Assembly: GCA_913058295.1 (NCBI GenBank)
Contig: CAJXRD010000005.1
Location: forward strand, 1 to 64,000
Direction of reading: 5' to 3'
Origin: an uncultured Flavobacteriales bacterium
GTDB taxonomy: Bacteria > Bacteroidota > Bacteroidia > Flavobacteriales > Flavobacteriaceae
Length of the DNA: 64,000 nt
The first letter of the stretch is position 1; each line of letters begins with the position of its first letter. Positions 1 to 64,000 of the stretch are shown piece by piece. Under the pieces are notes generated by a model. It searched no databases, was not told the DNA's origin, and saw only the letters and a program-made list of their open reading frames with translations. Both the position numbers and the translations under genes were made by a program.

Positions 1-55
1 TTAGGTGTTAGGTGTTAGGTGTTAGGTGTTAGGTGTTAGGTGTTAGGTGTTAGGT
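1..55. repeat. TTAGGTG tandem microsatellite
   Basis: Seven perfect head-to-tail copies of the heptamer TTAGGTG plus a partial eighth (TTAGGT) start at the window edge, so the array may extend further left. It is noncoding. A degenerate echo (ATTAGGTGATGGGTATTAGG) lies just after the next gene, near 1236-1256. Confidence 0.95.
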
Positions 56-104
56 AAAATATACAGCTTAAATCCAAAATCAACAATCTCTAATTTTTAA
101 AAAC

Positions 105-140
105 GTTTATTTGTTGAAATGTTTAATCGTTAATCTTCAA
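105..140. repeat. 36-bp direct repeat, copy 1
   Basis: A 36-bp stretch beginning GTTTATTTGTTGAAATG recurs at 227-262 with one mismatch (TTTAATCG versus TTTAACCG). Both copies are followed within about 30-40 bp by similar text (CTTAGAGCCTAGAGC and CTTAAAGCCTAGAGC), so the repeat unit is longer but degenerate. The whole 56-401 gap holds only this kind of AT-rich degenerate repeat and no gene. Confidence 0.85.
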
Positions 141-226
141 TTGTAAATCCGCTTAGAGCCTAGAGCCCAAAAAAAAGACAAAAACTTATAAATAAAAATT
201 CAATCCCGATCTATAACCTTTAAAAT

Positions 227-262
227 GTTTATTTGTTGAAATGTTTAACCGTTAATCTTCAA
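227..262. repeat. 36-bp direct repeat, copy 2
   Basis: Second copy of the 36-bp repeat at 105-140, differing by one base, start-to-start distance 122 bp. It is followed by CAGCTTAAAGCCTAGAGCTT. Similar wording (ACAGCCTAGATCATATAGCT) appears again after the cyclophilin gene near 1304-1325. Confidence 0.85.
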
Positions 263-401
263 ATTTCAATCTACAGACTACTTACAGCTTAAAGCCTAGA
301 GCTTATAGCTTTTTAATCATAAGAGAAGAATCAATTAGAAAAACGCTTCGTAAATCCTAATAAAACATTTATATTCAGTCCCTAAACAAAATCTGGATAT
401 C

Positions 402-1229
402 ATGAAAAAATCACTACTCTATTTTCTTTTTATTATCGGTTCTATAGGAACTGTTACTTCTCAAACAGTCGTTACTTTTTATACCACATTGGGTGATTTT
501 GAAGTGGAAATGTACGACGAATTAAAACCTATTACTGCTGGAAATTTTTTAGATCTGGTAGAACAAGAATTCTATGACGGAATTATTTTTCATCGTGTTA
601 TTTCAAATTTCGTAGTTCAAGGTGGCGACCCAACAGGTACTGGTTATGGTGGACCTGGATATACCATAGAAGATGAATTTGACCCAAGCCTTTCTAATGT
701 TGAAAAAACACTTTCTATGGCAAACGCTGGTCCAAATACTGGAGGAAGTCAGTTTTTTATAAATCTTAAAGACAATATCCATTTAGATTTTGACAACCCA
801 CCATATACTTCTGCGCATCCTGTTTTCGGGAAAGTAATTTCGGGTTGGGATGTTGTAGAATTAATAGAAAATGTTCCTGTAGATGCAAATAACAGACCGA
901 TAACAGAAGTGGTAATGAATGAAGTTAGAATAACACAACTTGGTGTAAATGATATTAACGATATTGAAACTTCTTCTTCCATTTATCCGAATCCAGTTAC
1001 CAATCAAAGTATCATCGAAATAAATAGTAATACAGCAGAAATGACTCAATTTTCTATATTGAATATGAATGGCGCTTTGATTTCCAATCAAACAGTTCAG
1101 GTAAATCAAGGAATTAATAAAATTAATTTATCAGATTTTAATATAGAAAGTTTACCAGTTGGAGTCTATTTTATGACTATAAATAATAACTCTGTTAATT
1201 CGCATAAACGTTTTATTATTGCTGAATAA
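402..1229 (+). CDS. Secreted cyclophilin-type peptidyl-prolyl isomerase with T9SS sorting tail
   Basis: Predicted prolyl cis-trans isomerase acting outside the cytoplasm. Residues 1-20 form a signal peptide ending TVTSQ. The cyclophilin fold spans about 24-180 and carries FHRV (63-66), the QGGDP loop (73-77) and SQFFI (116-120), the usual active-site segments. Residues about 190-275 hold a type IX secretion C-terminal domain: YPNP at 195-198 and a terminal GVYFMTI...KRFIIAE block. This predicts export by the Por/T9SS machinery and release or surface attachment. The gene stands alone between degenerate repeats. The family call is firm; substrate proteins are unknown. A second, lipoprotein cyclophilin lies at 42485-43219. 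Confidence 0.93.
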   Translation: MKKSLLYFLFIIGSIGTVTSQTVVTFYTTLGDFEVEMYDELKPITAGNFLDLVEQEFYDGIIFHRVISNFVVQGGDPTGTGYGGPGYTIEDEFDPSLSNVEKTLSMANAGPNTGGSQFFINLKDNIHLDFDNPPYTSAHPVFGKVISGWDVVELIENVPVDANNRPITEVVMNEVRITQLGVNDINDIETSSSIYPNPVTNQSIIEINSNTAEMTQFSILNMNGALISNQTVQVNQGINKINLSDFNIESLPVGVYFMTINNNSVNSHKRFIIAE

Positions 1230-1400
1230 CTAATTATTAGGTGATGGGTATTAGGCAAAAGTAAAAGCAAGAACCTCAATTATGAGACTAACTGCAAACA
1301 ACATACAGCCTAGATCATATAGCTATAAAAAAGAGTCAATAATCAAGATACAAGAGAATAAAGAAATTGGTAAATCATTTTTGTTTATATATTTATAACC

Positions 1401-2528
1401 ATGAATGAGAAACTACAGAAATTAAAAGAAGTATTTTTTCTTTTCTTTAAGTTGGGCTTTATCGCTTTTGGTGGTCCAGCCGCTCATATTTCGATGATGG
1501 AAGAGGAAGTGGTTAGCAAAAGAAAGTGGATGAGTCGCCAGCATTTTTTAGATATGGTAGGCGCTACCAACTTAATTCCAGGTCCAAATTCTACACAGAT
1601 GACCATGCATTGTGGTCATGTACGAGCAGGGTGGTTAGGACTTTGGGTAGCTGGGCTTTCTTTTATTATACCCGCGGTTTTTTTTACTTTAGTTCTGGCA
1701 ATTATCTATGGAGAATATGGAGAAGTACCCGCTATAGCACCTTTCTTTTTTGGGATTAAACCCGCAGTTATTGGTATCATTTTTAGCGCAGCTTTTAAGC
1801 TAGGAAAAAAAGCCTTTAAAACTTGGCACCTCATCGTATTGGGATGCATTATCGCCATTTTATCATTATTAGGTGTAGATGAGTTTTTGTTGATTTTAGG
1901 AAGTGGAATTTTTGGAATGATCTGGTTGAATCTAATAAACAAACAAGAGAATCTTTTCGGTTTTGCGCCATTAATCCTTTTAATAAAACCTATTGCATTA
2001 GCTATAAGTAATAAATCTATTTTTCTTTCTTTTCTAAAAATAGCTTTAGTCTTATTTGGAAGTGGTTATGTATTAATTGCCTATATCGATGCAGAGCTGG
2101 TCGAAAAACTAGGCTGGTTGACCAAGCAACAATTATTAGATGCTATTGCCATGGGTCAATTTACACCAGGCCCAGTATTAACAACAGCCACTTTTGTTGG
2201 CTATCAATTAAATGGAATCGCTGGTGCTTTATGGGCATCTTTTGGGATGTTTTTACCTTCCTTTTTTTTAGTGGGACTTTTGGTCAAGCTGATTCCCCTG
2301 TTGCGAAAATCTGTTTGGCTGTCTAAATTTTTAGATGTAGTGAACGCTGGAGCGGTAGGGATTATGATTGCAATATCCCTTAAATTGGGTTATGAACTGG
2401 CATTCGATTGGAGAGCAGCAATATTAATGGCACTGAGTATAATCATCGCTTTTAAATTTAAAAAAATAAGTTCCTTCTGGATAATTATTGGAGGAAGTGT
2501 TTTTGGATATCTATTAATGATGATATAA
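1401..2528 (+). CDS. chrA: Chromate transporter family protein (long-chain CHR)
   Basis: Integral inner-membrane protein of 375 residues with two homologous CHR halves. Each half carries the family signature: GGPAAH near residue 24 with NLIPGPNSTQ downstream, and GQFTPGPVLTT in the second half. About ten hydrophobic segments are visible. Characterised members export chromate, but many environmental homologues have no proven substrate, so the transport role is inferred from family. It is probably cotranscribed with the GNAT gene 18 bp downstream. Confidence 0.88.
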   Translation: MNEKLQKLKEVFFLFFKLGFIAFGGPAAHISMMEEEVVSKRKWMSRQHFLDMVGATNLIPGPNSTQMTMHCGHVRAGWLGLWVAGLSFIIPAVFFTLVLAIIYGEYGEVPAIAPFFFGIKPAVIGIIFSAAFKLGKKAFKTWHLIVLGCIIAILSLLGVDEFLLILGSGIFGMIWLNLINKQENLFGFAPLILLIKPIALAISNKSIFLSFLKIALVLFGSGYVLIAYIDAELVEKLGWLTKQQLLDAIAMGQFTPGPVLTTATFVGYQLNGIAGALWASFGMFLPSFFLVGLLVKLIPLLRKSVWLSKFLDVVNAGAVGIMIAISLKLGYELAFDWRAAILMALSIIIAFKFKKISSFWIIIGGSVFGYLLMMI

Positions 2529-2546
2529 ATATAAAAGCAGGGTAAA

Positions 2547-3368
2547 ATGAAAGTCAAAAATTTAAGTAACACTTCTTTTGAAATCCTAATGGAATGCTTT
2601 TTTAGCGCCTTTGAAAACTATTTTGTACCCATGCCCACCGACATTAATTATTATAAGGCTCGTTGGGAAATGTCGAAGGTAGATTTTAATTTTTCTTATG
2701 GAATGTTTGTTGGAGAAAAGTTGGTTGGTTTTATCATACATGCTGTAGATGACAGGAATGATGAACGTATCGCTTTTAATACTGGTACCGGAGTTTTAGC
2801 CAATTATAGAGGAAATAAAATTATAAAGAAAATTTATGCTTATGCCCTACCTGACTTAATTAAAAACGGTTTTACCAGGAGTAGTTTGGAAGTGATTTGT
2901 GAGAATGAGATTGCTGTTAAATCATATACAAGTATTGGTTTTAAGAAAACAAAAAAATATTTATGCTTTGCTGGAGAGTTTCAAATAAAAGCAAGTAAAA
3001 ACGTCACGATTAAGGAAATAAATTATTTAGAAATCGATTGGAATTCTATGCCAAATCAGGAATCGTATTCATGGGACAATCAAAAAGAAACTCTTAATAA
3101 GGGGAATTACGCCTTTTATGAAGTATATCAAAATGACTACTTAGAATCAATTTTTGTAATCGATCCCACAAATGGATATCTCTCCCTGTTTGAGGTTCTA
3201 GAGAATAATCCAAAAGCTTGGGAGCATTTATTTATGGGTATTCAACAAATTTCCACTACCATTAAAATAAATAATGTGGACGATCTACTGGCTTCTAAAA
3301 TTAATTTTTTGCATACCTTAGGTCTAAAGAATACCGTCAATCAATACGAAATGGAATTGTCTCTATAA
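2547..3368 (+). CDS. GNAT family N-acetyltransferase
   Basis: 273 residues. The N-terminal 150 residues form a GNAT fold: an acetyl-CoA-binding segment around TGVLANYRGNKIIKKIYAYA (residues about 83-102) and the typical C-terminal strand ENEIAVKSYTSIGFKKT. The remaining ~120 residues resemble a second degenerate acyltransferase-like half without an obvious CoA loop. The acceptor substrate cannot be read from the sequence. It lies 18 bp after the chromate transporter and 9 bp before the next gene, suggesting one transcript. Confidence 0.85.
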   Translation: MKVKNLSNTSFEILMECFFSAFENYFVPMPTDINYYKARWEMSKVDFNFSYGMFVGEKLVGFIIHAVDDRNDERIAFNTGTGVLANYRGNKIIKKIYAYALPDLIKNGFTRSSLEVICENEIAVKSYTSIGFKKTKKYLCFAGEFQIKASKNVTIKEINYLEIDWNSMPNQESYSWDNQKETLNKGNYAFYEVYQNDYLESIFVIDPTNGYLSLFEVLENNPKAWEHLFMGIQQISTTIKINNVDDLLASKINFLHTLGLKNTVNQYEMELSL

Positions 3369-3377
3369 GAGCAAAGT

Positions 3378-3914
3378 ATGAAAAAATCAGCCCTTTTATT
3401 TTTAATATTTACTTTAATTCTATTGATTCCTACTAAGGGAATCACTCAAAATCCAAGCATAAAAGATAGTTTAGAAACAAAAATAAAATCAGCAGCAAAA
3501 GAAATTATGAAGGATGCAAATACTTGTGCACTTATCACCTTAGATAAAGATGGTTTTCCTATTGTACGAATGATGGATCCTTTTCTTCCTGAAAATGATT
3601 TTACGGTTTGGTTGGCAACCAATCCTAATAGTAGAAAGGCATCACAAATTAAAAAAAATCCTAAGGTAAGTCTGTATTATGTAGAACAGGGATCTGCGGG
3701 CTATGTAATGCTCCAAGGGAACGCCGAATTAATAAACGATCCTGAAGAAAAAGTAAAACGATGGAAAGAAGGATGGGAAGCTTTCTATCCTAATAAACTA
3801 GAAGATTATCTTTTAATAAAAGTAACGCCTCTTTCGATGGAAGTGGCAAGCTATAATCATAATTTATTAGGTGACCCCAAAACTTGGGGAGCACCTAAGG
3901 TTATATTTGATTAA
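3378..3914 (+). CDS. Exported pyridoxamine-5'-phosphate-oxidase-like (split-barrel flavin-binding) protein
   Basis: 178 residues. Residues 1-24 (MKKSALLFLIFTLILLIPTKG) look like a cleavable signal peptide. The rest matches the general-stress-protein-26 branch of the PNPOx-like split barrel: CALITLDKDGFPIVRMMDP, then WLATNPNSRKASQIKKNPKVSLYY and GYVMLQGNAELI. Such proteins usually bind FMN or F420 in the cytoplasm, so a signal peptide is unusual. Whether it binds a flavin in the periplasm is open. Confidence 0.8.
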   Translation: MKKSALLFLIFTLILLIPTKGITQNPSIKDSLETKIKSAAKEIMKDANTCALITLDKDGFPIVRMMDPFLPENDFTVWLATNPNSRKASQIKKNPKVSLYYVEQGSAGYVMLQGNAELINDPEEKVKRWKEGWEAFYPNKLEDYLLIKVTPLSMEVASYNHNLLGDPKTWGAPKVIFD

Positions 3915-3957
3915 ATTACGTATTCAAACTAAAGCAATATCCATAAAAACATATATT

Positions 3958-4467
3958 ATGAAAAAAACAAATTACCCTAGATCCTTTTCACACATTGGAA
4001 TAACAGTTCCAGACATTAAAAAAGCAGTAGCCTTTTACGAAGAAGTCATGGGTTGGTATATTATTATGCAGCCATCCAAAGTAGTAAAAGAAAGAGAAAC
4101 AGCCATTGGTCAAATGTGTATCGATGTATTTGGAGAGGATTGGGAAACTTTTGAAATTGCCCATATGTCCACCTCAGATGGTATTGGTGTTGAATTGTTT
4201 TCCTTTAAAAATATGGACCCTAAAAAACCAGAGTTTACACCATTTAAAACTGGCTTATTTCATTTTTGTGTTCAAGATCCTAATATCGAAGAATTGACCA
4301 ATAAAATTGTAGAACATGGTGGAAAACAACGTATGCCAATAAGAGAGTATTATCCCAATGAAAAACCGTTTAAAATGGTTTATGTGGAAGATCCTTTTGG
4401 TATTGTATTCGAAATTTACACTCATAGTTATGAGCTAACTTATTCCTCTGGCGCCTATCAAGAATAA
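3958..4467 (+). CDS. VOC (glyoxalase/bleomycin-resistance-fold) protein
   Basis: 169 residues from the ATG at 3958 (MKKTNYPRSFSHIGITV). An in-frame extension to 3871 exists but overlaps the preceding gene and lacks domain sequence. Paired beta-alpha-beta-beta-beta modules are visible: FSHIGITVPDIKKAVAFYEEV at the start and FHFCVQDPNIEEL with MVYVEDPFGIVFEIYTHSYE at the end, supplying the usual His/Glu metal ligands. It may be a lyase, isomerase or dioxygenase; the substrate is unknown. Last gene of the 1401-4467 run. Confidence 0.82.
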   Translation: MKKTNYPRSFSHIGITVPDIKKAVAFYEEVMGWYIIMQPSKVVKERETAIGQMCIDVFGEDWETFEIAHMSTSDGIGVELFSFKNMDPKKPEFTPFKTGLFHFCVQDPNIEELTNKIVEHGGKQRMPIREYYPNEKPFKMVYVEDPFGIVFEIYTHSYELTYSSGAYQE

Positions 4468-4473
4468 GTTCTC

Positions 4474-5298
4474 TTAATTAAATATGATTTTTAAAGCATC
4501 GTAATATTGCTTGGTAATATGGATATCGTTATGTGCACCATCTATAATAAAGGTTAGGTTAATTTTATCAGGATATAAGGCTTTTAATTGTTCGCAATTG
4601 GTTTCAGAATTAATTAAATAATCTCTAGTACCATGAAAAATCTGAATAGGACAGCTAGCATTTTCTAAATATTCGTAAGTTTTAATATCGTATTTCACTA
4701 AATACTTCGGAATGGGAGCTGCAATTTCATCGGCAACTAATGTTTTCCAAGAGTAATAAGGAGCGTTTAATATCAACTGTTTTGGTTTATTATTAGAGGC
4801 CAAGTATGCTCCTAGGCCTGAGCCTAAGGAATATCCTAAAACGGTTATCTGATCTTCGTTATATATTCCTTTTACATAATCATATACCTTTTGAACGTCA
4901 GATAATAATTGTTCATCTTTTGTATAAGCTCCTCCACTTTTACCATAGCCTCTATAATCTACAAAAAACACATCTTGGTTATTTTCTAAAAAGAGATGTG
5001 CCCTTTTACCCCAATCGTGTAATGCGCCAGCATTACCGTGTAAATACAATACAATGCCATTTGGATTTTCAGCCTTAAAGTGCAAAGCATTTAATTGAAT
5101 GTCGGTATCTACTGGTATGTTAATTTCTTTGAAAGGCTCCTCGAAAGTGTATACATAGTCACTTTCTAAATGCTTGGGATTAAAAAAAAACTTTTCCTGT
5201 TTAAAGTAAAAAAATACTAAGCTACTTAAATATAAAAAAAGAAAAACTGCACTTATCTGTACTAGTATCTTAACTATTTTACGAACAATTCTTTTCAA
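4474..5298 (-). CDS. Membrane-anchored alpha/beta hydrolase
   Basis: 274 residues. One N-terminal transmembrane helix (about 10-32) anchors a catalytic domain with the oxyanion motif HGNAG, the nucleophile elbow GYSLGSG, an acid in HGTRDYLI and a catalytic His in DGAHND. The arrangement resembles BEM46/ABHD13-type serine hydrolases. Substrate (lipid, thioester or peptide) is not readable. It converges with the VOC gene, leaving only 6 bp between the stops. Confidence 0.85.
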   Translation of the reverse strand: MKRIVRKIVKILVQISAVFLFLYLSSLVFFYFKQEKFFFNPKHLESDYVYTFEEPFKEINIPVDTDIQLNALHFKAENPNGIVLYLHGNAGALHDWGKRAHLFLENNQDVFFVDYRGYGKSGGAYTKDEQLLSDVQKVYDYVKGIYNEDQITVLGYSLGSGLGAYLASNNKPKQLILNAPYYSWKTLVADEIAAPIPKYLVKYDIKTYEYLENASCPIQIFHGTRDYLINSETNCEQLKALYPDKINLTFIIDGAHNDIHITKQYYDALKIIFN

Positions 5299-5451
5299 TA
5301 TATTTTAAATTTAATTTTGACTGAAAAATGTTTTTAAAAAAGCAAATCTAATTAATTAGAAATAAATCAAACTTAAGTGAAAACAAATAAACTATTTATG
5401 AGAAACATTTTTAGTATCTTGGGGGATAACTAATTAACCAATAAACTTCCA

Positions 5452-5544
5452 TTGATCAAATTATTTCGTCGTATACGCTTCCAATTATTAGAAAAAACAT
5501 TGTCGAAACAAAATTTTGCCTTTGCAAAATCAAAGGTCTTGTAG
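5452..5544 (+). pseudogene. Decayed 5' end of a DUF6090 gene
   Basis: In the frame of the downstream DUF6090 gene, TTG at 5452 opens a 30-codon stretch (LIKLFRRIRFQLLEKT...) that ends at TAG (5542-5544). Its start matches the N-termini of the two following genes (MINFFRKKRKSL and MINLFRKTRQKLL), but the membrane segment YAIGEIILVVIGILIAL is missing. It looks like a remnant of a third tandem copy. A translated leader peptide is the alternative. Confidence 0.5.
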
Positions 5545-5551
5545 ACCTTTG
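5513..5551 (+). promoter_or_regulatory. Two abutting hairpins upstream of the DUF6090 pair
   Basis: Two perfect stem-loops lie end to end: ATTTTGC-CTTT-GCAAAAT (5513-5530) and CAAAGGTC-TTGTA-GACCTTTG (5531-5551). They sit 48 bp before the first DUF6090 start. There is no T-run, so they are not obvious terminators. The rest of the 5299-5598 gap is AT-rich with no other gene. Confidence 0.55.
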
Positions 5552-5598
5552 GTGAAGATAACCGCTTGGGGAGGTTCCTAAAAACAACAATTAAAACT

Positions 5599-6387
5599 AT
5601 GATCAATTTTTTCAGAAAAAAAAGAAAATCTTTGGCAAACGATAACAAAGCATTAAAATATACCCGCTATGCTATAGGTGAAATAATACTGGTAGTTATC
5701 GGTATTCTAATAGCATTACAAATAAACACTTGGAATATAAACAGAATTAATTCAGTAAAAGAAATAGAATATATAAGTGGACTTAAAAATGATCTAAAAA
5801 AACAGATTACAGCACTAGAGAGGTCTAAAAACTTCTCAGATTATATCATCAATGAAGCAGAAACCCTACTAAGACAATATAACTCTAAATCCTCCTTTCA
5901 AGAAATAGATAGTCTTAATGCTACATTAAGTCATTTAATGTATACAAATCAGTATCAAGATATTAGCACTACTTTCAATGAATTAAATTCAACGGGGCAG
6001 TTAAATTTAATTCAAAATAAAAAACTTCGATCTCAGGTTATCGAATTTTATCAGAACTCAAGCAAGCATAATATTTCCATAAACGGAAATATTGTAAATG
6101 TTTTTTATGAGCATATATTTCCTGTTTTAAAATCTTCAATTGTGATACAACTTAAAGATTTTGGTCACCAAGTCACCAAGTTTAATGAAAACGAATTTGA
6201 ATTAAAAATGCGTGATCAATTAAAACAGGGCAGCTATCAATCCCCTTCTGAATTTGAAACTATTAATGCAGTTAGTGCTCGAATTATTACAGAAGCCGCA
6301 AATAGAAGTTATATAAAAAAAAGTTTGGAAGAAGCCCAAGTACTTGTAATAGATCTTGAATCTGAATTAAAAAAAGGAAATGATTAA
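5599..6387 (+). CDS. DUF6090 family membrane protein (copy 1)
   Basis: 262 residues from the ATG at 5599 (MINFFRKKRKSLANDN). A longer in-frame start at 5566 would add 11 residues that do not fit the family N-terminus. The family hallmark is a basic N-terminal tail followed by one transmembrane helix, YAIGEIILVVIGILIALQIN (about 26-45), then a long alpha-helical soluble part, probably periplasmic. No enzymatic motif is visible and the function of the family is unknown. Its 3' end overlaps the next DUF6090 gene by 8 bp, so the two are translationally coupled paralogues. Confidence 0.85.
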   Translation: MINFFRKKRKSLANDNKALKYTRYAIGEIILVVIGILIALQINTWNINRINSVKEIEYISGLKNDLKKQITALERSKNFSDYIINEAETLLRQYNSKSSFQEIDSLNATLSHLMYTNQYQDISTTFNELNSTGQLNLIQNKKLRSQVIEFYQNSSKHNISINGNIVNVFYEHIFPVLKSSIVIQLKDFGHQVTKFNENEFELKMRDQLKQGSYQSPSEFETINAVSARIITEAANRSYIKKSLEEAQVLVIDLESELKKGND

Positions 6388-7111
6388 TTTATTCAGAAAA
6401 ACTCGCCAAAAATTACTAATGGAAAACAAAACAGGCAAATACTTAAAATATGCTATAGGTGAAATTATCCTTGTGGTAATTGGAATTCTGATTGCTTTAA
6501 GCATTAATAACTGGAATGAAAACAAAAAGGTGAAACATACGGAGGTATTTGTTTTACAAGAAGTATTAAGTAATTTAAATGAAGATGCCTTAATATTAAA
6601 CGATATTATAAACCAAAGAAAAAAGGCGAAAATATCTGTGGCTAAAATGCTTATTTATTCTCAAGAAGAAACGATTGATAAAGATGCTTTAGAAAAAGAT
6701 CTTATCAATTTTTTAACTTTCGAAAGATATTTCCCAATAAACAATGCTTATGAAATTTTAAAATCTAAAGGATTACAGCTATCTAATAATTCATTGACTA
6801 CTAAAATATCACGCTATTATGATTATGAACAAAGAAAAATAAATCGGAGTATAGTGGATATAGAAAATGCTATTCTTACTGTTTTAGAGGATACATCTGG
6901 TGTTATGAGGTTCATAGAATCTCTCACTTTAAATAAGTCTATTTCCATATTCAATATTAATGATCCTGATTTAAAAAAATTACTCTATAGAGAGATGATT
7001 GCTTTTAAAAATAATAATGCGGGTACTTTAGAAAAGCTAATTATTTTTTACGACCTAAACACCTCTTTAAGGAATGACATAGAAGTTGAACTCCAGTTAA
7101 TTGACAAATAA
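6380..7111 (+). CDS. DUF6090 family membrane protein (copy 2)
   Basis: 243 residues, a paralogue of the preceding gene with the same layout: basic start MINLFRKTRQKLLMEN, helix YAIGEIILVVIGILIALSIN (about 26-45), then a helical domain. Outside the first ~50 residues the two copies share little visible identity, so the duplication is old or the soluble domain evolves fast. It overlaps the upstream gene by 8 bp. Function unknown. Confidence 0.85.
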   Translation: MINLFRKTRQKLLMENKTGKYLKYAIGEIILVVIGILIALSINNWNENKKVKHTEVFVLQEVLSNLNEDALILNDIINQRKKAKISVAKMLIYSQEETIDKDALEKDLINFLTFERYFPINNAYEILKSKGLQLSNNSLTTKISRYYDYEQRKINRSIVDIENAILTVLEDTSGVMRFIESLTLNKSISIFNINDPDLKKLLYREMIAFKNNNAGTLEKLIIFYDLNTSLRNDIEVELQLIDK

Positions 7112-7162
7112 AATTCTTTCAAAATTTTAGAATAGATAAAACACTAATCAAAACAATTAAAA

Positions 7163-8902
7163 ATGAAAAATAAATTACTAGTTATGAGCTTATTTTTAAT
7201 GAGCTCTTTTTCAATTTATGGACAAACATATATCACCAATGTTACGATAGCAGATGTTGAAAATCAAAAATTAATATCCAATCAAACGGTAGAAATCACT
7301 AAGGATATTATCACAAACATTCAAGCAAGTAAAAAAATTAAAATCGCATCGGATGCGAGTGTAATCGATGGAGAAGGAAAATTTTTATTTCCGGGTCTAA
7401 CAGATGCACATATTCATTTCTTTCAAAATGGAGGATTGTATACACGTCCAGACGTAATCGATTTGCGTATGGACAGACCTTATCATAAGGAGTTAGCTTA
7501 TTCTCATGAAAATATGGAAAAAGTGATGCAGCGGTATTTGCAAAACGGAATTACAAGTTTAATTGATGTTGGGGCTACTTACAATCATTTAATTCAAAAA
7601 GAAGAATTTAAAAAGGATGAAAACTTACCTTCGGTTTTTATGACGGGACCCTTATTAACTACATTTGAACCTGCTGTATACAAAGGCCTAGAGAACGATG
7701 CGCCCTTTAGTTTAGTAAAAACTACAGAAGACGGTATAAAGATGGTACAAGAACAACTCCCCTACCATCCAGATTTTATTAAGATCTGGTATATAGTTGG
7801 GGCGGATGGTTTATCTGTGGAGGAAAGTGCATTAAAAAGCTTGCCAATTATTAAAGCCATTATTGAGGAAGCCCACAATAACAATTTAAAAGTTGCCATT
7901 CATGCAACACAAAGAATTACTGCCCAATTGGCTGTAGAAAATGGATGTGATTTTTTAGTACATAGCATAGAGGATGAATATATAAAAGATGATTTTGTTC
8001 AATTAATGAAGAAAAACAACACCATTTTATGCCCATCTTTAAAAGTATATGATGGTTATAATGACACGTTTGGACAAAATATAGAAATGAATATGCATGA
8101 GTTGCAAATGGCAGACCCATATCAGTTAGGGGCTTTATTAGATTTAAAACATTTGTCAGATACCTTAAAAATAAATCAGTATAAGAATAATTCAAATTCT
8201 GAAACTAATAGAACTCGAGTTACTGAAAGAAACGCTATCATGATGACGAATCTTAAAACTTTATCTGATGCTGGAGTTTTAATAGTAACGGGTACCGATG
8301 CTGGAAATATAGGAACTTTACATGCTTCTTCTTATTTGGCAGAATTACAAGCCATGCAAAAAAGCGGAATGAGTACTTGGCAAATAATAACCGCTTCTAC
8401 TGTTAATGGAGCAAAAGTTTTGGGAAAGGAAAAGGAATTTGGAACCATAAGTATTGGTAAAAAAGCAAATCTAATTTTACTGAATGCCAACCCTATAGAC
8501 CAACTTGAAAATATCACTAAAATAAATACCGTATTTAATAATGGCTTAGAGTTAAAGCCAAACGAGATTCTTTCAGACAGCCCTACAGACTTAGCGCAAA
8601 GGCAATTAAACGCTTATAATTTAAGAGATATTGATGCATTTTTAGAACCTTATGCAGACGATGTAGAGATTTACAATTATCCAGGCCAATTGCAATATAC
8701 AGGCAAAGATAAAATGAGAGAAGGCTATTCAAAAATGTTTGAAAACACCCCAAACTTACATTGTGAATTAGTAGATAGGATTGTTCAAGGCAATATTGTT
8801 ATTGACAAAGAAAAAGTTATTTTTGGAAACAGAACTGTAGAAGCTATTGCCATTTATCATATCGAAAATAATAAGATAAAAAAGGTATATTTTATACAAT
8901 AA
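7163..8902 (+). CDS. Exported amidohydrolase fused to a C-terminal NTF2/SnoaL-like domain
   Basis: 579 residues with a signal peptide ending IYGQ (about 21). The amidohydrolase TIM barrel (about 30-460) has the first metal pair H83/H85 in DAHIHF, a likely bridging Lys in DFIKIWY, His residues in AIHATQ and LVHSIED, and the catalytic Asp in TGTDAGN; composite beta-sheet segments flank it (ITNVTIADVENQ, FGTISIGKKANLILL). The prolidase/imidazolonepropionase-like branch fits best. From about residue 470 it carries an NTF2-like fold (RQLNAYNLRDIDAFLEPYAD, EIYNYPGQLQYTG). Substrate unknown. The C-terminal add-on is atypical for the family. Confidence 0.85.
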   Translation: MKNKLLVMSLFLMSSFSIYGQTYITNVTIADVENQKLISNQTVEITKDIITNIQASKKIKIASDASVIDGEGKFLFPGLTDAHIHFFQNGGLYTRPDVIDLRMDRPYHKELAYSHENMEKVMQRYLQNGITSLIDVGATYNHLIQKEEFKKDENLPSVFMTGPLLTTFEPAVYKGLENDAPFSLVKTTEDGIKMVQEQLPYHPDFIKIWYIVGADGLSVEESALKSLPIIKAIIEEAHNNNLKVAIHATQRITAQLAVENGCDFLVHSIEDEYIKDDFVQLMKKNNTILCPSLKVYDGYNDTFGQNIEMNMHELQMADPYQLGALLDLKHLSDTLKINQYKNNSNSETNRTRVTERNAIMMTNLKTLSDAGVLIVTGTDAGNIGTLHASSYLAELQAMQKSGMSTWQIITASTVNGAKVLGKEKEFGTISIGKKANLILLNANPIDQLENITKINTVFNNGLELKPNEILSDSPTDLAQRQLNAYNLRDIDAFLEPYADDVEIYNYPGQLQYTGKDKMREGYSKMFENTPNLHCELVDRIVQGNIVIDKEKVIFGNRTVEAIAIYHIENNKIKKVYFIQ

Positions 8903-8929
8903 ATTAAAGCGCTGTTATCTTAATTAAAA

Positions 8930-9403
8930 ATGGAAACCTTAAAAGTAAATATCCGTAAAGCGGAAATTAAAGATCTCAACACATTAAAAGAATTTGAGCA
9001 AGAGATAATTAAATTTGAGCGTCCATTTGATCTTAATTTAAAACCAGATCCAATTGAATACTATGACCTATTGGAACTCATTCAACGAAATGATGCACAG
9101 GTTTTAGTAGCTACTGTAAATGCTGAGATTGTTGGTTCTGGATATGCATTGATTAAAAATTCTTTGCCCTTTAAGAATCCAGAACAATATGCTTATTTAG
9201 GTTTTATGTTTGTTTCTCCAGAATTTAGAGGAAATAGAATAAATGGTAAAATAATTGAAGGGCTTATGCATTGGGCTAAAAAGAAAAAAATAACGGAGAT
9301 TCAACTAGATGTCTATGCTGAAAATGCAATTGCTTTAAATGCTTATACAAAAATAGGATTTAAACCCGATTTATTAAAAATGAGAATGAGCCTAGAGGAT
9401 TAA
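8930..9403 (+). CDS. GNAT family N-acetyltransferase
   Basis: 157 residues forming a complete GNAT domain. The core strand YAYLGFMFVSPEFRGNRING (about 87-106) contains the acetyl-CoA pyrophosphate loop in the degenerate form RGNRING. It ends with the typical DVYAENAIALNAYTKIGFKPD. The acceptor cannot be inferred. It lies 27 bp after the amidohydrolase and 16 bp before the nitroreductase, in one likely transcript. Confidence 0.88.
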   Translation: METLKVNIRKAEIKDLNTLKEFEQEIIKFERPFDLNLKPDPIEYYDLLELIQRNDAQVLVATVNAEIVGSGYALIKNSLPFKNPEQYAYLGFMFVSPEFRGNRINGKIIEGLMHWAKKKKITEIQLDVYAENAIALNAYTKIGFKPDLLKMRMSLED

Positions 9404-9419
9404 AAAAACAACAAAAATC

Positions 9420-10112
9420 ATGGAAACACCCAAACATAAAATTATTAATGGTTACAAACATATTGCTTATCAATATGATACACCAAGCCAAGAAGAATTA
9501 ATACAGAAAAGCGAATCTTTTTACCATGACTTGGACCAAAGGCGTTCGGTAAGAGACTTTTCAGATACTCCTGTCCCAAAAATAGTAATTGATAATATTA
9601 TAAAAGCTGCTTCCACTGCCCCATCTGGAGCTCATAAACAACCTTGGACTTTTTGTGTAATTTCTAATCCAGCTTTAAAAACACAGATTAGAAATGCTGC
9701 AGAAATAGAAGAGAAAAAAAGTTATGAGGGTCGAATGAGCGAAAGTTGGAAAAGAGATCTTGAGCCGTTAGGAACAGATATGAACAAACCCTTTTTAGAA
9801 ATTGCTCCTTGGCTTATAATTGTTTTTAAAAAGGCATACGATTTCGATGAAAATGGCGAAAAGCATAACAATTATTATGTCAACGAATCTGTAGGTATTG
9901 CCTGTGGAATGTTGATCTCTGCCATTCATAACGCAGGATTGGTAACACTAACGCATACTCCGAGTCCGATGAACTTCTTAGCTAAAATCTTAGAGAGACC
10001 AAGTAACGAAAGAGCTTTTTTATTACTTCCAGTAGGATATCCTAAATTCCCTACCTATGTTCCAGATATTAAAAGAAAAGAGTTGAAGGAGGTTTCAGAA
10101 TTTTATCTTTAA
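9420..10112 (+). CDS. Nitroreductase-fold flavoprotein resembling iodotyrosine deiodinase
   Basis: 230 residues of the FMN-dependent nitroreductase fold. The phosphate-binding RRSVRDF is at 41-47 and the deiodinase-type motif APSGAHKQPWTF at 67-78. E98, Y102 and K123 fall at the spacing of the vertebrate deiodinase triad that grips the zwitterion of the halotyrosine (Glu, Tyr four residues on, Lys 21 further). The lid around SYEGRM...DLEPLGTDMNK also aligns by eye, and THTPSPMN resembles the family's TPLN segment. I infer reductive dehalogenation of halotyrosines. An ordinary nitro- or enone reductase remains possible. Confidence 0.82.
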   Translation: METPKHKIINGYKHIAYQYDTPSQEELIQKSESFYHDLDQRRSVRDFSDTPVPKIVIDNIIKAASTAPSGAHKQPWTFCVISNPALKTQIRNAAEIEEKKSYEGRMSESWKRDLEPLGTDMNKPFLEIAPWLIIVFKKAYDFDENGEKHNNYYVNESVGIACGMLISAIHNAGLVTLTHTPSPMNFLAKILERPSNERAFLLLPVGYPKFPTYVPDIKRKELKEVSEFYL

Positions 10113-10123
10113 TATAAATAGTT

Positions 10124-10627
10124 ATGAATAATCTTAAAGAAATCATCCAGAAATTAGAACTAAAACCACATCCTGAAGGGGGTTATTATAAAGAAACCTA
10201 TAGAAGTACTGGCGAACTTTCGGAAAGCGAACTAGGTTCTAATTATCAAGGTTCAAGAAATTATTCTACCAGTATTTACTTTTTGCTAACTTCCAATGAT
10301 TTTTCTGCTTTTCATAGAATACAACAGGATGAAATTTGGCATTTTTATATGGGCTCCCCTATTCTACTTCATACGATTTCTGAAAAAGGCATCCATTCTA
10401 AATTTACCATTGGGAATAATTTATTAAAAGGTGAACTACCCCAATTAGTTGTTCCTGGAGGTCATTGGTTTGGAGCAGAAGTGATGGATAAAGATGCATT
10501 TGCTTTGGTAGGCTGTACTGTAGCACCAGGCTTCGATTTTAAGGATTTTGATCTTCCAACTAGGCAAGATTTGATAGATATTTTTCCGAAACACGAACAA
10601 ATCATTTCAAAGTTAAGTCATAATTAA
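10124..10627 (+). CDS. Cupin family protein (DUF985)
   Basis: 167 residues. Opens with the signature LELKPHPEGGYYKETYRS and has the two cupin blocks: AFHRIQQDEIWHFYMGSP and PQLVVPGGHWFGAEV, ending in GCTVAPGFDFKDFDL. This is the DUF985/YML079-type cupin, whose reaction is unknown. His residues in the blocks could bind a metal. It is 11 bp after the nitroreductase and 9 bp before the LytTR gene. Confidence 0.87.
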   Translation: MNNLKEIIQKLELKPHPEGGYYKETYRSTGELSESELGSNYQGSRNYSTSIYFLLTSNDFSAFHRIQQDEIWHFYMGSPILLHTISEKGIHSKFTIGNNLLKGELPQLVVPGGHWFGAEVMDKDAFALVGCTVAPGFDFKDFDLPTRQDLIDIFPKHEQIISKLSHN

Positions 10628-10636
10628 TTGTTTTAA

Positions 10637-11437
10637 ATGAACTATCGAAAAACGTCCATAGAAATACTACTGACTTTTTTTATTTCCTATTTTATATATG
10701 GCTTAGTAGATTACTCTGTGTTTAGTATTTCTGAATGGGACCAAGATAAATTGGTAAATCTAATCCATACTTGGTCCACACTTTTTAGCTCCTATTTAAT
10801 TTTTAATACTCTATTAAAATCAGCTTTTATTCGTTGGAAAAACATATCTATAAAAAAGCTAATCCTACTTCTTTTTTGCATTTCGATTATTGTTCTTCTT
10901 TGGATTATAAATACTGAGTATCTTTTTTACAAATTCTATTATAATATAAGTTCCTTTAGGGAAGAAACTACCTTTTTCGACTTCGATTTACCGATTACTA
11001 TTGTGTTACTAACGATAGGAAGTTTGTTTTTCTATCAAAAATATTATGTACAACCTTTAATGGAAGAAAAAAACAATGCCAATCAAAACTCAGAGCGATT
11101 AACTGCAACAAAAGGCAAAAAGCAAGTGTTCATTGAAATAAAAGATATCGCTGTGGTATATCTTGAAAATGAAATGGTTTGGATACAAACCTTAGTTGGT
11201 GAAAAATACCATACCGATTATACTCTTTCTTCTATCTTAAGTAAACTCGATACTTCTTTATTTTTCAGATTAAATAGACAAGTAATTGTTTCTAAAGTCT
11301 CCATCAAAGAATTTGAAAAATTAGAATTTCAAAAATTACAAGTTTCGCTTGTAGTTGATAGTCATTATAACAAGCCAATTATTGTTTCTAAATACAATGC
11401 TCCTGCTTTTAAAAAATGGTTAACCAATTCAGCCTAA
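10637..11437 (+). CDS. Membrane protein with C-terminal LytTR DNA-binding domain
   Basis: 266 residues. Four hydrophobic segments occupy about residues 8-145. From about 160 a LytTR domain follows: IEIKDIAVVYLENEMVWIQTL, YHTDYTLSSILSKLD and FFRLNRQVIVSKVSIKEF. It lacks a receiver domain, so it is a one-component membrane-tethered regulator of the kind common in Flavobacteriaceae. Signal and targets are unknown; the preceding metabolic genes in the same run are candidates. Confidence 0.86.
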   Translation: MNYRKTSIEILLTFFISYFIYGLVDYSVFSISEWDQDKLVNLIHTWSTLFSSYLIFNTLLKSAFIRWKNISIKKLILLLFCISIIVLLWIINTEYLFYKFYYNISSFREETTFFDFDLPITIVLLTIGSLFFYQKYYVQPLMEEKNNANQNSERLTATKGKKQVFIEIKDIAVVYLENEMVWIQTLVGEKYHTDYTLSSILSKLDTSLFFRLNRQVIVSKVSIKEFEKLEFQKLQVSLVVDSHYNKPIIVSKYNAPAFKKWLTNSA

Positions 11438-11529
11438 TAATTAAGCCCCTTTAAGGTAATACCCTTATTATAAGTGTTATTTATTGAAAAATCGGCTTTG
11501 TTTTGTATCCTATAAAACAATAATCGATA

Positions 11530-12567
11530 ATGATAAATCAAAAAATTTACTTCCTTCTAGCACTTTTTATTTTGTGCTTTATCCCATTAAAAGCACAAAA
11601 TGTCAATGATTTTTTTTATGTGGATTCAGAAAATAAAGAACTTCCTGTTTTTATAAGAGGAAATTTAGATTCACAAACTATACTCGTTTATGTACAAGGA
11701 GGTCCTGGGGAAACCGCTATCGATTTTGGGCGATCCGATTATCCCAATTGGAAAAATACCTTAGAAAAAAATATAGCAATTGCTTATTATGACCAAGGAG
11801 GGCTCAATCAAAAAGCTTCAAAAATTGATACCACTAAAATAAATTACAAGCAATACAGCAAAGATTTAATAAAAATATCCAGAGTTTTAAAAGAAAAATA
11901 CCAAGCTAAAATATTTCTTATGGGCCATAGTTATGGGGGCGGGTTTGTATACCATTGCCTTTCTGAAATTACTGAAATCAATAATACAATCGAAGGAGGA
12001 ATAATACTCAATACTCCAGTAACAACAGATTATTCTCCTGAACGTAATTCTTATTACCGTCCTCTCTATCTAAAAAACTTAGCACAAGAATTTATAGACA
12101 AAGGCATTGATGCACAAAAATGGCAAGAAGCTTACGATTGGATGGATAAAACTAGTACGCTAGATTCTTCTGAAAGTATGAGAAAGTGGAATGCTTATGT
12201 AGATAGTGCCTTTACTCCCACTAAAAGAAAAACTAGTATAGGAATGATATCCAAAGTTATTTTTTCAAAGCCCTATCATCCTTTTCAATATGCAAACAGG
12301 AAAGATAATGAATTGGTATCTGACCTTATTTGGGAAGATGCAAAAAACATAAATTTCTTTGATCGCTTGCCTAAAATTAAGCTTCCAGTATTAATTATTA
12401 CTGGTAGGTTTGATGACATTGCAGGTCCCGAAGAAGCTCAAAAAGCAAAAGAATTACTTCCCAATTCGAAATTGGTTATTCTTCCAAACGCTGGCCATGA
12501 ATCGTTTTTAGATCAGCCTAAATTATTTAATGAAGCCTTTCTTGAATTTATTTTTCAAAATAAATAG
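11530..12567 (+). CDS. Exported alpha/beta hydrolase (prolyl-iminopeptidase-like)
   Basis: 345 residues. A signal peptide ends near PLKAQ (22). The fold shows the oxyanion motif VYVQGGPGE, the nucleophile GHSYGGG, an acid in ITGRFDDIAG and a His in NAGHESFLDQP. The HGGPG-like start and general architecture resemble proline iminopeptidases, but peptide specificity is inference. It follows the LytTR regulator by 92 bp. Confidence 0.83.
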   Translation: MINQKIYFLLALFILCFIPLKAQNVNDFFYVDSENKELPVFIRGNLDSQTILVYVQGGPGETAIDFGRSDYPNWKNTLEKNIAIAYYDQGGLNQKASKIDTTKINYKQYSKDLIKISRVLKEKYQAKIFLMGHSYGGGFVYHCLSEITEINNTIEGGIILNTPVTTDYSPERNSYYRPLYLKNLAQEFIDKGIDAQKWQEAYDWMDKTSTLDSSESMRKWNAYVDSAFTPTKRKTSIGMISKVIFSKPYHPFQYANRKDNELVSDLIWEDAKNINFFDRLPKIKLPVLIITGRFDDIAGPEEAQKAKELLPNSKLVILPNAGHESFLDQPKLFNEAFLEFIFQNK

Positions 12568-12649
12568 ATTATTGAACCATTGGAATCATAAAAACCGTTA
12601 AAAAATAGATTTAGATTAGCCATACAAATAAAATTTCTTTTCATTTAAT

Positions 12650-12657
12650 TATCTTTG
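12650..12657 (+). promoter_or_regulatory. Bacteroidota -7 box for uvrA
   Basis: TATCTTTG matches the TAnnTTTG consensus exactly and ends 6 bp before the uvrA ATG at 12664. A transcript starting at the usual distance would have almost no 5' leader. No clear -33 TTG is visible at about 20 bp upstream. Confidence 0.6.
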
Positions 12658-12663
12658 CAAACT

Positions 12664-15495
12664 ATGGCAAAAAATGAAGGGTATATTGAGGTTTTGGGCG
12701 CTAGAGTTCACAATTTAAAGGATATAGATGTAAAGATCCCTAGAGAAAAATTAGTGGTGATCACTGGTCTTTCTGGGAGTGGTAAATCATCTTTGGCCTT
12801 CGATACCATTTATGCAGAAGGGCAACGTCGATATATTGAAACTTTCTCCGCCTACGCGCGTCAATTTCTTGGAGGCTTAGAAAGACCAGATGTGGATAAA
12901 ATTGAAGGACTTTCTCCAGTAATTGCTATTGAACAAAAAACCACTAGTAAAAGTCCACGCTCTACCGTGGGTACCATCACCGAAATTTATGATTTTTTAA
13001 GGCTTTTCTTTGCTCGTGCAAGTGATGCTTATAGTTATAATACCGGTGAGAAGATGGTGAGTTATAGCGATGAGAAAATTCAGGAATTAATTTTAAAAGA
13101 TTTTAATAACCGAAAGGTAAATATTTTAGCACCTGTTGTTCGTTCTAGAAAAGGACATTATAGAGAATTATTTCAGCAAATAGCAAAACAAGGCTTTGTA
13201 AAAGTAAGGGTAGATGGAGAGATTAAAGATCTAAGTCCAGGAATGAAAGTAGATCGCTATAAAAATCACGATATAGAAATTGTTATCGATCGCCTTAAAA
13301 TTAGCGAGGAAAGTAATCTAGACAAGCGATTAAGCGAAACCATTGTTACTGCTATGTACCACGGTGAGGATGTTTTGATGGTATTGGATAATGACAGCGA
13401 TGAAGCACGCTATTTTAGTCGCTCGCTAATGTGTCCATCAAGTGGAATCTCCTATCCTAACCCAGAGCCCAATAACTTTTCTTTTAATTCTCCTAAAGGA
13501 ATGTGCCCAAGATGCAAAGGATTAGGAAAATTACATGAGGTTAATCTAGATAAAATTGTACCCAATAAAGAACTTTCTATAAGTCAAGGAGCTCTTGCTC
13601 CTCAAGGTTCTCAAAAACAAAATTGGGTATTTAAGCAGTTAGAATTAATTGCACAACGCTATGATTTTAAACTAACTGACTCTTTTTCTAAAATCCCTAA
13701 AGAAGCAGTAGATGTTATTTTTTATGGCGCCAATGAAAAATTTGAAGTAGCTTCTAAATCCTTAGGAATTACTAGAAATTATAAAATTGATTTTGAAGGT
13801 ATTGTAACTTTCCTTCAAAACACCTTTGCGGATAATGAGTCTAAATCTTTAAAACGATGGGCCAAGGACTATATGGACCATGTAGATTGCCCGGAATGTA
13901 AAGGAACAAGACTTCGGAAAGAATCTTTATACTTTAAAGTAAACGAAAAAAATATCGCAGAATTAGCGTATATGGACATCGTAGATTTGGCAAAATGGTT
14001 CAAGAATTTACATAAAAACATTAGCGGAAATCAGTTAAAAATAGCGGAAGAGATTATTAAAGAAGTAAAAACTAGGTTGCAGTTTTTAATAGATGTTGGT
14101 CTTACTTATCTAGCATTGAACAGAAGTTCTAAGTCCCTATCAGGTGGAGAGGCACAACGTATTCGGTTGGCAACTCAAATTGGCTCTCAATTGGTTGGAG
14201 TTTTATATATTCTAGATGAACCAAGTATTGGTTTACACCAACGAGATAATGAAAAATTGATACAATCCTTAATTTCATTAAGAGACATTGGTAATTCTGT
14301 TATAGTCGTGGAGCATGACAAGGAAATGATAGAAAAAGCCGATTGGGTAATTGATATTGGTCCTGCGGCTGGAAAACATGGTGGAGAGATAGATTCGGAA
14401 GGTACTCCAAAGGAAATATTAAAGCATCAAACACTTACTGCCGATTATCTTAATGGAAAAAAAGAAATTAGCATTCCAAAAGAAAGAAGAAAAGGAAACG
14501 GAAAAACTTTAAGTCTTTCTGGAGCCAAAGGTCATAATTTAAAAAATGTGTCCATAGATATTCCTTTGGGAATGATGGTAGGAGTTACAGGAGTTTCGGG
14601 GAGTGGGAAATCCACCTTAATCAACGAGACCTTATATCCTATCCTAAATGCATATTTCTTTAATGGTGTAAAAAAGCCAATGCCTTATAAAAAGATTGAT
14701 GGATTAAAAAATATTGATAAAGTCATCGATATCAACCAATCTCCAATAGGCCGTACTCCACGATCTAATCCGGCAACTTATACTGGTGTATTTTCAGAAA
14801 TTAGAAGCTTATTTGCTAAGGTTCCTGAAGCGATGATTCGAGGATATAAACCCGGTCGTTTTAGTTTTAATGTAACTGGTGGTCGTTGTGAGACATGTAG
14901 AGGTGGTGGATTACGAGTGATAGAAATGAATTTTCTTCCCGATGTTTATGTAGAATGCGAAACCTGCCAAGGAAAAAGATTTAATCGAGAAACACTCGAA
15001 ATTAAATACAAAGGAAAGTCTATATATGATGTGTTAGCGATGACCATTGAAGACTCCTGCAAATTATTTGAACTCATTCCGAAGATTTATAGAAAACTAA
15101 AAACCATAGAAGATGTAGGTTTGGGATATATCACCTTAGGACAGCAATCTACAACTCTTTCTGGTGGAGAAGCACAAAGAATAAAATTAGCGACCGAGCT
15201 TTCTAAAAGAGATACTGGAAACACATTTTATATCCTAGACGAACCTACAACAGGCTTGCATTTTGAGGACATTCGGGTATTATTAGTAGTTTTAAATAAA
15301 CTGGTGAATAAAGGGAATACTGTATTAATCATCGAACATAATTTAGATGTAATAAAAACCGTAGACTATATCATTGATATTGGCCCAGAAGGTGGAAAAA
15401 AAGGAGGAAAGGTTTTAGCCTATGGAACTCCAGAAGAAATAATAAAATCGAAATCTAGCTATACAGCAAAATTTCTTAAAAAAGAATTACATTAG
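12664..15495 (+). CDS. uvrA: Excinuclease ABC subunit A
   Basis: 943 residues from the ATG at 12664 (MAKNEGYIEV); an in-frame TTG at 12655 lies inside the -7 box and is rejected. UvrA is the damage-recognition ATPase of nucleotide excision repair. Two ABC modules are visible: Walker A GLSGSGKSS near residue 35 with signature LSGGEAQRIRLATQ, and GVSGSGKST with LSGGEAQRIKLATE. Zinc-binding CPRCKGLG, CPECKGTR and CETCRGGG...CETCQGKR motifs are present. Length is typical. The next gene starts 5 bp downstream. Confidence 0.98.
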   Translation: MAKNEGYIEVLGARVHNLKDIDVKIPREKLVVITGLSGSGKSSLAFDTIYAEGQRRYIETFSAYARQFLGGLERPDVDKIEGLSPVIAIEQKTTSKSPRSTVGTITEIYDFLRLFFARASDAYSYNTGEKMVSYSDEKIQELILKDFNNRKVNILAPVVRSRKGHYRELFQQIAKQGFVKVRVDGEIKDLSPGMKVDRYKNHDIEIVIDRLKISEESNLDKRLSETIVTAMYHGEDVLMVLDNDSDEARYFSRSLMCPSSGISYPNPEPNNFSFNSPKGMCPRCKGLGKLHEVNLDKIVPNKELSISQGALAPQGSQKQNWVFKQLELIAQRYDFKLTDSFSKIPKEAVDVIFYGANEKFEVASKSLGITRNYKIDFEGIVTFLQNTFADNESKSLKRWAKDYMDHVDCPECKGTRLRKESLYFKVNEKNIAELAYMDIVDLAKWFKNLHKNISGNQLKIAEEIIKEVKTRLQFLIDVGLTYLALNRSSKSLSGGEAQRIRLATQIGSQLVGVLYILDEPSIGLHQRDNEKLIQSLISLRDIGNSVIVVEHDKEMIEKADWVIDIGPAAGKHGGEIDSEGTPKEILKHQTLTADYLNGKKEISIPKERRKGNGKTLSLSGAKGHNLKNVSIDIPLGMMVGVTGVSGSGKSTLINETLYPILNAYFFNGVKKPMPYKKIDGLKNIDKVIDINQSPIGRTPRSNPATYTGVFSEIRSLFAKVPEAMIRGYKPGRFSFNVTGGRCETCRGGGLRVIEMNFLPDVYVECETCQGKRFNRETLEIKYKGKSIYDVLAMTIEDSCKLFELIPKIYRKLKTIEDVGLGYITLGQQSTTLSGGEAQRIKLATELSKRDTGNTFYILDEPTTGLHFEDIRVLLVVLNKLVNKGNTVLIIEHNLDVIKTVDYIIDIGPEGGKKGGKVLAYGTPEEIIKSKSSYTAKFLKKELH

Positions 15496-15500
15496 CATAT

Positions 15501-16190
15501 ATGAGAAATGAGAAAAATCCAAAGAATTGGAATGAAGTAAAAACAAATGACTCCTGGGGTATTTTTAAAATCATGGGAGAATTTGTTGGAGGTTATGAAA
15601 AATTAAGCAAAATTGGACCTTGTGTATCTATTTTTGGTTCTGCACGTACCAAACCAGACAACAAGTACTATAAACTTACCGAGAAAATAGCGGAACAGCT
15701 TACTGAAAATGGCTATGGAGTTATCACCGGTGGTGGCCCAGGTATTATGGAGGCTGGTAATAAAGGAGCACATAACGCTGGAGGAACTTCGGTGGGACTA
15801 AATATCACACTGCCTTTTGAGCAACATGACAATCCATATATCGATAGCGATAAGAGTATCGATTTTGATTACTTTTTTGTTAGAAAGGTAATGTTCGTAA
15901 AATACTCACAAGGCTTTGTAGTGATGCCTGGAGGTTTTGGAACTTTAGATGAATTTTTTGAAGCACTAACACTAATACAAACCCATAAAATTGGGAAGTT
16001 TCCTATTATTTTAGTTGGAACTGACTTTTGGGGTGGATTGGTGGATTGGATCAAGAAAACATTATTGGAATCTCACAACAATATAAGTGCTGAAGATCTA
16101 GATTTGGTACATTTGGTAGATACGGAAGATGAAGTAATAAATATTTTAAATGACTTCTATAAAAAATATAATTTAAGTCCTAATTTCTAA
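15501..16190 (+). CDS. LOG family (lysine-decarboxylase-like) protein
   Basis: 229 residues of the TIGR00730/LOG Rossmann fold. Diagnostic motifs are VITGGGPGIMEAGNKGA and the nucleotide-binding VVMPGGFGTLDEFFE, with the catalytic-type Arg/Glu residues of the PGGxGTxxE signature present. Characterised members are cytokinin riboside 5'-monophosphate phosphoribohydrolases, releasing a base from a nucleotide; in bacteria a nucleotide-monophosphate nucleosidase role is likely. It sits 5 bp after uvrA and is probably cotranscribed. Confidence 0.9.
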   Translation: MRNEKNPKNWNEVKTNDSWGIFKIMGEFVGGYEKLSKIGPCVSIFGSARTKPDNKYYKLTEKIAEQLTENGYGVITGGGPGIMEAGNKGAHNAGGTSVGLNITLPFEQHDNPYIDSDKSIDFDYFFVRKVMFVKYSQGFVVMPGGFGTLDEFFEALTLIQTHKIGKFPIILVGTDFWGGLVDWIKKTLLESHNNISAEDLDLVHLVDTEDEVINILNDFYKKYNLSPNF

Positions 16191-16212
16191 TTAATCCCCG
16201 TTTGCATTTCAA

Positions 16213-19029
16213 TTGAAACTAAGAAATTTTATATTATTAGTTGGACTTCTGTTGGGTATAGGTTCTCAAGCTCAGCATCAAATTACTATTGATGCAACTT
16301 TAGAACCTGAATTGAGAACGATTATTATTTCTCAAGAAATTGTTTATAAAAATAATTCAAAGCTTCCACTTCAAGAAATTTATTTAAACGATTGGGCAAA
16401 TAGTTTTTCAAGTAAAACCACTCCCCTTGCAAAACGTTTTTCTGAAAATTACGAGAGTTCTTTTCATTTTGAACAAAACAAAAAAAGAGGACATTCCTCG
16501 ATAGAGAGTATTGAAAATAACCAAGCAGAAATTTTAATTTGGCAACGAGGGGATGCAGCAGACATTGTAAGGGTAAAACTTGATAAAACCTTAGCACCTG
16601 GAGAATCCTATACCTTAAACCTTAAGTATAATGTAATTCTACCAGATGATAAGTTTACACGATATGGTATTACAAATAGTGGAGATTTTAAGATTCGTTA
16701 TTGGTATTTGTCCCCAGCAGTATTCGATGGAGAATGGCATGCTTACAGTAATAAAGACTTGAACGACTCGTATCTAAGTCCTTCCACTTTCGATATTACT
16801 TTTAAGACACCAAATTATTTTTCAATAGTTTCAGATTTAGAAGTAGTTTCTGAAAGCATTTACGGTAACGATAGAATCACCAAACTCCATGGAGACCAAA
16901 GAATGCAAGCAAAATTGCACATTCTTAAAACTTCAGATTTCACTACCATACAAACAGACAAGTTAGAGTTACTAACCAATCTTACACATCAAAAAGTAAC
17001 GCCCCCAATTAAAGCTTTGGTAGTGGATAGGGTTCTAAATTTTTTAGATGATAAATTAGGAGACTATCCATTTGAAAAAATGATGGTTTCTGAGATTGAT
17101 TATAAAAGAAACCCGGTTTATGGTCTTAACTTATTACCAGAGTTTATCAGCCCCTTTCCTGATGGATTTGAATATGATATCGAAGTTTTAAAAATAATTA
17201 GTCGTACTTATTTAGAAAATACATTAGCGGTAAACCCCAGAGATGATCATTGGTTACTTGGCGCCTTACAGATTTATATTATGATGGATTATGTGGATAC
17301 TTATTATCCAGATATGAAACTTGTAGGTAATCTAAAAAATCTATGGATAGTAAGATGGTTCCACGTTTCCGCATTAGAATTTAACGACCAATATTCTTTT
17401 TTATATATGAATGTTGCGCGAAATAATCTGATGCAAAAATTAACCACTCCTAAGGATTCTCTTTTAAAATTCAATAAGAATATTGCCAACGATTATTATG
17501 GAGGAAGTGGTCTTAAGTATCTTTCAGATTATTTAGGAGAAGATGCCGTTTTAAGTAGTATTAAACAGTTTTATATTGAAAACAAACTAAAACCAGTTAC
17601 TTCTTTAGCTTTCCAAGAAAACCTTGAAAATCATACAGACCTGCCTATAGATTGGTTTTTCGAGGACTTTATAAATAATAGAAGTACTATAGACTATAAA
17701 TTAAAAAAACCTAAGGTTAAAGGTGATTCCATAGAAATTGAAGTCGTCAATAACAGGGCTATAAAAATGCCAGTGTCCATTTATGGTATCAATAAAAAGA
17801 ATGTCATTTTTAAAAAGTGGCTCGAACCCATTGATTCTAGTGTTTTTGTAAAAATACCAACTGCAGATGTTCGTAAAATTGCGCTAAATTATGATGGAGT
17901 TATTCCTGAATTTAACCAACGGAATAATTATAAAAAAACAAAAGGCCTATTAAACAGGCCTTTGCAAGTAAGATTATTTAAAGATATTGAAGATCCAAGG
18001 TATAACCAAATATTTATCATGCCAGATTATGGGTTTAATGTTTATGATGGTATATCCTTAGGGCTTAAATTTTATAATAAAACGGTATTGCCAAAATCTT
18101 TTCATTATCGCATAGAACCCTTATATGCTTTTAAATCTAAAACCATAGTAGGTAGTGGGTCCTTAGTGTTTAATCGTAAACCAGAATTTAGTAAATTATA
18201 TAATATAAATGCTGGTGTTGCAGGTAGTTATTACTCTTATGATGATGGTTTATTTTATAAGAGACTTAGTCCTTTTGTTATTTTCTCCTTTAGAGATAAA
18301 ACGGATCTTAGAAACAATAAAAAACATTTTGTAACCTTCAGAAACGTTACCGTAGATCGGGATGAAAATCCAAACAAACCTTTAGAAACACCAAATTATA
18401 GTGTATTTAATTTTAGATATACCTATTCAAATCCTAATTTGATAAACCATTATAGAGCGAATTTCGATTATCAATTATCCTCTGAATTTAGTAAGGTTTC
18501 TACCACTTTAAAATATCGAAAATTATTTCTAAATAACCGTCAAATTGATGTGAGATTATTTGCTGGAGTTTTTATTAAAAATAACAGCAATGCAAATGAT
18601 GATTTCTTCAGCTTTGCTTTGGACCGTCCTACCGATTATCTTTTCGATTATAATTACTATGGTAGAAGTGACGATACTGGTTTTTTTAGTCAGCAATTAA
18701 TCATCGCAGAAGGTGGTTTTAAATCACAATTAGAACCTGCTTTTTCCAACACTTGGATGACCACTGCGAATGTTAGTACTAATATTTGGCGATGGATTCA
18801 TGCCTATGGAGATATTGGTTTAGTAAATAACAAAAATATAGGAACTGAAACCCTATTTGATAGTGGCTTAAAATTTAGTTTGATAGATGATTATTTTGAA
18901 ATTTATTTTCCTATTTATTCAACCTTAGGTTGGGAAGTTGGTCAATCTCATTATGAAGAGAGAATTCGATTTATCTTTACTATAGATCCCAAAACACTTT
19001 TTGGACTGTTTTCTAGAAAGTGGTATTAA
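16213..19029 (+). CDS. M1-aminopeptidase-like pseudoenzyme fused to a C-terminal beta barrel
   Basis: 938 residues starting at a TTG codon (16213); no ATG precedes the signal peptide MKLRNFILLVGLLLGIGSQA. Residues about 25-490 follow the M1 peptidase layout (N-terminal beta domain, then helical domain), but the motifs fail: the HExxH region reads ISRTYLENTL (about 328), the distal Glu segment reads WLLGALQIYIMM instead of LNEGFA, and the GxMEN-type loop reads YGLNLLP. The last ~350 residues alternate in beta strands and end in ...FSRKWY, as in outer-membrane barrels. I infer a surface- or periplasm-facing binding protein, not a peptidase. Confidence 0.78.
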   Translation: MKLRNFILLVGLLLGIGSQAQHQITIDATLEPELRTIIISQEIVYKNNSKLPLQEIYLNDWANSFSSKTTPLAKRFSENYESSFHFEQNKKRGHSSIESIENNQAEILIWQRGDAADIVRVKLDKTLAPGESYTLNLKYNVILPDDKFTRYGITNSGDFKIRYWYLSPAVFDGEWHAYSNKDLNDSYLSPSTFDITFKTPNYFSIVSDLEVVSESIYGNDRITKLHGDQRMQAKLHILKTSDFTTIQTDKLELLTNLTHQKVTPPIKALVVDRVLNFLDDKLGDYPFEKMMVSEIDYKRNPVYGLNLLPEFISPFPDGFEYDIEVLKIISRTYLENTLAVNPRDDHWLLGALQIYIMMDYVDTYYPDMKLVGNLKNLWIVRWFHVSALEFNDQYSFLYMNVARNNLMQKLTTPKDSLLKFNKNIANDYYGGSGLKYLSDYLGEDAVLSSIKQFYIENKLKPVTSLAFQENLENHTDLPIDWFFEDFINNRSTIDYKLKKPKVKGDSIEIEVVNNRAIKMPVSIYGINKKNVIFKKWLEPIDSSVFVKIPTADVRKIALNYDGVIPEFNQRNNYKKTKGLLNRPLQVRLFKDIEDPRYNQIFIMPDYGFNVYDGISLGLKFYNKTVLPKSFHYRIEPLYAFKSKTIVGSGSLVFNRKPEFSKLYNINAGVAGSYYSYDDGLFYKRLSPFVIFSFRDKTDLRNNKKHFVTFRNVTVDRDENPNKPLETPNYSVFNFRYTYSNPNLINHYRANFDYQLSSEFSKVSTTLKYRKLFLNNRQIDVRLFAGVFIKNNSNANDDFFSFALDRPTDYLFDYNYYGRSDDTGFFSQQLIIAEGGFKSQLEPAFSNTWMTTANVSTNIWRWIHAYGDIGLVNNKNIGTETLFDSGLKFSLIDDYFEIYFPIYSTLGWEVGQSHYEERIRFIFTIDPKTLFGLFSRKWY

Positions 19030-19045
19030 TAAAATTTAAAAATAT

Positions 19046-19273
19046 ATGAATCCTTTTAATAACTGGAGATTAATAATTTTACTTTGCCTTACCTTAGGCT
19101 TAGCTCCTTTTTTTCCTGAACCTCATATTTACGGTAAAATTAATTGGATTATTGGCGGAGCAGAAGGAATGAAGCTTATGGACTGGTTGGATACTCTTCT
19201 ACACGGTATTCCTTGGATTTTATTGTTTAGACTCGTAATTATTAAAAGGTTAGCCGCTTCAAAAAGCATTTAA
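19046..19273 (+). CDS. Small membrane protein of unknown function
   Basis: 75 residues with two hydrophobic segments, LIILLCLTLGLAPFF (about 9-23) and IPWILLFRLVIIKRL at the end, separated by a short polar loop (GKINWIIGGAEGMKLMDWLD). I do not recognise the family. It starts 17 bp after the M1-like/barrel gene on the same strand and is probably cotranscribed. Confidence 0.6.
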   Translation: MNPFNNWRLIILLCLTLGLAPFFPEPHIYGKINWIIGGAEGMKLMDWLDTLLHGIPWILLFRLVIIKRLAASKSI

Positions 19274-19314
19274 TTTCTTTGAATAATCTCTTTTTAGTAG
19301 GCTAAAAATTGACA

Positions 19315-19345
19315 TTGCATAAAATTTCAATTTTCACTACTTTTG
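19315..19345 (+). promoter_or_regulatory. Promoter of the fused keto-acid dehydrogenase E1 gene
   Basis: A -33 element TTG (19315-19317) and a -7 box TACTTTTG (19338-19345) are separated by 20 bp, matching the Bacteroidota sigma-A architecture. The ATG at 19370 lies 24 bp after the -7 box. Confidence 0.7.
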
Positions 19346-19369
19346 CAAAACCTAATACCACACAATTTT

Positions 19370-21784
19370 ATGCAAACAAACCCACAAACAAACGGTAAAT
19401 TATCATTCGAAGATTTTAAATCTGAAATTCTTAATGACTATAAAATCGCTGTAACCAGTAGAGAATGTAGTTATTTGGGACGTAGAGAAGTTTTAACTGG
19501 GAAGGCAAAGTTTGGTATTTTTGGTGATGGTAAAGAAGTACCTCAATTAGCTTGGGCTAAGGTATTTAAAAAAGGAGATTGGCGTAGTGGTTATTACCGA
19601 GATCAAACCTTTATGATGGCTATTGGGAAGTTAACGATCCAACAATTTTTTGCAGGGTTATATGGGCATACCGATATAGAAGCAGATCCAATGAGTGCTG
19701 GAAGACAAATGGGAGGTCATTTTTCTACCCATACGATCAACGAAGATGGTTCATGGAAAGATCTTACCAAACAAAAAAATAGTAGCCCTGATATTTCTCC
19801 AACCGCTGGGCAAATGCCTAGATTAGTAGGATTGGCTCAGGCTTCAAAAATATACAGAAACGTAAAAGAATTAGAAGGATATACTTCTTTTTCAGATCAC
19901 GGAAATGAGGTCGCCTGGGGTACCATTGGTAACGCAAGTACGAGTGAAGGACTTTTTTGGGAATCCATTAATGCTGCTGGAGTAATTCAGATTCCTATGG
20001 TTATTAATGTTTGGGATGACGAGTATGGAATTTCAGTTCACGCAAAATACCAAACAACCAAAGAAAATATTTCAGAAATTCTAAAAGGATTTCAACGTAC
20101 CGATAATGAAAAAGGATATGAAATTATTCGTGTACATGGTTGGGATTATCCAAGTTTAATTGAAGCATACCAAAAAGCTTCTACCATTGCTAGAGAAGAG
20201 CATGTACCTGTATTAATTCATGTAAACGAACTTACACAGCCTCAAGGACACTCCACTAGTGGATCTCACGAACGTTACAAGGACAAAAATAGATTGGCTT
20301 GGGAAAAAGAATGGGATTGTAATAAAAAATTACGAGAATGGATTATTGCTAATGATTTCGCAAGCGAAGAAGAACTATCTGGATTAGAAAAATCTATTAA
20401 GAAAGAAGTTCGTGAAGGGAAAAGTGCGGCTTGGAAAGCTTTTTTAGCCCCACAAGTTCAAGAACAAAAAGAAGCATTAACTTTAATTAATAATGCTGCT
20501 GAAAAAAGTGCCAATAAAGTTTTTATAAATAAAGTTGTAGAATTATTATCTTCTAAAAAAGAGCCTATACGAAGAGAAATAATTGGTGCAGCAAGAAAAT
20601 CATTACGTTATTTAATTGGTGAGAATACCGTTGAGAAAAAACAACTTAATGATTGGATCGAAAACTATTTCGAAGTCATCGAACCTAAATACAGTGCGCA
20701 TTTATATTCTGAAGCAATAGAAAATGCAAAAACTATTTCAGAAATAAAACCGATTTATAATGATAATTCTGAAGATGTGGACGGTAGAATTATTCTTAGA
20801 GATAATTTTGATGCTATTTTAACCAGACACCCAGAAGTGTATATTTTTGGTGAAGATAGTGGAGCGATCGGAGATGTAAATCAAGGCTTAGAAGGATTAC
20901 AAGATAAATTTGGTGAAGAGCGTGTTGCTGATGCAGGAATTAGAGAAGCTACCATTTTAGGGCAAGGTATAGGGATGTCTATGAGAGGCTTACGCCCTAT
21001 TGCAGAGATTCAATACTTAGATTATATCCTTTATTGTTTACAAATCATGAGTGATGATCTTGCAACAGTTCGTTACCGTACCAATGGCAAACAAAAAGCA
21101 CCCCTTATTGTTCGTACTCGTGGGCATCGTTTAGAAGGAATTTGGCACAGTGGATCTCAAATGGGTGGATTAGTTCATTTACTACGTGGAATGTATATTT
21201 TAGTTCCTCGTGATATGACAAAAGCGGTTGGATTTTATAATACTCTTTTAAAAACAGACGAACCTGCTTTAGTAATAGAATGCTTAAATGGGTACCGTTT
21301 AAAAGAAAAAATGCCTTCCAACCTAACAGAAATTAGAACTCCTATTGGAGTTGTTGAAACAGTTAAAGAAGGAAGTGATATCACCCTAGTTTCTTACGGA
21401 AGTACTTTACGTATTGTACAAGAAGCAGCTATTGAATTATTACAAGTAGGAATTAACGCTGAAGTGATAGACATTCAAACACTATTGCCATTAGACATCA
21501 ATCATGATTTAGTAAAAAGTGTTGCCAAAACAAATAGATTATTGGTAATTGATGAAGATGTACCCGGTGGAGCATCCGCTTATATTATGCAAACTATTTT
21601 GGATGATCAGAATGGATATCAATATTTGGATAGCAAACCCCAAACCCTAGCTGCAAAACAACATCGACCTGCCTATGGTACAGATGGGGATTATTTTTCT
21701 AAACCACAGTTGGAAGATATTTTCGAAAAAGTGTATGCAATGATGCATGAAGCAAATCCTAGTGATTTTCCAAAACTTAGATAA
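19370..21784 (+). CDS. Fused 2-oxoacid dehydrogenase E1 (alpha-beta), branched-chain type
   Basis: 804 residues from the ATG at 19370; an in-frame TTG at 19343 lies inside the promoter. The first ~460 residues are the E1-alpha half (AGRQMGGHFSTH, WGTIGNASTSEG, VWDDEYGIS) and residues ~470-804 the E1-beta half (FGEDSGAIGDVNQGLEGLQ, GMSMRGLRPIAEIQY, IDEDVPGGASAYIMQ). It would decarboxylate 2-oxoacids with thiamine diphosphate as part of an E1-E2-E3 complex; branched-chain substrates are the usual assignment. The TPP/Mg motif reads GNA-x26-DD (N188, D216-D217) instead of GDG-x26-NN. No E2 or E3 gene is adjacent. Confidence 0.88.
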   Translation: MQTNPQTNGKLSFEDFKSEILNDYKIAVTSRECSYLGRREVLTGKAKFGIFGDGKEVPQLAWAKVFKKGDWRSGYYRDQTFMMAIGKLTIQQFFAGLYGHTDIEADPMSAGRQMGGHFSTHTINEDGSWKDLTKQKNSSPDISPTAGQMPRLVGLAQASKIYRNVKELEGYTSFSDHGNEVAWGTIGNASTSEGLFWESINAAGVIQIPMVINVWDDEYGISVHAKYQTTKENISEILKGFQRTDNEKGYEIIRVHGWDYPSLIEAYQKASTIAREEHVPVLIHVNELTQPQGHSTSGSHERYKDKNRLAWEKEWDCNKKLREWIIANDFASEEELSGLEKSIKKEVREGKSAAWKAFLAPQVQEQKEALTLINNAAEKSANKVFINKVVELLSSKKEPIRREIIGAARKSLRYLIGENTVEKKQLNDWIENYFEVIEPKYSAHLYSEAIENAKTISEIKPIYNDNSEDVDGRIILRDNFDAILTRHPEVYIFGEDSGAIGDVNQGLEGLQDKFGEERVADAGIREATILGQGIGMSMRGLRPIAEIQYLDYILYCLQIMSDDLATVRYRTNGKQKAPLIVRTRGHRLEGIWHSGSQMGGLVHLLRGMYILVPRDMTKAVGFYNTLLKTDEPALVIECLNGYRLKEKMPSNLTEIRTPIGVVETVKEGSDITLVSYGSTLRIVQEAAIELLQVGINAEVIDIQTLLPLDINHDLVKSVAKTNRLLVIDEDVPGGASAYIMQTILDDQNGYQYLDSKPQTLAAKQHRPAYGTDGDYFSKPQLEDIFEKVYAMMHEANPSDFPKLR

Positions 21785-21789
21785 GCAAA

Positions 21790-21815
21790 ATAGGATTTTT
21801 AAATAATTATCCTAT
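21790..21815. repeat. Short inverted repeat after the E1 gene
   Basis: ATAGGAT (21790-21796) and ATCCTAT (21809-21815) form a 7-bp stem with a 12-nt loop, 5 bp after the E1 stop. No T-tract follows, so it is at most a weak terminator or part of the asnB leader region. Confidence 0.35.
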
Positions 21816-21845
21816 ATTTACAATACAAATCAAATAGATACGACA

Positions 21846-21890
21846 ATGTTTTATTCTAATATTAATAATAACTTTAATAATACCCCTTAA
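21846..21890 (+). CDS. Asn-rich leader peptide of asnB
   Basis: A 14-codon frame starting at ATG 21846 and ending at TAA 21888-21890 encodes MFYSNINNNFNNTP. Six of the 14 codons are Asn (five AAT, one AAC), clustered at codons 5, 7-9 and 11-12. It lies 127 bp before asnB and ends 27 nt before a strong terminator stem. The position and composition match the leader peptides of ribosome-mediated attenuators, where scarcity of the charged tRNA stalls the ribosome. No Shine-Dalgarno is visible, which is usual in this phylum. Translation is not proven. Confidence 0.7.
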   Translation: MFYSNINNNFNNTP

Positions 21891-21892
21891 CA

Positions 21893-21951
21893 AAAACTTG
21901 TCGAGAACATATATGCGCCTGTCAAGTTTTAATTTGACAGGCTTTTTTTTT
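21893..21951 (+). promoter_or_regulatory. Asparagine-responsive transcription attenuator (antiterminator/terminator)
   Basis: The terminator is GCCTGTCAA (21917-21925) paired with TTGACAGGC (21934-21942), followed by nine Ts (21943-21951). A competing strand begins 3 nt after the leader stop. AAAACTTG (21893-21900) pairs perfectly with CAAGTTTT (21923-21930), and CTTGTCGA (21897-21904) pairs with TTGACAGG (21934-21941) with two G-U pairs. A ribosome finishing the leader would cover 21893-21904 and let the terminator form. One stalled at the Asn codons would leave that strand free and favour readthrough into asnB. The mechanism is inferred; the pairings are seen. Confidence 0.68.
21917..21951 (+). 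terminator. Intrinsic terminator in the asnB leader
   Basis: Perfect 9-bp stem, extendable by one G-U pair, with an 8-nt loop and a run of nine Ts. It stands 65 bp upstream of the asnB start and transcription toward asnB must pass it. Confidence 0.88.
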
Positions 21952-22016
21952 GTGCTTCGACAAGCTCAGCAACCAAAAAAAACAAGCTCAATAATAATAA
22001 TAAAAAAAAAAAAATC

Positions 22017-23693
22017 ATGTGCGGAATTGTATGCGCTTTTAACCTAAAGCAAGTCTCAGAGAAACTAAGACCTCAAATATTGGGAATGTCCAAAAACATC
22101 AGACATCGTGGTCCCGATTGGAGCGGTATTTTTAGTAATGACAAATCTATTATGGCTCACGAAAGATTGGCTATCGTAGATCCTACTTCAGGGAAACAAC
22201 CTTTGTTTTCTGAAGATCAAAATTTTGTATTGGCTGCAAATGGGGAAATTTATAATCATTTAGAATTGCGTAAACAATTAGAAGACGAATCGAAAAACAC
22301 TTATAACTTTCAAACAAAGTCAGATTGCGAAGTCATTCTCGCTTTATACCAAGAAAAGGGAGTTTCTTTTTTAGATGAGCTCAATGGTATTTTTGGTTTT
22401 GCCTTATATGATGTGTCTAAAGACGAATATTTTATTGCTCGAGATCATATGGGAATTATCCCTTTATATATGGGTTGGGATGAAAACGGCACTTTTTATG
22501 TTGCTTCCGAACTAAAAGCATTAGAAGGAGTTTGTACTAAAATTGAACTCTTCCCTCCTGGTCATTATTTACATAGTTCGGATGGGGAATTGAAACGATG
22601 GTACCAAAGAGATTGGCAAGATTATGGCGCTGTAAAAGAGAATGAAACTAATATTAAAGAGCTTCGTAAAGCTTTAGAAGACGCGGTACACAGACAGTTA
22701 ATGAGCGATGTACCTTATGGAGTTTTGCTTTCTGGTGGATTGGATTCTTCCATAACCTCAGCAATTGCAAAAAAATATGCAGAAAAACGTATAGAAAGTG
22801 ATGATAAAGATAAGGCCTGGTGGCCTAGACTTCACTCCTTTGCTATAGGATTGGAGGGCTCTCCAGATTTAGCTGCTGCAAGAAAAGTAGCCGATCATTT
22901 AGATACTGTACACCATGAAATTAAATTTACCATACAAGAAGGAATAGATGCTTTGCATGATGTAATATATCATTTAGAAACCTATGACATTACCACTATT
23001 CGAGCTTCCACTCCTATGTATTTATTGGCAAGAGCAATTAAAGCTATGGGAATTAAAATGGTGCTTTCTGGCGAAGGAGCCGATGAGATTTTTGGAGGCT
23101 ATTTGTATTTTCATAAAGCTCCATCCGCAAAAGATTTTCATGAGGAGACGGTTAGAAAATTAGATAAATTACATATGTACGATTGCCTTCGTGCAAACAA
23201 ATCATTAGCAGCCTGGGGAATTGAAGGAAGAGTTCCTTTTTTAGATAAAGAATTTATGGATGTTGCGATGCGTATCAACCCACAGGATAAAATGATTAAT
23301 GGCGAACGGATGGAGAAATGGGTCCTTAGAAAAGCTTTTGAAGATCTACTACCCGAAAGTGTGGCATGGAGACAAAAGGAACAATTTAGTGATGGTGTTG
23401 GCTATAGCTGGATTGATACTTTAAAAGAAATGGTAGAAAAAGAAGTTACCGATGAGCAATTAGCAAACGCGCATTATAAGTTTCCTATTCAAGCTCCAAC
23501 CAGCAAAGAAGAGTTTTATTATCGTTCTATTTTTACGAAACATTTTCCTAGTGATACTGCGGCTTGGTCTGTACCACAAGAAGCCTCTGTTGCTTGTAGC
23601 TCTAAAATAGCATTAGAATGGGATGAAAGTTTTAAAAACATGAACGATCCAAGTGGAAGAGCAGTTGCTAATGTTCATGATGATGCCTATTAA
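22017..23693 (+). CDS. asnB: Asparagine synthase (glutamine-hydrolysing)
   Basis: 558 residues. Cys2 after the initiator Met is the class II glutaminase nucleophile (MCGIVCAF). The N-terminal amidotransferase half has RHRGPDWSG and NGEIYNH. The synthetase half has the pyrophosphate loop LLSGGLDSS, LSGEGADEIFGGY and the C-terminal GRVPFLDKEFMDVAM. It converts aspartate, glutamine and ATP to asparagine, glutamate and AMP. Length matches AsnB-type enzymes. It is preceded by a leader peptide and terminator at 21846-21951 that suggest control by asparagine supply. The coding start follows a very A-rich leader. It converges with menB, 14 bp away. Confidence 0.96.
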   Translation: MCGIVCAFNLKQVSEKLRPQILGMSKNIRHRGPDWSGIFSNDKSIMAHERLAIVDPTSGKQPLFSEDQNFVLAANGEIYNHLELRKQLEDESKNTYNFQTKSDCEVILALYQEKGVSFLDELNGIFGFALYDVSKDEYFIARDHMGIIPLYMGWDENGTFYVASELKALEGVCTKIELFPPGHYLHSSDGELKRWYQRDWQDYGAVKENETNIKELRKALEDAVHRQLMSDVPYGVLLSGGLDSSITSAIAKKYAEKRIESDDKDKAWWPRLHSFAIGLEGSPDLAAARKVADHLDTVHHEIKFTIQEGIDALHDVIYHLETYDITTIRASTPMYLLARAIKAMGIKMVLSGEGADEIFGGYLYFHKAPSAKDFHEETVRKLDKLHMYDCLRANKSLAAWGIEGRVPFLDKEFMDVAMRINPQDKMINGERMEKWVLRKAFEDLLPESVAWRQKEQFSDGVGYSWIDTLKEMVEKEVTDEQLANAHYKFPIQAPTSKEEFYYRSIFTKHFPSDTAAWSVPQEASVACSSKIALEWDESFKNMNDPSGRAVANVHDDAY

Positions 23694-23707
23694 ATTTTTA
23701 CAGTTTA

Positions 23708-24547
23708 TTATGGAAGCCATTTTTTATCAAAATTTGGCTTTCTTTTTTCTAAGAAAGCATCTCTACCTTCTTTTGCTTCATCAGTCATATAAGCAAGACG
23801 AGTTGCTTCTCCTGCAAATACTTGTTGTCCTACCATACCATCATCGGTAAGGTTCATTGCGAATTTTAGCATTTTAATAGAAGTTGGAGATTTTGCCAAG
23901 ATTTCTTGTGCCCATTCAAAAGCAGTATCTTCTAATTCTTCATGTGGAATTACGGCATTTACCATTCCCATTTCAAAAGCTTCTTGTGCAGAATAATTTC
24001 TTCCGAGAAAAAATATTTCCCGAGCTTTCTTTTGTCCTACCATTTTTGCTAGGTATGCACTTCCGTAGCCACCATCAAAACTAGTTACATCAGCATCGGT
24101 TTGTTTAAAAATGGCATGTTCTTTACTTGCCAAGGTTAAATCACAAACTACGTGAAGACTATGCCCTCCTCCTACTGCCCAACCTGGCACCACACAAATC
24201 ACCGCTTTTGGCATAAAACGAATCATACGTTGTAAGTCTAAAATATTTAATCGATGGTATCCATCTTCTCCTACATATCCTTGATGACCGCGAGCTTTTT
24301 GATCTCCACCACTACAAAAACTATATACCCCATCTTTAGAAGAAGGACCTTCAGCAGAAAGGAGTACTACACCAATAGAAGTATCTTCTTGGGCATCGTA
24401 AAATGCATCTAATAATTCACTGGTAGTTTTTGGCCTAAAAGCATTGCGAACATCCGGTCGGTTAAATGCAACTCTTGCCACACCATCACATTTTTTATAG
24501 GTGATGTCTGTATATTCTTTAGCGGTTTTCCAATTGGGAGAATTCAT
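23708..24547 (-). CDS. menB: 1,4-dihydroxy-2-naphthoyl-CoA synthase
   Basis: 279 residues of the crotonase superfamily. MenB-specific text is visible: FNRPDVRNAFRPKT, FCSGGDQKARG, VVPGWAVGGGHSLHVVCDLTLAS, the catalytic-site DADVTSFDGGYGSAYLAK, and the C-terminal DEAKEGRDAFLEKRKPNF. It closes the second naphthoquinone ring from o-succinylbenzoyl-CoA in menaquinone synthesis. No other men gene lies beside it. Confidence 0.96.
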   Translation of the reverse strand: MNSPNWKTAKEYTDITYKKCDGVARVAFNRPDVRNAFRPKTTSELLDAFYDAQEDTSIGVVLLSAEGPSSKDGVYSFCSGGDQKARGHQGYVGEDGYHRLNILDLQRMIRFMPKAVICVVPGWAVGGGHSLHVVCDLTLASKEHAIFKQTDADVTSFDGGYGSAYLAKMVGQKKAREIFFLGRNYSAQEAFEMGMVNAVIPHEELEDTAFEWAQEILAKSPTSIKMLKFAMNLTDDGMVGQQVFAGEATRLAYMTDEAKEGRDAFLEKRKPNFDKKWLP

Positions 24548-24639
24548 GGTTTCTATTTTAAGGTAAATATAGAAAAGAGTGCTGGAAAAACATCCACTTT
24601 AGACTGACAATTATCATAACTTTTTAGACTTTTCACTCG

Positions 24640-24647
24640 TAACTTTG
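24640..24647 (+). promoter_or_regulatory. -7 box for the 2-oxoacid:ferredoxin oxidoreductase operon
   Basis: TAACTTTG matches TAnnTTTG and lies 39 bp before the ferredoxin-subunit ATG at 24687. A -33 TTG is not evident. Confidence 0.5.
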
Positions 24648-24686
24648 AGTAAAATTTTGAGAAATAATATTTAAATTATTATTAAA

Positions 24687-24911
24687 ATGGCAAAAGTAAA
24701 AGGAGCGATAGTTGTTGATACAGAAAAATGCAAAGGCTGTGAAGTATGCATGCCTGTTTGCCAAGACAATGTTATCAGCATGTCTAAAGAAGTAAATCGT
24801 AAAGGGTACCATTATGCATATATGAGCGATCCCAAAGCTTGTAACGGTTGTACTAACTGTGGTTTAGTATGTCCAGACAGAGCAATCACTGTCTACAGAA
24901 TGAAAGTTTAA
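24687..24911 (+). CDS. 2-oxoacid:ferredoxin oxidoreductase, delta (2[4Fe-4S]) subunit
   Basis: 74 residues with two ferredoxin-type cluster motifs, CKGCEVCMPVC (about 13-23) and CNGCTNCGLVCP (about 51-62), which would bind two [4Fe-4S] clusters. It is the electron-transfer subunit of the enzyme encoded by the next three genes, passing electrons from the TPP-bound intermediate to a soluble ferredoxin. First gene of the D-A-B-C operon, 21 bp before the alpha subunit. Confidence 0.92.
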   Translation: MAKVKGAIVVDTEKCKGCEVCMPVCQDNVISMSKEVNRKGYHYAYMSDPKACNGCTNCGLVCPDRAITVYRMKV

Positions 24912-24932
24912 CAGCATTTAAACAATAAAAAA

Positions 24933-26057
24933 ATGTCCGAATTAAAATTAATGAAAGGCAATGAAGCACTAGCAGAAGGAGCTATTCGAGCTGGTGTTGA
25001 TGCCTATTTTGGGTATCCCATTACACCTCAGTCTGAAGTGATAGAGTACTTAATGAGAGAACGGCCTGAAGAAAGAACAGGAATGGTGGTTTTACAAGCT
25101 GAAAGTGAAATTGCAGCGATCAATATGGTTTATGGTGCTGCTAGTACAGGAAAACGTGCTATGACCTCATCTTCTAGCCCTGGAATTTCATTAAAACTAG
25201 AAGGAATTTCTTATTTAGCAGGTGCCGAATTACCTGCTGTAATTGTAAATGTGGTTCGTGGTGGGCCAGGCTTGGGTACCATACAACCTTCACAAGCAGA
25301 TTATTTTCAATCGGTTAAAGGTGGTGGACACGGAGATTACAAATTATACGTATTGGCTCCCGCTTCTGTACAAGAAATGTCAGATTTTGTAGAAGATGCT
25401 TTCGATATTGCCTTTAAATACAGAGCTCCTGTATTAATCCTTTCAGATGGATTAATTGGTCAAATGATGGAAAAAGTAGTTTTAAAAGACCAACAAGAAC
25501 GTAGAAGTGATATGGAAGTTATTGAAAGTTGTGGCGATTGGGCAACAACGGGTAGAACAAACAGAGAACGAAATATAATCACTTCTCTCGATTTGCAATC
25601 AGAAAAAATGGAAGCTCGTGTTCATAGATTAATGAAGAAATATAAGCAAATGGAAAAAGAAGATTTGCGGTATGAAAAGATAAACTGTGAGGATGCGGAG
25701 TACTTAGTAGTTGCCTATGGTTCTAGTGCTCGAATTGCACAAAAAGCAATTGAATTGGCTAGAGAAAAAGGCATTAAGGCAGGTTTATTAAGACCTATCA
25801 CATTGTTCCCTTTTCCAAAACAGGAATTATTTGATCTCGCAGGTCAAGTTAAAGGAATTTTAAGTGTCGAGTTAAGTACAGGGCAGATGGTTGAGGATGT
25901 TCGCCTTTCTGTAGAACATAAAGTACCTGTAGAACATTTTGGAAGAACTGGTGGTATTATTCATACACCTGAAGAAATATTAGAAGCATTAGAACAAAAA
26001 ATAATAAATAATGGACGTATTAGACATCATAAAACCCGAGAATCGAGTATTCTGTAA
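24933..26057 (+). CDS. 2-oxoacid:ferredoxin oxidoreductase, alpha subunit (VorB/KorA-like)
   Basis: 374 residues. It has the pyrimidine-binding-domain motif AYFGYPITPQSEVIEYL, the catalytic-face segment QAESEIAAINMVYGAASTGKRAMTSSSSPG, and a C-terminal transketolase-C domain (AYGSSARIAQKAIELAREKG). Such alpha subunits act with beta, gamma and delta to decarboxylate 2-oxoacids oxidatively to acyl-CoA. Text resembles branched-chain (VOR) and 2-oxoglutarate (KOR) types, and the substrate cannot be settled by eye. Its 3' end overlaps the beta subunit by 47 bp. Confidence 0.9.
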   Translation: MSELKLMKGNEALAEGAIRAGVDAYFGYPITPQSEVIEYLMRERPEERTGMVVLQAESEIAAINMVYGAASTGKRAMTSSSSPGISLKLEGISYLAGAELPAVIVNVVRGGPGLGTIQPSQADYFQSVKGGGHGDYKLYVLAPASVQEMSDFVEDAFDIAFKYRAPVLILSDGLIGQMMEKVVLKDQQERRSDMEVIESCGDWATTGRTNRERNIITSLDLQSEKMEARVHRLMKKYKQMEKEDLRYEKINCEDAEYLVVAYGSSARIAQKAIELAREKGIKAGLLRPITLFPFPKQELFDLAGQVKGILSVELSTGQMVEDVRLSVEHKVPVEHFGRTGGIIHTPEEILEALEQKIINNGRIRHHKTRESSIL

Positions 26058-26784
26058 ATCAAAATTAATGACCGATACGGCTTTGTCGTATTGTCCTGGC
26101 TGTGGTCATGGTACTGCTCATAATTTAGCCATGGAGGTGATTGACGAGATGGGTATTGTTGAAGATACTATTGGTGTTGCACCTGTGGGATGCTCGGTAT
26201 TGGCTTATGATTTTATGAATATAGATATGACCCAAGCTGCTCATGGTAGAGCACCTGCCGTTGCTACTGCCATAGCAAGAACATGGCCCGAGAAGTATGT
26301 TTTTACTTACCAAGGGGATGGAGATTTAGCAGCCATTGGTAGTGCAGAAACATTGCATACTTGCAATCGAGGTGAAAATATTGTAATCATTTTTGTTAAT
26401 AATGGAATCTATGGTATGACGGGAGGACAAATGGCTCCAACTACTCTACCCGGAATGCGCACGTCAACATCGCCTTATGGACGTGAAATTGAAACCATGG
26501 GATCTCCATTAAAAATGACAGAATTAATAGCAAATCTTCCTGGCGTGTATTATGTAACAAGACAAGCAGTGCATACTCATAAGCATGCAAGAAAAGCAAA
26601 AAAAGCAATTAAAAAGGCTTTTGAAAATACACGGTTGAAAAAAGGGCTTTCCTTTGTAGAGATTGTCTCAAATTGTAACTCAGGATGGAAAATGAATCCA
26701 ATTGAATCTAACGAATGGATGGTAGAAAATATGTTCCCTTATTTTCCACTAGGGGATATTAAAGTAAATGGTAAATTAAAATAA
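26011..26784 (+). CDS. 2-oxoacid:ferredoxin oxidoreductase, beta subunit (TPP-binding)
   Basis: 257 residues carrying the thiamine-diphosphate site: SYCPGCGHGTAHNLAM, the GDGDLAAIGSAETLHTC metal-binding region, and NNGIYGMTGGQMAPTT. The start at 26011 lies inside the alpha gene; a later ATG at 26068 would avoid the overlap but would shorten the N-terminus just before the CPGCGHG motif. I keep the longer start because residues such as PENRVFCKSK fit the family. It forms the catalytic core with the alpha subunit. Confidence 0.92.
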   Translation: MDVLDIIKPENRVFCKSKLMTDTALSYCPGCGHGTAHNLAMEVIDEMGIVEDTIGVAPVGCSVLAYDFMNIDMTQAAHGRAPAVATAIARTWPEKYVFTYQGDGDLAAIGSAETLHTCNRGENIVIIFVNNGIYGMTGGQMAPTTLPGMRTSTSPYGREIETMGSPLKMTELIANLPGVYYVTRQAVHTHKHARKAKKAIKKAFENTRLKKGLSFVEIVSNCNSGWKMNPIESNEWMVENMFPYFPLGDIKVNGKLK

Positions 26785-26789
26785 CAGTT

Positions 26790-27356
26790 ATGACAGAAGA
26801 AATTATTATTGCTGGATTTGGAGGTCAAGGTGTATTATCTATGGGTAAAATTTTAGCTTATTCTGGAATCATGCAAGATCAGGAAGTTAGTTGGATGCCT
26901 TCCTATGGACCCGAAATGCGAGGGGGTACAGCAAACGTAACCGTTATATTAAGCAATGATAGAATAAGCTCTCCATATTTAAAAGTGTTTGATACCGCTA
27001 TTATTCTAAATCAGCAGTCCATGGATAAGTTTGAACATTCTGTGAAGCCTGGAGGATATTTAATTTATGATCCTAACGGAATTATACAACATCCAACTAG
27101 AACAGACATATATATATTCTCTATTGAAGGCTCAAAAATTGCAGCTGAAATGGGAAATAAAAAAATATTTAATATGGTTATTTTAGGAGGATTTTTAAAG
27201 GTGAAACCCATTGTAAAATTAGAGAATGTAATTGATGGCTTAAAAAAATCACTTTCTGAAAGATATCATTATTTAATTCCAAAAAATGAAGAAGCACTAC
27301 ATAAAGGTATAGAGAGTATTGTTCCATATAAAATAAACAATAAGGTTTTTTCATGA
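26790..27356 (+). CDS. 2-oxoacid:ferredoxin oxidoreductase, gamma subunit
   Basis: 188 residues matching the POR gamma domain: IIAGFGGQGVLSMGKILAYSG at the start, MPSYGPEMRGGTANVTVILS, and NMVILGGFLKVKP. This subunit binds CoA and helps channel it to the acyl intermediate. It starts 5 bp after the beta gene and is the last gene before the terminator at 27390-27430. Confidence 0.92.
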   Translation: MTEEIIIAGFGGQGVLSMGKILAYSGIMQDQEVSWMPSYGPEMRGGTANVTVILSNDRISSPYLKVFDTAIILNQQSMDKFEHSVKPGGYLIYDPNGIIQHPTRTDIYIFSIEGSKIAAEMGNKKIFNMVILGGFLKVKPIVKLENVIDGLKKSLSERYHYLIPKNEEALHKGIESIVPYKINNKVFS

Positions 27357-27389
27357 TTTTTAATATTTCTTAAAATCTATATTACTATG

Positions 27390-27430
27390 AAAATGGTAAA
27401 GAGTTTATAATAAATTCTTTACCATTTTTT
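27390..27430 (+). terminator. Terminator after the ferredoxin oxidoreductase operon
   Basis: Perfect 13-bp stem AAAATGGTAAAGA (27390-27402) / TCTTTACCATTTT (27416-27428) with a 13-nt loop and a short T-run to 27430. Confidence 0.85.
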
Positions 27431-27591
27431 ATGATAGTTAAAAGATTACTATTCTTATACACATTCTTTATAATATCGTAAAAATTGAATAACTTCGGAA
27501 AATTGTAATACTGTTTAATTTACAATATTGATTTAGTAAAAAAACAGTTATTAATCCAGTAGAAAATAATATAAATTCAAAATAAACAAAA

Positions 27592-28713
27592 ATGAATAAA
27601 CTAGTACTTAGTCTTGGAATAGCTTTTAGCAGCTTGTTGATAACAGCACAAGAAACCTACAAATTTACTCCTCTAATTGATATTGATGCCACTCCTGTGA
27701 TCAGTCAAGGAAACACCGGAACATGTTGGAGTTTTTCTACTTCTTCCTTTTTAGAATCTGAAATTATTAGACTTACGGGAAAACAAGTCGATCTTTCAGA
27801 AATGTATAATGTTCGAAATACCTATCCTGTAAAAGCCGACAACTATGTGATGCGTCAAGGAAAAGCACAGTTTAGTGAAGGTGGATTGATCCATGATGTT
27901 TTAAATAGTACAAGAGATTTTGGATTGGTTCCTGTTGAGAGCTATAGCGGTCTTTTTGGAGATGCAACCAAACATAACCACGCTCAAATGGTTTCTACCT
28001 TAACTGCTATGGTGGAGTCTCATGTGAAAAACTCTAAAAATTTAAGTCCGAAATGGAGATCTTCCTTTGATGCTACTTTAGATGTTTACTTAGGTAAGAA
28101 TATAACCGAATTTTCTTATGAAGGCAAAAAATACACTCCTCTAGAGTTTGCTAAAGAGATGAAAATAAATACAGCAGACTATGTAAATATCACTTCCTTT
28201 ACACATGCTCCATTTTATTCAGAATTTATTTTAAACATCCCAGACAACTTCAGTAATGGAAGCTTTTATAATGTCCCAATTAATGATATAGTTGCTATTG
28301 TTGATAATGCCTTAGAAAATGGATATACTGTTGCTTTAGATTGTGATGTAAGTGAACGTACTTTCTCTTCGAAGGATGGTGTTGCTGTAATCCCATCTAA
28401 TAAATTAAATAATTTAAAAGCACTTCATAGTATTTATCCTGAAAAAGAAATTACACAAGAATACCGCCAGCAAGAATTTGAAAACTTTAATACCACCGAT
28501 GATCATTTAATGCACATTACAGGTACGGTAAAAGATCAAGATGGGAATGTTTATTATATGGTTAAAAATAGCTGGGGATCTAACCCAGAAAGAACTGCAA
28601 ATGGTGGTTATGTTTATTTTAGTGAGGCCTATATTCGATTAAAAACAATAAGTATCACCTTACATAAGGATGCAGTAACTAAAGATGTGGCTCAAAAATT
28701 AAGTCTAAACTAA
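27592..28713 (+). CDS. Exported C1-family cysteine peptidase (PepC/bleomycin-hydrolase-like)
   Basis: 373 residues with a short signal peptide ending LLITAQ (20). The papain-type triad is present: C45 in GNTGTCWSFSTSSFLES, H308 in DDHLMHITGTV, N326 in VKNSWGSN; Q39 upstream can supply the oxyanion hole. Architecture follows aminopeptidase C. Export is unusual for classical PepC but common in Bacteroidota members. It would degrade peptides in the periplasm. Confidence 0.9.
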   Translation: MNKLVLSLGIAFSSLLITAQETYKFTPLIDIDATPVISQGNTGTCWSFSTSSFLESEIIRLTGKQVDLSEMYNVRNTYPVKADNYVMRQGKAQFSEGGLIHDVLNSTRDFGLVPVESYSGLFGDATKHNHAQMVSTLTAMVESHVKNSKNLSPKWRSSFDATLDVYLGKNITEFSYEGKKYTPLEFAKEMKINTADYVNITSFTHAPFYSEFILNIPDNFSNGSFYNVPINDIVAIVDNALENGYTVALDCDVSERTFSSKDGVAVIPSNKLNNLKALHSIYPEKEITQEYRQQEFENFNTTDDHLMHITGTVKDQDGNVYYMVKNSWGSNPERTANGGYVYFSEAYIRLKTISITLHKDAVTKDVAQKLSLN

Positions 28714-28744
28714 TTTCTTAGAATATAAAGAGCATAAATTTTGA

Positions 28745-29947
28745 ATGGATAAAGTTAAATTAGGCCTCAAGGAAAATTGGTTACAATTCACCATTTTAGT
28801 GATTGTAAATGCTTTTGTTGGAGGAATGGTTGGTTTAGAACGAACCATTTTTCCAAAGTTTGCAGAGGTTGAGTTTGGTGTTGCTTCCAAAACAGCAATA
28901 CTATCTTTCATTATAGCTTTCGGAATTACCAAAGCCATTACCAACTACTTTACGGGTAAACTTGCCAATAGATTTGGAAGAAAAAACCTATTGCTCTTAG
29001 GTTGGTTATTTGCAATCCCAATCCCATTTGTTTTAATTTATGCTAGCTCTTGGAATTGGGTGGTGTTTGCTAATATACTTTTGGGAATAAATCAAGGATT
29101 GACTTGGAGTAGTACTGTGGTAATGAAAATTGATCTAGTAGGAGAAAAAGATCGAGGATTGGCCATGGGCATCAATGAGTTTGCTGGGTATTTTGCGGTT
29201 GGAATTGTAGCTTTTTTAACTGGTTTCATCGCTCAAAAATATGGAGTAACACCTTACCCCTTTTATTTAGGAATTGGAATTTCTATTATAGGTTTTTTAT
29301 TATCCTTATTCTTTGTAAAAGATACCAGAGCATTTGTTGCTAAAGAACAGGAAACCACTGCGACAGAAAAATTAGATCATGTATTTTTAGAAACCTCCTT
29401 TAAAAATAAAAACCTAAGTGCTATTACACAAGCTGGTTTAGTAAACAATTTAAACGACGGAATGATTTGGGGTCTCTTGCCTATTTTACTATTGTCTTTA
29501 AATTATAATTCCAAAAATATTGGAATCATCGCAGCTGTCTATCCAGCAGTATGGGGAATTGGACAGTTATTTACCGGTAAAATGGCAGATTTATATTCCA
29601 AAAAGAAAATGCTTTTTTGGGGGATGTTATTGCAGGGAATCGCAATTATGTTTATCCCATATTTTACAAGTTTCTATTCCCTAATATTCATTGCAATTAT
29701 CTTAGGATTAGGAACAGCTTTAGTCTACCCTACGTTTTTATCGGCTATTGCAGATGCAACATCTCCAAGACAACGAGCAGAAAGTATTGGAGTTTTTAGG
29801 CTCTGGAGAGATTTAGGTTATGCGATTGGAGCAATTATCTCAGGTATTATAGCTGATCTATTTGGGATTTCTTATGCAATCTCTTTTATTGGAGGAATAA
29901 CTATTTTATCTGCTATAATCATTAAATTTAGAATGGAAAGTGACTAA
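28745..29947 (+). CDS. Major facilitator superfamily transporter
   Basis: 400 residues, twelve hydrophobic helices. The MFS loop 2-3 motif appears as GKLANRFGRKNLLLLGW (about 73-89) and its second-half counterpart as GKMADLYSKKKMLFWG. No substrate-specific signature is recognisable. It lies 31 bp after the peptidase gene and 31 bp before the transglycosylase gene. Confidence 0.88.
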   Translation: MDKVKLGLKENWLQFTILVIVNAFVGGMVGLERTIFPKFAEVEFGVASKTAILSFIIAFGITKAITNYFTGKLANRFGRKNLLLLGWLFAIPIPFVLIYASSWNWVVFANILLGINQGLTWSSTVVMKIDLVGEKDRGLAMGINEFAGYFAVGIVAFLTGFIAQKYGVTPYPFYLGIGISIIGFLLSLFFVKDTRAFVAKEQETTATEKLDHVFLETSFKNKNLSAITQAGLVNNLNDGMIWGLLPILLLSLNYNSKNIGIIAAVYPAVWGIGQLFTGKMADLYSKKKMLFWGMLLQGIAIMFIPYFTSFYSLIFIAIILGLGTALVYPTFLSAIADATSPRQRAESIGVFRLWRDLGYAIGAIISGIIADLFGISYAISFIGGITILSAIIIKFRMESD

Positions 29948-29978
29948 AACTTATCTTTCTTCTTAATACTTTTATAAA

Positions 29979-31415
29979 ATGAAAAAAATAATATTTTTAG
30001 GTTCTATATTAATTAGCATGGTATTCTTTTCTTGTAATTCTGATAAAAAACAAGAGGAGATTAATAAAATTACATTACCAAAAATTGAAAGAGATTTAAA
30101 GGAGGTTTTAAAAGATGGAAAATTAAGGGTTTCCACAACTTATAGCGGGACTAGTTATTTCCTATATCGCGGTAGCCCAAAAGGTTTCGAATATGAGCTT
30201 TTAGAGCGATTTGCAGAATATTTAAATGTAGAGTTAGAAATTGTAGTAGCTAATGATATAAACAATCTAATACCCAACTTAAATAAAGGAAAAGTAGATT
30301 TAATTGCTCACGGATTAACGATTACTTCAGAAAGAAAAGAAAAAGTGTCTTTTTCAGAATATATCTATTTAAGCCATCAGATTTTAGTTCAAAAAAAACC
30401 TGATAACTGGAGAAAAATGAAATGGAGCTCCTTAGAACGTTCGCTGATTCATGATCCCATAGAGTTGATAAATGACACGGTTTCTATAAGAGCAGAAACT
30501 GCCTATATGCATCGCATTAATAATTTATCTGATGAAATTGGAGGGGATATAATAATTGATACCCTACATGGCTCTATTACTACAGATGAAATAATAAAAA
30601 TGGTAGTAGATGGAAAAATTAAATATACAGTTGCGGATGATAATATTGCCAAAATTGTTTCTTCCTATTATCCAATTTTAGATATTGAAGTACCTATTAG
30701 TTTTTCACAACGAAATGCTTGGGCAACTAGACATTCTTCTCCTTTGTTATTGAAGGAATTAAATAAATGGCTAAAGGAGTTTAAAAAAGAAATAGATTAT
30801 TATGTTATTTATGATAACTATTTTGAAAACAAAAGAGATTTTAGAAGGCGAATTAAAAGTGATTTTTACAGTGCTAATGGGAATACTATTAGCAAGTATG
30901 ATGAATTGATAAAAAAGGAATCCAAAAAAATAGGCTGGGACTGGCGTTTGGTTACTTCTTTAATTTATCAAGAATCGAGATTTGACCCTAAGTCTAATTC
31001 TTGGGCTGGAGCTGGAGGATTAATGCAAATAATGCCTGCTACTGCTAAAGAATTAGGAGTGAAAAATAGAAAAGATCCAACTGAAAGTGTAGTCGGCGGG
31101 ACGAAATATTTATCCATTATCTGGGAACGATTTGAAGATATAGAAGATTCTATTCAACGTAAAAAATTTACCATGGCATCTTATAATTGTGGTCATGGAC
31201 ATGTATTAGATGCACAACGATTAGCCAAAAAGAGAGGCTTAGATAGTACCAAGTGGGATGATAATGTGGAGAAAATAATTTTAGAATTAAGTCTTCAGAA
31301 AAATTATAATGACCCAGTAGTTAAATATGGTTATGTAAGAGGGATTGAACCTTATAATTATGTTCAACAAATCTATGAACGATATGACCACTATAAGAAG
31401 TTTATCAAAGAGTAA
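29979..31415 (+). CDS. Lipoprotein lytic transglycosylase with substrate-binding domain (MltF-like)
   Basis: 478 residues. Lipobox MVFFSC gives a lipidated C19. Residues about 40-275 form a periplasmic solute-binding domain (GKLRVSTTYSGTSYFLYRG, FEYELLERFAEYL). Residues about 315-470 are an SLT lysozyme-like domain with catalytic E332 in IYQESRFDP, then AGAGGLMQIMPATAKELG and MASYNCGHGHVLDAQRLA. This is the MltF arrangement: cleavage of peptidoglycan to 1,6-anhydro-muropeptides, modulated by the binding domain. It converges with the response regulator 33 bp away. Confidence 0.92.
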   Translation: MKKIIFLGSILISMVFFSCNSDKKQEEINKITLPKIERDLKEVLKDGKLRVSTTYSGTSYFLYRGSPKGFEYELLERFAEYLNVELEIVVANDINNLIPNLNKGKVDLIAHGLTITSERKEKVSFSEYIYLSHQILVQKKPDNWRKMKWSSLERSLIHDPIELINDTVSIRAETAYMHRINNLSDEIGGDIIIDTLHGSITTDEIIKMVVDGKIKYTVADDNIAKIVSSYYPILDIEVPISFSQRNAWATRHSSPLLLKELNKWLKEFKKEIDYYVIYDNYFENKRDFRRRIKSDFYSANGNTISKYDELIKKESKKIGWDWRLVTSLIYQESRFDPKSNSWAGAGGLMQIMPATAKELGVKNRKDPTESVVGGTKYLSIIWERFEDIEDSIQRKKFTMASYNCGHGHVLDAQRLAKKRGLDSTKWDDNVEKIILELSLQKNYNDPVVKYGYVRGIEPYNYVQQIYERYDHYKKFIKE

Positions 31416-31448
31416 GTATTAAATATTTTTCTTTAATAGTTTTCATCA

Positions 31449-32204
31449 CTACTCTAGCCAAAGCTTAAAATCTTTTACTCGCTCTCTAGCAACTATTACT
31501 TCTTGTTCTGAATAACTATTCAGTTTTAATTCTAAACGAGAATTGGTATAGGAGATAATGTCTTTTATTGCATTAATATTGATGTAATATTTACGACTAA
31601 TTCTAAAAAACAATTTTGGAGATAGTTCTTGTTCTAAATGCTCTAGAGTTGTATCCAACAAATAAGATCTCCCATTTGTAGTATGGGCATAGGTTCCTTT
31701 GTTTTCTGAATAAAAACATTCGATCTCATCAACAGATATCATTTTTAAATGCTGCCCTATCTTGGTAGTGAATCGTTTTTTATACTCTCGCTCTATCGGA
31801 TTCCCCAATAACTTTTTAATATCATCAAAGTTAAGTTGCACGTTGGAAGCTTGAGGTTTTAATTCTTTGTACTTGTCGACTGCAACCAGTAATTCATCTT
31901 CGTCAATTGGTTTTAATAAATAGTCAATACTATTTAGTTTAAAAGCTTGTAATGCATATTCATCAAAGGCAGTGGTGAAAATAATAGAGCTTTTAATTTC
32001 TATGGAATCAAAAATTTCAAAGGATAGTCCATCACTTAATTGGATGTCTAAAAAAATTAAATCGGGATGTTCATTATTTTCAAACCAATGAATTGATTCT
32101 TCAACACTGTGCAGCATTTTATTTACAGTTAGCCCTACTTTTTCAAGCATTCGTTGCAACCTACGTGCAGATGGTTTTTCGTCTTCTATAATTAATACTT
32201 TCAT
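31449..32204 (-). CDS. LytTR-type response regulator
   Basis: 251 residues from the ATG at 32204 (MKVLIIEDEKPSARR); a start three codons upstream is possible. The receiver domain has the acidic pair E7-D8, the phospho-acceptor D53 in FLDIQLSDG, and a conserved Lys in YLLKPIDEDEL. The LytTR DNA-binding domain occupies about 145-251 (FRISRKYYININAIKDI). Its partner is the LytS-type kinase at 32904-34250, read toward it with two small 2TM genes between. It probably binds direct repeats at its target promoters. Confidence 0.93.
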   Translation of the reverse strand: MKVLIIEDEKPSARRLQRMLEKVGLTVNKMLHSVEESIHWFENNEHPDLIFLDIQLSDGLSFEIFDSIEIKSSIIFTTAFDEYALQAFKLNSIDYLLKPIDEDELLVAVDKYKELKPQASNVQLNFDDIKKLLGNPIEREYKKRFTTKIGQHLKMISVDEIECFYSENKGTYAHTTNGRSYLLDTTLEHLEQELSPKLFFRISRKYYININAIKDIISYTNSRLELKLNSYSEQEVIVARERVKDFKLWLE

Positions 32205-32255
32205 ATACTTCACGTTTTGATCGCAATAAAATTAAGGTTTTGATTATTATGATCT

Positions 32256-32582
32256 CTAAAATTTATTTCGTTTTAAGTCCTCATCTTCTTTATCCATATA
32301 TTCTTTGATCTTTCTATCCTCCCAATTTTTTAATAAAGAGAACTTATCTTTATAAACAGATACCCAATGAAAAAAGAGTCCTATTCCCCAGAAGAATGGT
32401 GTTGTAAACATGGGCCATTTTGGAATTTTAATATCAGTAAATCCACTTTGAAAAACACCTAAGTTAACAATAATCAATATTAAATTGATTGTGATGTATA
32501 CGGTAAGGTGCATGTAAAAGTCCTTTACTTCTTTTACTCTCTTTTTTGCTTTTTTATATTTTTCTTCGTTATAATTATCCAT
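32256..32582 (-). CDS. 2TM domain protein (third in tandem)
   Basis: 108 residues from the ATG at 32582 (MDNYNEEKYKKAKKRV); an in-frame ATG at 32600 overlaps the upstream gene and gives an off-pattern N-terminus. It consists of one 2TM domain: basic helix KKAKKRVKEVKDFYMHL, two membrane helices, and a charged tail WEDRKIKEYMDKEDED. It is a paralogue of the upstream small protein and of the kinase C-terminus. Role in signalling is inferred from position. Confidence 0.82.
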   Translation of the reverse strand: MDNYNEEKYKKAKKRVKEVKDFYMHLTVYITINLILIIVNLGVFQSGFTDIKIPKWPMFTTPFFWGIGLFFHWVSVYKDKFSLLKNWEDRKIKEYMDKEDEDLKRNKF

Positions 32583-32590
32583 TATATTTA

Positions 32591-32899
32591 TTATTTCCAT
32601 CTGTTATTTGATTGCTTATTATCATTATCCATAAACTCTTTTATCTTACGATCTTCCCAGTTTTTATTCATATAAGGAACCCAGCCAAAAGCTTTAAAAG
32701 CGTGAAAAACGATTCCTATTCCCCAACCAAAAGCTACCCATAAAAACCAAGGGTTTCTCCATTCATCGATATAATAATTTAATCCTGCCATAAAAAGGAT
32801 AAAAATCACGTAAGACATTAGGTTAGAATAAAACTTTTTTATGGCTGCAACGCGTTCTTTAGCACGCAGGTATTTATTTTCGTTATTAAAATTATCCAT
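32591..32899 (-). CDS. 2TM domain protein (second in tandem)
   Basis: 102 residues from the ATG at 32899 (MDNFNNENKYLRAKERV); an upstream in-frame ATG at 32923 lies inside the kinase gene. One 2TM domain: RAKERVAAIKKFYSNL, two hydrophobic helices with FGWGIGIVFHAFKAF, and the tail NWEDRKIKEFMDND. It begins 4 nt after the kinase stop codon, so the two are probably translationally coupled. Confidence 0.82.
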   Translation of the reverse strand: MDNFNNENKYLRAKERVAAIKKFYSNLMSYVIFILFMAGLNYYIDEWRNPWFLWVAFGWGIGIVFHAFKAFGWVPYMNKNWEDRKIKEFMDNDNKQSNNRWK

Positions 32900-32903
32900 A
32901 GTA

Positions 32904-34250
32904 TTATTTATTATAGTTATCAAAATCGTCTTTATCCATTAGTTCTTTCATCTTTTTTTCTTCCCAATCCTTTCCTAATAAGGGATTATAATTAAAGGTT
33001 TCCATAGCATGACCAGCTACTCCAAAGCCCCAGCCTAGTATTGGAAATATTGCCCAGGGAAAACCTGTGGATCTATAGTTTAAAAAGATAAAAACAGGCA
33101 TCATCATTAAATAAATTGCAAAGTGAATGTAAAATCCTTTTAGTTTCTCCACATGCTCTTTAGCTCGTGCGTATTTTTTTTCAGATATATAACTTGTTTG
33201 TGTTTCCATAATCGTGATATTTTTTGTTAATATTGGGATAGAAATGCAAAATTCTTTATCCGTTTTATTTATTAAAACTGGTCTGTCTGTAAGCAAATAA
33301 TAGCGCTGCTTGATATTTTTTAATCCAACTCCAGTACTAGCTTTTATTACTTGTTTTGGCTGGGAATTGTTTTTTACTATTAAATTACCATCCTCTTCCT
33401 GTATGGAGATATGCAGTTTTTTAGTAGGGGTAACAATATTATGTTTTACCGCATTTTCTAAAACTAATTGAAGAGAAAGTGGTACTACTTTAGCTTCGGG
33501 GTTGCTTAACTTTTCAGGTAATGAGAAAACAATACTGTCTTCAAATCGCATTTTTATAAGTGACATATATAAAGTTGCAAACTTTAACTCCTCTTCTACC
33601 GAAACTAAATCCTTATTTTTTTGTTCTAGAACATATCTGTATACTTTAGATAATGCAGTGGTAAATTTATTAGCAGCTTCAGGGTTTTCTTCAATTAAAC
33701 TGGTCAATACATTTAAACTATTGAATAAAAAGTGAGGGTCCAATTGATTTTTTAAAGCATCGAATTTTGCAGAGGCTGTACCAGCAATTATTTTTTGTTC
33801 TTTTACTTTATTCTCTTGTTTATGCCTATAATAAAAGATTGACAATATAACATAACTAACTACTAATGAAATAGATAATGTAACGTAATACTCTTGTGGC
33901 TTTTCTTCTGAAATAAACTGAGTTAAGTTTCTCGCTCCAAAAATAACTTCGTGTACAATTCTAATAAAGAATACAGATATGGTAGTGATTCCTAGAACTC
34001 CAATACTAAGAATACCAATTGTTTTTAATGTGAAAAAAGTTAATTTAAACCGAATGAATATATACCTAAAGAAATACCCATTTGCCAAATACAAAACCAC
34101 GGCGTATAACTGATTGTATGCAAAAATGATTAACAATTGTTTGATACTAGAGTATTCAAGTCCGTTAGAATAACGAATCAACCCTATTACTATAAAAACA
34201 ACAATTCCTAATAAAAATGCTTTTCCAAATTCTTTTATAAAACCAGTCAT
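32904..34250 (-). CDS. LytS-type sensor histidine kinase with fused C-terminal 2TM domain
   Basis: 448 residues. Four membrane helices span about 8-142. The His-kinase domain has H173 in QLDPHFLFNSLN, the N-box LVLENAVKHN and a G-box in STGVGLKNIKQRY. At about 349 a new METQTSYISEKKYARAKEHV begins a full 2TM domain (two helices, tail DWEEKKMKELMDKDD), which repeats the two genes that follow. The kinase would phosphorylate the LytTR regulator at 31449. Its ATG directly follows the stop of the upstream gene (TAGATG), so expression is coupled. Confidence 0.9.
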   Translation of the reverse strand: MTGFIKEFGKAFLLGIVVFIVIGLIRYSNGLEYSSIKQLLIIFAYNQLYAVVLYLANGYFFRYIFIRFKLTFFTLKTIGILSIGVLGITTISVFFIRIVHEVIFGARNLTQFISEEKPQEYYVTLSISLVVSYVILSIFYYRHKQENKVKEQKIIAGTASAKFDALKNQLDPHFLFNSLNVLTSLIEENPEAANKFTTALSKVYRYVLEQKNKDLVSVEEELKFATLYMSLIKMRFEDSIVFSLPEKLSNPEAKVVPLSLQLVLENAVKHNIVTPTKKLHISIQEEDGNLIVKNNSQPKQVIKASTGVGLKNIKQRYYLLTDRPVLINKTDKEFCISIPILTKNITIMETQTSYISEKKYARAKEHVEKLKGFYIHFAIYLMMMPVFIFLNYRSTGFPWAIFPILGWGFGVAGHAMETFNYNPLLGKDWEEKKMKELMDKDDFDNYNK

Positions 34251-34874
34251 CTATTTACAATTTTCTTCTAATATATTTTTTGCACGATCTAACCCTCCCT
34301 TAGGATAAAACTCGCCTTCTGGTTTAAAGTCTTTAAAAAGCTCTATCGCTCTTTTTACATCATTACAAAAAGGCTCAATCGAAGTCCCAAAAAACTTAGC
34401 ACTACCAATATTCCATTCTGCATTGTTCAAGAGCACTCTTGGGTTATTAGGTGCTAAATTTACTGCCTCTTGATAAAGCATAGTTACTTTTCCTCCATAT
34501 TTCATTCCATAAGTTGCTCCGTCGTAAGCTACCCATACGGTATGCCATAATGCTTCCAAAATTAATAGTTCTGAATTTTCTTTAGAAATAGCCTTTGCTT
34601 CCTTTAAAAAAACCATTGCTTTATCCATTTGTGTCTTTAGTTTTGCAGCATCTTTTTCTCCAAAACTTTGTATGGTTGTAATATAAGAAACATAAAAAGG
34701 AGGCAACCATTCTATAGGTTCTGCTATTGCAATACGTTCAAAAAGATTTGCCGCTTCATTGGCTTTGTTTTCCCCCCAAAGATCTAATGCCTTTTGCATT
34801 CCTTTTTGATATGGAGTTTGACTAATTCCTGAGAAGGAAATTAATGCTATTGTGATAAAAAGTAAATTTTTCAT
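34251..34874 (-). CDS. Exported TPR-like protein
   Basis: 207 residues from the ATG at 34874 (MKNLLFITIALISFSGISQ), a clean signal peptide; a longer in-frame start at 34898 is less likely. The mature part is all-helical with repeat-like segments (GMQKALDLWGENKANEAANLFERI, LYQEAVNLAPNNPRVLLNNAEW), consistent with TPR-type scaffolding. No catalytic motif. The stop codon abuts the kinase start, which suggests a sensory or accessory role for the two-component system. Confidence 0.78.
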   Translation of the reverse strand: MKNLLFITIALISFSGISQTPYQKGMQKALDLWGENKANEAANLFERIAIAEPIEWLPPFYVSYITTIQSFGEKDAAKLKTQMDKAMVFLKEAKAISKENSELLILEALWHTVWVAYDGATYGMKYGGKVTMLYQEAVNLAPNNPRVLLNNAEWNIGSAKFFGTSIEPFCNDVKRAIELFKDFKPEGEFYPKGGLDRAKNILEENCK

Positions 34875-34999
34875 TTTATATTTTATGCTATCTACCAATT
34901 GCCTTTTGAAACTTTAACAGCTAAAAATAAGCTTATGTAAATTAAATTTATATTCTTTTCTCTATTTATATTCTTATTTCTTATTAAGTATTATAAAAA

Positions 35000-35413
35000 C
35001 TATAGATTTATTTCTAAGGTTTTTACTTCTCCATTTTTAACTTCAAATTTTGCATCCTCCCATTTTGGTGGTCCAAATTTAGCAGGTGCATTATTAGAGG
35101 CACCTGTATCTTCTTTTGGATACATGCCCATAAAAAAGTTTAGTTCCCCATTGTCATCTTCATCGTGATAGCAAGAAATAGCATAAACACCATCTGGAAT
35201 ATCAGTAAAGGTTAAGCTTGCTTTTTTATCTGTTATTTCTGAAGAAAGGGATTGATGAGATTCTTTTAAAAAAGTACTTTCTTCATTATATAGTCCTACC
35301 ATTACAGATCCTTTATTTGATTCAAATCCTGTTATATCTACTACAATTGAATTCTGTGCTTGTAAAAATAATCCTGTTAAAAGCATTGCGAAATAAGTTA
35401 GTATTGTTTGCAT
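35000..35413 (-). CDS. DUF2141 family secreted protein
   Basis: 137 residues with a signal peptide (to about 19, LFLQAQ). It has the DUF2141 pattern: VDITGFESNKGSVMVGLYNEE, DIPDGVYAISCYHDEDDNGELNFFMGMYPKEDTGASNN, and a final FEVKNGEVKTLEINL strand. The Asp-rich DEDDNGE loop could bind a cation. Function is unknown. A paralogue is at 43986-44414. It follows the TonB receptor by 118 bp on the same strand. Confidence 0.85.
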   Translation of the reverse strand: MQTILTYFAMLLTGLFLQAQNSIVVDITGFESNKGSVMVGLYNEESTFLKESHQSLSSEITDKKASLTFTDIPDGVYAISCYHDEDDNGELNFFMGMYPKEDTGASNNAPAKFGPPKWEDAKFEVKNGEVKTLEINL

Positions 35414-35531
35414 GTCGTAAATTTTATGGTTTGTTGTTTTTTAATTTCACTACAAATATCTAGTAAAAGCTTCGTTTGATAAAATCCCTTTTACTGAATT
35501 GTAATATTTTAATGATGAATTGTTAAATCCT

Positions 35532-37697
35532 TTAAAGCTTATCCAATTGATTATCGGTTTCATCATCGCTAATGGTCCAAAAGAAACCTACAAAAAAGAA
35601 TTGATCGGCAGCTGGAAGCAATGCTCTACGGTCAAAATGACCATTGGCATCGGGAGTTCTAGAATACTGATATCCATTTATATTTGAAAAACCTAAGGCA
35701 TTATTCACAGAAACATATAGAATCTTTTGAGGGCTAATTAAATAGGCCCAATTCAAACTAATACTATTATAGTTCTTTGTTTTTTCTTGTAAAAAACCAT
35801 CTTCATTTGGATTGGTATAAGTTCTTCCACTCCCAAACAAATAACTAAAGCCAATTTGACTTTTCCAATCTTCAATCCAATATTTTGCTACTACAGATAG
35901 ATTATGTGTATTGGCAAAAGATGGAGTTGCTGCTATTGGATAATTTTGATATTCTCTCTCCGTATCTAAGTAAGAATAACTCAACCAATAGTCAATATTA
36001 TCTATACTTTTATTGTCTCTCCAAAACAAATCGATTCCTTGTGCATATCCATCTCCCTCACTATCAAACTCACTACTGAAAATTGGGTTTTCAGTATCGT
36101 AGGTAACTAAGTTAGTATAGTTTTTTCGGTACAGTTCAGCTCTAAATATTCTATTATCTGCTGTAAATTGATAGTTTAGAATATAGTGTTGTGTTTTTTG
36201 TGCTTGAAGATCTTGAGCAAATTTTAGCACTTCACTATTGGGCTGCTGATAAAAATCTCCGTATGCAACAGACAACTGACTGTTCTTACTGGTTTTAAAC
36301 GCAAAGGAAGCTCGAGGGGAAAGCGTGAATTCTTCAAATAGATTACTGTATTCACCTCGTAATCCAAGTTTAAAGGCTACGTTTCTAGACAATATAATAT
36401 CTGCTTCGGTAAAGAGTCCGCTAATATTGTTTTGATAAGCATAAGATGCATTAATGTTATCTCCTTTAAAATCTTCGGTGAAATCTGTTAAAAATTGTTC
36501 GGCTCCAAAAGACATTTTAAATCGGTTGCTAAAATGTTTTCTGAATTTTAATTTAAAATGTCCAGAATTTTCAGCATCGTTTATATCATCCTCTATTAAT
36601 TCCACTTCAGTATTGGCGTGAGTGTAACTCGCTCCACCAAATACTTTCCAATCCTTAGCCAAAATTCCACTATAACTAGTGTTACTATAAAAATTATAAT
36701 TTTTTAATTGATAATGAATTCCTTCAGGAAAATCAATATCCTCTTGAGTTAACTCGAAGTTAGTGGCATCGAAAGCTGCATAAACCTTTAATAAACCATT
36801 TTCAAATTTTCTTCTAAACACCGTTTCTCCAGACATAGCTTCAAAAGGTTTTTCCCAATCGTTACGGTCTGGAAACAAAGCGATATAAGGCGCTAAATTA
36901 ATATAAGCAGCATTAATACTAATGGAGCTCTTTTCCCATTTTTGTGTATTTCCCAATCCCAAACCTACGCTCATAATTGCAATTTCTGTTTTTTCTTGAA
37001 TAGGTTCATCTATGGTTTTTAATAATAAAACGGAAGATAAAGCTTGCCCATATTCCGCAGAATAACCACCCGTTGAAAAAGTGATACCATCAAATAGAAA
37101 AGGACTATATCTTCCTCTGGTTGGAGAATTATTAGTACTTGGAGTATAGGGAGTAAAAACTCGAATACCGTCGATAAAAATCTGTGTTTCATCAGCATCT
37201 CCACCTCTTACAAACAGTCTTCCATCTTCTGCTACTGTTGTGGTACCAGGCAAGGTTTGTAATGCTCCTACAAAATCCCCTAAAGCACTAGCCGTAGTTA
37301 CTACATCTAAAGGCTTTAAAACGGAAACTTTACTATTATCACTAGCTTCAAAGGATCCAGCATTAATAACAACTGTTTCTAAGGAGTTGACATCTTCTCT
37401 TAAAATAATGCTTAGGTTATTCAATTGAGAAATATCCGCTACTTTGCTATAGTTTTCAAAAGATAAAAAGGAAACAACCAATGTTTGCACCCCTGTTTCT
37501 GAAGTTTCAAAAGAAAATGTTCCATTTTCATTAGTGGAAGTTCCATCATAGGTGCCCTCCAAATAAACATTGGCTCCTAATATTGGATTTCCATTATTTT
37601 CAGTAACAATACCAGAAATAGTAGTTTGACTTATAGCTGAAAAACCACTGAAGCAAAAAATAAGTAGCAATAGTATTGGTAATTTTGTTAGTCTCAT
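35532..37697 (-). CDS. TonB-dependent outer-membrane receptor with carboxypeptidase-regulatory N-terminal domain
   Basis: 721 residues. The signal peptide ends near AISQ (24). A CarboxypepD_reg-like beta sandwich follows (ISGIVTENNGNPILGANVYLEGT, about 27-105), then a plug domain with GALQTLPGTTTVAEDGRLFVRGGDADETQIFIDG, and a ~480-residue beta barrel. It would import a ligand across the outer membrane using TonB energy. No SusD partner is adjacent, so a glycan role is unsupported. Ligand unknown. The neighbouring DUF2141 gene may be cotranscribed. Confidence 0.92.
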   Translation of the reverse strand: MRLTKLPILLLLIFCFSGFSAISQTTISGIVTENNGNPILGANVYLEGTYDGTSTNENGTFSFETSETGVQTLVVSFLSFENYSKVADISQLNNLSIILREDVNSLETVVINAGSFEASDNSKVSVLKPLDVVTTASALGDFVGALQTLPGTTTVAEDGRLFVRGGDADETQIFIDGIRVFTPYTPSTNNSPTRGRYSPFLFDGITFSTGGYSAEYGQALSSVLLLKTIDEPIQEKTEIAIMSVGLGLGNTQKWEKSSISINAAYINLAPYIALFPDRNDWEKPFEAMSGETVFRRKFENGLLKVYAAFDATNFELTQEDIDFPEGIHYQLKNYNFYSNTSYSGILAKDWKVFGGASYTHANTEVELIEDDINDAENSGHFKLKFRKHFSNRFKMSFGAEQFLTDFTEDFKGDNINASYAYQNNISGLFTEADIILSRNVAFKLGLRGEYSNLFEEFTLSPRASFAFKTSKNSQLSVAYGDFYQQPNSEVLKFAQDLQAQKTQHYILNYQFTADNRIFRAELYRKNYTNLVTYDTENPIFSSEFDSEGDGYAQGIDLFWRDNKSIDNIDYWLSYSYLDTEREYQNYPIAATPSFANTHNLSVVAKYWIEDWKSQIGFSYLFGSGRTYTNPNEDGFLQEKTKNYNSISLNWAYLISPQKILYVSVNNALGFSNINGYQYSRTPDANGHFDRRALLPAADQFFFVGFFWTISDDETDNQLDKL

Positions 37698-37899
37698 TAT
37701 AGGTTAATTTCGTTTTCTGGGGCAAAATTGTGCATTCTTTGCCTAATTTCTGAATAAATTAAACCGAACTGTAATATAATACTACTCAATTGTAGTTCTT
37801 TATATTATAAATAATAGAAGTACAATACAAACAATTGATTCATTGGATGTTAAATTGTTTTGTATATTTATTCCTTAATAACCTTTTAATTTATCCTAG

Positions 37900-38904
37900 A
37901 TGAAAAAATTATACTTTTTCCTTTTCCTATTTTTTGTAAGTTTTATTATTAAAGCGCAAGATACTTTTTCCATAATAGCAGTAGATCCTATTACTGGAGA
38001 GGTTGGATCTATTGGTGCATCTTGTGTTACTGGAGCTTCCGGTCAGTTTGACACATGGGTAACAGATATCATCCCTGGAAAGGGGGGTGTAAACTCCCAA
38101 GCTTATATCTGTATTCCAAATACTAATTTACAAACTGCAATTGCAAAAATGGAAGAGGGTTTATCTCCTCTAGAAATTATTGATTGGTTATTAATAAATG
38201 ATAATTGCAGTTCTCAAAATTTTGATCCTGAATATCGCCAATATGGTATTGTTGACCTTGATGGAAATGGGGACCCAAGAACAGCAGGTTGGACAGGGAG
38301 TATGGCAGATGATTATAAAGAAGATAGACAAGGAATTGATTTTAGTGTCCAAGGCAATATTTTATTAGATGTTAGTGTGATTGATAATATGACCACTAAC
38401 ATGAACAATACAGATGGAACCTTGGCAGACAAGCTTATGGCTGGTCTTCAAGGTGCAAATATACCAGGTGCAGACTCCAGATGTTTGAACAATGGCACCT
38501 CTTCAAGAGCTGCTTGGTTTGTAGTTTACAAAGCAGATGATGAACCTGGCAATCCATATTTAAGGATCGTTGTTCCAACTCAAGCTGTTGGTATAGAACC
38601 TATAGATATAATGCAAAATTTATATGATGATTTTCTTGCAGTTGAAGATTTTGATTTAAAAAGTAATCTCAAACTTTTTCCAAACCCAGCATCTGAGGAA
38701 TTAATGATTTCTTATAACTCCTCCATCACTTTAAAAGATATCAAAGTTTATGATTTAAAAGGGAAAAGAATAGCTCAATACCAAGATTTTTCTTCTAATA
38801 ATCATCTACATAAAATGGATGTTTCCGAATTGAAAAATGGAGTTTATTTTCTTAAAATTAAAAGTCTTCAGGGAACTACAACCCTAAGGTTTATAAAGAA
38901 TTAA
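37900..38904 (+). CDS. Secreted DUF1028 (Ntn-hydrolase-like) protein with T9SS sorting tail
   Basis: 334 residues. Signal peptide to about 19 (FIIKAQ). Residues 20-235 are a DUF1028 domain: DTFSIIAVDPITGEVGSIGASC, GGVNSQAYICIPN, GNILLDVSVIDNM, WFVVYKADDEPGNPYLRIVV. The fold belongs to the Ntn-hydrolase superfamily, some members of which are linked to peptidoglycan or protease functions. Residues about 255-334 are a T9SS sorting domain with FPNP and GVYFLKI. The product should be exported by the type IX system. Confidence 0.88.
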   Translation: MKKLYFFLFLFFVSFIIKAQDTFSIIAVDPITGEVGSIGASCVTGASGQFDTWVTDIIPGKGGVNSQAYICIPNTNLQTAIAKMEEGLSPLEIIDWLLINDNCSSQNFDPEYRQYGIVDLDGNGDPRTAGWTGSMADDYKEDRQGIDFSVQGNILLDVSVIDNMTTNMNNTDGTLADKLMAGLQGANIPGADSRCLNNGTSSRAAWFVVYKADDEPGNPYLRIVVPTQAVGIEPIDIMQNLYDDFLAVEDFDLKSNLKLFPNPASEELMISYNSSITLKDIKVYDLKGKRIAQYQDFSSNNHLHKMDVSELKNGVYFLKIKSLQGTTTLRFIKN

Positions 38905-38931
38905 TTTGAAAAAATTAATTGACAAAGGTAG

Positions 38932-39528
38932 ATGAGTGATTCAGAAAAAATTTTAGAATATATTCAAAAGAACTCTCATTGGGAGAAAGAGTTAACTTTA
39001 CTAAGAAGTATTTTTCAGAAAACAGAATTGAAAGAAGAAGTGAAATGGGGAATTCCTGCCTATACCTTAAATGGAAGTTTAGTTGCCGGTTTGGGTGCTT
39101 TTAAAAATCATTATGCCATTTGGTTTCATCAAGGAGTGTTTTTAAAAGATGCTCAAAAACAATTGTTCAATGCACAAGATGGCAAGACCAAAGCTATGCG
39201 CCAATGGAAATTTACTTCTGAAGACTCCATAGATTCAAAATTAATAATGGCATACATTTTAGAAGCCATAGTCAATGCCAAAGCAGGAAAAAAAATAAAA
39301 CCACAGGCCAAGAAAGAAATAGAAATACCTTCATTACTTAAGGAAGCATTTAAAAAAAATCAACAACTAGCCAATCAATATAGTAAGTTAAGCCTTGGAA
39401 AACAGAGAGAATATTCAGAACATATTGTTAGTGCTAAAAGAGAAGCTACTCAAATTAGTAGATTGGAAAAATGTATTCCACTTATTCTAGAAGGTAAGGG
39501 CTTGTACGACAAATACAAAAACTGCTAA
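38932..39528 (+). CDS. YdeI/DUF1801-family protein
   Basis: 198 residues, cytoplasmic. N-terminal DUF1801 domain: SHWEKELTLLRSIFQKTEL, EEVKWGIPAYTLNGSLV, HYAIWFHQGVFL. C-terminal YdeI-type segment: IPSLLKEAFKKNQQLANQYSKLS, EYSEHIVSAKREATQISRLEKC. Related proteins resemble iron-chaperone frataxin folds, but the function of this subfamily is not established. It is 27 bp downstream of the DUF1028 gene. Confidence 0.85.
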   Translation: MSDSEKILEYIQKNSHWEKELTLLRSIFQKTELKEEVKWGIPAYTLNGSLVAGLGAFKNHYAIWFHQGVFLKDAQKQLFNAQDGKTKAMRQWKFTSEDSIDSKLIMAYILEAIVNAKAGKKIKPQAKKEIEIPSLLKEAFKKNQQLANQYSKLSLGKQREYSEHIVSAKREATQISRLEKCIPLILEGKGLYDKYKNC

Positions 39529-39686
39529 AGTTCTTATCTATAAAATAAATATTAATGAAATTGTTGGGGCATGGCTTAATCACGGAGGACCTCTTTCAGT
39601 TAAAATAAAGGAATAATAGTAAAAATAAAAATCCTTTGTAACAATCCATGACAAACTGCTACTAACATTTAATCAACCTACCATCA

Positions 39687-40181
39687 TTGAACAAACAACT
39701 CGAAGAAAGTTTTGTAAAACAGCTTGAAGAAAATCAGAACATTGTGCATAAAATATGCAGATTGTACACACATGATCAAGATTCTCATAATGATTTATTT
39801 CAGGAAGTAACCATCCAATTATGGAGGGCATTTCCTAAATTCAGAGGAGATTCAAAATTTAGTACTTGGATGTATCGGGTTGCGTTAAACACTGCAATAA
39901 CCCTTTACCGCAAATCTAAACGTAGAGTAAGCACACAAGACTTTGAATCTATTAGTTTTAAAATTAAAGCTGAAGAATATGACGAAACTGTAGAGCTGCA
40001 ATTAAAGCAAATGTATAGTGCAGTAAAAAAGTTAAATGATATAGATAAGGCATTGGTCTTTTTGTATTTAGAAGATAAATCGTATAAAGAAATTTCAGAA
40101 ACTTTAGGTATAACCGAAGTTAATGCACGAGTTAAAATGAATAGAACAAAAGAGAAATTACGTAAAATTTTAAATCCGTAA
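39687..40181 (+). CDS. ECF-type RNA polymerase sigma factor
   Basis: 164 residues starting at TTG (39687); no in-frame ATG lies upstream of region 2, so the TTG is well supported. Region 2 has HDQDSHNDLFQEVTIQLWRAFPKFRGDSKFSTWMYRVALNTA. Region 4 has LEDKSYKEISETLGITEVNARVKMNRTKEKL. It would direct transcription of a stress or surface regulon. The next gene, 5 bp on, encodes a membrane protein that may be its anti-sigma factor. Confidence 0.92.
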   Translation: MNKQLEESFVKQLEENQNIVHKICRLYTHDQDSHNDLFQEVTIQLWRAFPKFRGDSKFSTWMYRVALNTAITLYRKSKRRVSTQDFESISFKIKAEEYDETVELQLKQMYSAVKKLNDIDKALVFLYLEDKSYKEISETLGITEVNARVKMNRTKEKLRKILNP

Positions 40182-40186
40182 CCTTT

Positions 40187-40825
40187 ATGGATAATTTAGA
40201 TATATTAAAAAAAGAATGGCAGTCAAGGGAACAAGAACTCCCTAAGATATCGTATAATGATATTTATAAAATGCTACTTAAGAAATCATCTTCTATTGTA
40301 AAATGGATTTTTGTTATTAGTGTTGCGGAATTACTTTTTTGGATAAGTATCCAATTATTAATTCCAGAAAAAAACATGGAGGTAATGAATGAAATGGGAC
40401 TTGCTGATATATTATTTTATAGCAATTTTGTCCATTTTTCTGTATTTATATTATTTATTTTCTATTTCTATAAAAACTTTAAATCTATACAAGTTACCGA
40501 CAATACCAAAATGTTGATGAATAACATTTTAAAGACAAGAAAAACCGTTAAATATTTTGTGTATTATAATGTTGGTATCTTTATTCTTTCAAGTATTGTA
40601 GTAGATTTCTTCTTATATTATAACAGTGAACATCTTTTTGAAATCATGGATTTTGCAAGTCAAGGGATTTCTCAAGAGAATTTTGCTTCCGTATTTATAA
40701 TTTCACAAATTGTAGTGGGAGTAATAGTATTAGGGTTATTAATCCTTTTTTACTGGCTGGTTTACGGATTTTTACTACGAAAGTTGAATAGAAACTATTT
40801 GGAGTTAAAGAAAATGGATCATTAA
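40187..40825 (+). CDS. Membrane protein cotranscribed with the ECF sigma factor, possible anti-sigma factor
   Basis: 212 residues. A cytoplasmic N-terminal segment (MDNLDILKKEWQSREQELPKISYNDIYKML) precedes four hydrophobic helices (about 40-58, 80-100, 124-145, 165-195). There is no zinc-binding ZAS motif. Position directly after a sigma factor and an N-terminal soluble helix suggest an anti-sigma role, but this rests on context only. Confidence 0.72.
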   Translation: MDNLDILKKEWQSREQELPKISYNDIYKMLLKKSSSIVKWIFVISVAELLFWISIQLLIPEKNMEVMNEMGLADILFYSNFVHFSVFILFIFYFYKNFKSIQVTDNTKMLMNNILKTRKTVKYFVYYNVGIFILSSIVVDFFLYYNSEHLFEIMDFASQGISQENFASVFIISQIVVGVIVLGLLILFYWLVYGFLLRKLNRNYLELKKMDH

Positions 40826-40882
40826 TAATTAATTTGAGTTTTGGGTGTAGAAATATTTCTATTCTAGCCTAAACACAAAAAA

Positions 40883-41686
40883 TTAATATTCCCAACGTCT
40901 TTCCTTATTTTGCTCTTCTTCTTTAATTAACTCTGATTTTGGAATTACTTTTAATAAAGATGGGTGTTGTTCTATAGCAAACTGAAGTTTTTCAATGATA
41001 GACTCTACACTTTCATTTTCATAATCAATTTCCAAAGGTTCTTTAATAATAAAAGACTGAAGGATTCCTCTTTTTTTAATACGAATTCCTTTTTTATCAA
41101 AAGATCTTCTAAATCCATCAATTACAATAGGTACAACGATAGGTTTATTTTTTTTAATAATATGTGCGGTACCTCTTCTAATTGGTTTCCAAGGCTTGGT
41201 AGTTCCCTGAGGAAAGGTAATTAACCATCCATCATTTAAAGCAGTCGATATACTACTTACATCACTCATCTTCACCTGTCTATTCACTTCTTTACCCTCA
41301 GCTCGCCAAGTACGGTCTATACTCACAGAACCTCCATAAGCCATGATTTTAGGTAACAAACCTGACTTCATAGTCTCTCTTGCAGCAACATAATACAGAT
41401 TAAGTTTTGGACGCCATAGATATCCTACATTTTTAATGTTATCGGTTCTACCGCTTAAACTTGCATTAAATACGTGAAACATTGCCACTACATCTGCAAA
41501 ATAAGTTTGATGATTAGAAACAAATAATACATTATTGGGAGGTAAATTTTTAATTATTTCACTTCCTTCAATTTTTAAACTATTAAACCCCTTAAAACGT
41601 CTATGAGAAACTGCTCCCAATATTCTAATAAGCCAAAGTTTTAAAAATAAAATATGCCCAAAAGGATTTCTTTTAAATAGCCCCAT
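40883..41686 (-). CDS. 1-acyl-glycerol-3-phosphate acyltransferase-like protein
   Basis: 267 residues of the PlsC/LPLAT fold. The first catalytic block is VSNHQTYFADVVAMF, with H59 and D65. That is one residue wider than the canonical HxxxxD. The FPEGTRS block reads ITFPQGTTKPWKP, with Gln for Glu, and a later PIVVPIVIDGFRRSF block corresponds to motif IV. It probably transfers an acyl chain to a lysolipid at the inner membrane, but both catalytic deviations make the substrate uncertain. Confidence 0.85.
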   Translation of the reverse strand: MGLFKRNPFGHILFLKLWLIRILGAVSHRRFKGFNSLKIEGSEIIKNLPPNNVLFVSNHQTYFADVVAMFHVFNASLSGRTDNIKNVGYLWRPKLNLYYVAARETMKSGLLPKIMAYGGSVSIDRTWRAEGKEVNRQVKMSDVSSISTALNDGWLITFPQGTTKPWKPIRRGTAHIIKKNKPIVVPIVIDGFRRSFDKKGIRIKKRGILQSFIIKEPLEIDYENESVESIIEKLQFAIEQHPSLLKVIPKSELIKEEEQNKERRWEY

Positions 41687-41840
41687 AATCTAGTTTTCAA
41701 TCTTCATTTTTCAGTAGAGTTTTCAGTTATTATATTTAAATAAAATAACTAGAACATTAATTTTTCGTAGTAATGAAAGTATCAAAATGCCCTTCTACAC
41801 ATAATAAAATTACAAATGCGAATATACAAAAATACACATA

Positions 41841-42482
41841 TTACAACAGTTCTTTCAACATTTCCCGTACTTCATTGAGCATCATCGCTGTTGCCCCCCA
41901 AACGAGGTGTTTGTTCATCATAAAAGCAGGTACTTCTATGTTTTTTGCATAAGAAGTAGATAGGGTTTGTATCGTTTTAATACGATCATCCATAAAATGT
42001 AACAATGGTACTTCTATTAATTCCTCTACCTCTTCATCTTGTAAAATAAATTGAGGTGTTTCTGTTGCAATACCTACAAAAGGTTGTACAAAAAAGTTGC
42101 TTGGAGGAATATAAATTTCGGTAAGTTTTTTTAAAACCGAAACGGATTCTCTATTAACTCCAACTTCTTCTTCTGTTTCCCTCAATGCTGTTTCTTGTAA
42201 AGAGCTATCGCTTTCTTCATATTTACCGCCCGGAAACCCTATTTGTGCAGAATGAACCCCTTTATAGGTCTTTCGTAAAATTAATGCTAAATGTGTTTTA
42301 TTATCTATCGCGGGATAAAACAAAGCCATTACTCCTGCCCTCTTAGCTGTGTTTTTTTTATAAGCGATTCGTTTTAATTCTGCTAATCTATCCATAGGAG
42401 CCATTTTAAATTGTGCTGTCTCTCCTGGAAGTTGCATTTTTGTTATTTTTACAATCTTCTTTTCAAATTCTTGAAATATCAT
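41841..42482 (-). CDS. NUDIX hydrolase (CoA pyrophosphatase-like)
   Basis: 213 residues. The Nudix box is GGKYEESDSSLQETALRETEEEVG (G-x5-E-x7-REVxEE-xG pattern, with the expected Glu cluster), preceded by the CoA-pyrophosphatase signature ALILRKTYKGVHSAQIGFPGG. It likely cleaves CoA or oxidised nucleotide derivatives. The N-terminus MIFQEFEKKIVKI...LPGETAQFKMAP fits the family, so the start at 42482 is kept. It diverges from the lipoprotein gene whose start lies only 2 bp away. Confidence 0.9.
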   Translation of the reverse strand: MIFQEFEKKIVKITKMQLPGETAQFKMAPMDRLAELKRIAYKKNTAKRAGVMALFYPAIDNKTHLALILRKTYKGVHSAQIGFPGGKYEESDSSLQETALRETEEEVGVNRESVSVLKKLTEIYIPPSNFFVQPFVGIATETPQFILQDEEVEELIEVPLLHFMDDRIKTIQTLSTSYAKNIEVPAFMMNKHLVWGATAMMLNEVREMLKELL

Positions 42483-42484
42483 TT

Positions 42485-43219
42485 ATGAAAAAATTACTTT
42501 TATTTTGTTATCTACTATTTGGCTTATTAAGTTGTGAAGATACTAAAAAGGCTACTGTCAAAAACAATTCGAATATTAATATTGAGTCTTTAGACAAAAA
42601 AGACATAAGGGATTCTATTCCTGCCGAAACGAATGAAAATGACATTCCTAAAAAGAAAATATACCCAAAAATTACACCCGATAATGTAGTCGAATTTTTA
42701 ACTGAGTACGGTGCCGATAATCCTGAAACCAAGGTAAGAATAATTACAGCCCATGGAAACATTGAGATTCAGCTTTTCAAAGACACTCCTCTTCATCGCG
42801 CTAATTTTATTTATTTGGTTAAGCAGCAATATTTTGACAATACTTTTTTCCATAGAATAGCTCCTGGTTTTATAATTCAAGGTGGTAATAGTGACCTTAG
42901 ATCGACATCGCAAAAAAGAAATGCGCTTTCCTCTAAATACAGATTACCTGCAGAACTTGATACGGGAAGAATTCATAAATATGGAACCATATCTGGTGCC
43001 AAACATTATCGGAAAAACCCAGATAAAATGTCTGCACCTTATGAGTTTTTTATATTTATTGGACCAAAAAGCAGTGCCAATCATCTTAATGGTGATTATA
43101 CCGTGTTTGGAAAAGTAACCAAAGGCATGGATGTTGTCGAAACAATTGCAAATCTACCAGCAGATAAAAAAGAATGGCCGCTAGACAATGTATATATCAA
43201 GGCTGAAATTATTGATTAA
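42485..43219 (+). CDS. Lipoprotein cyclophilin-type peptidyl-prolyl isomerase
   Basis: 244 residues from the ATG at 42485; a longer in-frame start at 42413 overlaps the divergent Nudix gene and lacks a signal. Lipobox GLLSC anchors the protein at about residue 14-15. The cyclophilin domain (about 80-244) has FFHRIAPGFIIQGGNSD, YGTISGAKHYRKNP and GDYTVFGKVTKGMDVVETIA. An insert with SQKRNALSSKYRLPAE is typical of Bacteroidota members. It should assist folding of proteins in the periplasm. Confidence 0.9.
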   Translation: MKKLLLFCYLLFGLLSCEDTKKATVKNNSNINIESLDKKDIRDSIPAETNENDIPKKKIYPKITPDNVVEFLTEYGADNPETKVRIITAHGNIEIQLFKDTPLHRANFIYLVKQQYFDNTFFHRIAPGFIIQGGNSDLRSTSQKRNALSSKYRLPAELDTGRIHKYGTISGAKHYRKNPDKMSAPYEFFIFIGPKSSANHLNGDYTVFGKVTKGMDVVETIANLPADKKEWPLDNVYIKAEIID

Positions 43220-43248
43220 ATTAATACTCCTATATCTAAAGAATAGAT

Positions 43249-43869
43249 TTATTCCTTTAATTCTTCATTGTTATATAAGGTAGGTAAGGATAATTTAAAA
43301 GTTACAGCCAATACTCTAATTAAAATTACCAGAGAACCAGAAATCAGTATTACAGCATCATCTGGTAAAGAAGTGTAAAGCAATCCAAAATAAGCAAATG
43401 CACCCACTATACAAGCAGTCGCATATATTTCTTTTCTGAAAATTATTGGGATTTCATTACATAAAACATCTCTGATTACACCCCCAAAACAAGCAGACAG
43501 GGTTCCTAATGCTACACATATAAGAGGAGGAAACCCAGCTGCAATTCCTTTTTCAACACCAATAATAGTGTAAAGGGCAATCCCAATGGTATCAAATAAA
43601 AATAAAGATTTACGAATATAGCCTAGCTTTCTTCTAAAAATTATTGCCAAAACGGTAGCGCCTGCAATGGTATAAATAAATCGAAGATCATACATCCAAA
43701 AAACTGGAGCATCAATAAGAAGATCTCTTGTTGTTCCGCCCCCTACAGCTGTTACAAAAGCAATAATAAATATCCCAAAAGGGTCCATTTTCTTTTTTAC
43801 AGCAGTCAAAACTCCAGATATGGAAAAGGATAGTGTTCCTAAAATATCAATGATTAACAATAAACTCAT
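43249..43869 (-). CDS. Trimeric intracellular cation channel family protein (UPF0126/YicG-like)
   Basis: 206 residues with seven hydrophobic helices. It has two glycine-rich repeats: TAVGGGTTRDLLIDAPVFWM and ACFGGVIRDVLCNEIPIIF, the signature of the bacterial TRIC family, which form ion-permeable trimers. Ion specificity here is unknown. It converges with the lipoprotein cyclophilin gene 29 bp away. Confidence 0.9.
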   Translation of the reverse strand: MSLLLIIDILGTLSFSISGVLTAVKKKMDPFGIFIIAFVTAVGGGTTRDLLIDAPVFWMYDLRFIYTIAGATVLAIIFRRKLGYIRKSLFLFDTIGIALYTIIGVEKGIAAGFPPLICVALGTLSACFGGVIRDVLCNEIPIIFRKEIYATACIVGAFAYFGLLYTSLPDDAVILISGSLVILIRVLAVTFKLSLPTLYNNEELKE

Positions 43870-43985
43870 TGGGTTTGGTATAAAATTACAACTGGTCGTT
43901 AAATAATGACAGTTCAGAAAAACAGATTATTATCGTTTTGCAAAACATATCATATTTGGGGTATAAATCTAATAAAAACATCCTT

Positions 43986-44414
43986 ATGAAAACTTTTTTA
44001 CTTACAATTACATTTGCATTAACAAGTTTATTCTTAAATGCACAATCGAGCACTGAAACTATAACAGAGGGAACCACTCTTAAAGTAACTGTAGCTTTAA
44101 ACGGTTCTGGAGGTCATATTCTCTTTGGGCTGCATAACGAAAGCACCTTTATGAAAGCGCCCCTAGAATCAGCAAGCAGTGAAATTATTGATGGCAAAGC
44201 TACAATCACCTTCAACAATGTGATGCCAGGAACTTATGGAGTAATGGTTGTACATGATAAAAATGATAATAAGCAAATGGATTTCGAGCCAAGTGGAATG
44301 CCTAAAGAATCCTACGGAATGTCTAATAACGTTATGAGTTATGGCCCACCACAATGGAACGATGCCAAATTTGAAGTTTCTACTACAGCATTAGAAATAG
44401 ACATAAGACTTTAG
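43986..44414 (+). CDS. DUF2141 family secreted protein (paralogue)
   Basis: 142 residues from the ATG at 43986 (MKTFLLTITFALTSLFLNAQ, a clear signal peptide); an earlier in-frame ATG at 43938 is less likely. Core text parallels the protein at 35000-35413: LKVTVALNGSGGHILFGLHNEST, GTYGVMVVHDKNDNKQMDFEPSGMPKESYGMSNN, AKFEVSTTALEIDIRL. The Asp/Asn-rich loop DKNDNKQMD may bind a cation. Function unknown. A strong terminator follows. Confidence 0.85.
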   Translation: MKTFLLTITFALTSLFLNAQSSTETITEGTTLKVTVALNGSGGHILFGLHNESTFMKAPLESASSEIIDGKATITFNNVMPGTYGVMVVHDKNDNKQMDFEPSGMPKESYGMSNNVMSYGPPQWNDAKFEVSTTALEIDIRL

Positions 44415-44440
44415 TAAAAAAATCATTCCTCCAAATTTCT

Positions 44441-44475
44441 AAAAGTCCAATATCGATAAAATATTGGACTTTTTT
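44441..44475 (+). terminator. Terminator after the DUF2141 gene
   Basis: Perfect 13-bp stem AAAAGTCCAATAT (44441-44453) / ATATTGGACTTTT (44461-44473), loop CGATAAA, followed by further Ts. It separates the gene from oxyR. Confidence 0.88.
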
Positions 44476-44531
44476 TATATAGATATAATCTAATCTTGTT
44501 TCAAATAGAATAGATTTAATTGATTATTACT

Positions 44532-44539
44532 TACCTTTG
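44532..44539 (+). promoter_or_regulatory. -7 box for oxyR
   Basis: TACCTTTG matches TAnnTTTG, 17 bp before the oxyR ATG at 44557. No TTG stands at the ideal distance upstream, as might be expected for a self-regulated promoter. Confidence 0.55.
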
Positions 44540-44556
44540 TATCAAAGCAAATCATT

Positions 44557-45495
44557 ATGACTATTACTCAGTTAAAGTATGTATTGGCAGTAGCTGAATA
44601 TCAAAACTTTACTAAAGCAGCAGAAAATGTTTTTGTAACTCAGCCTACCCTTAGTATGCAAATTCAGAAGTTAGAAGAAGAATTAGATATTCTGATTTTT
44701 GATAGAAGTAAAAAACCTATTTCACTAACAACAATCGGAAAGAAAATCGTAAACCAGGCCAGAAACATTGTAAACGAATCTGAGCGAATGCAAGATGTAG
44801 TTGATCAAGAAAAGGGATATATAGGAGGAGAGTTTAAAATTGGAATCATTCCTACGATTATGCCAACCTTACTACCAATGTTTTTAAAGAATTTTACTAA
44901 TAAATACCCAAAGGTTCAACTTAGAATTGAAGAGTTAACTACTCCTGAAATCATATCAAAACTTAACGATGGTCATTTAGATGCAGCAATTGCTGCTACA
45001 CCATTAAGTCAAGAAAAAATAAAAGAAAGAGTACTTTACTTTGAACCCTTTGTTGGCTATGTTCCAGAAAATCACCGTTTGTATTCCAAAAAGAAATTAG
45101 ATAGATCGGATTTGGATATAAATGATATCTTATTATTAGAAGATGGACATTGTTTTAGAAATGGCGTAATTAATATTTGTAAATCATTAAAAAGTAATAG
45201 TTTTGGAGAATCTTTTCAATTGGAAAGCGGAAGTTTTGAAACTTTAATTAAACTTTCTGATGAAAATTTTGGAATGACTCTACTACCCTATTTAAATACT
45301 TTAGAGATTTCAAAAAAGCAAACAGAACACTTACGCTATTTTAATGAGCCCAGCCCTGCTAGAGAAGTTAGCTTATTGTATAAAAAGAGTGAATTGAAAA
45401 TGCAAATTATCGATGCATTATACGATGTTATTTCTGGAGTGATCCGTGGAGCTATAGCTTTTCAAGATATAAAAGTAGTTAGTCCACTTAAATAA
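44557..45495 (+). CDS. oxyR: Hydrogen-peroxide-responsive LysR-family activator
   Basis: 312 residues. The N-terminal winged helix has ITQLKYVLAVAEYQNFTKAAE and VTQPTLSMQIQKLEEEL. The redox pair falls at C199 and C208 (DGHCFRNGVINICKS), the same numbering as the enterobacterial OxyR disulfide switch, and C-terminal text DENFGMTLLPYLNTL agrees. It should sense peroxide by disulfide formation and activate catalase- and peroxiredoxin-type genes. It is flanked on both sides by terminators, so it is monocistronic. Confidence 0.93.
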   Translation: MTITQLKYVLAVAEYQNFTKAAENVFVTQPTLSMQIQKLEEELDILIFDRSKKPISLTTIGKKIVNQARNIVNESERMQDVVDQEKGYIGGEFKIGIIPTIMPTLLPMFLKNFTNKYPKVQLRIEELTTPEIISKLNDGHLDAAIAATPLSQEKIKERVLYFEPFVGYVPENHRLYSKKKLDRSDLDINDILLLEDGHCFRNGVINICKSLKSNSFGESFQLESGSFETLIKLSDENFGMTLLPYLNTLEISKKQTEHLRYFNEPSPAREVSLLYKKSELKMQIIDALYDVISGVIRGAIAFQDIKVVSPLK

Positions 45496-45518
45496 CAAAA
45501 ACTTCTTAAAATTAAAAA

Positions 45519-45543
45519 AACCTCTTCACAAAGTGAGGAGGTT
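45519..45543. terminator. Bidirectional terminator between oxyR and the 45550 gene
   Basis: AACCTCTTCAC (45519-45529) pairs with GTGAGGAGGTT (45533-45543) with one G-U, loop AAA. A-rich sequence on the left and T-rich sequence on the right allow it to serve both convergent genes. Confidence 0.82.
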
Positions 45544-45549
45544 ATATTT

Positions 45550-45735
45550 TTATTTTAGATAAATTAAACATTGATTTAGTTGGGGTTCCTGAACGAGTAA
45601 GCCATTGATCCAAATTTTTAATTCCTCAATTTCGTGGGGAAGTAATCGGGTTAAAGCTTTTTCTAACTCCTTACAGAATAAATTAACATCAAAACTTACT
45701 TTTTTAAGTACTGCTTTGGTGTAATCAAACATTGC
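45550..45735 (-). CDS. Small conserved flavobacterial protein of unknown function
   Basis: 61 residues from the ATG at 45735 (MFDYTKAVLKKVSFDVNLFCKEL); alternative starts at 45744 and 45819 are in frame. The pattern MFDY-x-K-x-VLxKVSFD...F-x-KEL-x-KAL and a following LLPHEIEELKIW is one I recognise from other Flavobacteriaceae without an assigned function. It is a helical, soluble protein. Confidence 0.65.
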   Translation of the reverse strand, partial: AMFDYTKAVLKKVSFDVNLFCKELEKALTRLLPHEIEELKIWINGLLVQEPQLNQCLIYLK

Positions 45736-45915
45736 TCGGGCCATTTTAAATTGAATTAGGTTAAGTATTTTTCTTGTATAGGCTTTCTTGTTTTTAAATT
45801 CTGATATAAATATAACCAATAAAATTCTAAAATATTCTTAAATGTTGATAAGTTTAGGAATTCTTTAACCAAATAAAGGCCTCATCCCTTCCATTAAAAC
45901 ATAGTTAAAACCTTG

Positions 45916-46371
45916 TTAGGACTTGACTTTTAATGTCCATTCAAATTCGAATACTGAAACTATAACCCCTTGTTTATCAACACCTTCAGACTTCACCCAG
46001 CAGGTACACCCTTCTCCACTTTCAATCGCATTATCTATTGCTTCTTGTATGATTAGTCCATCCAAACAAGTAAAAGTAATTCTACCGGTTGCCTTTTTTA
46101 AAAAGGAAGCTTTATTTTTTGCAACCAACATAGAGATGCGCTGATCACTATCTTTTATAGCACTCATTACCAATGCACCAGTACTTAACTCTGCGGCCAT
46201 ACCTTGCACTGCCCAAAACAAAGATTTAAAAGGATTTTGGTTGATCCATCGGTGCTTTACACTAACAATACATTTTTCTTTTGTGATGGTCTTTACTCGA
46301 ATCCCCAACCAATATGCGGCGGGTAATTTAAAAAAAGTAAAAGCAGTAATTTTTTTGGGAGCTATTGGCAT
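45916..46371 (-). CDS. DUF4442 (hotdog-fold, thioesterase-like) protein
   Basis: 151 residues. Text such as AAYWLGIRVKTITKEKCIVSVKHR, NPFKSLFWAVQGMAAELSTGALVMSAI and KKATGRITFTCLDG fits the DUF4442 branch of hotdog-fold acyl-CoA thioesterase-like proteins. The classical catalytic residues cannot be confirmed by eye. Upstream lies a 320-bp gap before the DUF4870 operon. Confidence 0.8.
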   Translation of the reverse strand: MPIAPKKITAFTFFKLPAAYWLGIRVKTITKEKCIVSVKHRWINQNPFKSLFWAVQGMAAELSTGALVMSAIKDSDQRISMLVAKNKASFLKKATGRITFTCLDGLIIQEAIDNAIESGEGCTCWVKSEGVDKQGVIVSVFEFEWTLKVKS

Positions 46372-46606
46372 TATGAAATGTTTTTTACGAAGATAAATAA
46401 TAATTTTCTTTCTTAAAGATTTACTTTTTACAAGTAATTCATGAGAGTACTATATAGTGTAAAACTAATAATAGAAATATTGCTTCAATTAAACATTCAA
46501 AATCAATCCTCTGAAAAAAATCGATACTATAAATCATTAAACCTCATAAAAACAGGACTTAACACCTTATATCCTGCACAGTTCTCTTTATAATCAACCT
46601 CTTGAT

Positions 46607-46628
46607 TATGTTAAATTTATGTTAAATT
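46607..46628. repeat. Perfect 11-bp tandem repeat upstream of the DUF4870/PadR/PspC operon
   Basis: TATGTTAAATT occurs twice in direct contact (46607-46617 and 46618-46628). The copies lie 37 bp before a perfect -7 box, so they could be regulator-binding half-sites on one face of the helix. PadR encoded downstream is a candidate binder, by inference only. Confidence 0.5.
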
Positions 46629-46664
46629 TAGTACTATGCGTAACAAAGTACCATCTTAAAGACA

Positions 46665-46672
46665 TATATTTG
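46665..46672 (+). promoter_or_regulatory. -7 box for the DUF4870/PadR/PspC operon
   Basis: TATATTTG matches TAnnTTTG exactly, 19 bp before the ATG at 46692. No TTG is present at the -33 position, suggesting need for an activator or weak basal activity. Confidence 0.6.
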
Positions 46673-46691
46673 TATAAGAAATTAATATACA

Positions 46692-47216
46692 ATGGATACT
46701 ACTATATCAGAAAATCAAAAAAATGTTGGCGCCTTAGTGCACCTTTCCACCTTTAGCAAGTTCTTTTTTCCTTTCGGAAATTTTATCGCTCCATTATTAT
46801 TATGGACCTTTAATAAAGAACATAATTTTATAGATGAACATGGTAAAGAGGCTGTAAACTTTCAACTAAGTGTTTTTATATATTCCTTAGTAATTGGATT
46901 AATCTGCCTTCCATTTGTATTAATTTTTGCAACAGATTTTATTTCATTAATAGATACTTTAGATCATAGTATAGGTCATGTATCTTTTGGCGACCTAAAG
47001 AACCTTTCGGGATATATTATTGTAATTGGTATAGCAGCCACCTTATTATTCGGGCTTTTTGTTTTCGAATTATACGCTGTGATTTCTGCAACCATGCATG
47101 CTTCCAAAGGGAAACTATATCATTACCCATTAAGCATATCATTCATCAAAACAACCTCCCAATCTGAAGTACAAGGAACAGGAACAAATCAATCAAAAAA
47201 TGAGCACGTTAGTTAA
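46692..47216 (+). CDS. DUF4870 domain membrane protein
   Basis: 174 residues. It opens with the DUF4870 signature NVGALVHLSTFSKFFFPFGNFIAPLLLWTF and EHNFIDEHGKEAVNFQLSVFIY, followed by more hydrophobic helices. Such proteins occur near PspC and PadR in many Bacteroidota but have no defined function. First gene of the operon; its 3' end overlaps the next small gene by 17 bp. Confidence 0.85.
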   Translation: MDTTISENQKNVGALVHLSTFSKFFFPFGNFIAPLLLWTFNKEHNFIDEHGKEAVNFQLSVFIYSLVIGLICLPFVLIFATDFISLIDTLDHSIGHVSFGDLKNLSGYIIVIGIAATLLFGLFVFELYAVISATMHASKGKLYHYPLSISFIKTTSQSEVQGTGTNQSKNEHVS

Positions 47217-47400
47217 TTTAGTATTAGCAGTGGTTTTAAATTTATTTTCTTACGGAAACATCCCTAATACAGATGTTATAGCTTCCACTCTTGAAATATC
47301 AAGAACTGAAAAGCATCAAGCTTTTCAACTGGAAGACCTAAGAACTCACTATTTAATCACTAAAGAAGAAGTAGCCCAACAGACAATTGGAATTCATTAA
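47200..47400 (+). CDS. Small exported or membrane-associated protein of unknown function
   Basis: 66 residues with one N-terminal hydrophobic segment (MSTLVNLVLAVVLNLFSYG) that could be a signal or anchor, then a short polar tail. It overlaps the DUF4870 gene by 17 bp and precedes padR by 100 bp. I do not recognise the family; operon position is the main support that it is real. Confidence 0.5.
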   Translation: MSTLVNLVLAVVLNLFSYGNIPNTDVIASTLEISRTEKHQAFQLEDLRTHYLITKEEVAQQTIGIH

Positions 47401-47500
47401 GCTTCGGCTGCGCAAAGTAATCGGAGTATTAAAAAAAGAAGCGCAAGAATAAAAGAGAATAAATGTTTAAGATGACATTCATCAAATTAAAAGCGAACAA

Positions 47501-47839
47501 ATGAAAATTGAAAACACAAAAGCACAAATGCGAAAAGGGGTCTTGGAGTATTGCATCTTGTCTATTTTAAAAGATGGAGAAGCATATACCTCAGACATCC
47601 TAGAGACCTTAAAGGGCGCTAAAATGCTTGTGGTTGAAGGAACAATATATCCTTTGTTAACAAGACTGAAAAATGCAGGACTGTTAGCATATCGCTGGGA
47701 AGAATCTACCAGCGGACCACCTAGAAAGTATTATGCACTTACCGAAACCGGAAAATTATTTTTGAACGAATTAAACACAACTTGGAGTGATTTACAACAA
47801 GCTGTGAAAAAAGTAACCAGCGAAAAAACAAAGAAATGA
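47501..47839 (+). CDS. PadR-family transcriptional regulator
   Basis: 112 residues with the PadR winged helix: MRKGVLEYCILSILKDGEAYTSDILE, VVEGTIYPLLTRLKNAGLLAYRWEESTSGPPRKYY and a C-terminal dimerisation helix. PadR proteins are usually repressors of nearby genes. Its stop overlaps the start of the PspC gene (4-bp overlap), so the regulator and the membrane protein are coupled. Confidence 0.92.
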   Translation: MKIENTKAQMRKGVLEYCILSILKDGEAYTSDILETLKGAKMLVVEGTIYPLLTRLKNAGLLAYRWEESTSGPPRKYYALTETGKLFLNELNTTWSDLQQAVKKVTSEKTKK

Positions 47840-49596
47840 ACAAGACAGTAAACATAAATTTAGCAGGCACATTTTTTCATATAGATGAGGATGCTTTTGC
47901 AAAGCTTACCAGATATCTTGACGCAATAAGACGTTCTTTTTCAGATCCAAATGGACAAGACGAAATTATTAAAGATATTGAAGCTAGAATTGCTGAGCTC
48001 TTTTCTGAAAAAATAGAAGAATCTTCACAGGTAATATCCATCAAAGAATTAGATGAAGTTATTGCTGTAATGGGACAACCCGAAGATTATGTAATCGATG
48101 AGGAAATTTTTGAAGACACTCCTCCATACGAGCAAACAAGAACAAGAACTAGATCCTCTAACAAACAATTGTTTCGGGATATAGATAATAAATTTATCGC
48201 AGGGGTTTCCTCTGGATTAGGACATTATTTTAACATTGATGTCATTTGGATTCGTTTGATCTGGGTAGCATTAGTATTATTAGGTTGGGGAGCACCAATC
48301 CTTATTTATATCCTATTATGGGTATTGGTTCCTGAAGCTATTTCTACTTCAGATAAGTTAAAAATGACTCGTGAACCGATAAATATTTCGAATATCGAAA
48401 AAAAGTTCAAAGAGGGCTATGATACCGTTGCTGATAAAGTAAAAGATGTAGACTATGAAAAACATGTAGATTCTGCAAAAAAAGGAGCTTCTGGATTTTT
48501 TAGCACCATCGGTAAACTTTTTGTGGGAATCATAAAAGTTTTTGGTAAGTTCTTCGGAATCTTATTAATTATCATATCTCTCTCTACTTTAATAGGACTT
48601 ATTGCAGGGTTATTTACCACAGGAACTTTTGGATTAGTTTGGGGAAACCATGAACTAATGGATTATGTTAATGTAGTAAATATAGGTGACACACCATTCT
48701 GGTTACTTTCCCTTCTTACATTTTTTGTAGTTGGAATACCGTTTTTTGTATTATTTATACTTGGACTAAAACTTTTAATCAACAACTTGAAATCTATTGG
48801 TACTGTAGCAAAAATTGCATTGTTTGTGGTTTGGATATTCTCTATTATTGGATTAGGAATTCTTGGTCTTAGACAAGCTACAGAACAAGCTTATGATGGT
48901 GAGTTTATCACAGAACAAGTCTTGCCAATTAAAAAAGGGGATACATTAAGAATCACTATGGAAACCAAAAACAAATACGAACGTAGAAGTCGTAGAGGAA
49001 ATGGGTTCGAAATAAAATTAAATGAAAATGATGAAAAGGAGATTTACTCCAACGACATTCGTTTAATTGTTAGATCCACTAAAGATTCAATTGGTAACAT
49101 CTATATTGAAAAAAACGCAGAAGGAAATTCATTTATCGATGCAAAAGATAGAGCTGAAGGTATAAATTATGACTTTACTTTCGATAATAATACCCTAACT
49201 CTAGATGGACATTTTACCACTAGTCTTGAGAATAAATTTCGGGAACAAGAAATAAAGATCATTGTTTATTTACCAGAAGGCAGTGTATTATTTGCGGATG
49301 ATAATACTTATAGTTTTCATAGAAATAGTTCTAGATACGAAGACATTCTAGATAATGGAGATGAGGAGCATTATCTCTTGATTAAAAAGGATAAAACCTA
49401 TTGTATGGACTGTCCTTCAAGCAAAGTTAATTTCGAATATAAATCTTCTAACGGTAACTGGGAGGATGATGTAAACAATGAATTCAATGAAAAAAGAGAA
49501 TCTGAAGAAGGAAATCATATTATCATCAATGAAGATGGCTTTGATATCAATATTAATGAGGATGGAGAATCTGTTGAAATAAAAATAGGAAACTAA
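47836..49596 (+). CDS. PspC-domain envelope protein with large C-terminal domain
   Basis: 586 residues. An N-terminal soluble part (about 1-105) resembles a bactofilin/DUF1700-like start (FHIDEDAFAKLTRYLDAIRRSF). The PspC domain spans about 110-170: KFIAGVSSGLGHYFNIDVIWIRLIWVAL and ILLWVLVPEA. Further helices follow to about 350, then a ~230-residue region rich in beta strands (about 355-586) that may be extracytoplasmic. PspC senses envelope stress in proteobacteria; that role here is inferred. Confidence 0.88.
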   Translation: MNKTVNINLAGTFFHIDEDAFAKLTRYLDAIRRSFSDPNGQDEIIKDIEARIAELFSEKIEESSQVISIKELDEVIAVMGQPEDYVIDEEIFEDTPPYEQTRTRTRSSNKQLFRDIDNKFIAGVSSGLGHYFNIDVIWIRLIWVALVLLGWGAPILIYILLWVLVPEAISTSDKLKMTREPINISNIEKKFKEGYDTVADKVKDVDYEKHVDSAKKGASGFFSTIGKLFVGIIKVFGKFFGILLIIISLSTLIGLIAGLFTTGTFGLVWGNHELMDYVNVVNIGDTPFWLLSLLTFFVVGIPFFVLFILGLKLLINNLKSIGTVAKIALFVVWIFSIIGLGILGLRQATEQAYDGEFITEQVLPIKKGDTLRITMETKNKYERRSRRGNGFEIKLNENDEKEIYSNDIRLIVRSTKDSIGNIYIEKNAEGNSFIDAKDRAEGINYDFTFDNNTLTLDGHFTTSLENKFREQEIKIIVYLPEGSVLFADDNTYSFHRNSSRYEDILDNGDEEHYLLIKKDKTYCMDCPSSKVNFEYKSSNGNWEDDVNNEFNEKRESEEGNHIIINEDGFDININEDGESVEIKIGN

Positions 49597-49599
49597 TAA

Positions 49600-49621
49600 C
49601 TATATATTATATAATATATAG
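49600..49621. repeat. 22-bp perfect AT-only palindrome
   Basis: An 11-bp arm CTATATATTAT and its exact complement form a 22-bp palindrome with no spacer, 4 bp after the PspC stop and 23 bp before the next ATG. It could form a cruciform or RNA hairpin or be a regulator site. Confidence 0.6.
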
Positions 49622-49643
49622 AATAACATTTAAAACAATTATC

Positions 49644-50366
49644 ATGAAAACAATCAAAATAATTTTAAGTCTAATTCTAATAGCTACTCTAACTTCATGC
49701 CAATACGATTTGAATATTGGACAAGTAAACGGAGATGGAGATGTAATTACTGAAGAAAGACATGTAGACCAAGACTTTGAGCAAGTAAGAGGATCCAGAG
49801 GCTTAGATGTATATCTTACAGAAGGTAACGAAAACAAAATCGTTGTTGAAGCGGACGAAAATCTATTAGACTTGATTGAGACCACTGTAAGTAATGGAAA
49901 ATTAACCATTACTTCATCCAAAAATATTGGAAGAGCAAAGGCTAAAAAAGTACACGTAACTTATGTAAAACTCACTAATATTGAAGCAAGTAGCGGGTCT
50001 GATGTTATTGGAAACTCTGTAATTAAAAGCGAAACTCTTACTTTAGATAGTAGCAGTGGTGCTGATTTAGAAGTCGAGGTTTTTGCTAAAGATCTTTATG
50101 TAGAAACCAGTAGTGGAGCAGATATTGAAGTAACTGGAAAATCTAGTACTTTATATGCCAATGCCTCTAGTGGTAGTGAAATAGATGCAAAAAAACTAGA
50201 AGTAACTAATTGTAATGCTAAAGCCTCTAGTGGTGCAGACATTACCGTTACCGTTAATAATAAACTAAATGCAAAAGCTTCAAGTGGAGGCGATGTAAAA
50301 TATTATGGAGACCCAGTATCGGTATCCAAAAAAGATAGTTCTTCTGGAAGTATTCGAAAAATGTAA
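49644..50366 (+). CDS. Lipoprotein with head-GIN domain (DUF2807)
   Basis: 240 residues. Lipobox LTSC gives a lipidated Cys near 19. The rest is a DUF2807 beta-helix-like domain: GLDVYLTEGNENKIVVEADENLLD, then about seven SSG turns roughly 20-25 residues apart (ASSGSD, SSSGAD, TSSGAD, ASSGSE, ASSGAD, ASSGGD, SSSGSI). The periodicity indicates a stacked solenoid. It follows the PspC gene and is ended by a terminator, so it belongs to the same envelope operon. Function unknown. Confidence 0.9.
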   Translation: MKTIKIILSLILIATLTSCQYDLNIGQVNGDGDVITEERHVDQDFEQVRGSRGLDVYLTEGNENKIVVEADENLLDLIETTVSNGKLTITSSKNIGRAKAKKVHVTYVKLTNIEASSGSDVIGNSVIKSETLTLDSSSGADLEVEVFAKDLYVETSSGADIEVTGKSSTLYANASSGSEIDAKKLEVTNCNAKASSGADITVTVNNKLNAKASSGGDVKYYGDPVSVSKKDSSSGSIRKM

Positions 50367-50390
50367 CTTATTTAATCCAACTAACTTATT

Positions 50391-50427
50391 ACGTCATTCT
50401 TTCTTATTTAGAATGACGTTTTTTTTT
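50391..50427 (+). terminator. Terminator after the head-GIN gene
   Basis: Perfect 10-bp stem ACGTCATTCT (50391-50400) / AGAATGACGT (50410-50419), 9-nt loop, then a run of Ts to 50427. Confidence 0.88.
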
Positions 50428-50440
50428 AAACCATTATCCA

Positions 50441-50938
50441 ATGCTAAAAAAATCGATACTTATACTTGGCGTATTAACGCTACTAACACAAATCACCTAT
50501 AGTCAGGTTTCTAAAAATTCTGAATTATATCTTCAATTACACAAAATGGACAGTCTTGTTTTTCAGGAAGGCTTCAACAAGTGTAATCTAATTTCTTTAG
50601 AGGAAACAATTGCTGAAGGTTTTGAGTTTTACCATGATGTTGGTGGAATTCAAGAAAAGGCAAATTTCATGGAAAGCATGAAAAACAATATCTGTTCAAG
50701 TCCTGAAAGAAAACCTATCAGAAAATTAGTAAAAGGTAGTATAGAAGTTTTTCCTCTTTACAACCAAGGGGAACTGTATGGCGCAATTCAAAATGGAGAA
50801 CACGAGTTTTGGATTCAGGAACCAGACAAGGAAATATACCAAACTGGAACAGCTAAATTTTCAACCACTTGGTTGCTAATAGAAGGAAATTGGATGATGA
50901 AAAATGTGTTGAGCTTTGATCATAAAGCTTCTCACTAA
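50441..50938 (+). CDS. Exported NTF2-like (DUF4440-type) protein
   Basis: 165 residues. Signal peptide to about 21 (LTQITYSQ). The mature protein has the NTF2-like pattern: YLQLHKMDSLVFQEGFNKCNL, IAEGFEFYHDVGG, ATFSTTWLLIEGNWMMKNVLSFDH-like end. No catalytic residues are evident. It starts 13 bp after the head-GIN terminator and probably has its own promoter. Confidence 0.78.
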   Translation: MLKKSILILGVLTLLTQITYSQVSKNSELYLQLHKMDSLVFQEGFNKCNLISLEETIAEGFEFYHDVGGIQEKANFMESMKNNICSSPERKPIRKLVKGSIEVFPLYNQGELYGAIQNGEHEFWIQEPDKEIYQTGTAKFSTTWLLIEGNWMMKNVLSFDHKASH

Positions 50939-50943
50939 TTGAC

Positions 50944-50951
50944 TAACTTTG
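50944..50951 (+). promoter_or_regulatory. -7 box for adenine deaminase
   Basis: TAACTTTG matches TAnnTTTG, 26 bp before the ATG at 50978. A TTTG at 50915-50918 is slightly too far upstream (25-bp gap) to be a standard -33 element. Confidence 0.5.
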
Positions 50952-50977
50952 TGTTTGCATAATTCTTTTAGATTAAT

Positions 50978-52600
50978 ATGAAAATACAAGGACAAATTGT
51001 CGATATACCGAACCGACGAATTTATAAGGGGGAGGTTTCTCTTAAAAATGGAAAAATTGAATCTATTATTGAAAAGGATCATTCTGAAGACCAATATATT
51101 CTTCCTGGCTTTGTAGATGCACATATTCATATAGAAAGTTCTATGTTAGTGCCTTCAGAGTTTGCAAAAATTGCTGTAAGCCATGGAACGGTTGCAACCG
51201 TTTCAGATCCTCATGAAATTGCAAATGTATTAGGGGTTCCTGGGGTTGAATTTATGATTGAAAACGGAAATAAAGTCCCTTTCAAATTTAATTTCGGTGC
51301 TCCTTCTTGTGTGCCTGCTACTTCATTTGAGTCGGCTGGTGCAGTGATAAATTCCGAAGACATTAAAACACTTCTACAAAAACCGGAAATAAAGTACTTG
51401 GCTGAAATGATGAATTACCCTGGAGTTTTATTCCAAGAGGAAGAGGTGATGAAAAAAATAGCTTGGGCAAAACACTATAATAAACCTATAGATGGGCATG
51501 CTCCAGGACTAAGAGGAAAAGACATCTCTACCTATATCGCAGCAGGAATTACAACAGATCATGAATGTTTTACTTTTGAAGAAGGGCTCGAAAAACTTCA
51601 AAAAGGAATGAAAGTAATTATCAGGGAAGGCTCTGCAGCAAAAAACTTTGAGGCACTTATCGATTTACTACCAGATTATTATGAAAATATGATGTTTTGT
51701 AGCGATGACAAACATCCCGACGATTTATTAGTCAGTCATATCAATAAACTTTGTGCAAGAGCCATTACAAAAGGAATGGATCTTTATAAAATATTACAAG
51801 CAACTTGTATCAATCCAGTTAAACATTATAACCTAGAAGTTGGATTATTAAAAGAAGGAGATCCCGCAGATTTTATTGTTGTGGAAGATTTAAAAGAATT
51901 TAAAGCATTACAAACTTATATTGATGGGGAATTAGTCTTTTCAGAAGGAATTTCAAATATTAAATCTGTTCCTTTTGAAATCTTGAACAATTTCAATACT
52001 GATAAAAAGAAAGTAGGAGATTTTAGATTCAATTCTTCTTCAAAAAATATTAGAGTTATTGAAGCTTTAGAAGGAGAATTAGTCACTAACGAACTTATTG
52101 AAGATTCTTTAATTGTGGATGGAAACCTTGTTTCGAATACAAAAACTGATGTTTTAAAAATGACGGTGGTTAATAGATATCAGAATCAAAAACCAGCTAT
52201 TGCATTTATTAAAAACTTTGGATTAAAAGAAGGAGCCATCGCTTCATCCGTTGGCCATGATTCTCATAATATTATTGCAGTGGGCGCAAGCGATGAAGCC
52301 ATATGTAAAGCAGTAAATTTATTGGTGGAAGCTAAAGGAGGAATTTGCGCAGTATCCAATTCCGAAGAAAAAGTAGTTCCGTTACCCGTTGCGGGAATCA
52401 TGAGTGATCAAGATGGGGAAACTATTGGAAAAGACTATGCCTTATTAGATAAAATGGCAAAAGAGATGGGCTGCACTTTAAACGCTCCATATATGACGCT
52501 TTCTTTTATGGCGCTACTTGTTATTCCTTCTTTAAAGCTTAGTGATAAAGGGCTTTTTAATGGGAGTAAGTTTGAGTTTACATCTTTAGACAACATATAA
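50978..52600 (+). CDS. ade: Adenine deaminase
   Basis: 540 residues of the amidohydrolase superfamily (bacterial Ade type). Metal ligands sit in [18 protein letters not shown] and [12 protein letters not shown]-like text ([12 protein letters not shown]), with DGHAPGLRG and [11 protein letters not shown], a bridging Glu in [11 protein letters not shown], and [10 protein letters not shown]. The C-terminal half carries [18 protein letters not shown]. It converts adenine to hypoxanthine and ammonia for purine salvage. Length is standard. Confidence 0.95.
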
Positions 52601-52608
52601 AGTCTTTT

Positions 52609-52683
52609 GTCATTCAGAATGAAGCGAAGAATCTCAATACTCATATTATAAAGATTCTTCAGTCATTCCTCCTTCTGAATGAC
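52609..52683. repeat. Palindromic repeat element, complete copy
   Basis: Ends GTCATTCAGAA (52609-52619) and TTCTGAATGAC (52673-52683) are exact inverted repeats, with inner arms GAAGAATC (52626-52633) and GATTCTTC (52653-52660). The centre is variable. Related copies stand at 53121-53214 and half copies at 53058-53083 and 53278-53311. Confidence 0.85.
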
Positions 52684-52749
52684 ATTAACATTCATATAAC
52701 TGTAAAGAGGGAGGATTTCAAATTATATAAATTTTTGTAATTTAAACCT

Positions 52750-53055
52750 ATGAAAACCATAGGCACACACAATTATTATGTTTACATCCTCACAAATAAA
52801 TTAAAAACGGTTCTCTATACTGGGGTAACAAATAATTTAAAAGAAAGATTATATCATCACAGAAATCCATTGCCCTTTTCTAAAGCATTTACTGCAAAAT
52901 ATAAATGTTTTTACTTAATTTACTCCGAACACTTTTTTAAAATTGATAATGCCATAAAAAGGGAAAAACAAATAAAAGGCTGGAGTAGAGGAAAAAAAGA
53001 AATAATTATTTCAGAATTCAATTCTAAATGGAACTTTTTGAACGATAAAATATAA
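52750..53055 (+). CDS. GIY-YIG endonuclease domain protein
   Basis: 101 residues forming a single GIY-YIG domain: YYVYILTNKLKTVLYTGVTNNLKERLYHHR near residues 9-38 (YVY...YTG variant of the GIY-YIG signature with Arg in the catalytic helix), then a conserved FFKIDNAIKREKQIKGWSRGKKEIII. Small standalone proteins of this type are UPF0213/YhbQ-like; substrate is uncertain. The gene is bracketed by palindromic repeats 66 bp upstream and 2 bp downstream, which suggests a functional or mobility link. Confidence 0.88.
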   Translation: MKTIGTHNYYVYILTNKLKTVLYTGVTNNLKERLYHHRNPLPFSKAFTAKYKCFYLIYSEHFFKIDNAIKREKQIKGWSRGKKEIIISEFNSKWNFLNDKI

Positions 53056-53057
53056 AG

Positions 53058-53083
53058 ATTCTTCGCCTTCGACTCTGAATTAC
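53058..53083. repeat. Half copy of the palindromic repeat
   Basis: GATTCTTCGCCTTCGACTCTGAATTAC resembles the right half of the complete elements (GATTCTTC...CTGAATGAC). It begins 2 bp after the GIY-YIG stop codon. Confidence 0.65.
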
Positions 53084-53120
53084 AATTCGCTATAAATGTC
53101 AACACTCTCTGTAGAACACT

Positions 53121-53214
53121 GTCATTCAGAACGCATTGAAGAATCTCATTATCACAAAATATAGATTCTTCGGTCGCACCCTTCGACAAGCTCAGGGAAC
53201 ACCCTCTGAATGAC
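53121..53214. repeat. Palindromic repeat element, second complete copy
   Basis: Left end GTCATTCAGAA (53121-53131) and right end TCTGAATGAC (to 53214), inner arms TGAAGAATC and GATTCTTC. The right half contains CTTCGACAAGCTCAG (53181-53195), a 15-mer also found at 21955-21969 in the asnB leader. Confidence 0.85.
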
Positions 53215-53227
53215 AATAAAAGCATAA

Positions 53228-53265
53228 AAATAAAGACTATTCAAATTAATGAATAGTCTTTATTT
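53228..53265. terminator. Bidirectional terminator between the GIY-YIG region and trxB
   Basis: Perfect 16-bp stem, AAATAAAGACTATTCA (53228-53243) paired with TGAATAGTCTTTATTT (53250-53265), 6-nt loop. A/T flanks allow termination in either direction; it serves trxB on the minus strand. Confidence 0.82.
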
Positions 53266-53277
53266 AAATTTAATTGA

Positions 53278-53311
53278 GATTCTTCGCTACCTAAACTTCG
53301 CTCTGAATGAC
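53278..53311. repeat. Half copy of the palindromic repeat next to trxB
   Basis: GATTCTTCGCTACC...CTCTGAATGAC ends 3 bp before the trxB stop codon. It matches the right half of the complete elements. Confidence 0.7.
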
Positions 53312-53314
53312 AAC

Positions 53315-54262
53315 TTATACTAAAGCTCCAAGATATCTTTCAGAATCTAAAGCTGCCATACAACCTGTTCCTGCTGCTGTAACCGCTTGACGATATTCTT
53401 TATCTTGAACATCACCACAAGCAAATACACCCGGTAAGTTGGTTTTGGTAGATTTTCCTTTGGTAATTAAATAACCAACATCATCCATATCCAATACGTC
53501 ATTAAATAATTCTGTATTTGGTTTATGTCCAATTGCAATAAATACTCCAGTCACATCAATAACTTGCGTTTCTTGTGTTTGATTATTTATAGCACGAACT
53601 CCTTCCACTACACTCTCCCCTAAGACCTCATCCAATTCGGTATTATATAAAACGGTAATGTTTTCTGTTTTTTTCACTCTGGTTTGCATAGCCTTAGAAG
53701 CTCTCATAAAATCTTTACGAACTAACATCGTAACCGATTTACATATATTAGCTAAATAGGTTGCTTCTTCCGCTGCTGTATCTCCAGCACCTACGACAAC
53801 AACATCCTGTCCTTTATAAAAGAATCCATCACAAGTTGCACAAGCAGAAACTCCTCCACCTATTAAACGTTGTTCGCTTTCTAAACCTAAATACTTTGCA
53901 GTTGCACCAGTTGAAATAATTACTGTTTCTGCTTCTATTTGCTTAGTACCATCGACAGTTACTTTATGTATCCCTCCTTCGTCTTCACTAAAATTTACGG
54001 CAGTTACCATTCCAAACCTTACTTCGGTACCAAAACGTTCCGCTTGATTTTTAAAATCTTCCATCATCGCTGTTCCATCTGTCCCTTTTGGGTAACCAGG
54101 ATAATTATCCACTTCGGTAGTAGTCGTTAACTGACCTCCCATCTGTAATCCTGTGTACATTATTGGGTACAATTCAGCTCTTGCAGCATAAATCGCTGCA
54201 GTGTATCCTGCAGGCCCTGAACCAATAATTAAGCATTTTATTTTTTCTGTAGTATCTGACAT
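53315..54262 (-). CDS. trxB: Thioredoxin-disulfide reductase
   Basis: 315 residues. FAD-binding GSGPAGYTAAIYAARA (14-29), redox pair C141/C144 in SACATCDGFFY, NADPH-binding VVGAGDTAAEEATYLA, and the C-terminal FAD motif GVFACGDVQDKEYRQAVTAAGTGCMAA. It reduces thioredoxin with NADPH in the cytoplasm. Its upstream region holds a TACTTTTG -7 box at 54285-54292 (minus strand). The gene ends in a bidirectional terminator. Confidence 0.97.
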   Translation of the reverse strand: MSDTTEKIKCLIIGSGPAGYTAAIYAARAELYPIMYTGLQMGGQLTTTTEVDNYPGYPKGTDGTAMMEDFKNQAERFGTEVRFGMVTAVNFSEDEGGIHKVTVDGTKQIEAETVIISTGATAKYLGLESEQRLIGGGVSACATCDGFFYKGQDVVVVGAGDTAAEEATYLANICKSVTMLVRKDFMRASKAMQTRVKKTENITVLYNTELDEVLGESVVEGVRAINNQTQETQVIDVTGVFIAIGHKPNTELFNDVLDMDDVGYLITKGKSTKTNLPGVFACGDVQDKEYRQAVTAAGTGCMAALDSERYLGALV

Positions 54263-54776
54263 AGTATATTTTTTTTTCTGAAAACAAAAGTACTCAATTT
54301 ATCAAATGCAAAAGTTAAATTTTATTGAGATTTATTATTCTATTATTAACTTTTCTTATTGAGTAAACGTCTAAAGTTTCAAGTATTTTGAAGTGCCTAA
54401 AATTAGAGCTATCTTTTGATTCAATAAGAATGTTTCAAAAAGTGTTTAAGTAGGTTTTAACTGAAGACACCATACTTTTAATATTAAAAGATATTTGAAA
54501 AATAAGTATTATAAAAATTACTATAAATTTTATAATTCCAGTTTATTCTTTGTTCCCTGCCTGCCGTTAGGCAGGTTGATTCTAAAATCGTTGCGGTATT
54601 ATACTTTAAGTCGGATACTAATGATATTTTACACTTAAGGCACTTATAAATTTAGCGCATTTTAATTACTTTTAATTTTCAAAATTCTTACTTTTAATTT
54701 TTCATTATTTAATATAGAAATATAGATGATATTCATTTTTGCTTAACTATATTTCCAACAAAAGAAAACAACTCCT
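54263..54776. other. 514-bp divergent intergenic region
   Basis: Contains the trxB promoter at the left. A 10-bp inverted repeat TTCTTATTGA (54353-54362) / TCAATAAGAA (54421-54430) encloses a smaller TTCAA-TTGAA hairpin. A 16-bp palindrome CTTTTAATATTAAAAG lies at 54475-54490 and a G+C-rich hairpin CCTGCC-GTTA-GGCAGG at 54560-54575. I see no coding region; a small RNA or regulatory region for acs is possible. Confidence 0.55.
54285..54292 (-). promoter_or_regulatory. -7 box for trxB
   Basis: On the minus strand TACTTTTG, about 23 bp before the trxB ATG. A TTTG stands 16 bp farther upstream, slightly closer than the usual -33 spacing. Confidence 0.55.
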
Positions 54777-56684
54777 ATGAGTAATTACCATATCAAACAT
54801 CTTGAAGAGTATTTTAAAGTATATCGAAAGTCTGTAAGAGAGCCCGAAATATTTTGGGAAGAAATTGCAGAAGAACATTTTTTATGGCGCAAACGATGGG
54901 ATAAAGTATTGTCTTGGGATTTCAAAAAACCTGAAATAAGTTGGTTTGAAGGTGCTCAATTAAACATTACCGAAAATTGCATTGACCGTCATCTAGTAAC
55001 TAAAGGGGATAAAACTGCCATTTTATTTGAACCTAATGATCCAAATGAAAAAGCACAGCACATAACTTATAATGACCTTTATAAAAAAGTCAATCAATTT
55101 GCTAATGTTCTAAAACAACAAGGCGTAAATAAGGGAGATCGTGTTTGTATTTATCTTCCGATGATACCCGAGTTAGCAATTTCACTTTTAGCTTGTGCTC
55201 GTATTGGCGCAATACATTCTGTAGTATTTGCCGGGTTTTCTTCCACCGCATTATCGACAAGAATTAACGATTCCGATTGTAAAATGGTAATTACTTCAGA
55301 TGGATCTTATCGAGGTTCAAAAACTATCGATTTAAAAGGAATTGTAGATGAAGCTTTAGAAAGCTGTCCCGATGTAAAAAACGTATTGGTTGCCAAACGT
55401 ATCCATTCAGAAATATTTATGAAGGAAGGAAGAGACCAATGGTTACAACCATTATTAGATCAAGCTTCTACAGAATGTGAACCAACATTAATGGATGCAG
55501 AAGATCCATTATTTATATTATACACTTCTGGGTCTACTGGAAAACCAAAAGGGATGGTACATACCACTGCTGGTTATATGGTATATACCGCATATACTTT
55601 TAAGAATATGTTTCAATATAAAGAAAATGATGTGTATTGGTGTACCGCAGATATAGGTTGGATTACTGGGCATAGCTATATTGTTTATGGCCCATTAGCA
55701 AATGGTGCGACTACAGTGATTTTCGAAGGCGTTCCTAGTTATCCTGACTTCGGAAGGTTTTGGGATATCATTCAAAAACATAAAATTAATCAATTTTATA
55801 CTGCACCTACAGCTATTAGAGCTTTGGCAAAAGAAAAAATAGAGTTTGTAGAATATTACGATTTATCCTCTTTAAAAGTTATTGGCTCTGTTGGAGAACC
55901 CATCAACGAAGAAGCTTGGCATTGGTACAACGATAATATTGGAAAACGCAATAGCCCAGTGATCGATACCTGGTGGCAAACTGAAACTGGCGGAATTATG
56001 ATTTCCCCCATTCCTTATGTGACACCAACAATTCCAACCTATGCTACGCTTCCTTTTATTGGAATTCAACCTGCTATAATGGATGATAAAGGAAAGGAGT
56101 TAAACGGAAATCAAGTTGAAGGAAGACTTTGTATTAAATTCCCTTGGCCTTCCATAGCAAGAACCATTTGGGGCGATCATAAAAGGTATAAAGAAACTTA
56201 TTTTTCAACTTTTGAAAACAACTATTTTACAGGAGATGGCGCATTACGTGATGCAACAGGCTATTATAGAATTACTGGTAGAGTAGACGATGTTATTATT
56301 GTGTCTGGTCATAATTTAGGCACAGCTCCAATAGAAGATGCAATTAACGAACATCCAGCAGTTGCTGAATCCGCAATCGTTGGGATTCCTCATGACATAA
56401 AAGGAAATGCATTGTACGGTTATGTTATCTTAAAAGAAATAGGAAATACACGTGATCAAAACAATCTTCGTAAAGAAATAAACCAAATCATTACCGAGCA
56501 TATTGGTCCTATTGCTAAGTTGGAAAAAATTCAATTTACCAATGGATTACCAAAAACCAGAAGTGGTAAAATTATGCGTAGAATATTGAGAAAAATTGCT
56601 GGTGGTGATACTAGTAATTTAGGAGATACTTCTACCCTTCTTAATCCAGAAGTTGTCAAAGAAATAATGGCAAATGTTTTATAA
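54777..56684 (+). CDS. acs: Acetyl-CoA synthetase
   Basis: 635 residues of the AMP-forming ligase family. It has the P-loop-like YTSGSTGKPKGMVHT, DTWWQTETGGIM, YFTGDGALRDATGYYRITGRVDDVI and the acetylatable Lys region LPKTRSGKIMRRILRKIAGG. It makes acetyl-CoA from acetate, ATP and CoA. Length and motif order match Acs. The 514-bp region upstream is the likely control region. Confidence 0.96.
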   Translation: MSNYHIKHLEEYFKVYRKSVREPEIFWEEIAEEHFLWRKRWDKVLSWDFKKPEISWFEGAQLNITENCIDRHLVTKGDKTAILFEPNDPNEKAQHITYNDLYKKVNQFANVLKQQGVNKGDRVCIYLPMIPELAISLLACARIGAIHSVVFAGFSSTALSTRINDSDCKMVITSDGSYRGSKTIDLKGIVDEALESCPDVKNVLVAKRIHSEIFMKEGRDQWLQPLLDQASTECEPTLMDAEDPLFILYTSGSTGKPKGMVHTTAGYMVYTAYTFKNMFQYKENDVYWCTADIGWITGHSYIVYGPLANGATTVIFEGVPSYPDFGRFWDIIQKHKINQFYTAPTAIRALAKEKIEFVEYYDLSSLKVIGSVGEPINEEAWHWYNDNIGKRNSPVIDTWWQTETGGIMISPIPYVTPTIPTYATLPFIGIQPAIMDDKGKELNGNQVEGRLCIKFPWPSIARTIWGDHKRYKETYFSTFENNYFTGDGALRDATGYYRITGRVDDVIIVSGHNLGTAPIEDAINEHPAVAESAIVGIPHDIKGNALYGYVILKEIGNTRDQNNLRKEINQIITEHIGPIAKLEKIQFTNGLPKTRSGKIMRRILRKIAGGDTSNLGDTSTLLNPEVVKEIMANVL

Positions 56685-56703
56685 AAAAACTATTACAATT
56701 TAA

Positions 56704-57084
56704 ATGGAATTAGATTTTATAGATAATGTCAATGAATTTGGCGAAAGTGTAGTAAGACTTTATAATTTTGATAAAAGTGAGGCTATCCAATTAAGAGACT
56801 TGATCATTCAAACCATAATTCTAAAAAAACAACGATTAGATCTTTCTAGTTTAGAATTTATAGAGCCTCGAAATTGCAATTTAATTTTTGGTCTTTTTAA
56901 AACAGATGAAGGAATATTAAGCAGTGATAATCAAACTTTTTATTGTGCCTTAACTCTAGAGGGGTATATGAATATGCTAAAATTAATAGAACCCTTCTGT
57001 CATAAAAATACAAAGGGGCATCAATATTTATACGATATTGACAACCCTATAGATTTTTTATTTTCTCCTGCTGGTACTTGGTAA
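56704..57084 (+). CDS. Conserved hypothetical protein downstream of acs
   Basis: 126 residues. Segments such as NEFGESVVRLYNFDKSEAIQL, LDLSSLEFIEPRNCNLIFGL and a terminal LFSPAGTW look like a conserved flavobacterial family I cannot name. No signal peptide, helix or catalytic motif. It starts 19 bp after acs and is probably cotranscribed. Confidence 0.72.
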   Translation: MELDFIDNVNEFGESVVRLYNFDKSEAIQLRDLIIQTIILKKQRLDLSSLEFIEPRNCNLIFGLFKTDEGILSSDNQTFYCALTLEGYMNMLKLIEPFCHKNTKGHQYLYDIDNPIDFLFSPAGTW

Positions 57085-57093
57085 GTTTATTTA

Positions 57094-57318
57094 TTAAATA
57101 GCCAATTCCTTTTCCACCAAAGATTTAATTTTCAAAGCCTTTTCAAAATGATCCAGTTGTTTTGTTTTAATCCACCAAGTGGCAGCTTCATACAATAAAA
57201 CTGGGTTTTCATTTTTATTCGAAAAAAAAGCATAAAAAGACAAACCTACATTGGATCCTTTTTGATTTATCTTTTTATCACAAACTTCGATGATTTTATT
57301 TCGCAATTCAATCGTCAT
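57094..57318 (-). CDS. Small hypothetical protein
   Basis: 74 residues (MTIELRNKIIEVCDKKINQKG), soluble and helical. Not recognised. Its start lies 3 bp beyond the helicase stop on the same strand, so it is the downstream partner of the helicase gene. It converges with the 56704 gene. Confidence 0.65.
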   Translation of the reverse strand: MTIELRNKIIEVCDKKINQKGSNVGLSFYAFFSNKNENPVLLYEAATWWIKTKQLDHFEKALKIKSLVEKELAI

Positions 57319-57321
57319 TTT

Positions 57322-58620
57322 TTAAAACCGTCTTTTTTTAGAACGCCTTTTTTTATCATGTTTTGGATCTTTTGCACCAAAGCCTCTTGTAGTAGTCTTT
57401 TTTGAATCATTGGATTTTCGATTTCCAGAATTCCGGTTACCTCCACCTCCACCTTGTCCGCGCTTAATTGGTTTTGTGGAAGCATTAGGGTCAGGTTCAA
57501 AGCCTTCTATAATTTCAACAGGAAATTTTAAGCCAACTAATTTCTCAATATCTTTCAGATAAGATGTTTCCTCTGCACATACCAAAGATAAAGCCTCCCC
57601 TTTTGCTCCTGCTCTACCCGTTCTTCCAATTCTATGTACATAGTCTTCAGAAATATTAGGCAATTCAAAATTAATAACGTGTGGTAATAATGGAATATCC
57701 AATCCCCTTGCTGCGATATCTGTTGCAACCAAAACCCGAATAGAGTTATTCTTAAACCCTGCCAAAGCTTTGGTACGTGCACCTTGCGATTTGTTTCCAT
57801 GAATAGCAGATGCAGTTATTCCCGCAGCTACCATTTTTTGACAAAGACGATTTGCACCATGTTTCGTTCTAGTAAAAACCAAAACTTGTTTCCAATTACC
57901 ATCAGAAATAAGTTTAATAATAAGCCCTGTTTTTTTGTCTTTAGCAACACGATAAACTTTTTGTTCTATCGCATCAACAGTAGTGTTTTGAGGAGCAGCT
58001 TCCACTAAAACTGGACGGCTTAAAAACTCATTCGCTAGTTTTTTAATTTCTTTTGAAAAGGTAGCTGAAAACAATAAATTCTGCCTTTTATTTGGCATTA
58101 AATCTATAATTTTTCTAATGTCTCTTAGAAAGCCCATATCCAACATTCTATCTGCTTCATCTAAAACTAAAATTTCAATGTTAGACAAGGATAATAATCT
58201 TTGATTTTGTAAATCAAGCAAACGACCAGGAGTAGCAACAAGAACATCAACTCCCCTACGAATCGTTGATACTTGAGGTCTTTGGTTAACACCTCCAAAA
58301 ATAACGGTAGAACGAATGTCTATAAATTCGCTATATGACTTTACATTAGCATGTACTTGTGCTGCTAGTTCACGTGTTGGAGTCAACACTAAAGCACGAA
58401 TAGGGCGTTTGCGTAATTGCTGTCCTTGTGACAAAATCTGAAGCATAGGCAGGGTAAATCCTGCTGTTTTCCCAGTACCGGTTTGTGCTGAAGCTAAAAT
58501 ATCCTTACCCTCTAAAATTAAAGGAATTGCTTTTTCTTGTATTACTGATGGAGTAGTATAGCCTTGTTTTTCTACGGCTTTTAATAAGGCTTTTGATAAA
58601 CCTAAAGAGTTAAATGACAT
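57322..58620 (-). CDS. rhlE: DEAD-box RNA helicase, RhlE-like
   Basis: 432 residues with the ordered DEAD-box motifs: Q motif ([12 protein letters not shown]), [34 protein letters not shown], and in domain 2 ARGLDIP and [10 protein letters not shown]. The last ~45 residues are a basic/Gly-rich RNA-binding tail ending [10 protein letters not shown]. It should unwind RNA in ribosome assembly or cold adaptation. A TATCTTTG -7 box lies about 50 bp upstream (58670-58677, minus strand). Confidence 0.94.
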
Positions 58621-58669
58621 ATAAGATTTTATAAAAAGGAATAAGAAATTGTCCCTTTTTTATTTGTGG

Positions 58670-58677
58670 CAAAGATA
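58670..58677 (-). promoter_or_regulatory. -7 box for the helicase gene
   Basis: Minus strand TATCTTTG matches TAnnTTTG, about 50 bp upstream of the start at 58620. No clear -33 TTG at the ideal spacing. Confidence 0.5.
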
Positions 58678-58814
58678 CAAGATAATTAATAAGGTTTATC
58701 CTTACAAATAGCATAACATTATATAATTGTGCTTTTTGGAGACAAAGAAGCTGCTAAGTAAATACCTTTCTATCAGTAACTTAAATAATTAGTCTTAGAA
58801 TAAAATAATATTTT

Positions 58815-58842
58815 GTTTAACTTATAGCTATATTTGTTAAAC
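58815..58842. promoter_or_regulatory. Candidate TetR operator overlapping the operon -7 box
   Basis: GTTTAAC (58815-58821) and GTTAAAC (58836-58842) are exact inverted half-sites with start-to-start spacing of 21 bp, two helical turns. A TATATTTG -7 box (58829-58836) sits between and touches the second half-site; a second match, TATTTTTG, lies at 58849-58856. Binding here would block the promoter of the downstream operon. Confidence 0.55.
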
Positions 58843-58875
58843 GTTTTGTATTTTTGTATAATAATATTTTAAACT

Positions 58876-59526
58876 ATGGCAAAAAAGAAATCAATTACAA
58901 GCACAGATATTATTTCATTTTATATGGAATACTCCTTAGAGTATAATGAACATCCCAAGTCTGTTTATAGTTTTGCGAAAAAATACAATTTTGAGGAAGA
59001 AATATTTTACAAATATTTTGGAAATTTCATGTCTATAGAACAAGCTATTTTTAAAGTGTTTTTTGACAATACTTTATCTATTTTAGAAAAAAGCAATGAT
59101 TATTCCAACTATGGAGCTAGGAATCAATTGATAAGCTTTTATTATTCTTTTTTTGAATTATTAACTGCAAATAGAAGCTATGTCGTTTATGCATTAGATA
59201 GCAAGATTCTAAAAGATATGTATTGCTTAAAATCCCTAAAACAAAGTTTTACAAAGTATATAGAAAATTTAGACATCGGTCTTCTTGAAACAAAACAAGA
59301 CACTATAGATAAAATTCAAAAAAACACTTTAAAAAAGTCTGCTTGGGTCCAATTATTAATTACTTTAAAATATTGGTTAGAAGACACATCTCCATCCTTT
59401 GAGAAAACAGATGTATTTATAGAAAAAACAGTAAATACAAGCTTTGACATTCTAAACATCAAACCTTTAAAAAGCATTATTGACCTTGGAAAATTTTTAT
59501 ACAAAGACAAATCCTTTATGAATTAA
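58876..59526 (+). CDS. TetR-family regulator (first gene of photo-oxidative operon)
   Basis: 216 residues. The N-terminal helix-turn-helix is recognisable though divergent: NEHPKSVYSFAKKYNFEEEIFYKYFGNFMSIEQAIFK. The C-terminal helical domain resembles the TetR_C_33-type seen beside ABC1 kinases in Bacteroidota. It likely represses its own operon via the palindrome at 58815-58842. Its stop and the next start share one base (TAATG). Confidence 0.8.
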   Translation: MAKKKSITSTDIISFYMEYSLEYNEHPKSVYSFAKKYNFEEEIFYKYFGNFMSIEQAIFKVFFDNTLSILEKSNDYSNYGARNQLISFYYSFFELLTANRSYVVYALDSKILKDMYCLKSLKQSFTKYIENLDIGLLETKQDTIDKIQKNTLKKSAWVQLLITLKYWLEDTSPSFEKTDVFIEKTVNTSFDILNIKPLKSIIDLGKFLYKDKSFMN

Positions 59527-60839
59527 TGAAAACTATAGACAAAATACCTACATCAAAAATTCAACGAGCTTCTAAATTATTTCAAACAGGAGCTAAAGTT
59601 GGGGTGAATTATATAAAGTATTATGGGGATAAAATGGTTAATTCTGAAACAGATGCCAAAGATCGCCTTAATCAAAATAATGCAGAGGACATATATGATG
59701 GATTGAAAAACTTAAAAGGTTCTGCTTTAAAAGTAGCTCAAATGCTAAGCATGGATAAAAGTATTTTACCTCAAGCATATGTAGACAAGTTTTCATTATC
59801 ACAATTTTCTGTACCACCTCTATCTCCTCCTTTGGTAATAAAATCTTTCAAGAAGTATTTCGGTAAAGATCCATACGAGTTATTTGATACTTTTGATGCA
59901 ACTTCTGTGAATGCAGCCAGTATTGGTCAAGTTCACCAAGCTAACAAAAATGGGGTTAAGCTTGCTGTGAAAATTCAGTATCCGGGAGTTGCTGAAAGTA
60001 TTTCATCAGATTTGTCTTTAGTTAAACCTATTGCCACTAAAATGTTTAATCTAAAAGGGAAAGATTCTGATAAATACTTTAGGGAAGTAGAAAACAAATT
60101 AATTGAAGAAACTAATTATATTCTAGAAGTTGAGCAAAGTAATATTTTAGTAGAAGCATGTAAAAAGATAAAGAACTTAGAGTTTCCAAATTATTACGAA
60201 GACCTATCCTCTGAAAGAATCATTACAATGGATTGGATGGAAGGTGAACATCTATCAGAATTTACAGCTCACAATAAGGATCAAAAACTATCCAATAAAC
60301 TAGGACAGGCACTTTGGGATTTTTATATGTTTCAATTACACCACCTTCGAAAAGTACAGGCAGATCCACATCCTGGAAATTTTTTAGTATCAAAAAAAGG
60401 AGCCTTAGTTGCTATAGATTTTGGTTGCATGAAAGAAATTCCAGAAGATTTTTACAAACCCTATTTTGACTTAGCCAAAAAAGAGAATATTAGTAATATA
60501 GATTTCTTTACAAAAAAAATGTATGAACTTGAGATTTTGAAACTAGAAGACTCTAGTTATGAAATAGAATTTTTCACAAAATTATTTCATGAATTATTGA
60601 GCCTTTTTACACAACCATTTCAATCGGAAACCTTTAACTTCTCTGATCCTGAGTTTTTTGAAAAAATTGCTAATCTTGGAGAGAAATTTAGCAAGGACAC
60701 ACAATTACGCAAAATGAATGGCAATAGAGGTTCTAAGCATTTTATTTATATGAACAGAACTTTTTTCGGCTTGTATAACCTGATGTTTGATTTAAAAGCT
60801 AATGATATTAAAATAAATAACTACAAATCCTATATATAG
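59526..60839 (+). CDS. ABC1/AarF-family atypical kinase
   Basis: 437 residues. The ABC1 N-terminal signature, usually KxGQ, reads KGSALKVAQMLSMD (KVAQ at 69-72). Ala-rich loop ASIGQVHQA (131-139), catalytic-type Lys in LAVKIQYPG (about 149), and VQADPHPGNFLV with VAIDFGCMKEI complete the kinase core. Homologues support ubiquinone synthesis or lipid homeostasis; in menaquinone bacteria the role is open. It is followed 8 bp later by the SDR gene. Confidence 0.9.
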   Translation: MKTIDKIPTSKIQRASKLFQTGAKVGVNYIKYYGDKMVNSETDAKDRLNQNNAEDIYDGLKNLKGSALKVAQMLSMDKSILPQAYVDKFSLSQFSVPPLSPPLVIKSFKKYFGKDPYELFDTFDATSVNAASIGQVHQANKNGVKLAVKIQYPGVAESISSDLSLVKPIATKMFNLKGKDSDKYFREVENKLIEETNYILEVEQSNILVEACKKIKNLEFPNYYEDLSSERIITMDWMEGEHLSEFTAHNKDQKLSNKLGQALWDFYMFQLHHLRKVQADPHPGNFLVSKKGALVAIDFGCMKEIPEDFYKPYFDLAKKENISNIDFFTKKMYELEILKLEDSSYEIEFFTKLFHELLSLFTQPFQSETFNFSDPEFFEKIANLGEKFSKDTQLRKMNGNRGSKHFIYMNRTFFGLYNLMFDLKANDIKINNYKSYI

Positions 60840-60847
60840 TTGAAATT

Positions 60848-61534
60848 ATGAAAACAGTATTAATAATTGGAGCTAGTAAAGGAATAGGGAATGCTTTATT
60901 AGCAAACTTGTTACCAAATAATACTAAAGTGATAAACCTTAGTAGAACTCTTCCAAAACAAAACCATGAAAATTTAGTGAATTTTCAATGTGATATTTTA
61001 AAAGATGACTTGCCAAATATCGATGCAATTGATAGTTTGGTATACTGTCCTGGAAGTATCAATTTAAAACCAATTTCAAGACTAAGCTTAGATGAATTCA
61101 GACAGGATTTTGAAATAAATGTATTAGGAGCAGTTAAAGCAATAAAACACTATTTACCGCTTATTAAAAACGGTAATAATCCTTCTATTTTATTATTTAG
61201 TACTGTAGCAGCTAAACTTGGAATGCCCTTTCATGCTAGTATTGCTACTGCTAAATCTGGTGTAGAAGGCCTAGTAAAATCATTAGGTGCAGAATTAGCA
61301 CCAACCATAAGAATTAATGCAATTGCTCCAACAGTTACCAAAACCGATTTATCATCAAAAATTTTAAGAAATGAAAAGATGATAGAAAATATAACTCAAA
61401 GGCATCCATTAAAAAAAATATTAGACCCAGTTGAAGTAGCTGATATGGCTACTTTTTTAATCTCAGACAAAGCAAAATCTATTTCAGGTCAAATTTTTGA
61501 AATTGATTGTGGTATAGTTACCTTTAAAATTTAA
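60848..61534 (+). CDS. Short-chain dehydrogenase/reductase
   Basis: 228 residues. NAD(P)-binding GASKGIG at the N-terminus, catalytic Ser in LLFSTVAAKLGMP, and where Tyr-xxx-Lys is expected the text reads HASIATAKSGVEG: the Lys of ATAKSG is present but the Tyr position is Ile/Ala. The C-terminal DPVEVADMATFLISDKAKSISGQ is typical. The missing catalytic Tyr suggests a modified or non-reductase role. Substrate unknown. It starts 8 bp after the kinase gene. Confidence 0.87.
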   Translation: MKTVLIIGASKGIGNALLANLLPNNTKVINLSRTLPKQNHENLVNFQCDILKDDLPNIDAIDSLVYCPGSINLKPISRLSLDEFRQDFEINVLGAVKAIKHYLPLIKNGNNPSILLFSTVAAKLGMPFHASIATAKSGVEGLVKSLGAELAPTIRINAIAPTVTKTDLSSKILRNEKMIENITQRHPLKKILDPVEVADMATFLISDKAKSISGQIFEIDCGIVTFKI

Positions 61535-61537
61535 ATT

Positions 61538-62080
61538 ATGAAACGATATATAATATTAAGCCTTATGCTTTCCTTTTTCAATAAATCTATTGCACAAAAC
61601 AAGCCAATAGCATCTGTTTATGAGATTCAAATAAATCAATTAAATGGAGAACCATTAGATTTATCTTTATACAAAGACAAGTATATTTTATTTGTAAATG
61701 TAGCTTCTGAATGCGGTTTTACAGGTCAATATGAAGATTTACAAAAGCTATACAGCACCTATATCGAAAACTTGATGATTATTGGGGTTCCTAGTAATCA
61801 ATTTGGGGCACAGGAACCAGGAACTGCAGAAGAGATACAAACCTTTTGTAAAGCAAATTACGGAGTTACTTTTATAATGACTGAAAAAATTGATGTTAAA
61901 GGTGATAATCAGCATCCACTTTATAAATGGTTAACCGATAAATCTAAAAACGGGAATACAAATTCTACTGTAAAATGGAATTTTCAGAAATATTTAATTG
62001 GGAAAGATGGAGAGCTTATAGATTATTATTATTCCATTACAAAACCCTTAAGTAGCAAAATCACAAAACACATTATATAA
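61538..62080 (+). CDS. Exported glutathione-peroxidase-like protein
   Basis: 180 residues. Signal peptide to 20 (NKSIAQ). Redox residue C59 in VNVASECGFTGQYEDLQ, Gln in VPSNQFGAQEPG, Trp in VKWNFQKYLIGKDGE: the Cys-Gln-Trp set of thiol peroxidases. Export places it in the periplasm, where it would reduce peroxides with thioredoxin-type donors. It starts 3 bp after the SDR gene. Confidence 0.92.
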   Translation: MKRYIILSLMLSFFNKSIAQNKPIASVYEIQINQLNGEPLDLSLYKDKYILFVNVASECGFTGQYEDLQKLYSTYIENLMIIGVPSNQFGAQEPGTAEEIQTFCKANYGVTFIMTEKIDVKGDNQHPLYKWLTDKSKNGNTNSTVKWNFQKYLIGKDGELIDYYYSITKPLSSKITKHII

Positions 62081-62089
62081 TTTTATAAA

Positions 62090-62551
62090 ATGAAACTTTA
62101 CTCTCTAATTATAATCTCCTTACTTATTAATTTTGGTGCATTAGCATTAGGGGGATGGTTAATGAATGATGGACCAATGACAGAATGGTACATAAATTTA
62201 AACCAAGCCCCATGGACTCCACCGGGATGGGTTTTTGGAGTAGCTTGGACTATCATAATGATTTGTTTTTCAGTATTTTTCGCATTCTTATATAAATTAT
62301 CACTTAATCTAAATTTAATCCTATTATTCTCCATTCAATTATTTTTAAATATAATTTGGAATTACGTTTTCTTTAACCAACACTTCATTGGTTTAGGACT
62401 AATTGTAATTATTTGTTTAACTATAATTATTGGTGTGTTTTTATTTTCATATCATAAAGACTTAGGCCTTAAAAGTTTGCTAATTCTGCCGTACCTATTT
62501 TGGCTACTTATTGCTACTTCCTTAAATGCTTATATTTTTTTAAATAACTAA
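62090..62551 (+). CDS. tspO: TspO/MBR (tryptophan-rich sensory) protein
   Basis: 153 residues, five membrane helices. The family signature WYINLNQAPWTPPGWVFGVAWTIIMI (about 33-58) is intact, and the middle has IQLFLNIIWNYVFFNQ. TspO proteins bind porphyrins and respond to oxidative or light stress. Neighbouring photolyase and peroxidase fit that role. It starts 9 bp after the peroxidase gene. Confidence 0.93.
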   Translation: MKLYSLIIISLLINFGALALGGWLMNDGPMTEWYINLNQAPWTPPGWVFGVAWTIIMICFSVFFAFLYKLSLNLNLILLFSIQLFLNIIWNYVFFNQHFIGLGLIVIICLTIIIGVFLFSYHKDLGLKSLLILPYLFWLLIATSLNAYIFLNN

Positions 62552-62577
62552 AAAAATATTATTACCTGATAATTCTT

Positions 62578-63888
62578 ATGAAACAAGCAATAAATATTTT
62601 TTGGTTTCGTCGTGACTTAAGAATTAATGACAATATTGGTTTATATCAGGCCTTACAGAGTAACGCAAAGACACTACCCATTTTTATTTTTGATTCTGAT
62701 ATTTTAGATCAATTTAATAAAGATGACCCAAGAATAACTTTTATACACGAAAGTCTACTTTCTATAAAACAGGAATTACAAGAAAAGTATAAAAGTGACA
62801 TTCTATTATATCATGGAAAACCTATTGATATATTCAAGGAAATAACATCAAATTACACTGTTAGCAACGTATTTACAAATCGTGATTACGAGCCCTATGC
62901 GATAAAAAGAGACAATACCATAGAAGCCTACCTCTTAAGAAAGAACATTGCATTTACATCTTTTAAAGACCATGTTATTTTTGAGAAAAATGAAATTACT
63001 AAAGAGGATGGCAAGCCATATAAAGTATATACTCCTTATATGAAAAAATGGAAAACTACTTTTAAAACTAACCTTATAAAGTATTATGAAACAAAACCAT
63101 ATTTAAACCAATTGGTTAAAATAAAACAAACTAATTTTCAATTAGAAGATTATGGTTATGTAAAATCGACTCAAAAAATAAAAAAACTAAAAAATATTTC
63201 CATTATTATTCAGAACTATGATGCATCAAAAGATTTTCTATATGAAGACAGTACTACTAGAGTTGGGCCTCATATACGATTTGGATTAATAAGCATCAGA
63301 GAGTTAGTTCAAATGTCCATTACAGCTAACAATGAAACATTTTTTAAAGAACTAGTTTGGAGAGAATTTTTTATTCAAATTTTATGGCATTTCCCTGAAA
63401 CAATTACCAAAAGTTTTAAACCTTTATACGATACCATAAAATGGAGAAATAATAAAATGGAATTTAACGCTTGGTGTGAAGGTAATACTGGTTACCCTAT
63501 CGTGGATGCTGGTATGAGACAATTAAACAAAACTGGTTTTATGAATAATAGAGTTCGTATGGTAGCCGCTAGTTTTCTTTGTAAGCATCTATTAATCGAC
63601 TGGCGTTGGGGAGAAGCATATTTTGCTGCAAGATTACACGATTATGAAATGGCGAGTAATATAGGTAATTGGCAATGGGTTGCTGGTAGTGGAGCAGATG
63701 CGGCACCTTATTTTAGAATTTTTAACCCGATAACACAATTAAAGAAATTTGATAAAAATTTAGATTATGTGAAAAAGTGGGTGAATAATTATAATGACTC
63801 AAGTTATCCTCCACAAATAGTAGACCATAAATTTGCAAGAGAGAGATGCCTAAAAACCTATAAAGAAGCAATAAATAGTTCCAATTAA
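62578..63888 (+). CDS. Class I DNA photolyase/cryptochrome family protein
   Basis: 436 residues. N-terminal antenna domain starts IFWFRRDLRINDN. The FAD-binding region has TRVGPHIRFGLISIREL, WREFFIQILWHFP, NTGYPIVDAGMRQLNKTGFMNNRVRM and ASNIGNWQWVAGSGADAAPYFRIFNP, conserved in CPD photolyases. It probably repairs UV-induced pyrimidine dimers with blue light; a signalling cryptochrome is possible. It ends the operon, 26 bp after tspO. Confidence 0.93.
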   Translation: MKQAINIFWFRRDLRINDNIGLYQALQSNAKTLPIFIFDSDILDQFNKDDPRITFIHESLLSIKQELQEKYKSDILLYHGKPIDIFKEITSNYTVSNVFTNRDYEPYAIKRDNTIEAYLLRKNIAFTSFKDHVIFEKNEITKEDGKPYKVYTPYMKKWKTTFKTNLIKYYETKPYLNQLVKIKQTNFQLEDYGYVKSTQKIKKLKNISIIIQNYDASKDFLYEDSTTRVGPHIRFGLISIRELVQMSITANNETFFKELVWREFFIQILWHFPETITKSFKPLYDTIKWRNNKMEFNAWCEGNTGYPIVDAGMRQLNKTGFMNNRVRMVAASFLCKHLLIDWRWGEAYFAARLHDYEMASNIGNWQWVAGSGADAAPYFRIFNPITQLKKFDKNLDYVKKWVNNYNDSSYPPQIVDHKFARERCLKTYKEAINSSN

Positions 63889-63926
63889 AATAATTTGCCA
63901 TAAGCATTGCATATGGCATATTTTAG

Positions 63927-64000
63927 TCGGGATGAGAGGATTCGAACCTCCGATCTCTGGTCCCCCAGACCAGCACTTTAAACCGGACTAAGCTACATCC
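63927..64000 (-). tRNA. tRNA-Pro (GGG), 5' end cut by the window edge
   Basis: On the minus strand GGATGTAGCTTAGTCCGG begins the gene, missing about two bases. The anticodon stem-loop CTGGT-CTGGGGG-ACCAG gives anticodon GGG. The T-arm GGTTCGAATCC and acceptor CATCCCG with discriminator A end at 63927. The CCA end is not encoded. Confidence 0.93.

Follow-up and report, generated by a model that had tools for sequence, protein, structure and literature searches.

We identified, upstream of asnB in an uncultured member of the Flavobacteriaceae, an element that on its sequence is highly likely to be a ribosome-mediated transcription attenuator sensing charged tRNA-Asn, and asnB would very probably be turned on only when the ribosome is short of asparagine. 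Its parts, their conservation, the alternative pairings and the spacing can be read from the DNA, and from there we infer where transcription starts, that the ribosome stalls, that the pairings compete kinetically and that the element responds to asparagine. The element lies within the window, by which we mean the entire 64,000-nt stretch that was analyzed (Table 1).

Table 1. Positions of the asnB leader features in the window.
Feature	Position	Strand	Details
Promoter-like -7 box TATATTTAC	21813-21821	+	From sequence; similar box in relatives, by eye
Strand 1 (likely protector), CGACAA	21841-21846	+	Overlaps first base of leader ATG; minimum-free-energy fold
Partner of strand 1, UUGUCG	21898-21903	+	Minimum-free-energy fold
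Leader frame MFYSNINNNFNNTP with stop	21846-21890	+	ATG at 21846; TAA at 21888-21890
Strand 2, AAAACTTG / AAAACUUG	21893-21900	+	From third base after stop; antiterminator with 21923-21930
Terminator hairpin	21917-21942	+	Arm 3 21917-21927; loop 21928-21931; arm 4 21932-21942
Nine-T run, intrinsic terminator tail	21943-21951	+
asnB, presumed controlled gene	22017-23693	+	ATG at 22017; NF006949, PF00733

In the proposed mechanism, RNA polymerase would initiate upstream of the leader and produce the leader RNA. With ample Asn-tRNA, the ribosome would pass the Asn codons and reach the stop codon, masking strand 2, and strand 3 would then pair with strand 4 and terminate transcription at 21943-21951, before asnB. 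With scarce Asn-tRNA, the ribosome would stall on an Asn codon with its leading edge just short of strand 2, which could take strand 3 before strand 4 exists, so that no terminator would form and asnB would be transcribed. If the leader were left untranslated, strand 1 could hold strand 2 and termination would be favored.

The asnB leader region

Six of the 14 leader codons specify Asn (five AAT and one AAC, starting at 21858, 21864, 21867, 21870, 21876 and 21879), just as the earlier note on this DNA had counted. Among 698 short frames (ATG starts, 9-26 codons, both window strands, nested starts included), with a mean Asn content of 4.9%, the leader was the sole frame with at least 40% Asn. 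Eight short frames in the screen precede a terminator, and the leader alone among them is Asn-rich. Because the screen was devised once the feature had been seen, we regard conservation as the stronger test.

The earlier note had described a 9-bp terminator stem followed by nine Ts; the T run stands, but the stem has 11 pairs around a 4-nt loop. Its claim that a strand starting just after the leader stop could pair with either terminator arm was borne out by eye, with 21893-21900 forming eight Watson-Crick pairs with 21923-21930, and 21897-21904 pairing with 21934-21941 by use of G-U. The RNA from 21824 to 21953 folded with an energy of -25.1 kcal/mol (z -4.67), and none of 200 shuffles did equally well. 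The gene downstream makes the very amino acid that the leader counts, also as first proposed: its product is a glutamine-hydrolysing asparagine synthase B (NF006949, 938.6 bits against a cut-off of 499; PF00733 matched too).

The promoter-like box upstream of the leader follows the TAnnTTTG type of the Bacteroidota -7 consensus. Transcription would start at about 21825-21830, downstream of this box, and by eye the stretch from 21952 to 22016, where a start would speak against an attenuator according to the earlier note, contains no TTTG-type box. The element probably extends upstream to the promoter-like box and strand 1 (21813-21846). Directly behind the terminator, at 21955-21969, we also observed a 15-mer, CTTCGACAAGCTCAG, that recurs at 53181-53195 (0 of 100 shuffles); it includes TCGACAAG, the complement of CTTGTCGA (21897-21904).

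Window-type leaders in relatives

A scan of genome contigs, from which the best 80 asnB loci were retained (two with too little upstream sequence), yielded at least nine with a recognizable leader of the window type (L004, L005, L006, L007, L022, L037, L041, L046 and L072); L006 belongs to Aequorivita aurantiaca and L046 to Planktosalinus lacus. Further sequences were drawn from 59 relatives and from an exact-pattern scan of 397 genomes of the family, in which TARCARAAACTTGTC occurred at 36 sites. Fourteen of these sites, window included, lay before asnB, and all 14 combined an Asn-rich frame with what by eye is a terminator; the window and L139 among them, and also L143, were known beforehand. 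The other 22 sites had no start of asnB inside 800 nt and by eye lacked the arrangement.

We aligned 28 window-type sequences, including the window (beyond the stop codon, 27 rows are distinct); they share ancestry, and counts made on them are of non-independent events. Frame and terminator occurred together in 28 of 28, with leaders of 11-19 codons that contained 3-10 Asn, the weakest being those of L089 (3 of 11 codons) and L046 (3 of 12). Leader length and the other residues drifted across the set while the Asn codons were kept, and the strand after the stop codon was near-invariant, with CAAAAACTTGTC in most. Two of the findings that the earlier note had named as speaking against an attenuator, loss of the Asn codons and a terminator kept without its Asn frame, did not appear among the 28, a set gathered by strand-2 sequence and by eye, so that loci that lost both frame and strand 2 may be missed. 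An AT-rich promoter-like box ending in TTTA or TTTG, roughly 25-45 nt before the leader ATG, was seen by eye in 16 of 17 aligned sequences (the exception was L006).

We also searched 395 genomes of the order with model R1. The top three scores, 75.9, 51.2 and 50.5 bits, belonged to the window, L217 and L218. L217 precedes asnB, stands behind MFTSVINNNFNNNNAKT and has different arms, while the L218 stretch is, by eye, that of L046. The window's own genome gave one match at E ≤0.01. Matches at this threshold occurred in 64 of the 395 genomes, with 30 loci inspected, and across the order they were mostly ordinary terminators at ≤47 bits.

In a survey of 170 asnB loci, among them 3 whose start was not located, 2 with scant upstream sequence and several same-species pairs, an Asn-rich frame with a terminator was found in 41 by a script whose thresholds were chosen once the feature had been seen, and in two more by eye (L110 and L192). 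Nine others had a hairpin and T run without an Asn-rich frame, and the remainder lacked the combination. Flavobacterium-labeled asnB genes in this survey had no such leader, save L005, a metagenome bin labeled Flavobacterium whose AsnB groups with the window's genus. A survey of the phylum gave an asnB match at E 1e-120 in 42 of 296 genomes, and the Asn leader was absent, by eye or script, from ten of its more distant upstream stretches.

Terminator, antiterminator and protector pairing

The terminator arms of the window type were paired in 97.3% of cells, compared with at most 45.3% for slid versions. Both partners had changed in four pairs (matched by 9 of 500 shuffles) and in 20 cells (matched by 0 of 500), and further pair types showed no excess over shuffles (430 of 500). 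Arms that changed together were GCCTGTCAAG with CTTGACAGGC and GCCCGTCAGG with CTTGACGGGC. The antiterminator was paired in 99.5% of cells, with one pair double-changed, in two sequences; its covariation was weak (12 of 500 shuffles were as high) because the strand hardly varies. The covariation that the earlier note had proposed to look for was present in the terminator and slight in the antiterminator.

On average over the 28 sequences, pairing between the stretch before the start codon and strand 2 exceeded that of shuffles, with a mean z of -1.54, versus +0.35 for a control further upstream; individually, p was ≤0.05 in 8 of 28. Two solutions for this putative protector recurred, GACAA and ACAAGU, and by eye neither was present in L046 or L007.

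Leaders of other design

Leaders of unrelated sequence were found before other asnB genes. In one genus, that of genome G028, asnB was present in 22 of 23 genomes and its start was located in 21. A leader of a second type preceded 20 of these 21 genes; L205 lacked one, and L204 fell outside the count. The layout is typically M..NNN..NNN...., then GTAG, then a terminator, for example AAGGTCTACT..AGTAGGCCTT. In this type the protector consists of the Asn codons themselves, AATATCAGA pairing with TCTGGTATT; 86.7% of cells were paired, a figure lowered by two of the 20 rows, L203 and L206, that look shifted by one codon. Both partners had changed in three protector pairs (a number reached in 1 of 500 shuffles), two of them in L201. 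The second-type terminator was 97.5% paired, and the antiterminator was 95.7% paired with covariation not above shuffles.

In a separate family, that of G043, a third kind of leader was present at three of four asnB genes, L209 being without, and its strand 2 lies within the last leader codons. The weakest of these is the leader of L110, with 4 Asn in 23 codons, below the script threshold. We built a tree of 87 AsnB proteins, hand-chosen (27 with a window-type leader, 12 of the 20 with the second type, 3 with the third and 45 leaderless) and by a quick method that left 28 of 84 inner branches with support below 80. In this tree the 27 proteins with a window-type leader formed one clade (SH-aLRT 99), and the second and third types sat apart from it. 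The leaderless asnB genes of L205 and L209 lie inside or beside the two clades otherwise bearing leaders and make natural comparison cases.

The leader types may share an ancestor and have undergone fast rewriting and losses, or they may have separate origins. We lean toward the view that, within Flavobacteriales, asnB came under Asn leader control, or had such a leader rewritten past recognition, on three or more occasions, and that no more was kept than the gene, the Asn codons and the spacing between the last of these codons and the competing strand.

These comparisons bear on what the attenuator would sense. The leader of ermC senses a global slowdown of translation, according to PMC2965389, and an attenuator before asnB might similarly respond to slow translation in general, or to the nascent peptide itself, rather than to asparagine. 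We consider this very unlikely, as Asn is the residue kept in three unrelated leader types, each before an asparagine-making gene, and the remaining peptide residues are not conserved between the types.

Spacing and folding

For spacing, strand 2 was defined as the best helix with the first arm of the terminator. Strand 2 began 13-19 nt after the start of the last Asn codon in 46 of 51 leaders, and in 49 of 51 when three of them were taken by the Asn run. The distance was 13-17 nt in 24 of 28 window-type leaders, the outliers being L046 at 21 nt, L127 at 10, and L135 and L136 at 9 (these last three end in NGNP and measure 15-16 by the Asn run). The second type ranged from 14 to 19 nt in 20 of 20, and the third gave 16, 17 and 20 nt (L111 being the 20). 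The leader of L190 is two codons longer than those of most relatives, with an Asn-to-strand-2 distance still of 17 nt. The footprint of a ribosome reaches some 12-13 nt downstream of its A site. Given this reach and the spacing, a ribosome stalled at the last Asn codon would leave strand 2 free, and one at the stop codon would mask it.

We then considered RNA cut before arm 4. For 50 of the 51 leaders, the stalled state was lower than the stop-codon state by 2 kcal/mol or more; the exception, L123, had its hairpin misplaced by the script and agreed with the others in a separate calculation. Once the full hairpin had been made, 6 of 7 examples favored the terminator energetically, even when strand 2 was left free, and the switch must therefore be kinetic. 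Spacing, competing strands and folding before arm 4 together support the trp/his-type geometry proposed at the outset.

The upstream gene and known RNA elements

Upstream of the leader lies a 2-oxo acid dehydrogenase gene (19343-21784), with 61 nt between the end of its frame and the leader ATG, and the window is AT-rich at 32% G+C. It could be argued that the terminator merely ends this upstream gene and that the Asn frame is an AT-rich by-product, but we consider this extremely unlikely. In relatives, the gap between the end of the dehydrogenase match and the leader ran from 74 to 952 nt in 23 of 27, and the match was absent from the upstream stretch in 4 of 27 (L087, L095, L097 and L022, where contig ends are possible), yet the distance from leader stop to asnB start stayed at 79-187 nt across the window-type set. 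A promoter-like box lies between the dehydrogenase gene and the leader, and as noted just one of the 698 short window frames reaches 40% Asn, which argues against a by-product.

A T-box, as controls asnB in Firmicutes, or a riboswitch or protein-binding leader with an incidental Asn frame has a nearly negligible probability, given that Rfam at the gathering score found one tRNA at the window end and nothing else there, and likewise one tRNA and nothing else in L188, L208, L041 and L111, that the 17 matches at a relaxed threshold were all far under gathering scores with no T-box among them, and that the room between stop codon and hairpin in the window is 26 nt. The tRNA gene, at 63927-64000, runs past the end of the window.

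Asparagine supply

The genome that holds the window is 97.6% complete, and we searched it for other genes of asparagine metabolism. No match to AsnA was found in it, and a second PF00733 match, scoring at the cut-off, was not convincing as another synthetase. It follows that asnB is probably the sole internal source of asparagine, and charged tRNA-Asn would thus be a sensible signal. The genome encodes an asparaginyl-tRNA synthetase (asnS; 584.4 bits, cut-off 342.6), and for the large acetolactate synthase family nothing scored above the cut-off. The window's AsnB was closest to AsnBs of uncultured Flavobacteriaceae. Seven genomes of the window's genus had no asnB match (G001, G005, G007, G008, G010, G012 and G018), and because four of the seven are rated 90-93% complete, a real loss of asparagine synthesis is possible.

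Discussion

With the asnB element, asparagine would be added to the signals of the textbook ribosome-sensing switch, and this in a phylum for which the literature covered here offers no more than hints of such switches. It gives a clear and cheap prediction of how asparagine supply is controlled in these bacteria, and for annotation it would account for a short frame and a terminator that are otherwise overlooked. Three unrelated sequences with nearly equal spacing make the idea of the ribosome as a ruler testable by comparison. If the leaders did originate or were rewritten several times, they would be a natural set for telling attenuator features kept by selection from those free to drift, and asparagine, which is very common among amino acids, would join those sensed by leader peptides.

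Hints from the phylum include short frames reminiscent of attenuation leaders in B. thetaiotaomicron (PMC7366714), and in Flavobacterium psychrophilum leader-peptide clues before amino acid operons, with 5' elements at pheA and hisG that are common to other genera, of the Flavobacteriaceae in the case of hisG (PMC9723704). According to a 2010 study, Proteobacteria and Actinobacteria were the only groups in which its authors knew leader peptides for amino acids to have been demonstrated, and the study added Firmicutes (PMC2965389). The words asn and asparagine are absent from the main text of PMC9723704. The terms asparagine codons, leader peptide and attenuation all occur in PMC5009743. The earlier note had suggested that the element may be undescribed; as far as our searches reach this holds for asparagine specificity, but attenuation in flavobacteria had already been suggested (PMC9723704). 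An asparagine leader peptide was found neither in Rfam at the gathering score nor among the literature matches listed, a set that stands apart from the older comparative studies cited in PMC4833913. The element thus seems to be a classic mechanism with a new amino acid.

Several known systems can be set beside it. In Firmicutes, asnB is controlled by a T-box, with the same gene and the same signal, charged tRNA-Asn; the T-box binds the tRNA directly, whereas the sensor of the asnB element would be the translating ribosome. The operon leaders of F. psychrophilum come from the same bacterial family and have the same proposed mechanism (PMC9723704). Within the window's own genome, L214 (contig C20, near 10580) is a candidate histidine attenuator: some 160 nt ahead of hisG it has the His-rich leader MTFIQLHHHHFHICPQAKC and, behind that, a strong terminator; organism and arrangement of leader and terminator are shared with asnB, but the residue is His and the sequence unrelated.

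The closest parallel is with the trp and his attenuators of enterobacteria, which share with the asnB element a short frame rich in codons for the product, antiterminator and terminator strands and, probably, a protector strand (scheme in PMC1183508), an intrinsic terminator before the structural gene, and a strand 2 masked by the ribosome at the stop codon. In the trp scheme timing decides, and theory holds that a common residue lowers the sensitivity of an attenuator (PMC1183508); by that theory lower sensitivity would be expected here, as Asn is a common residue, at 5.4% of 3780 codons. The asnB element differs in counting Asn instead of Trp or His, with asnB as the first gene. No sequence relation was seen, and strand 1 of the window type lies at the start codon, whereas theirs lies in the control codons.
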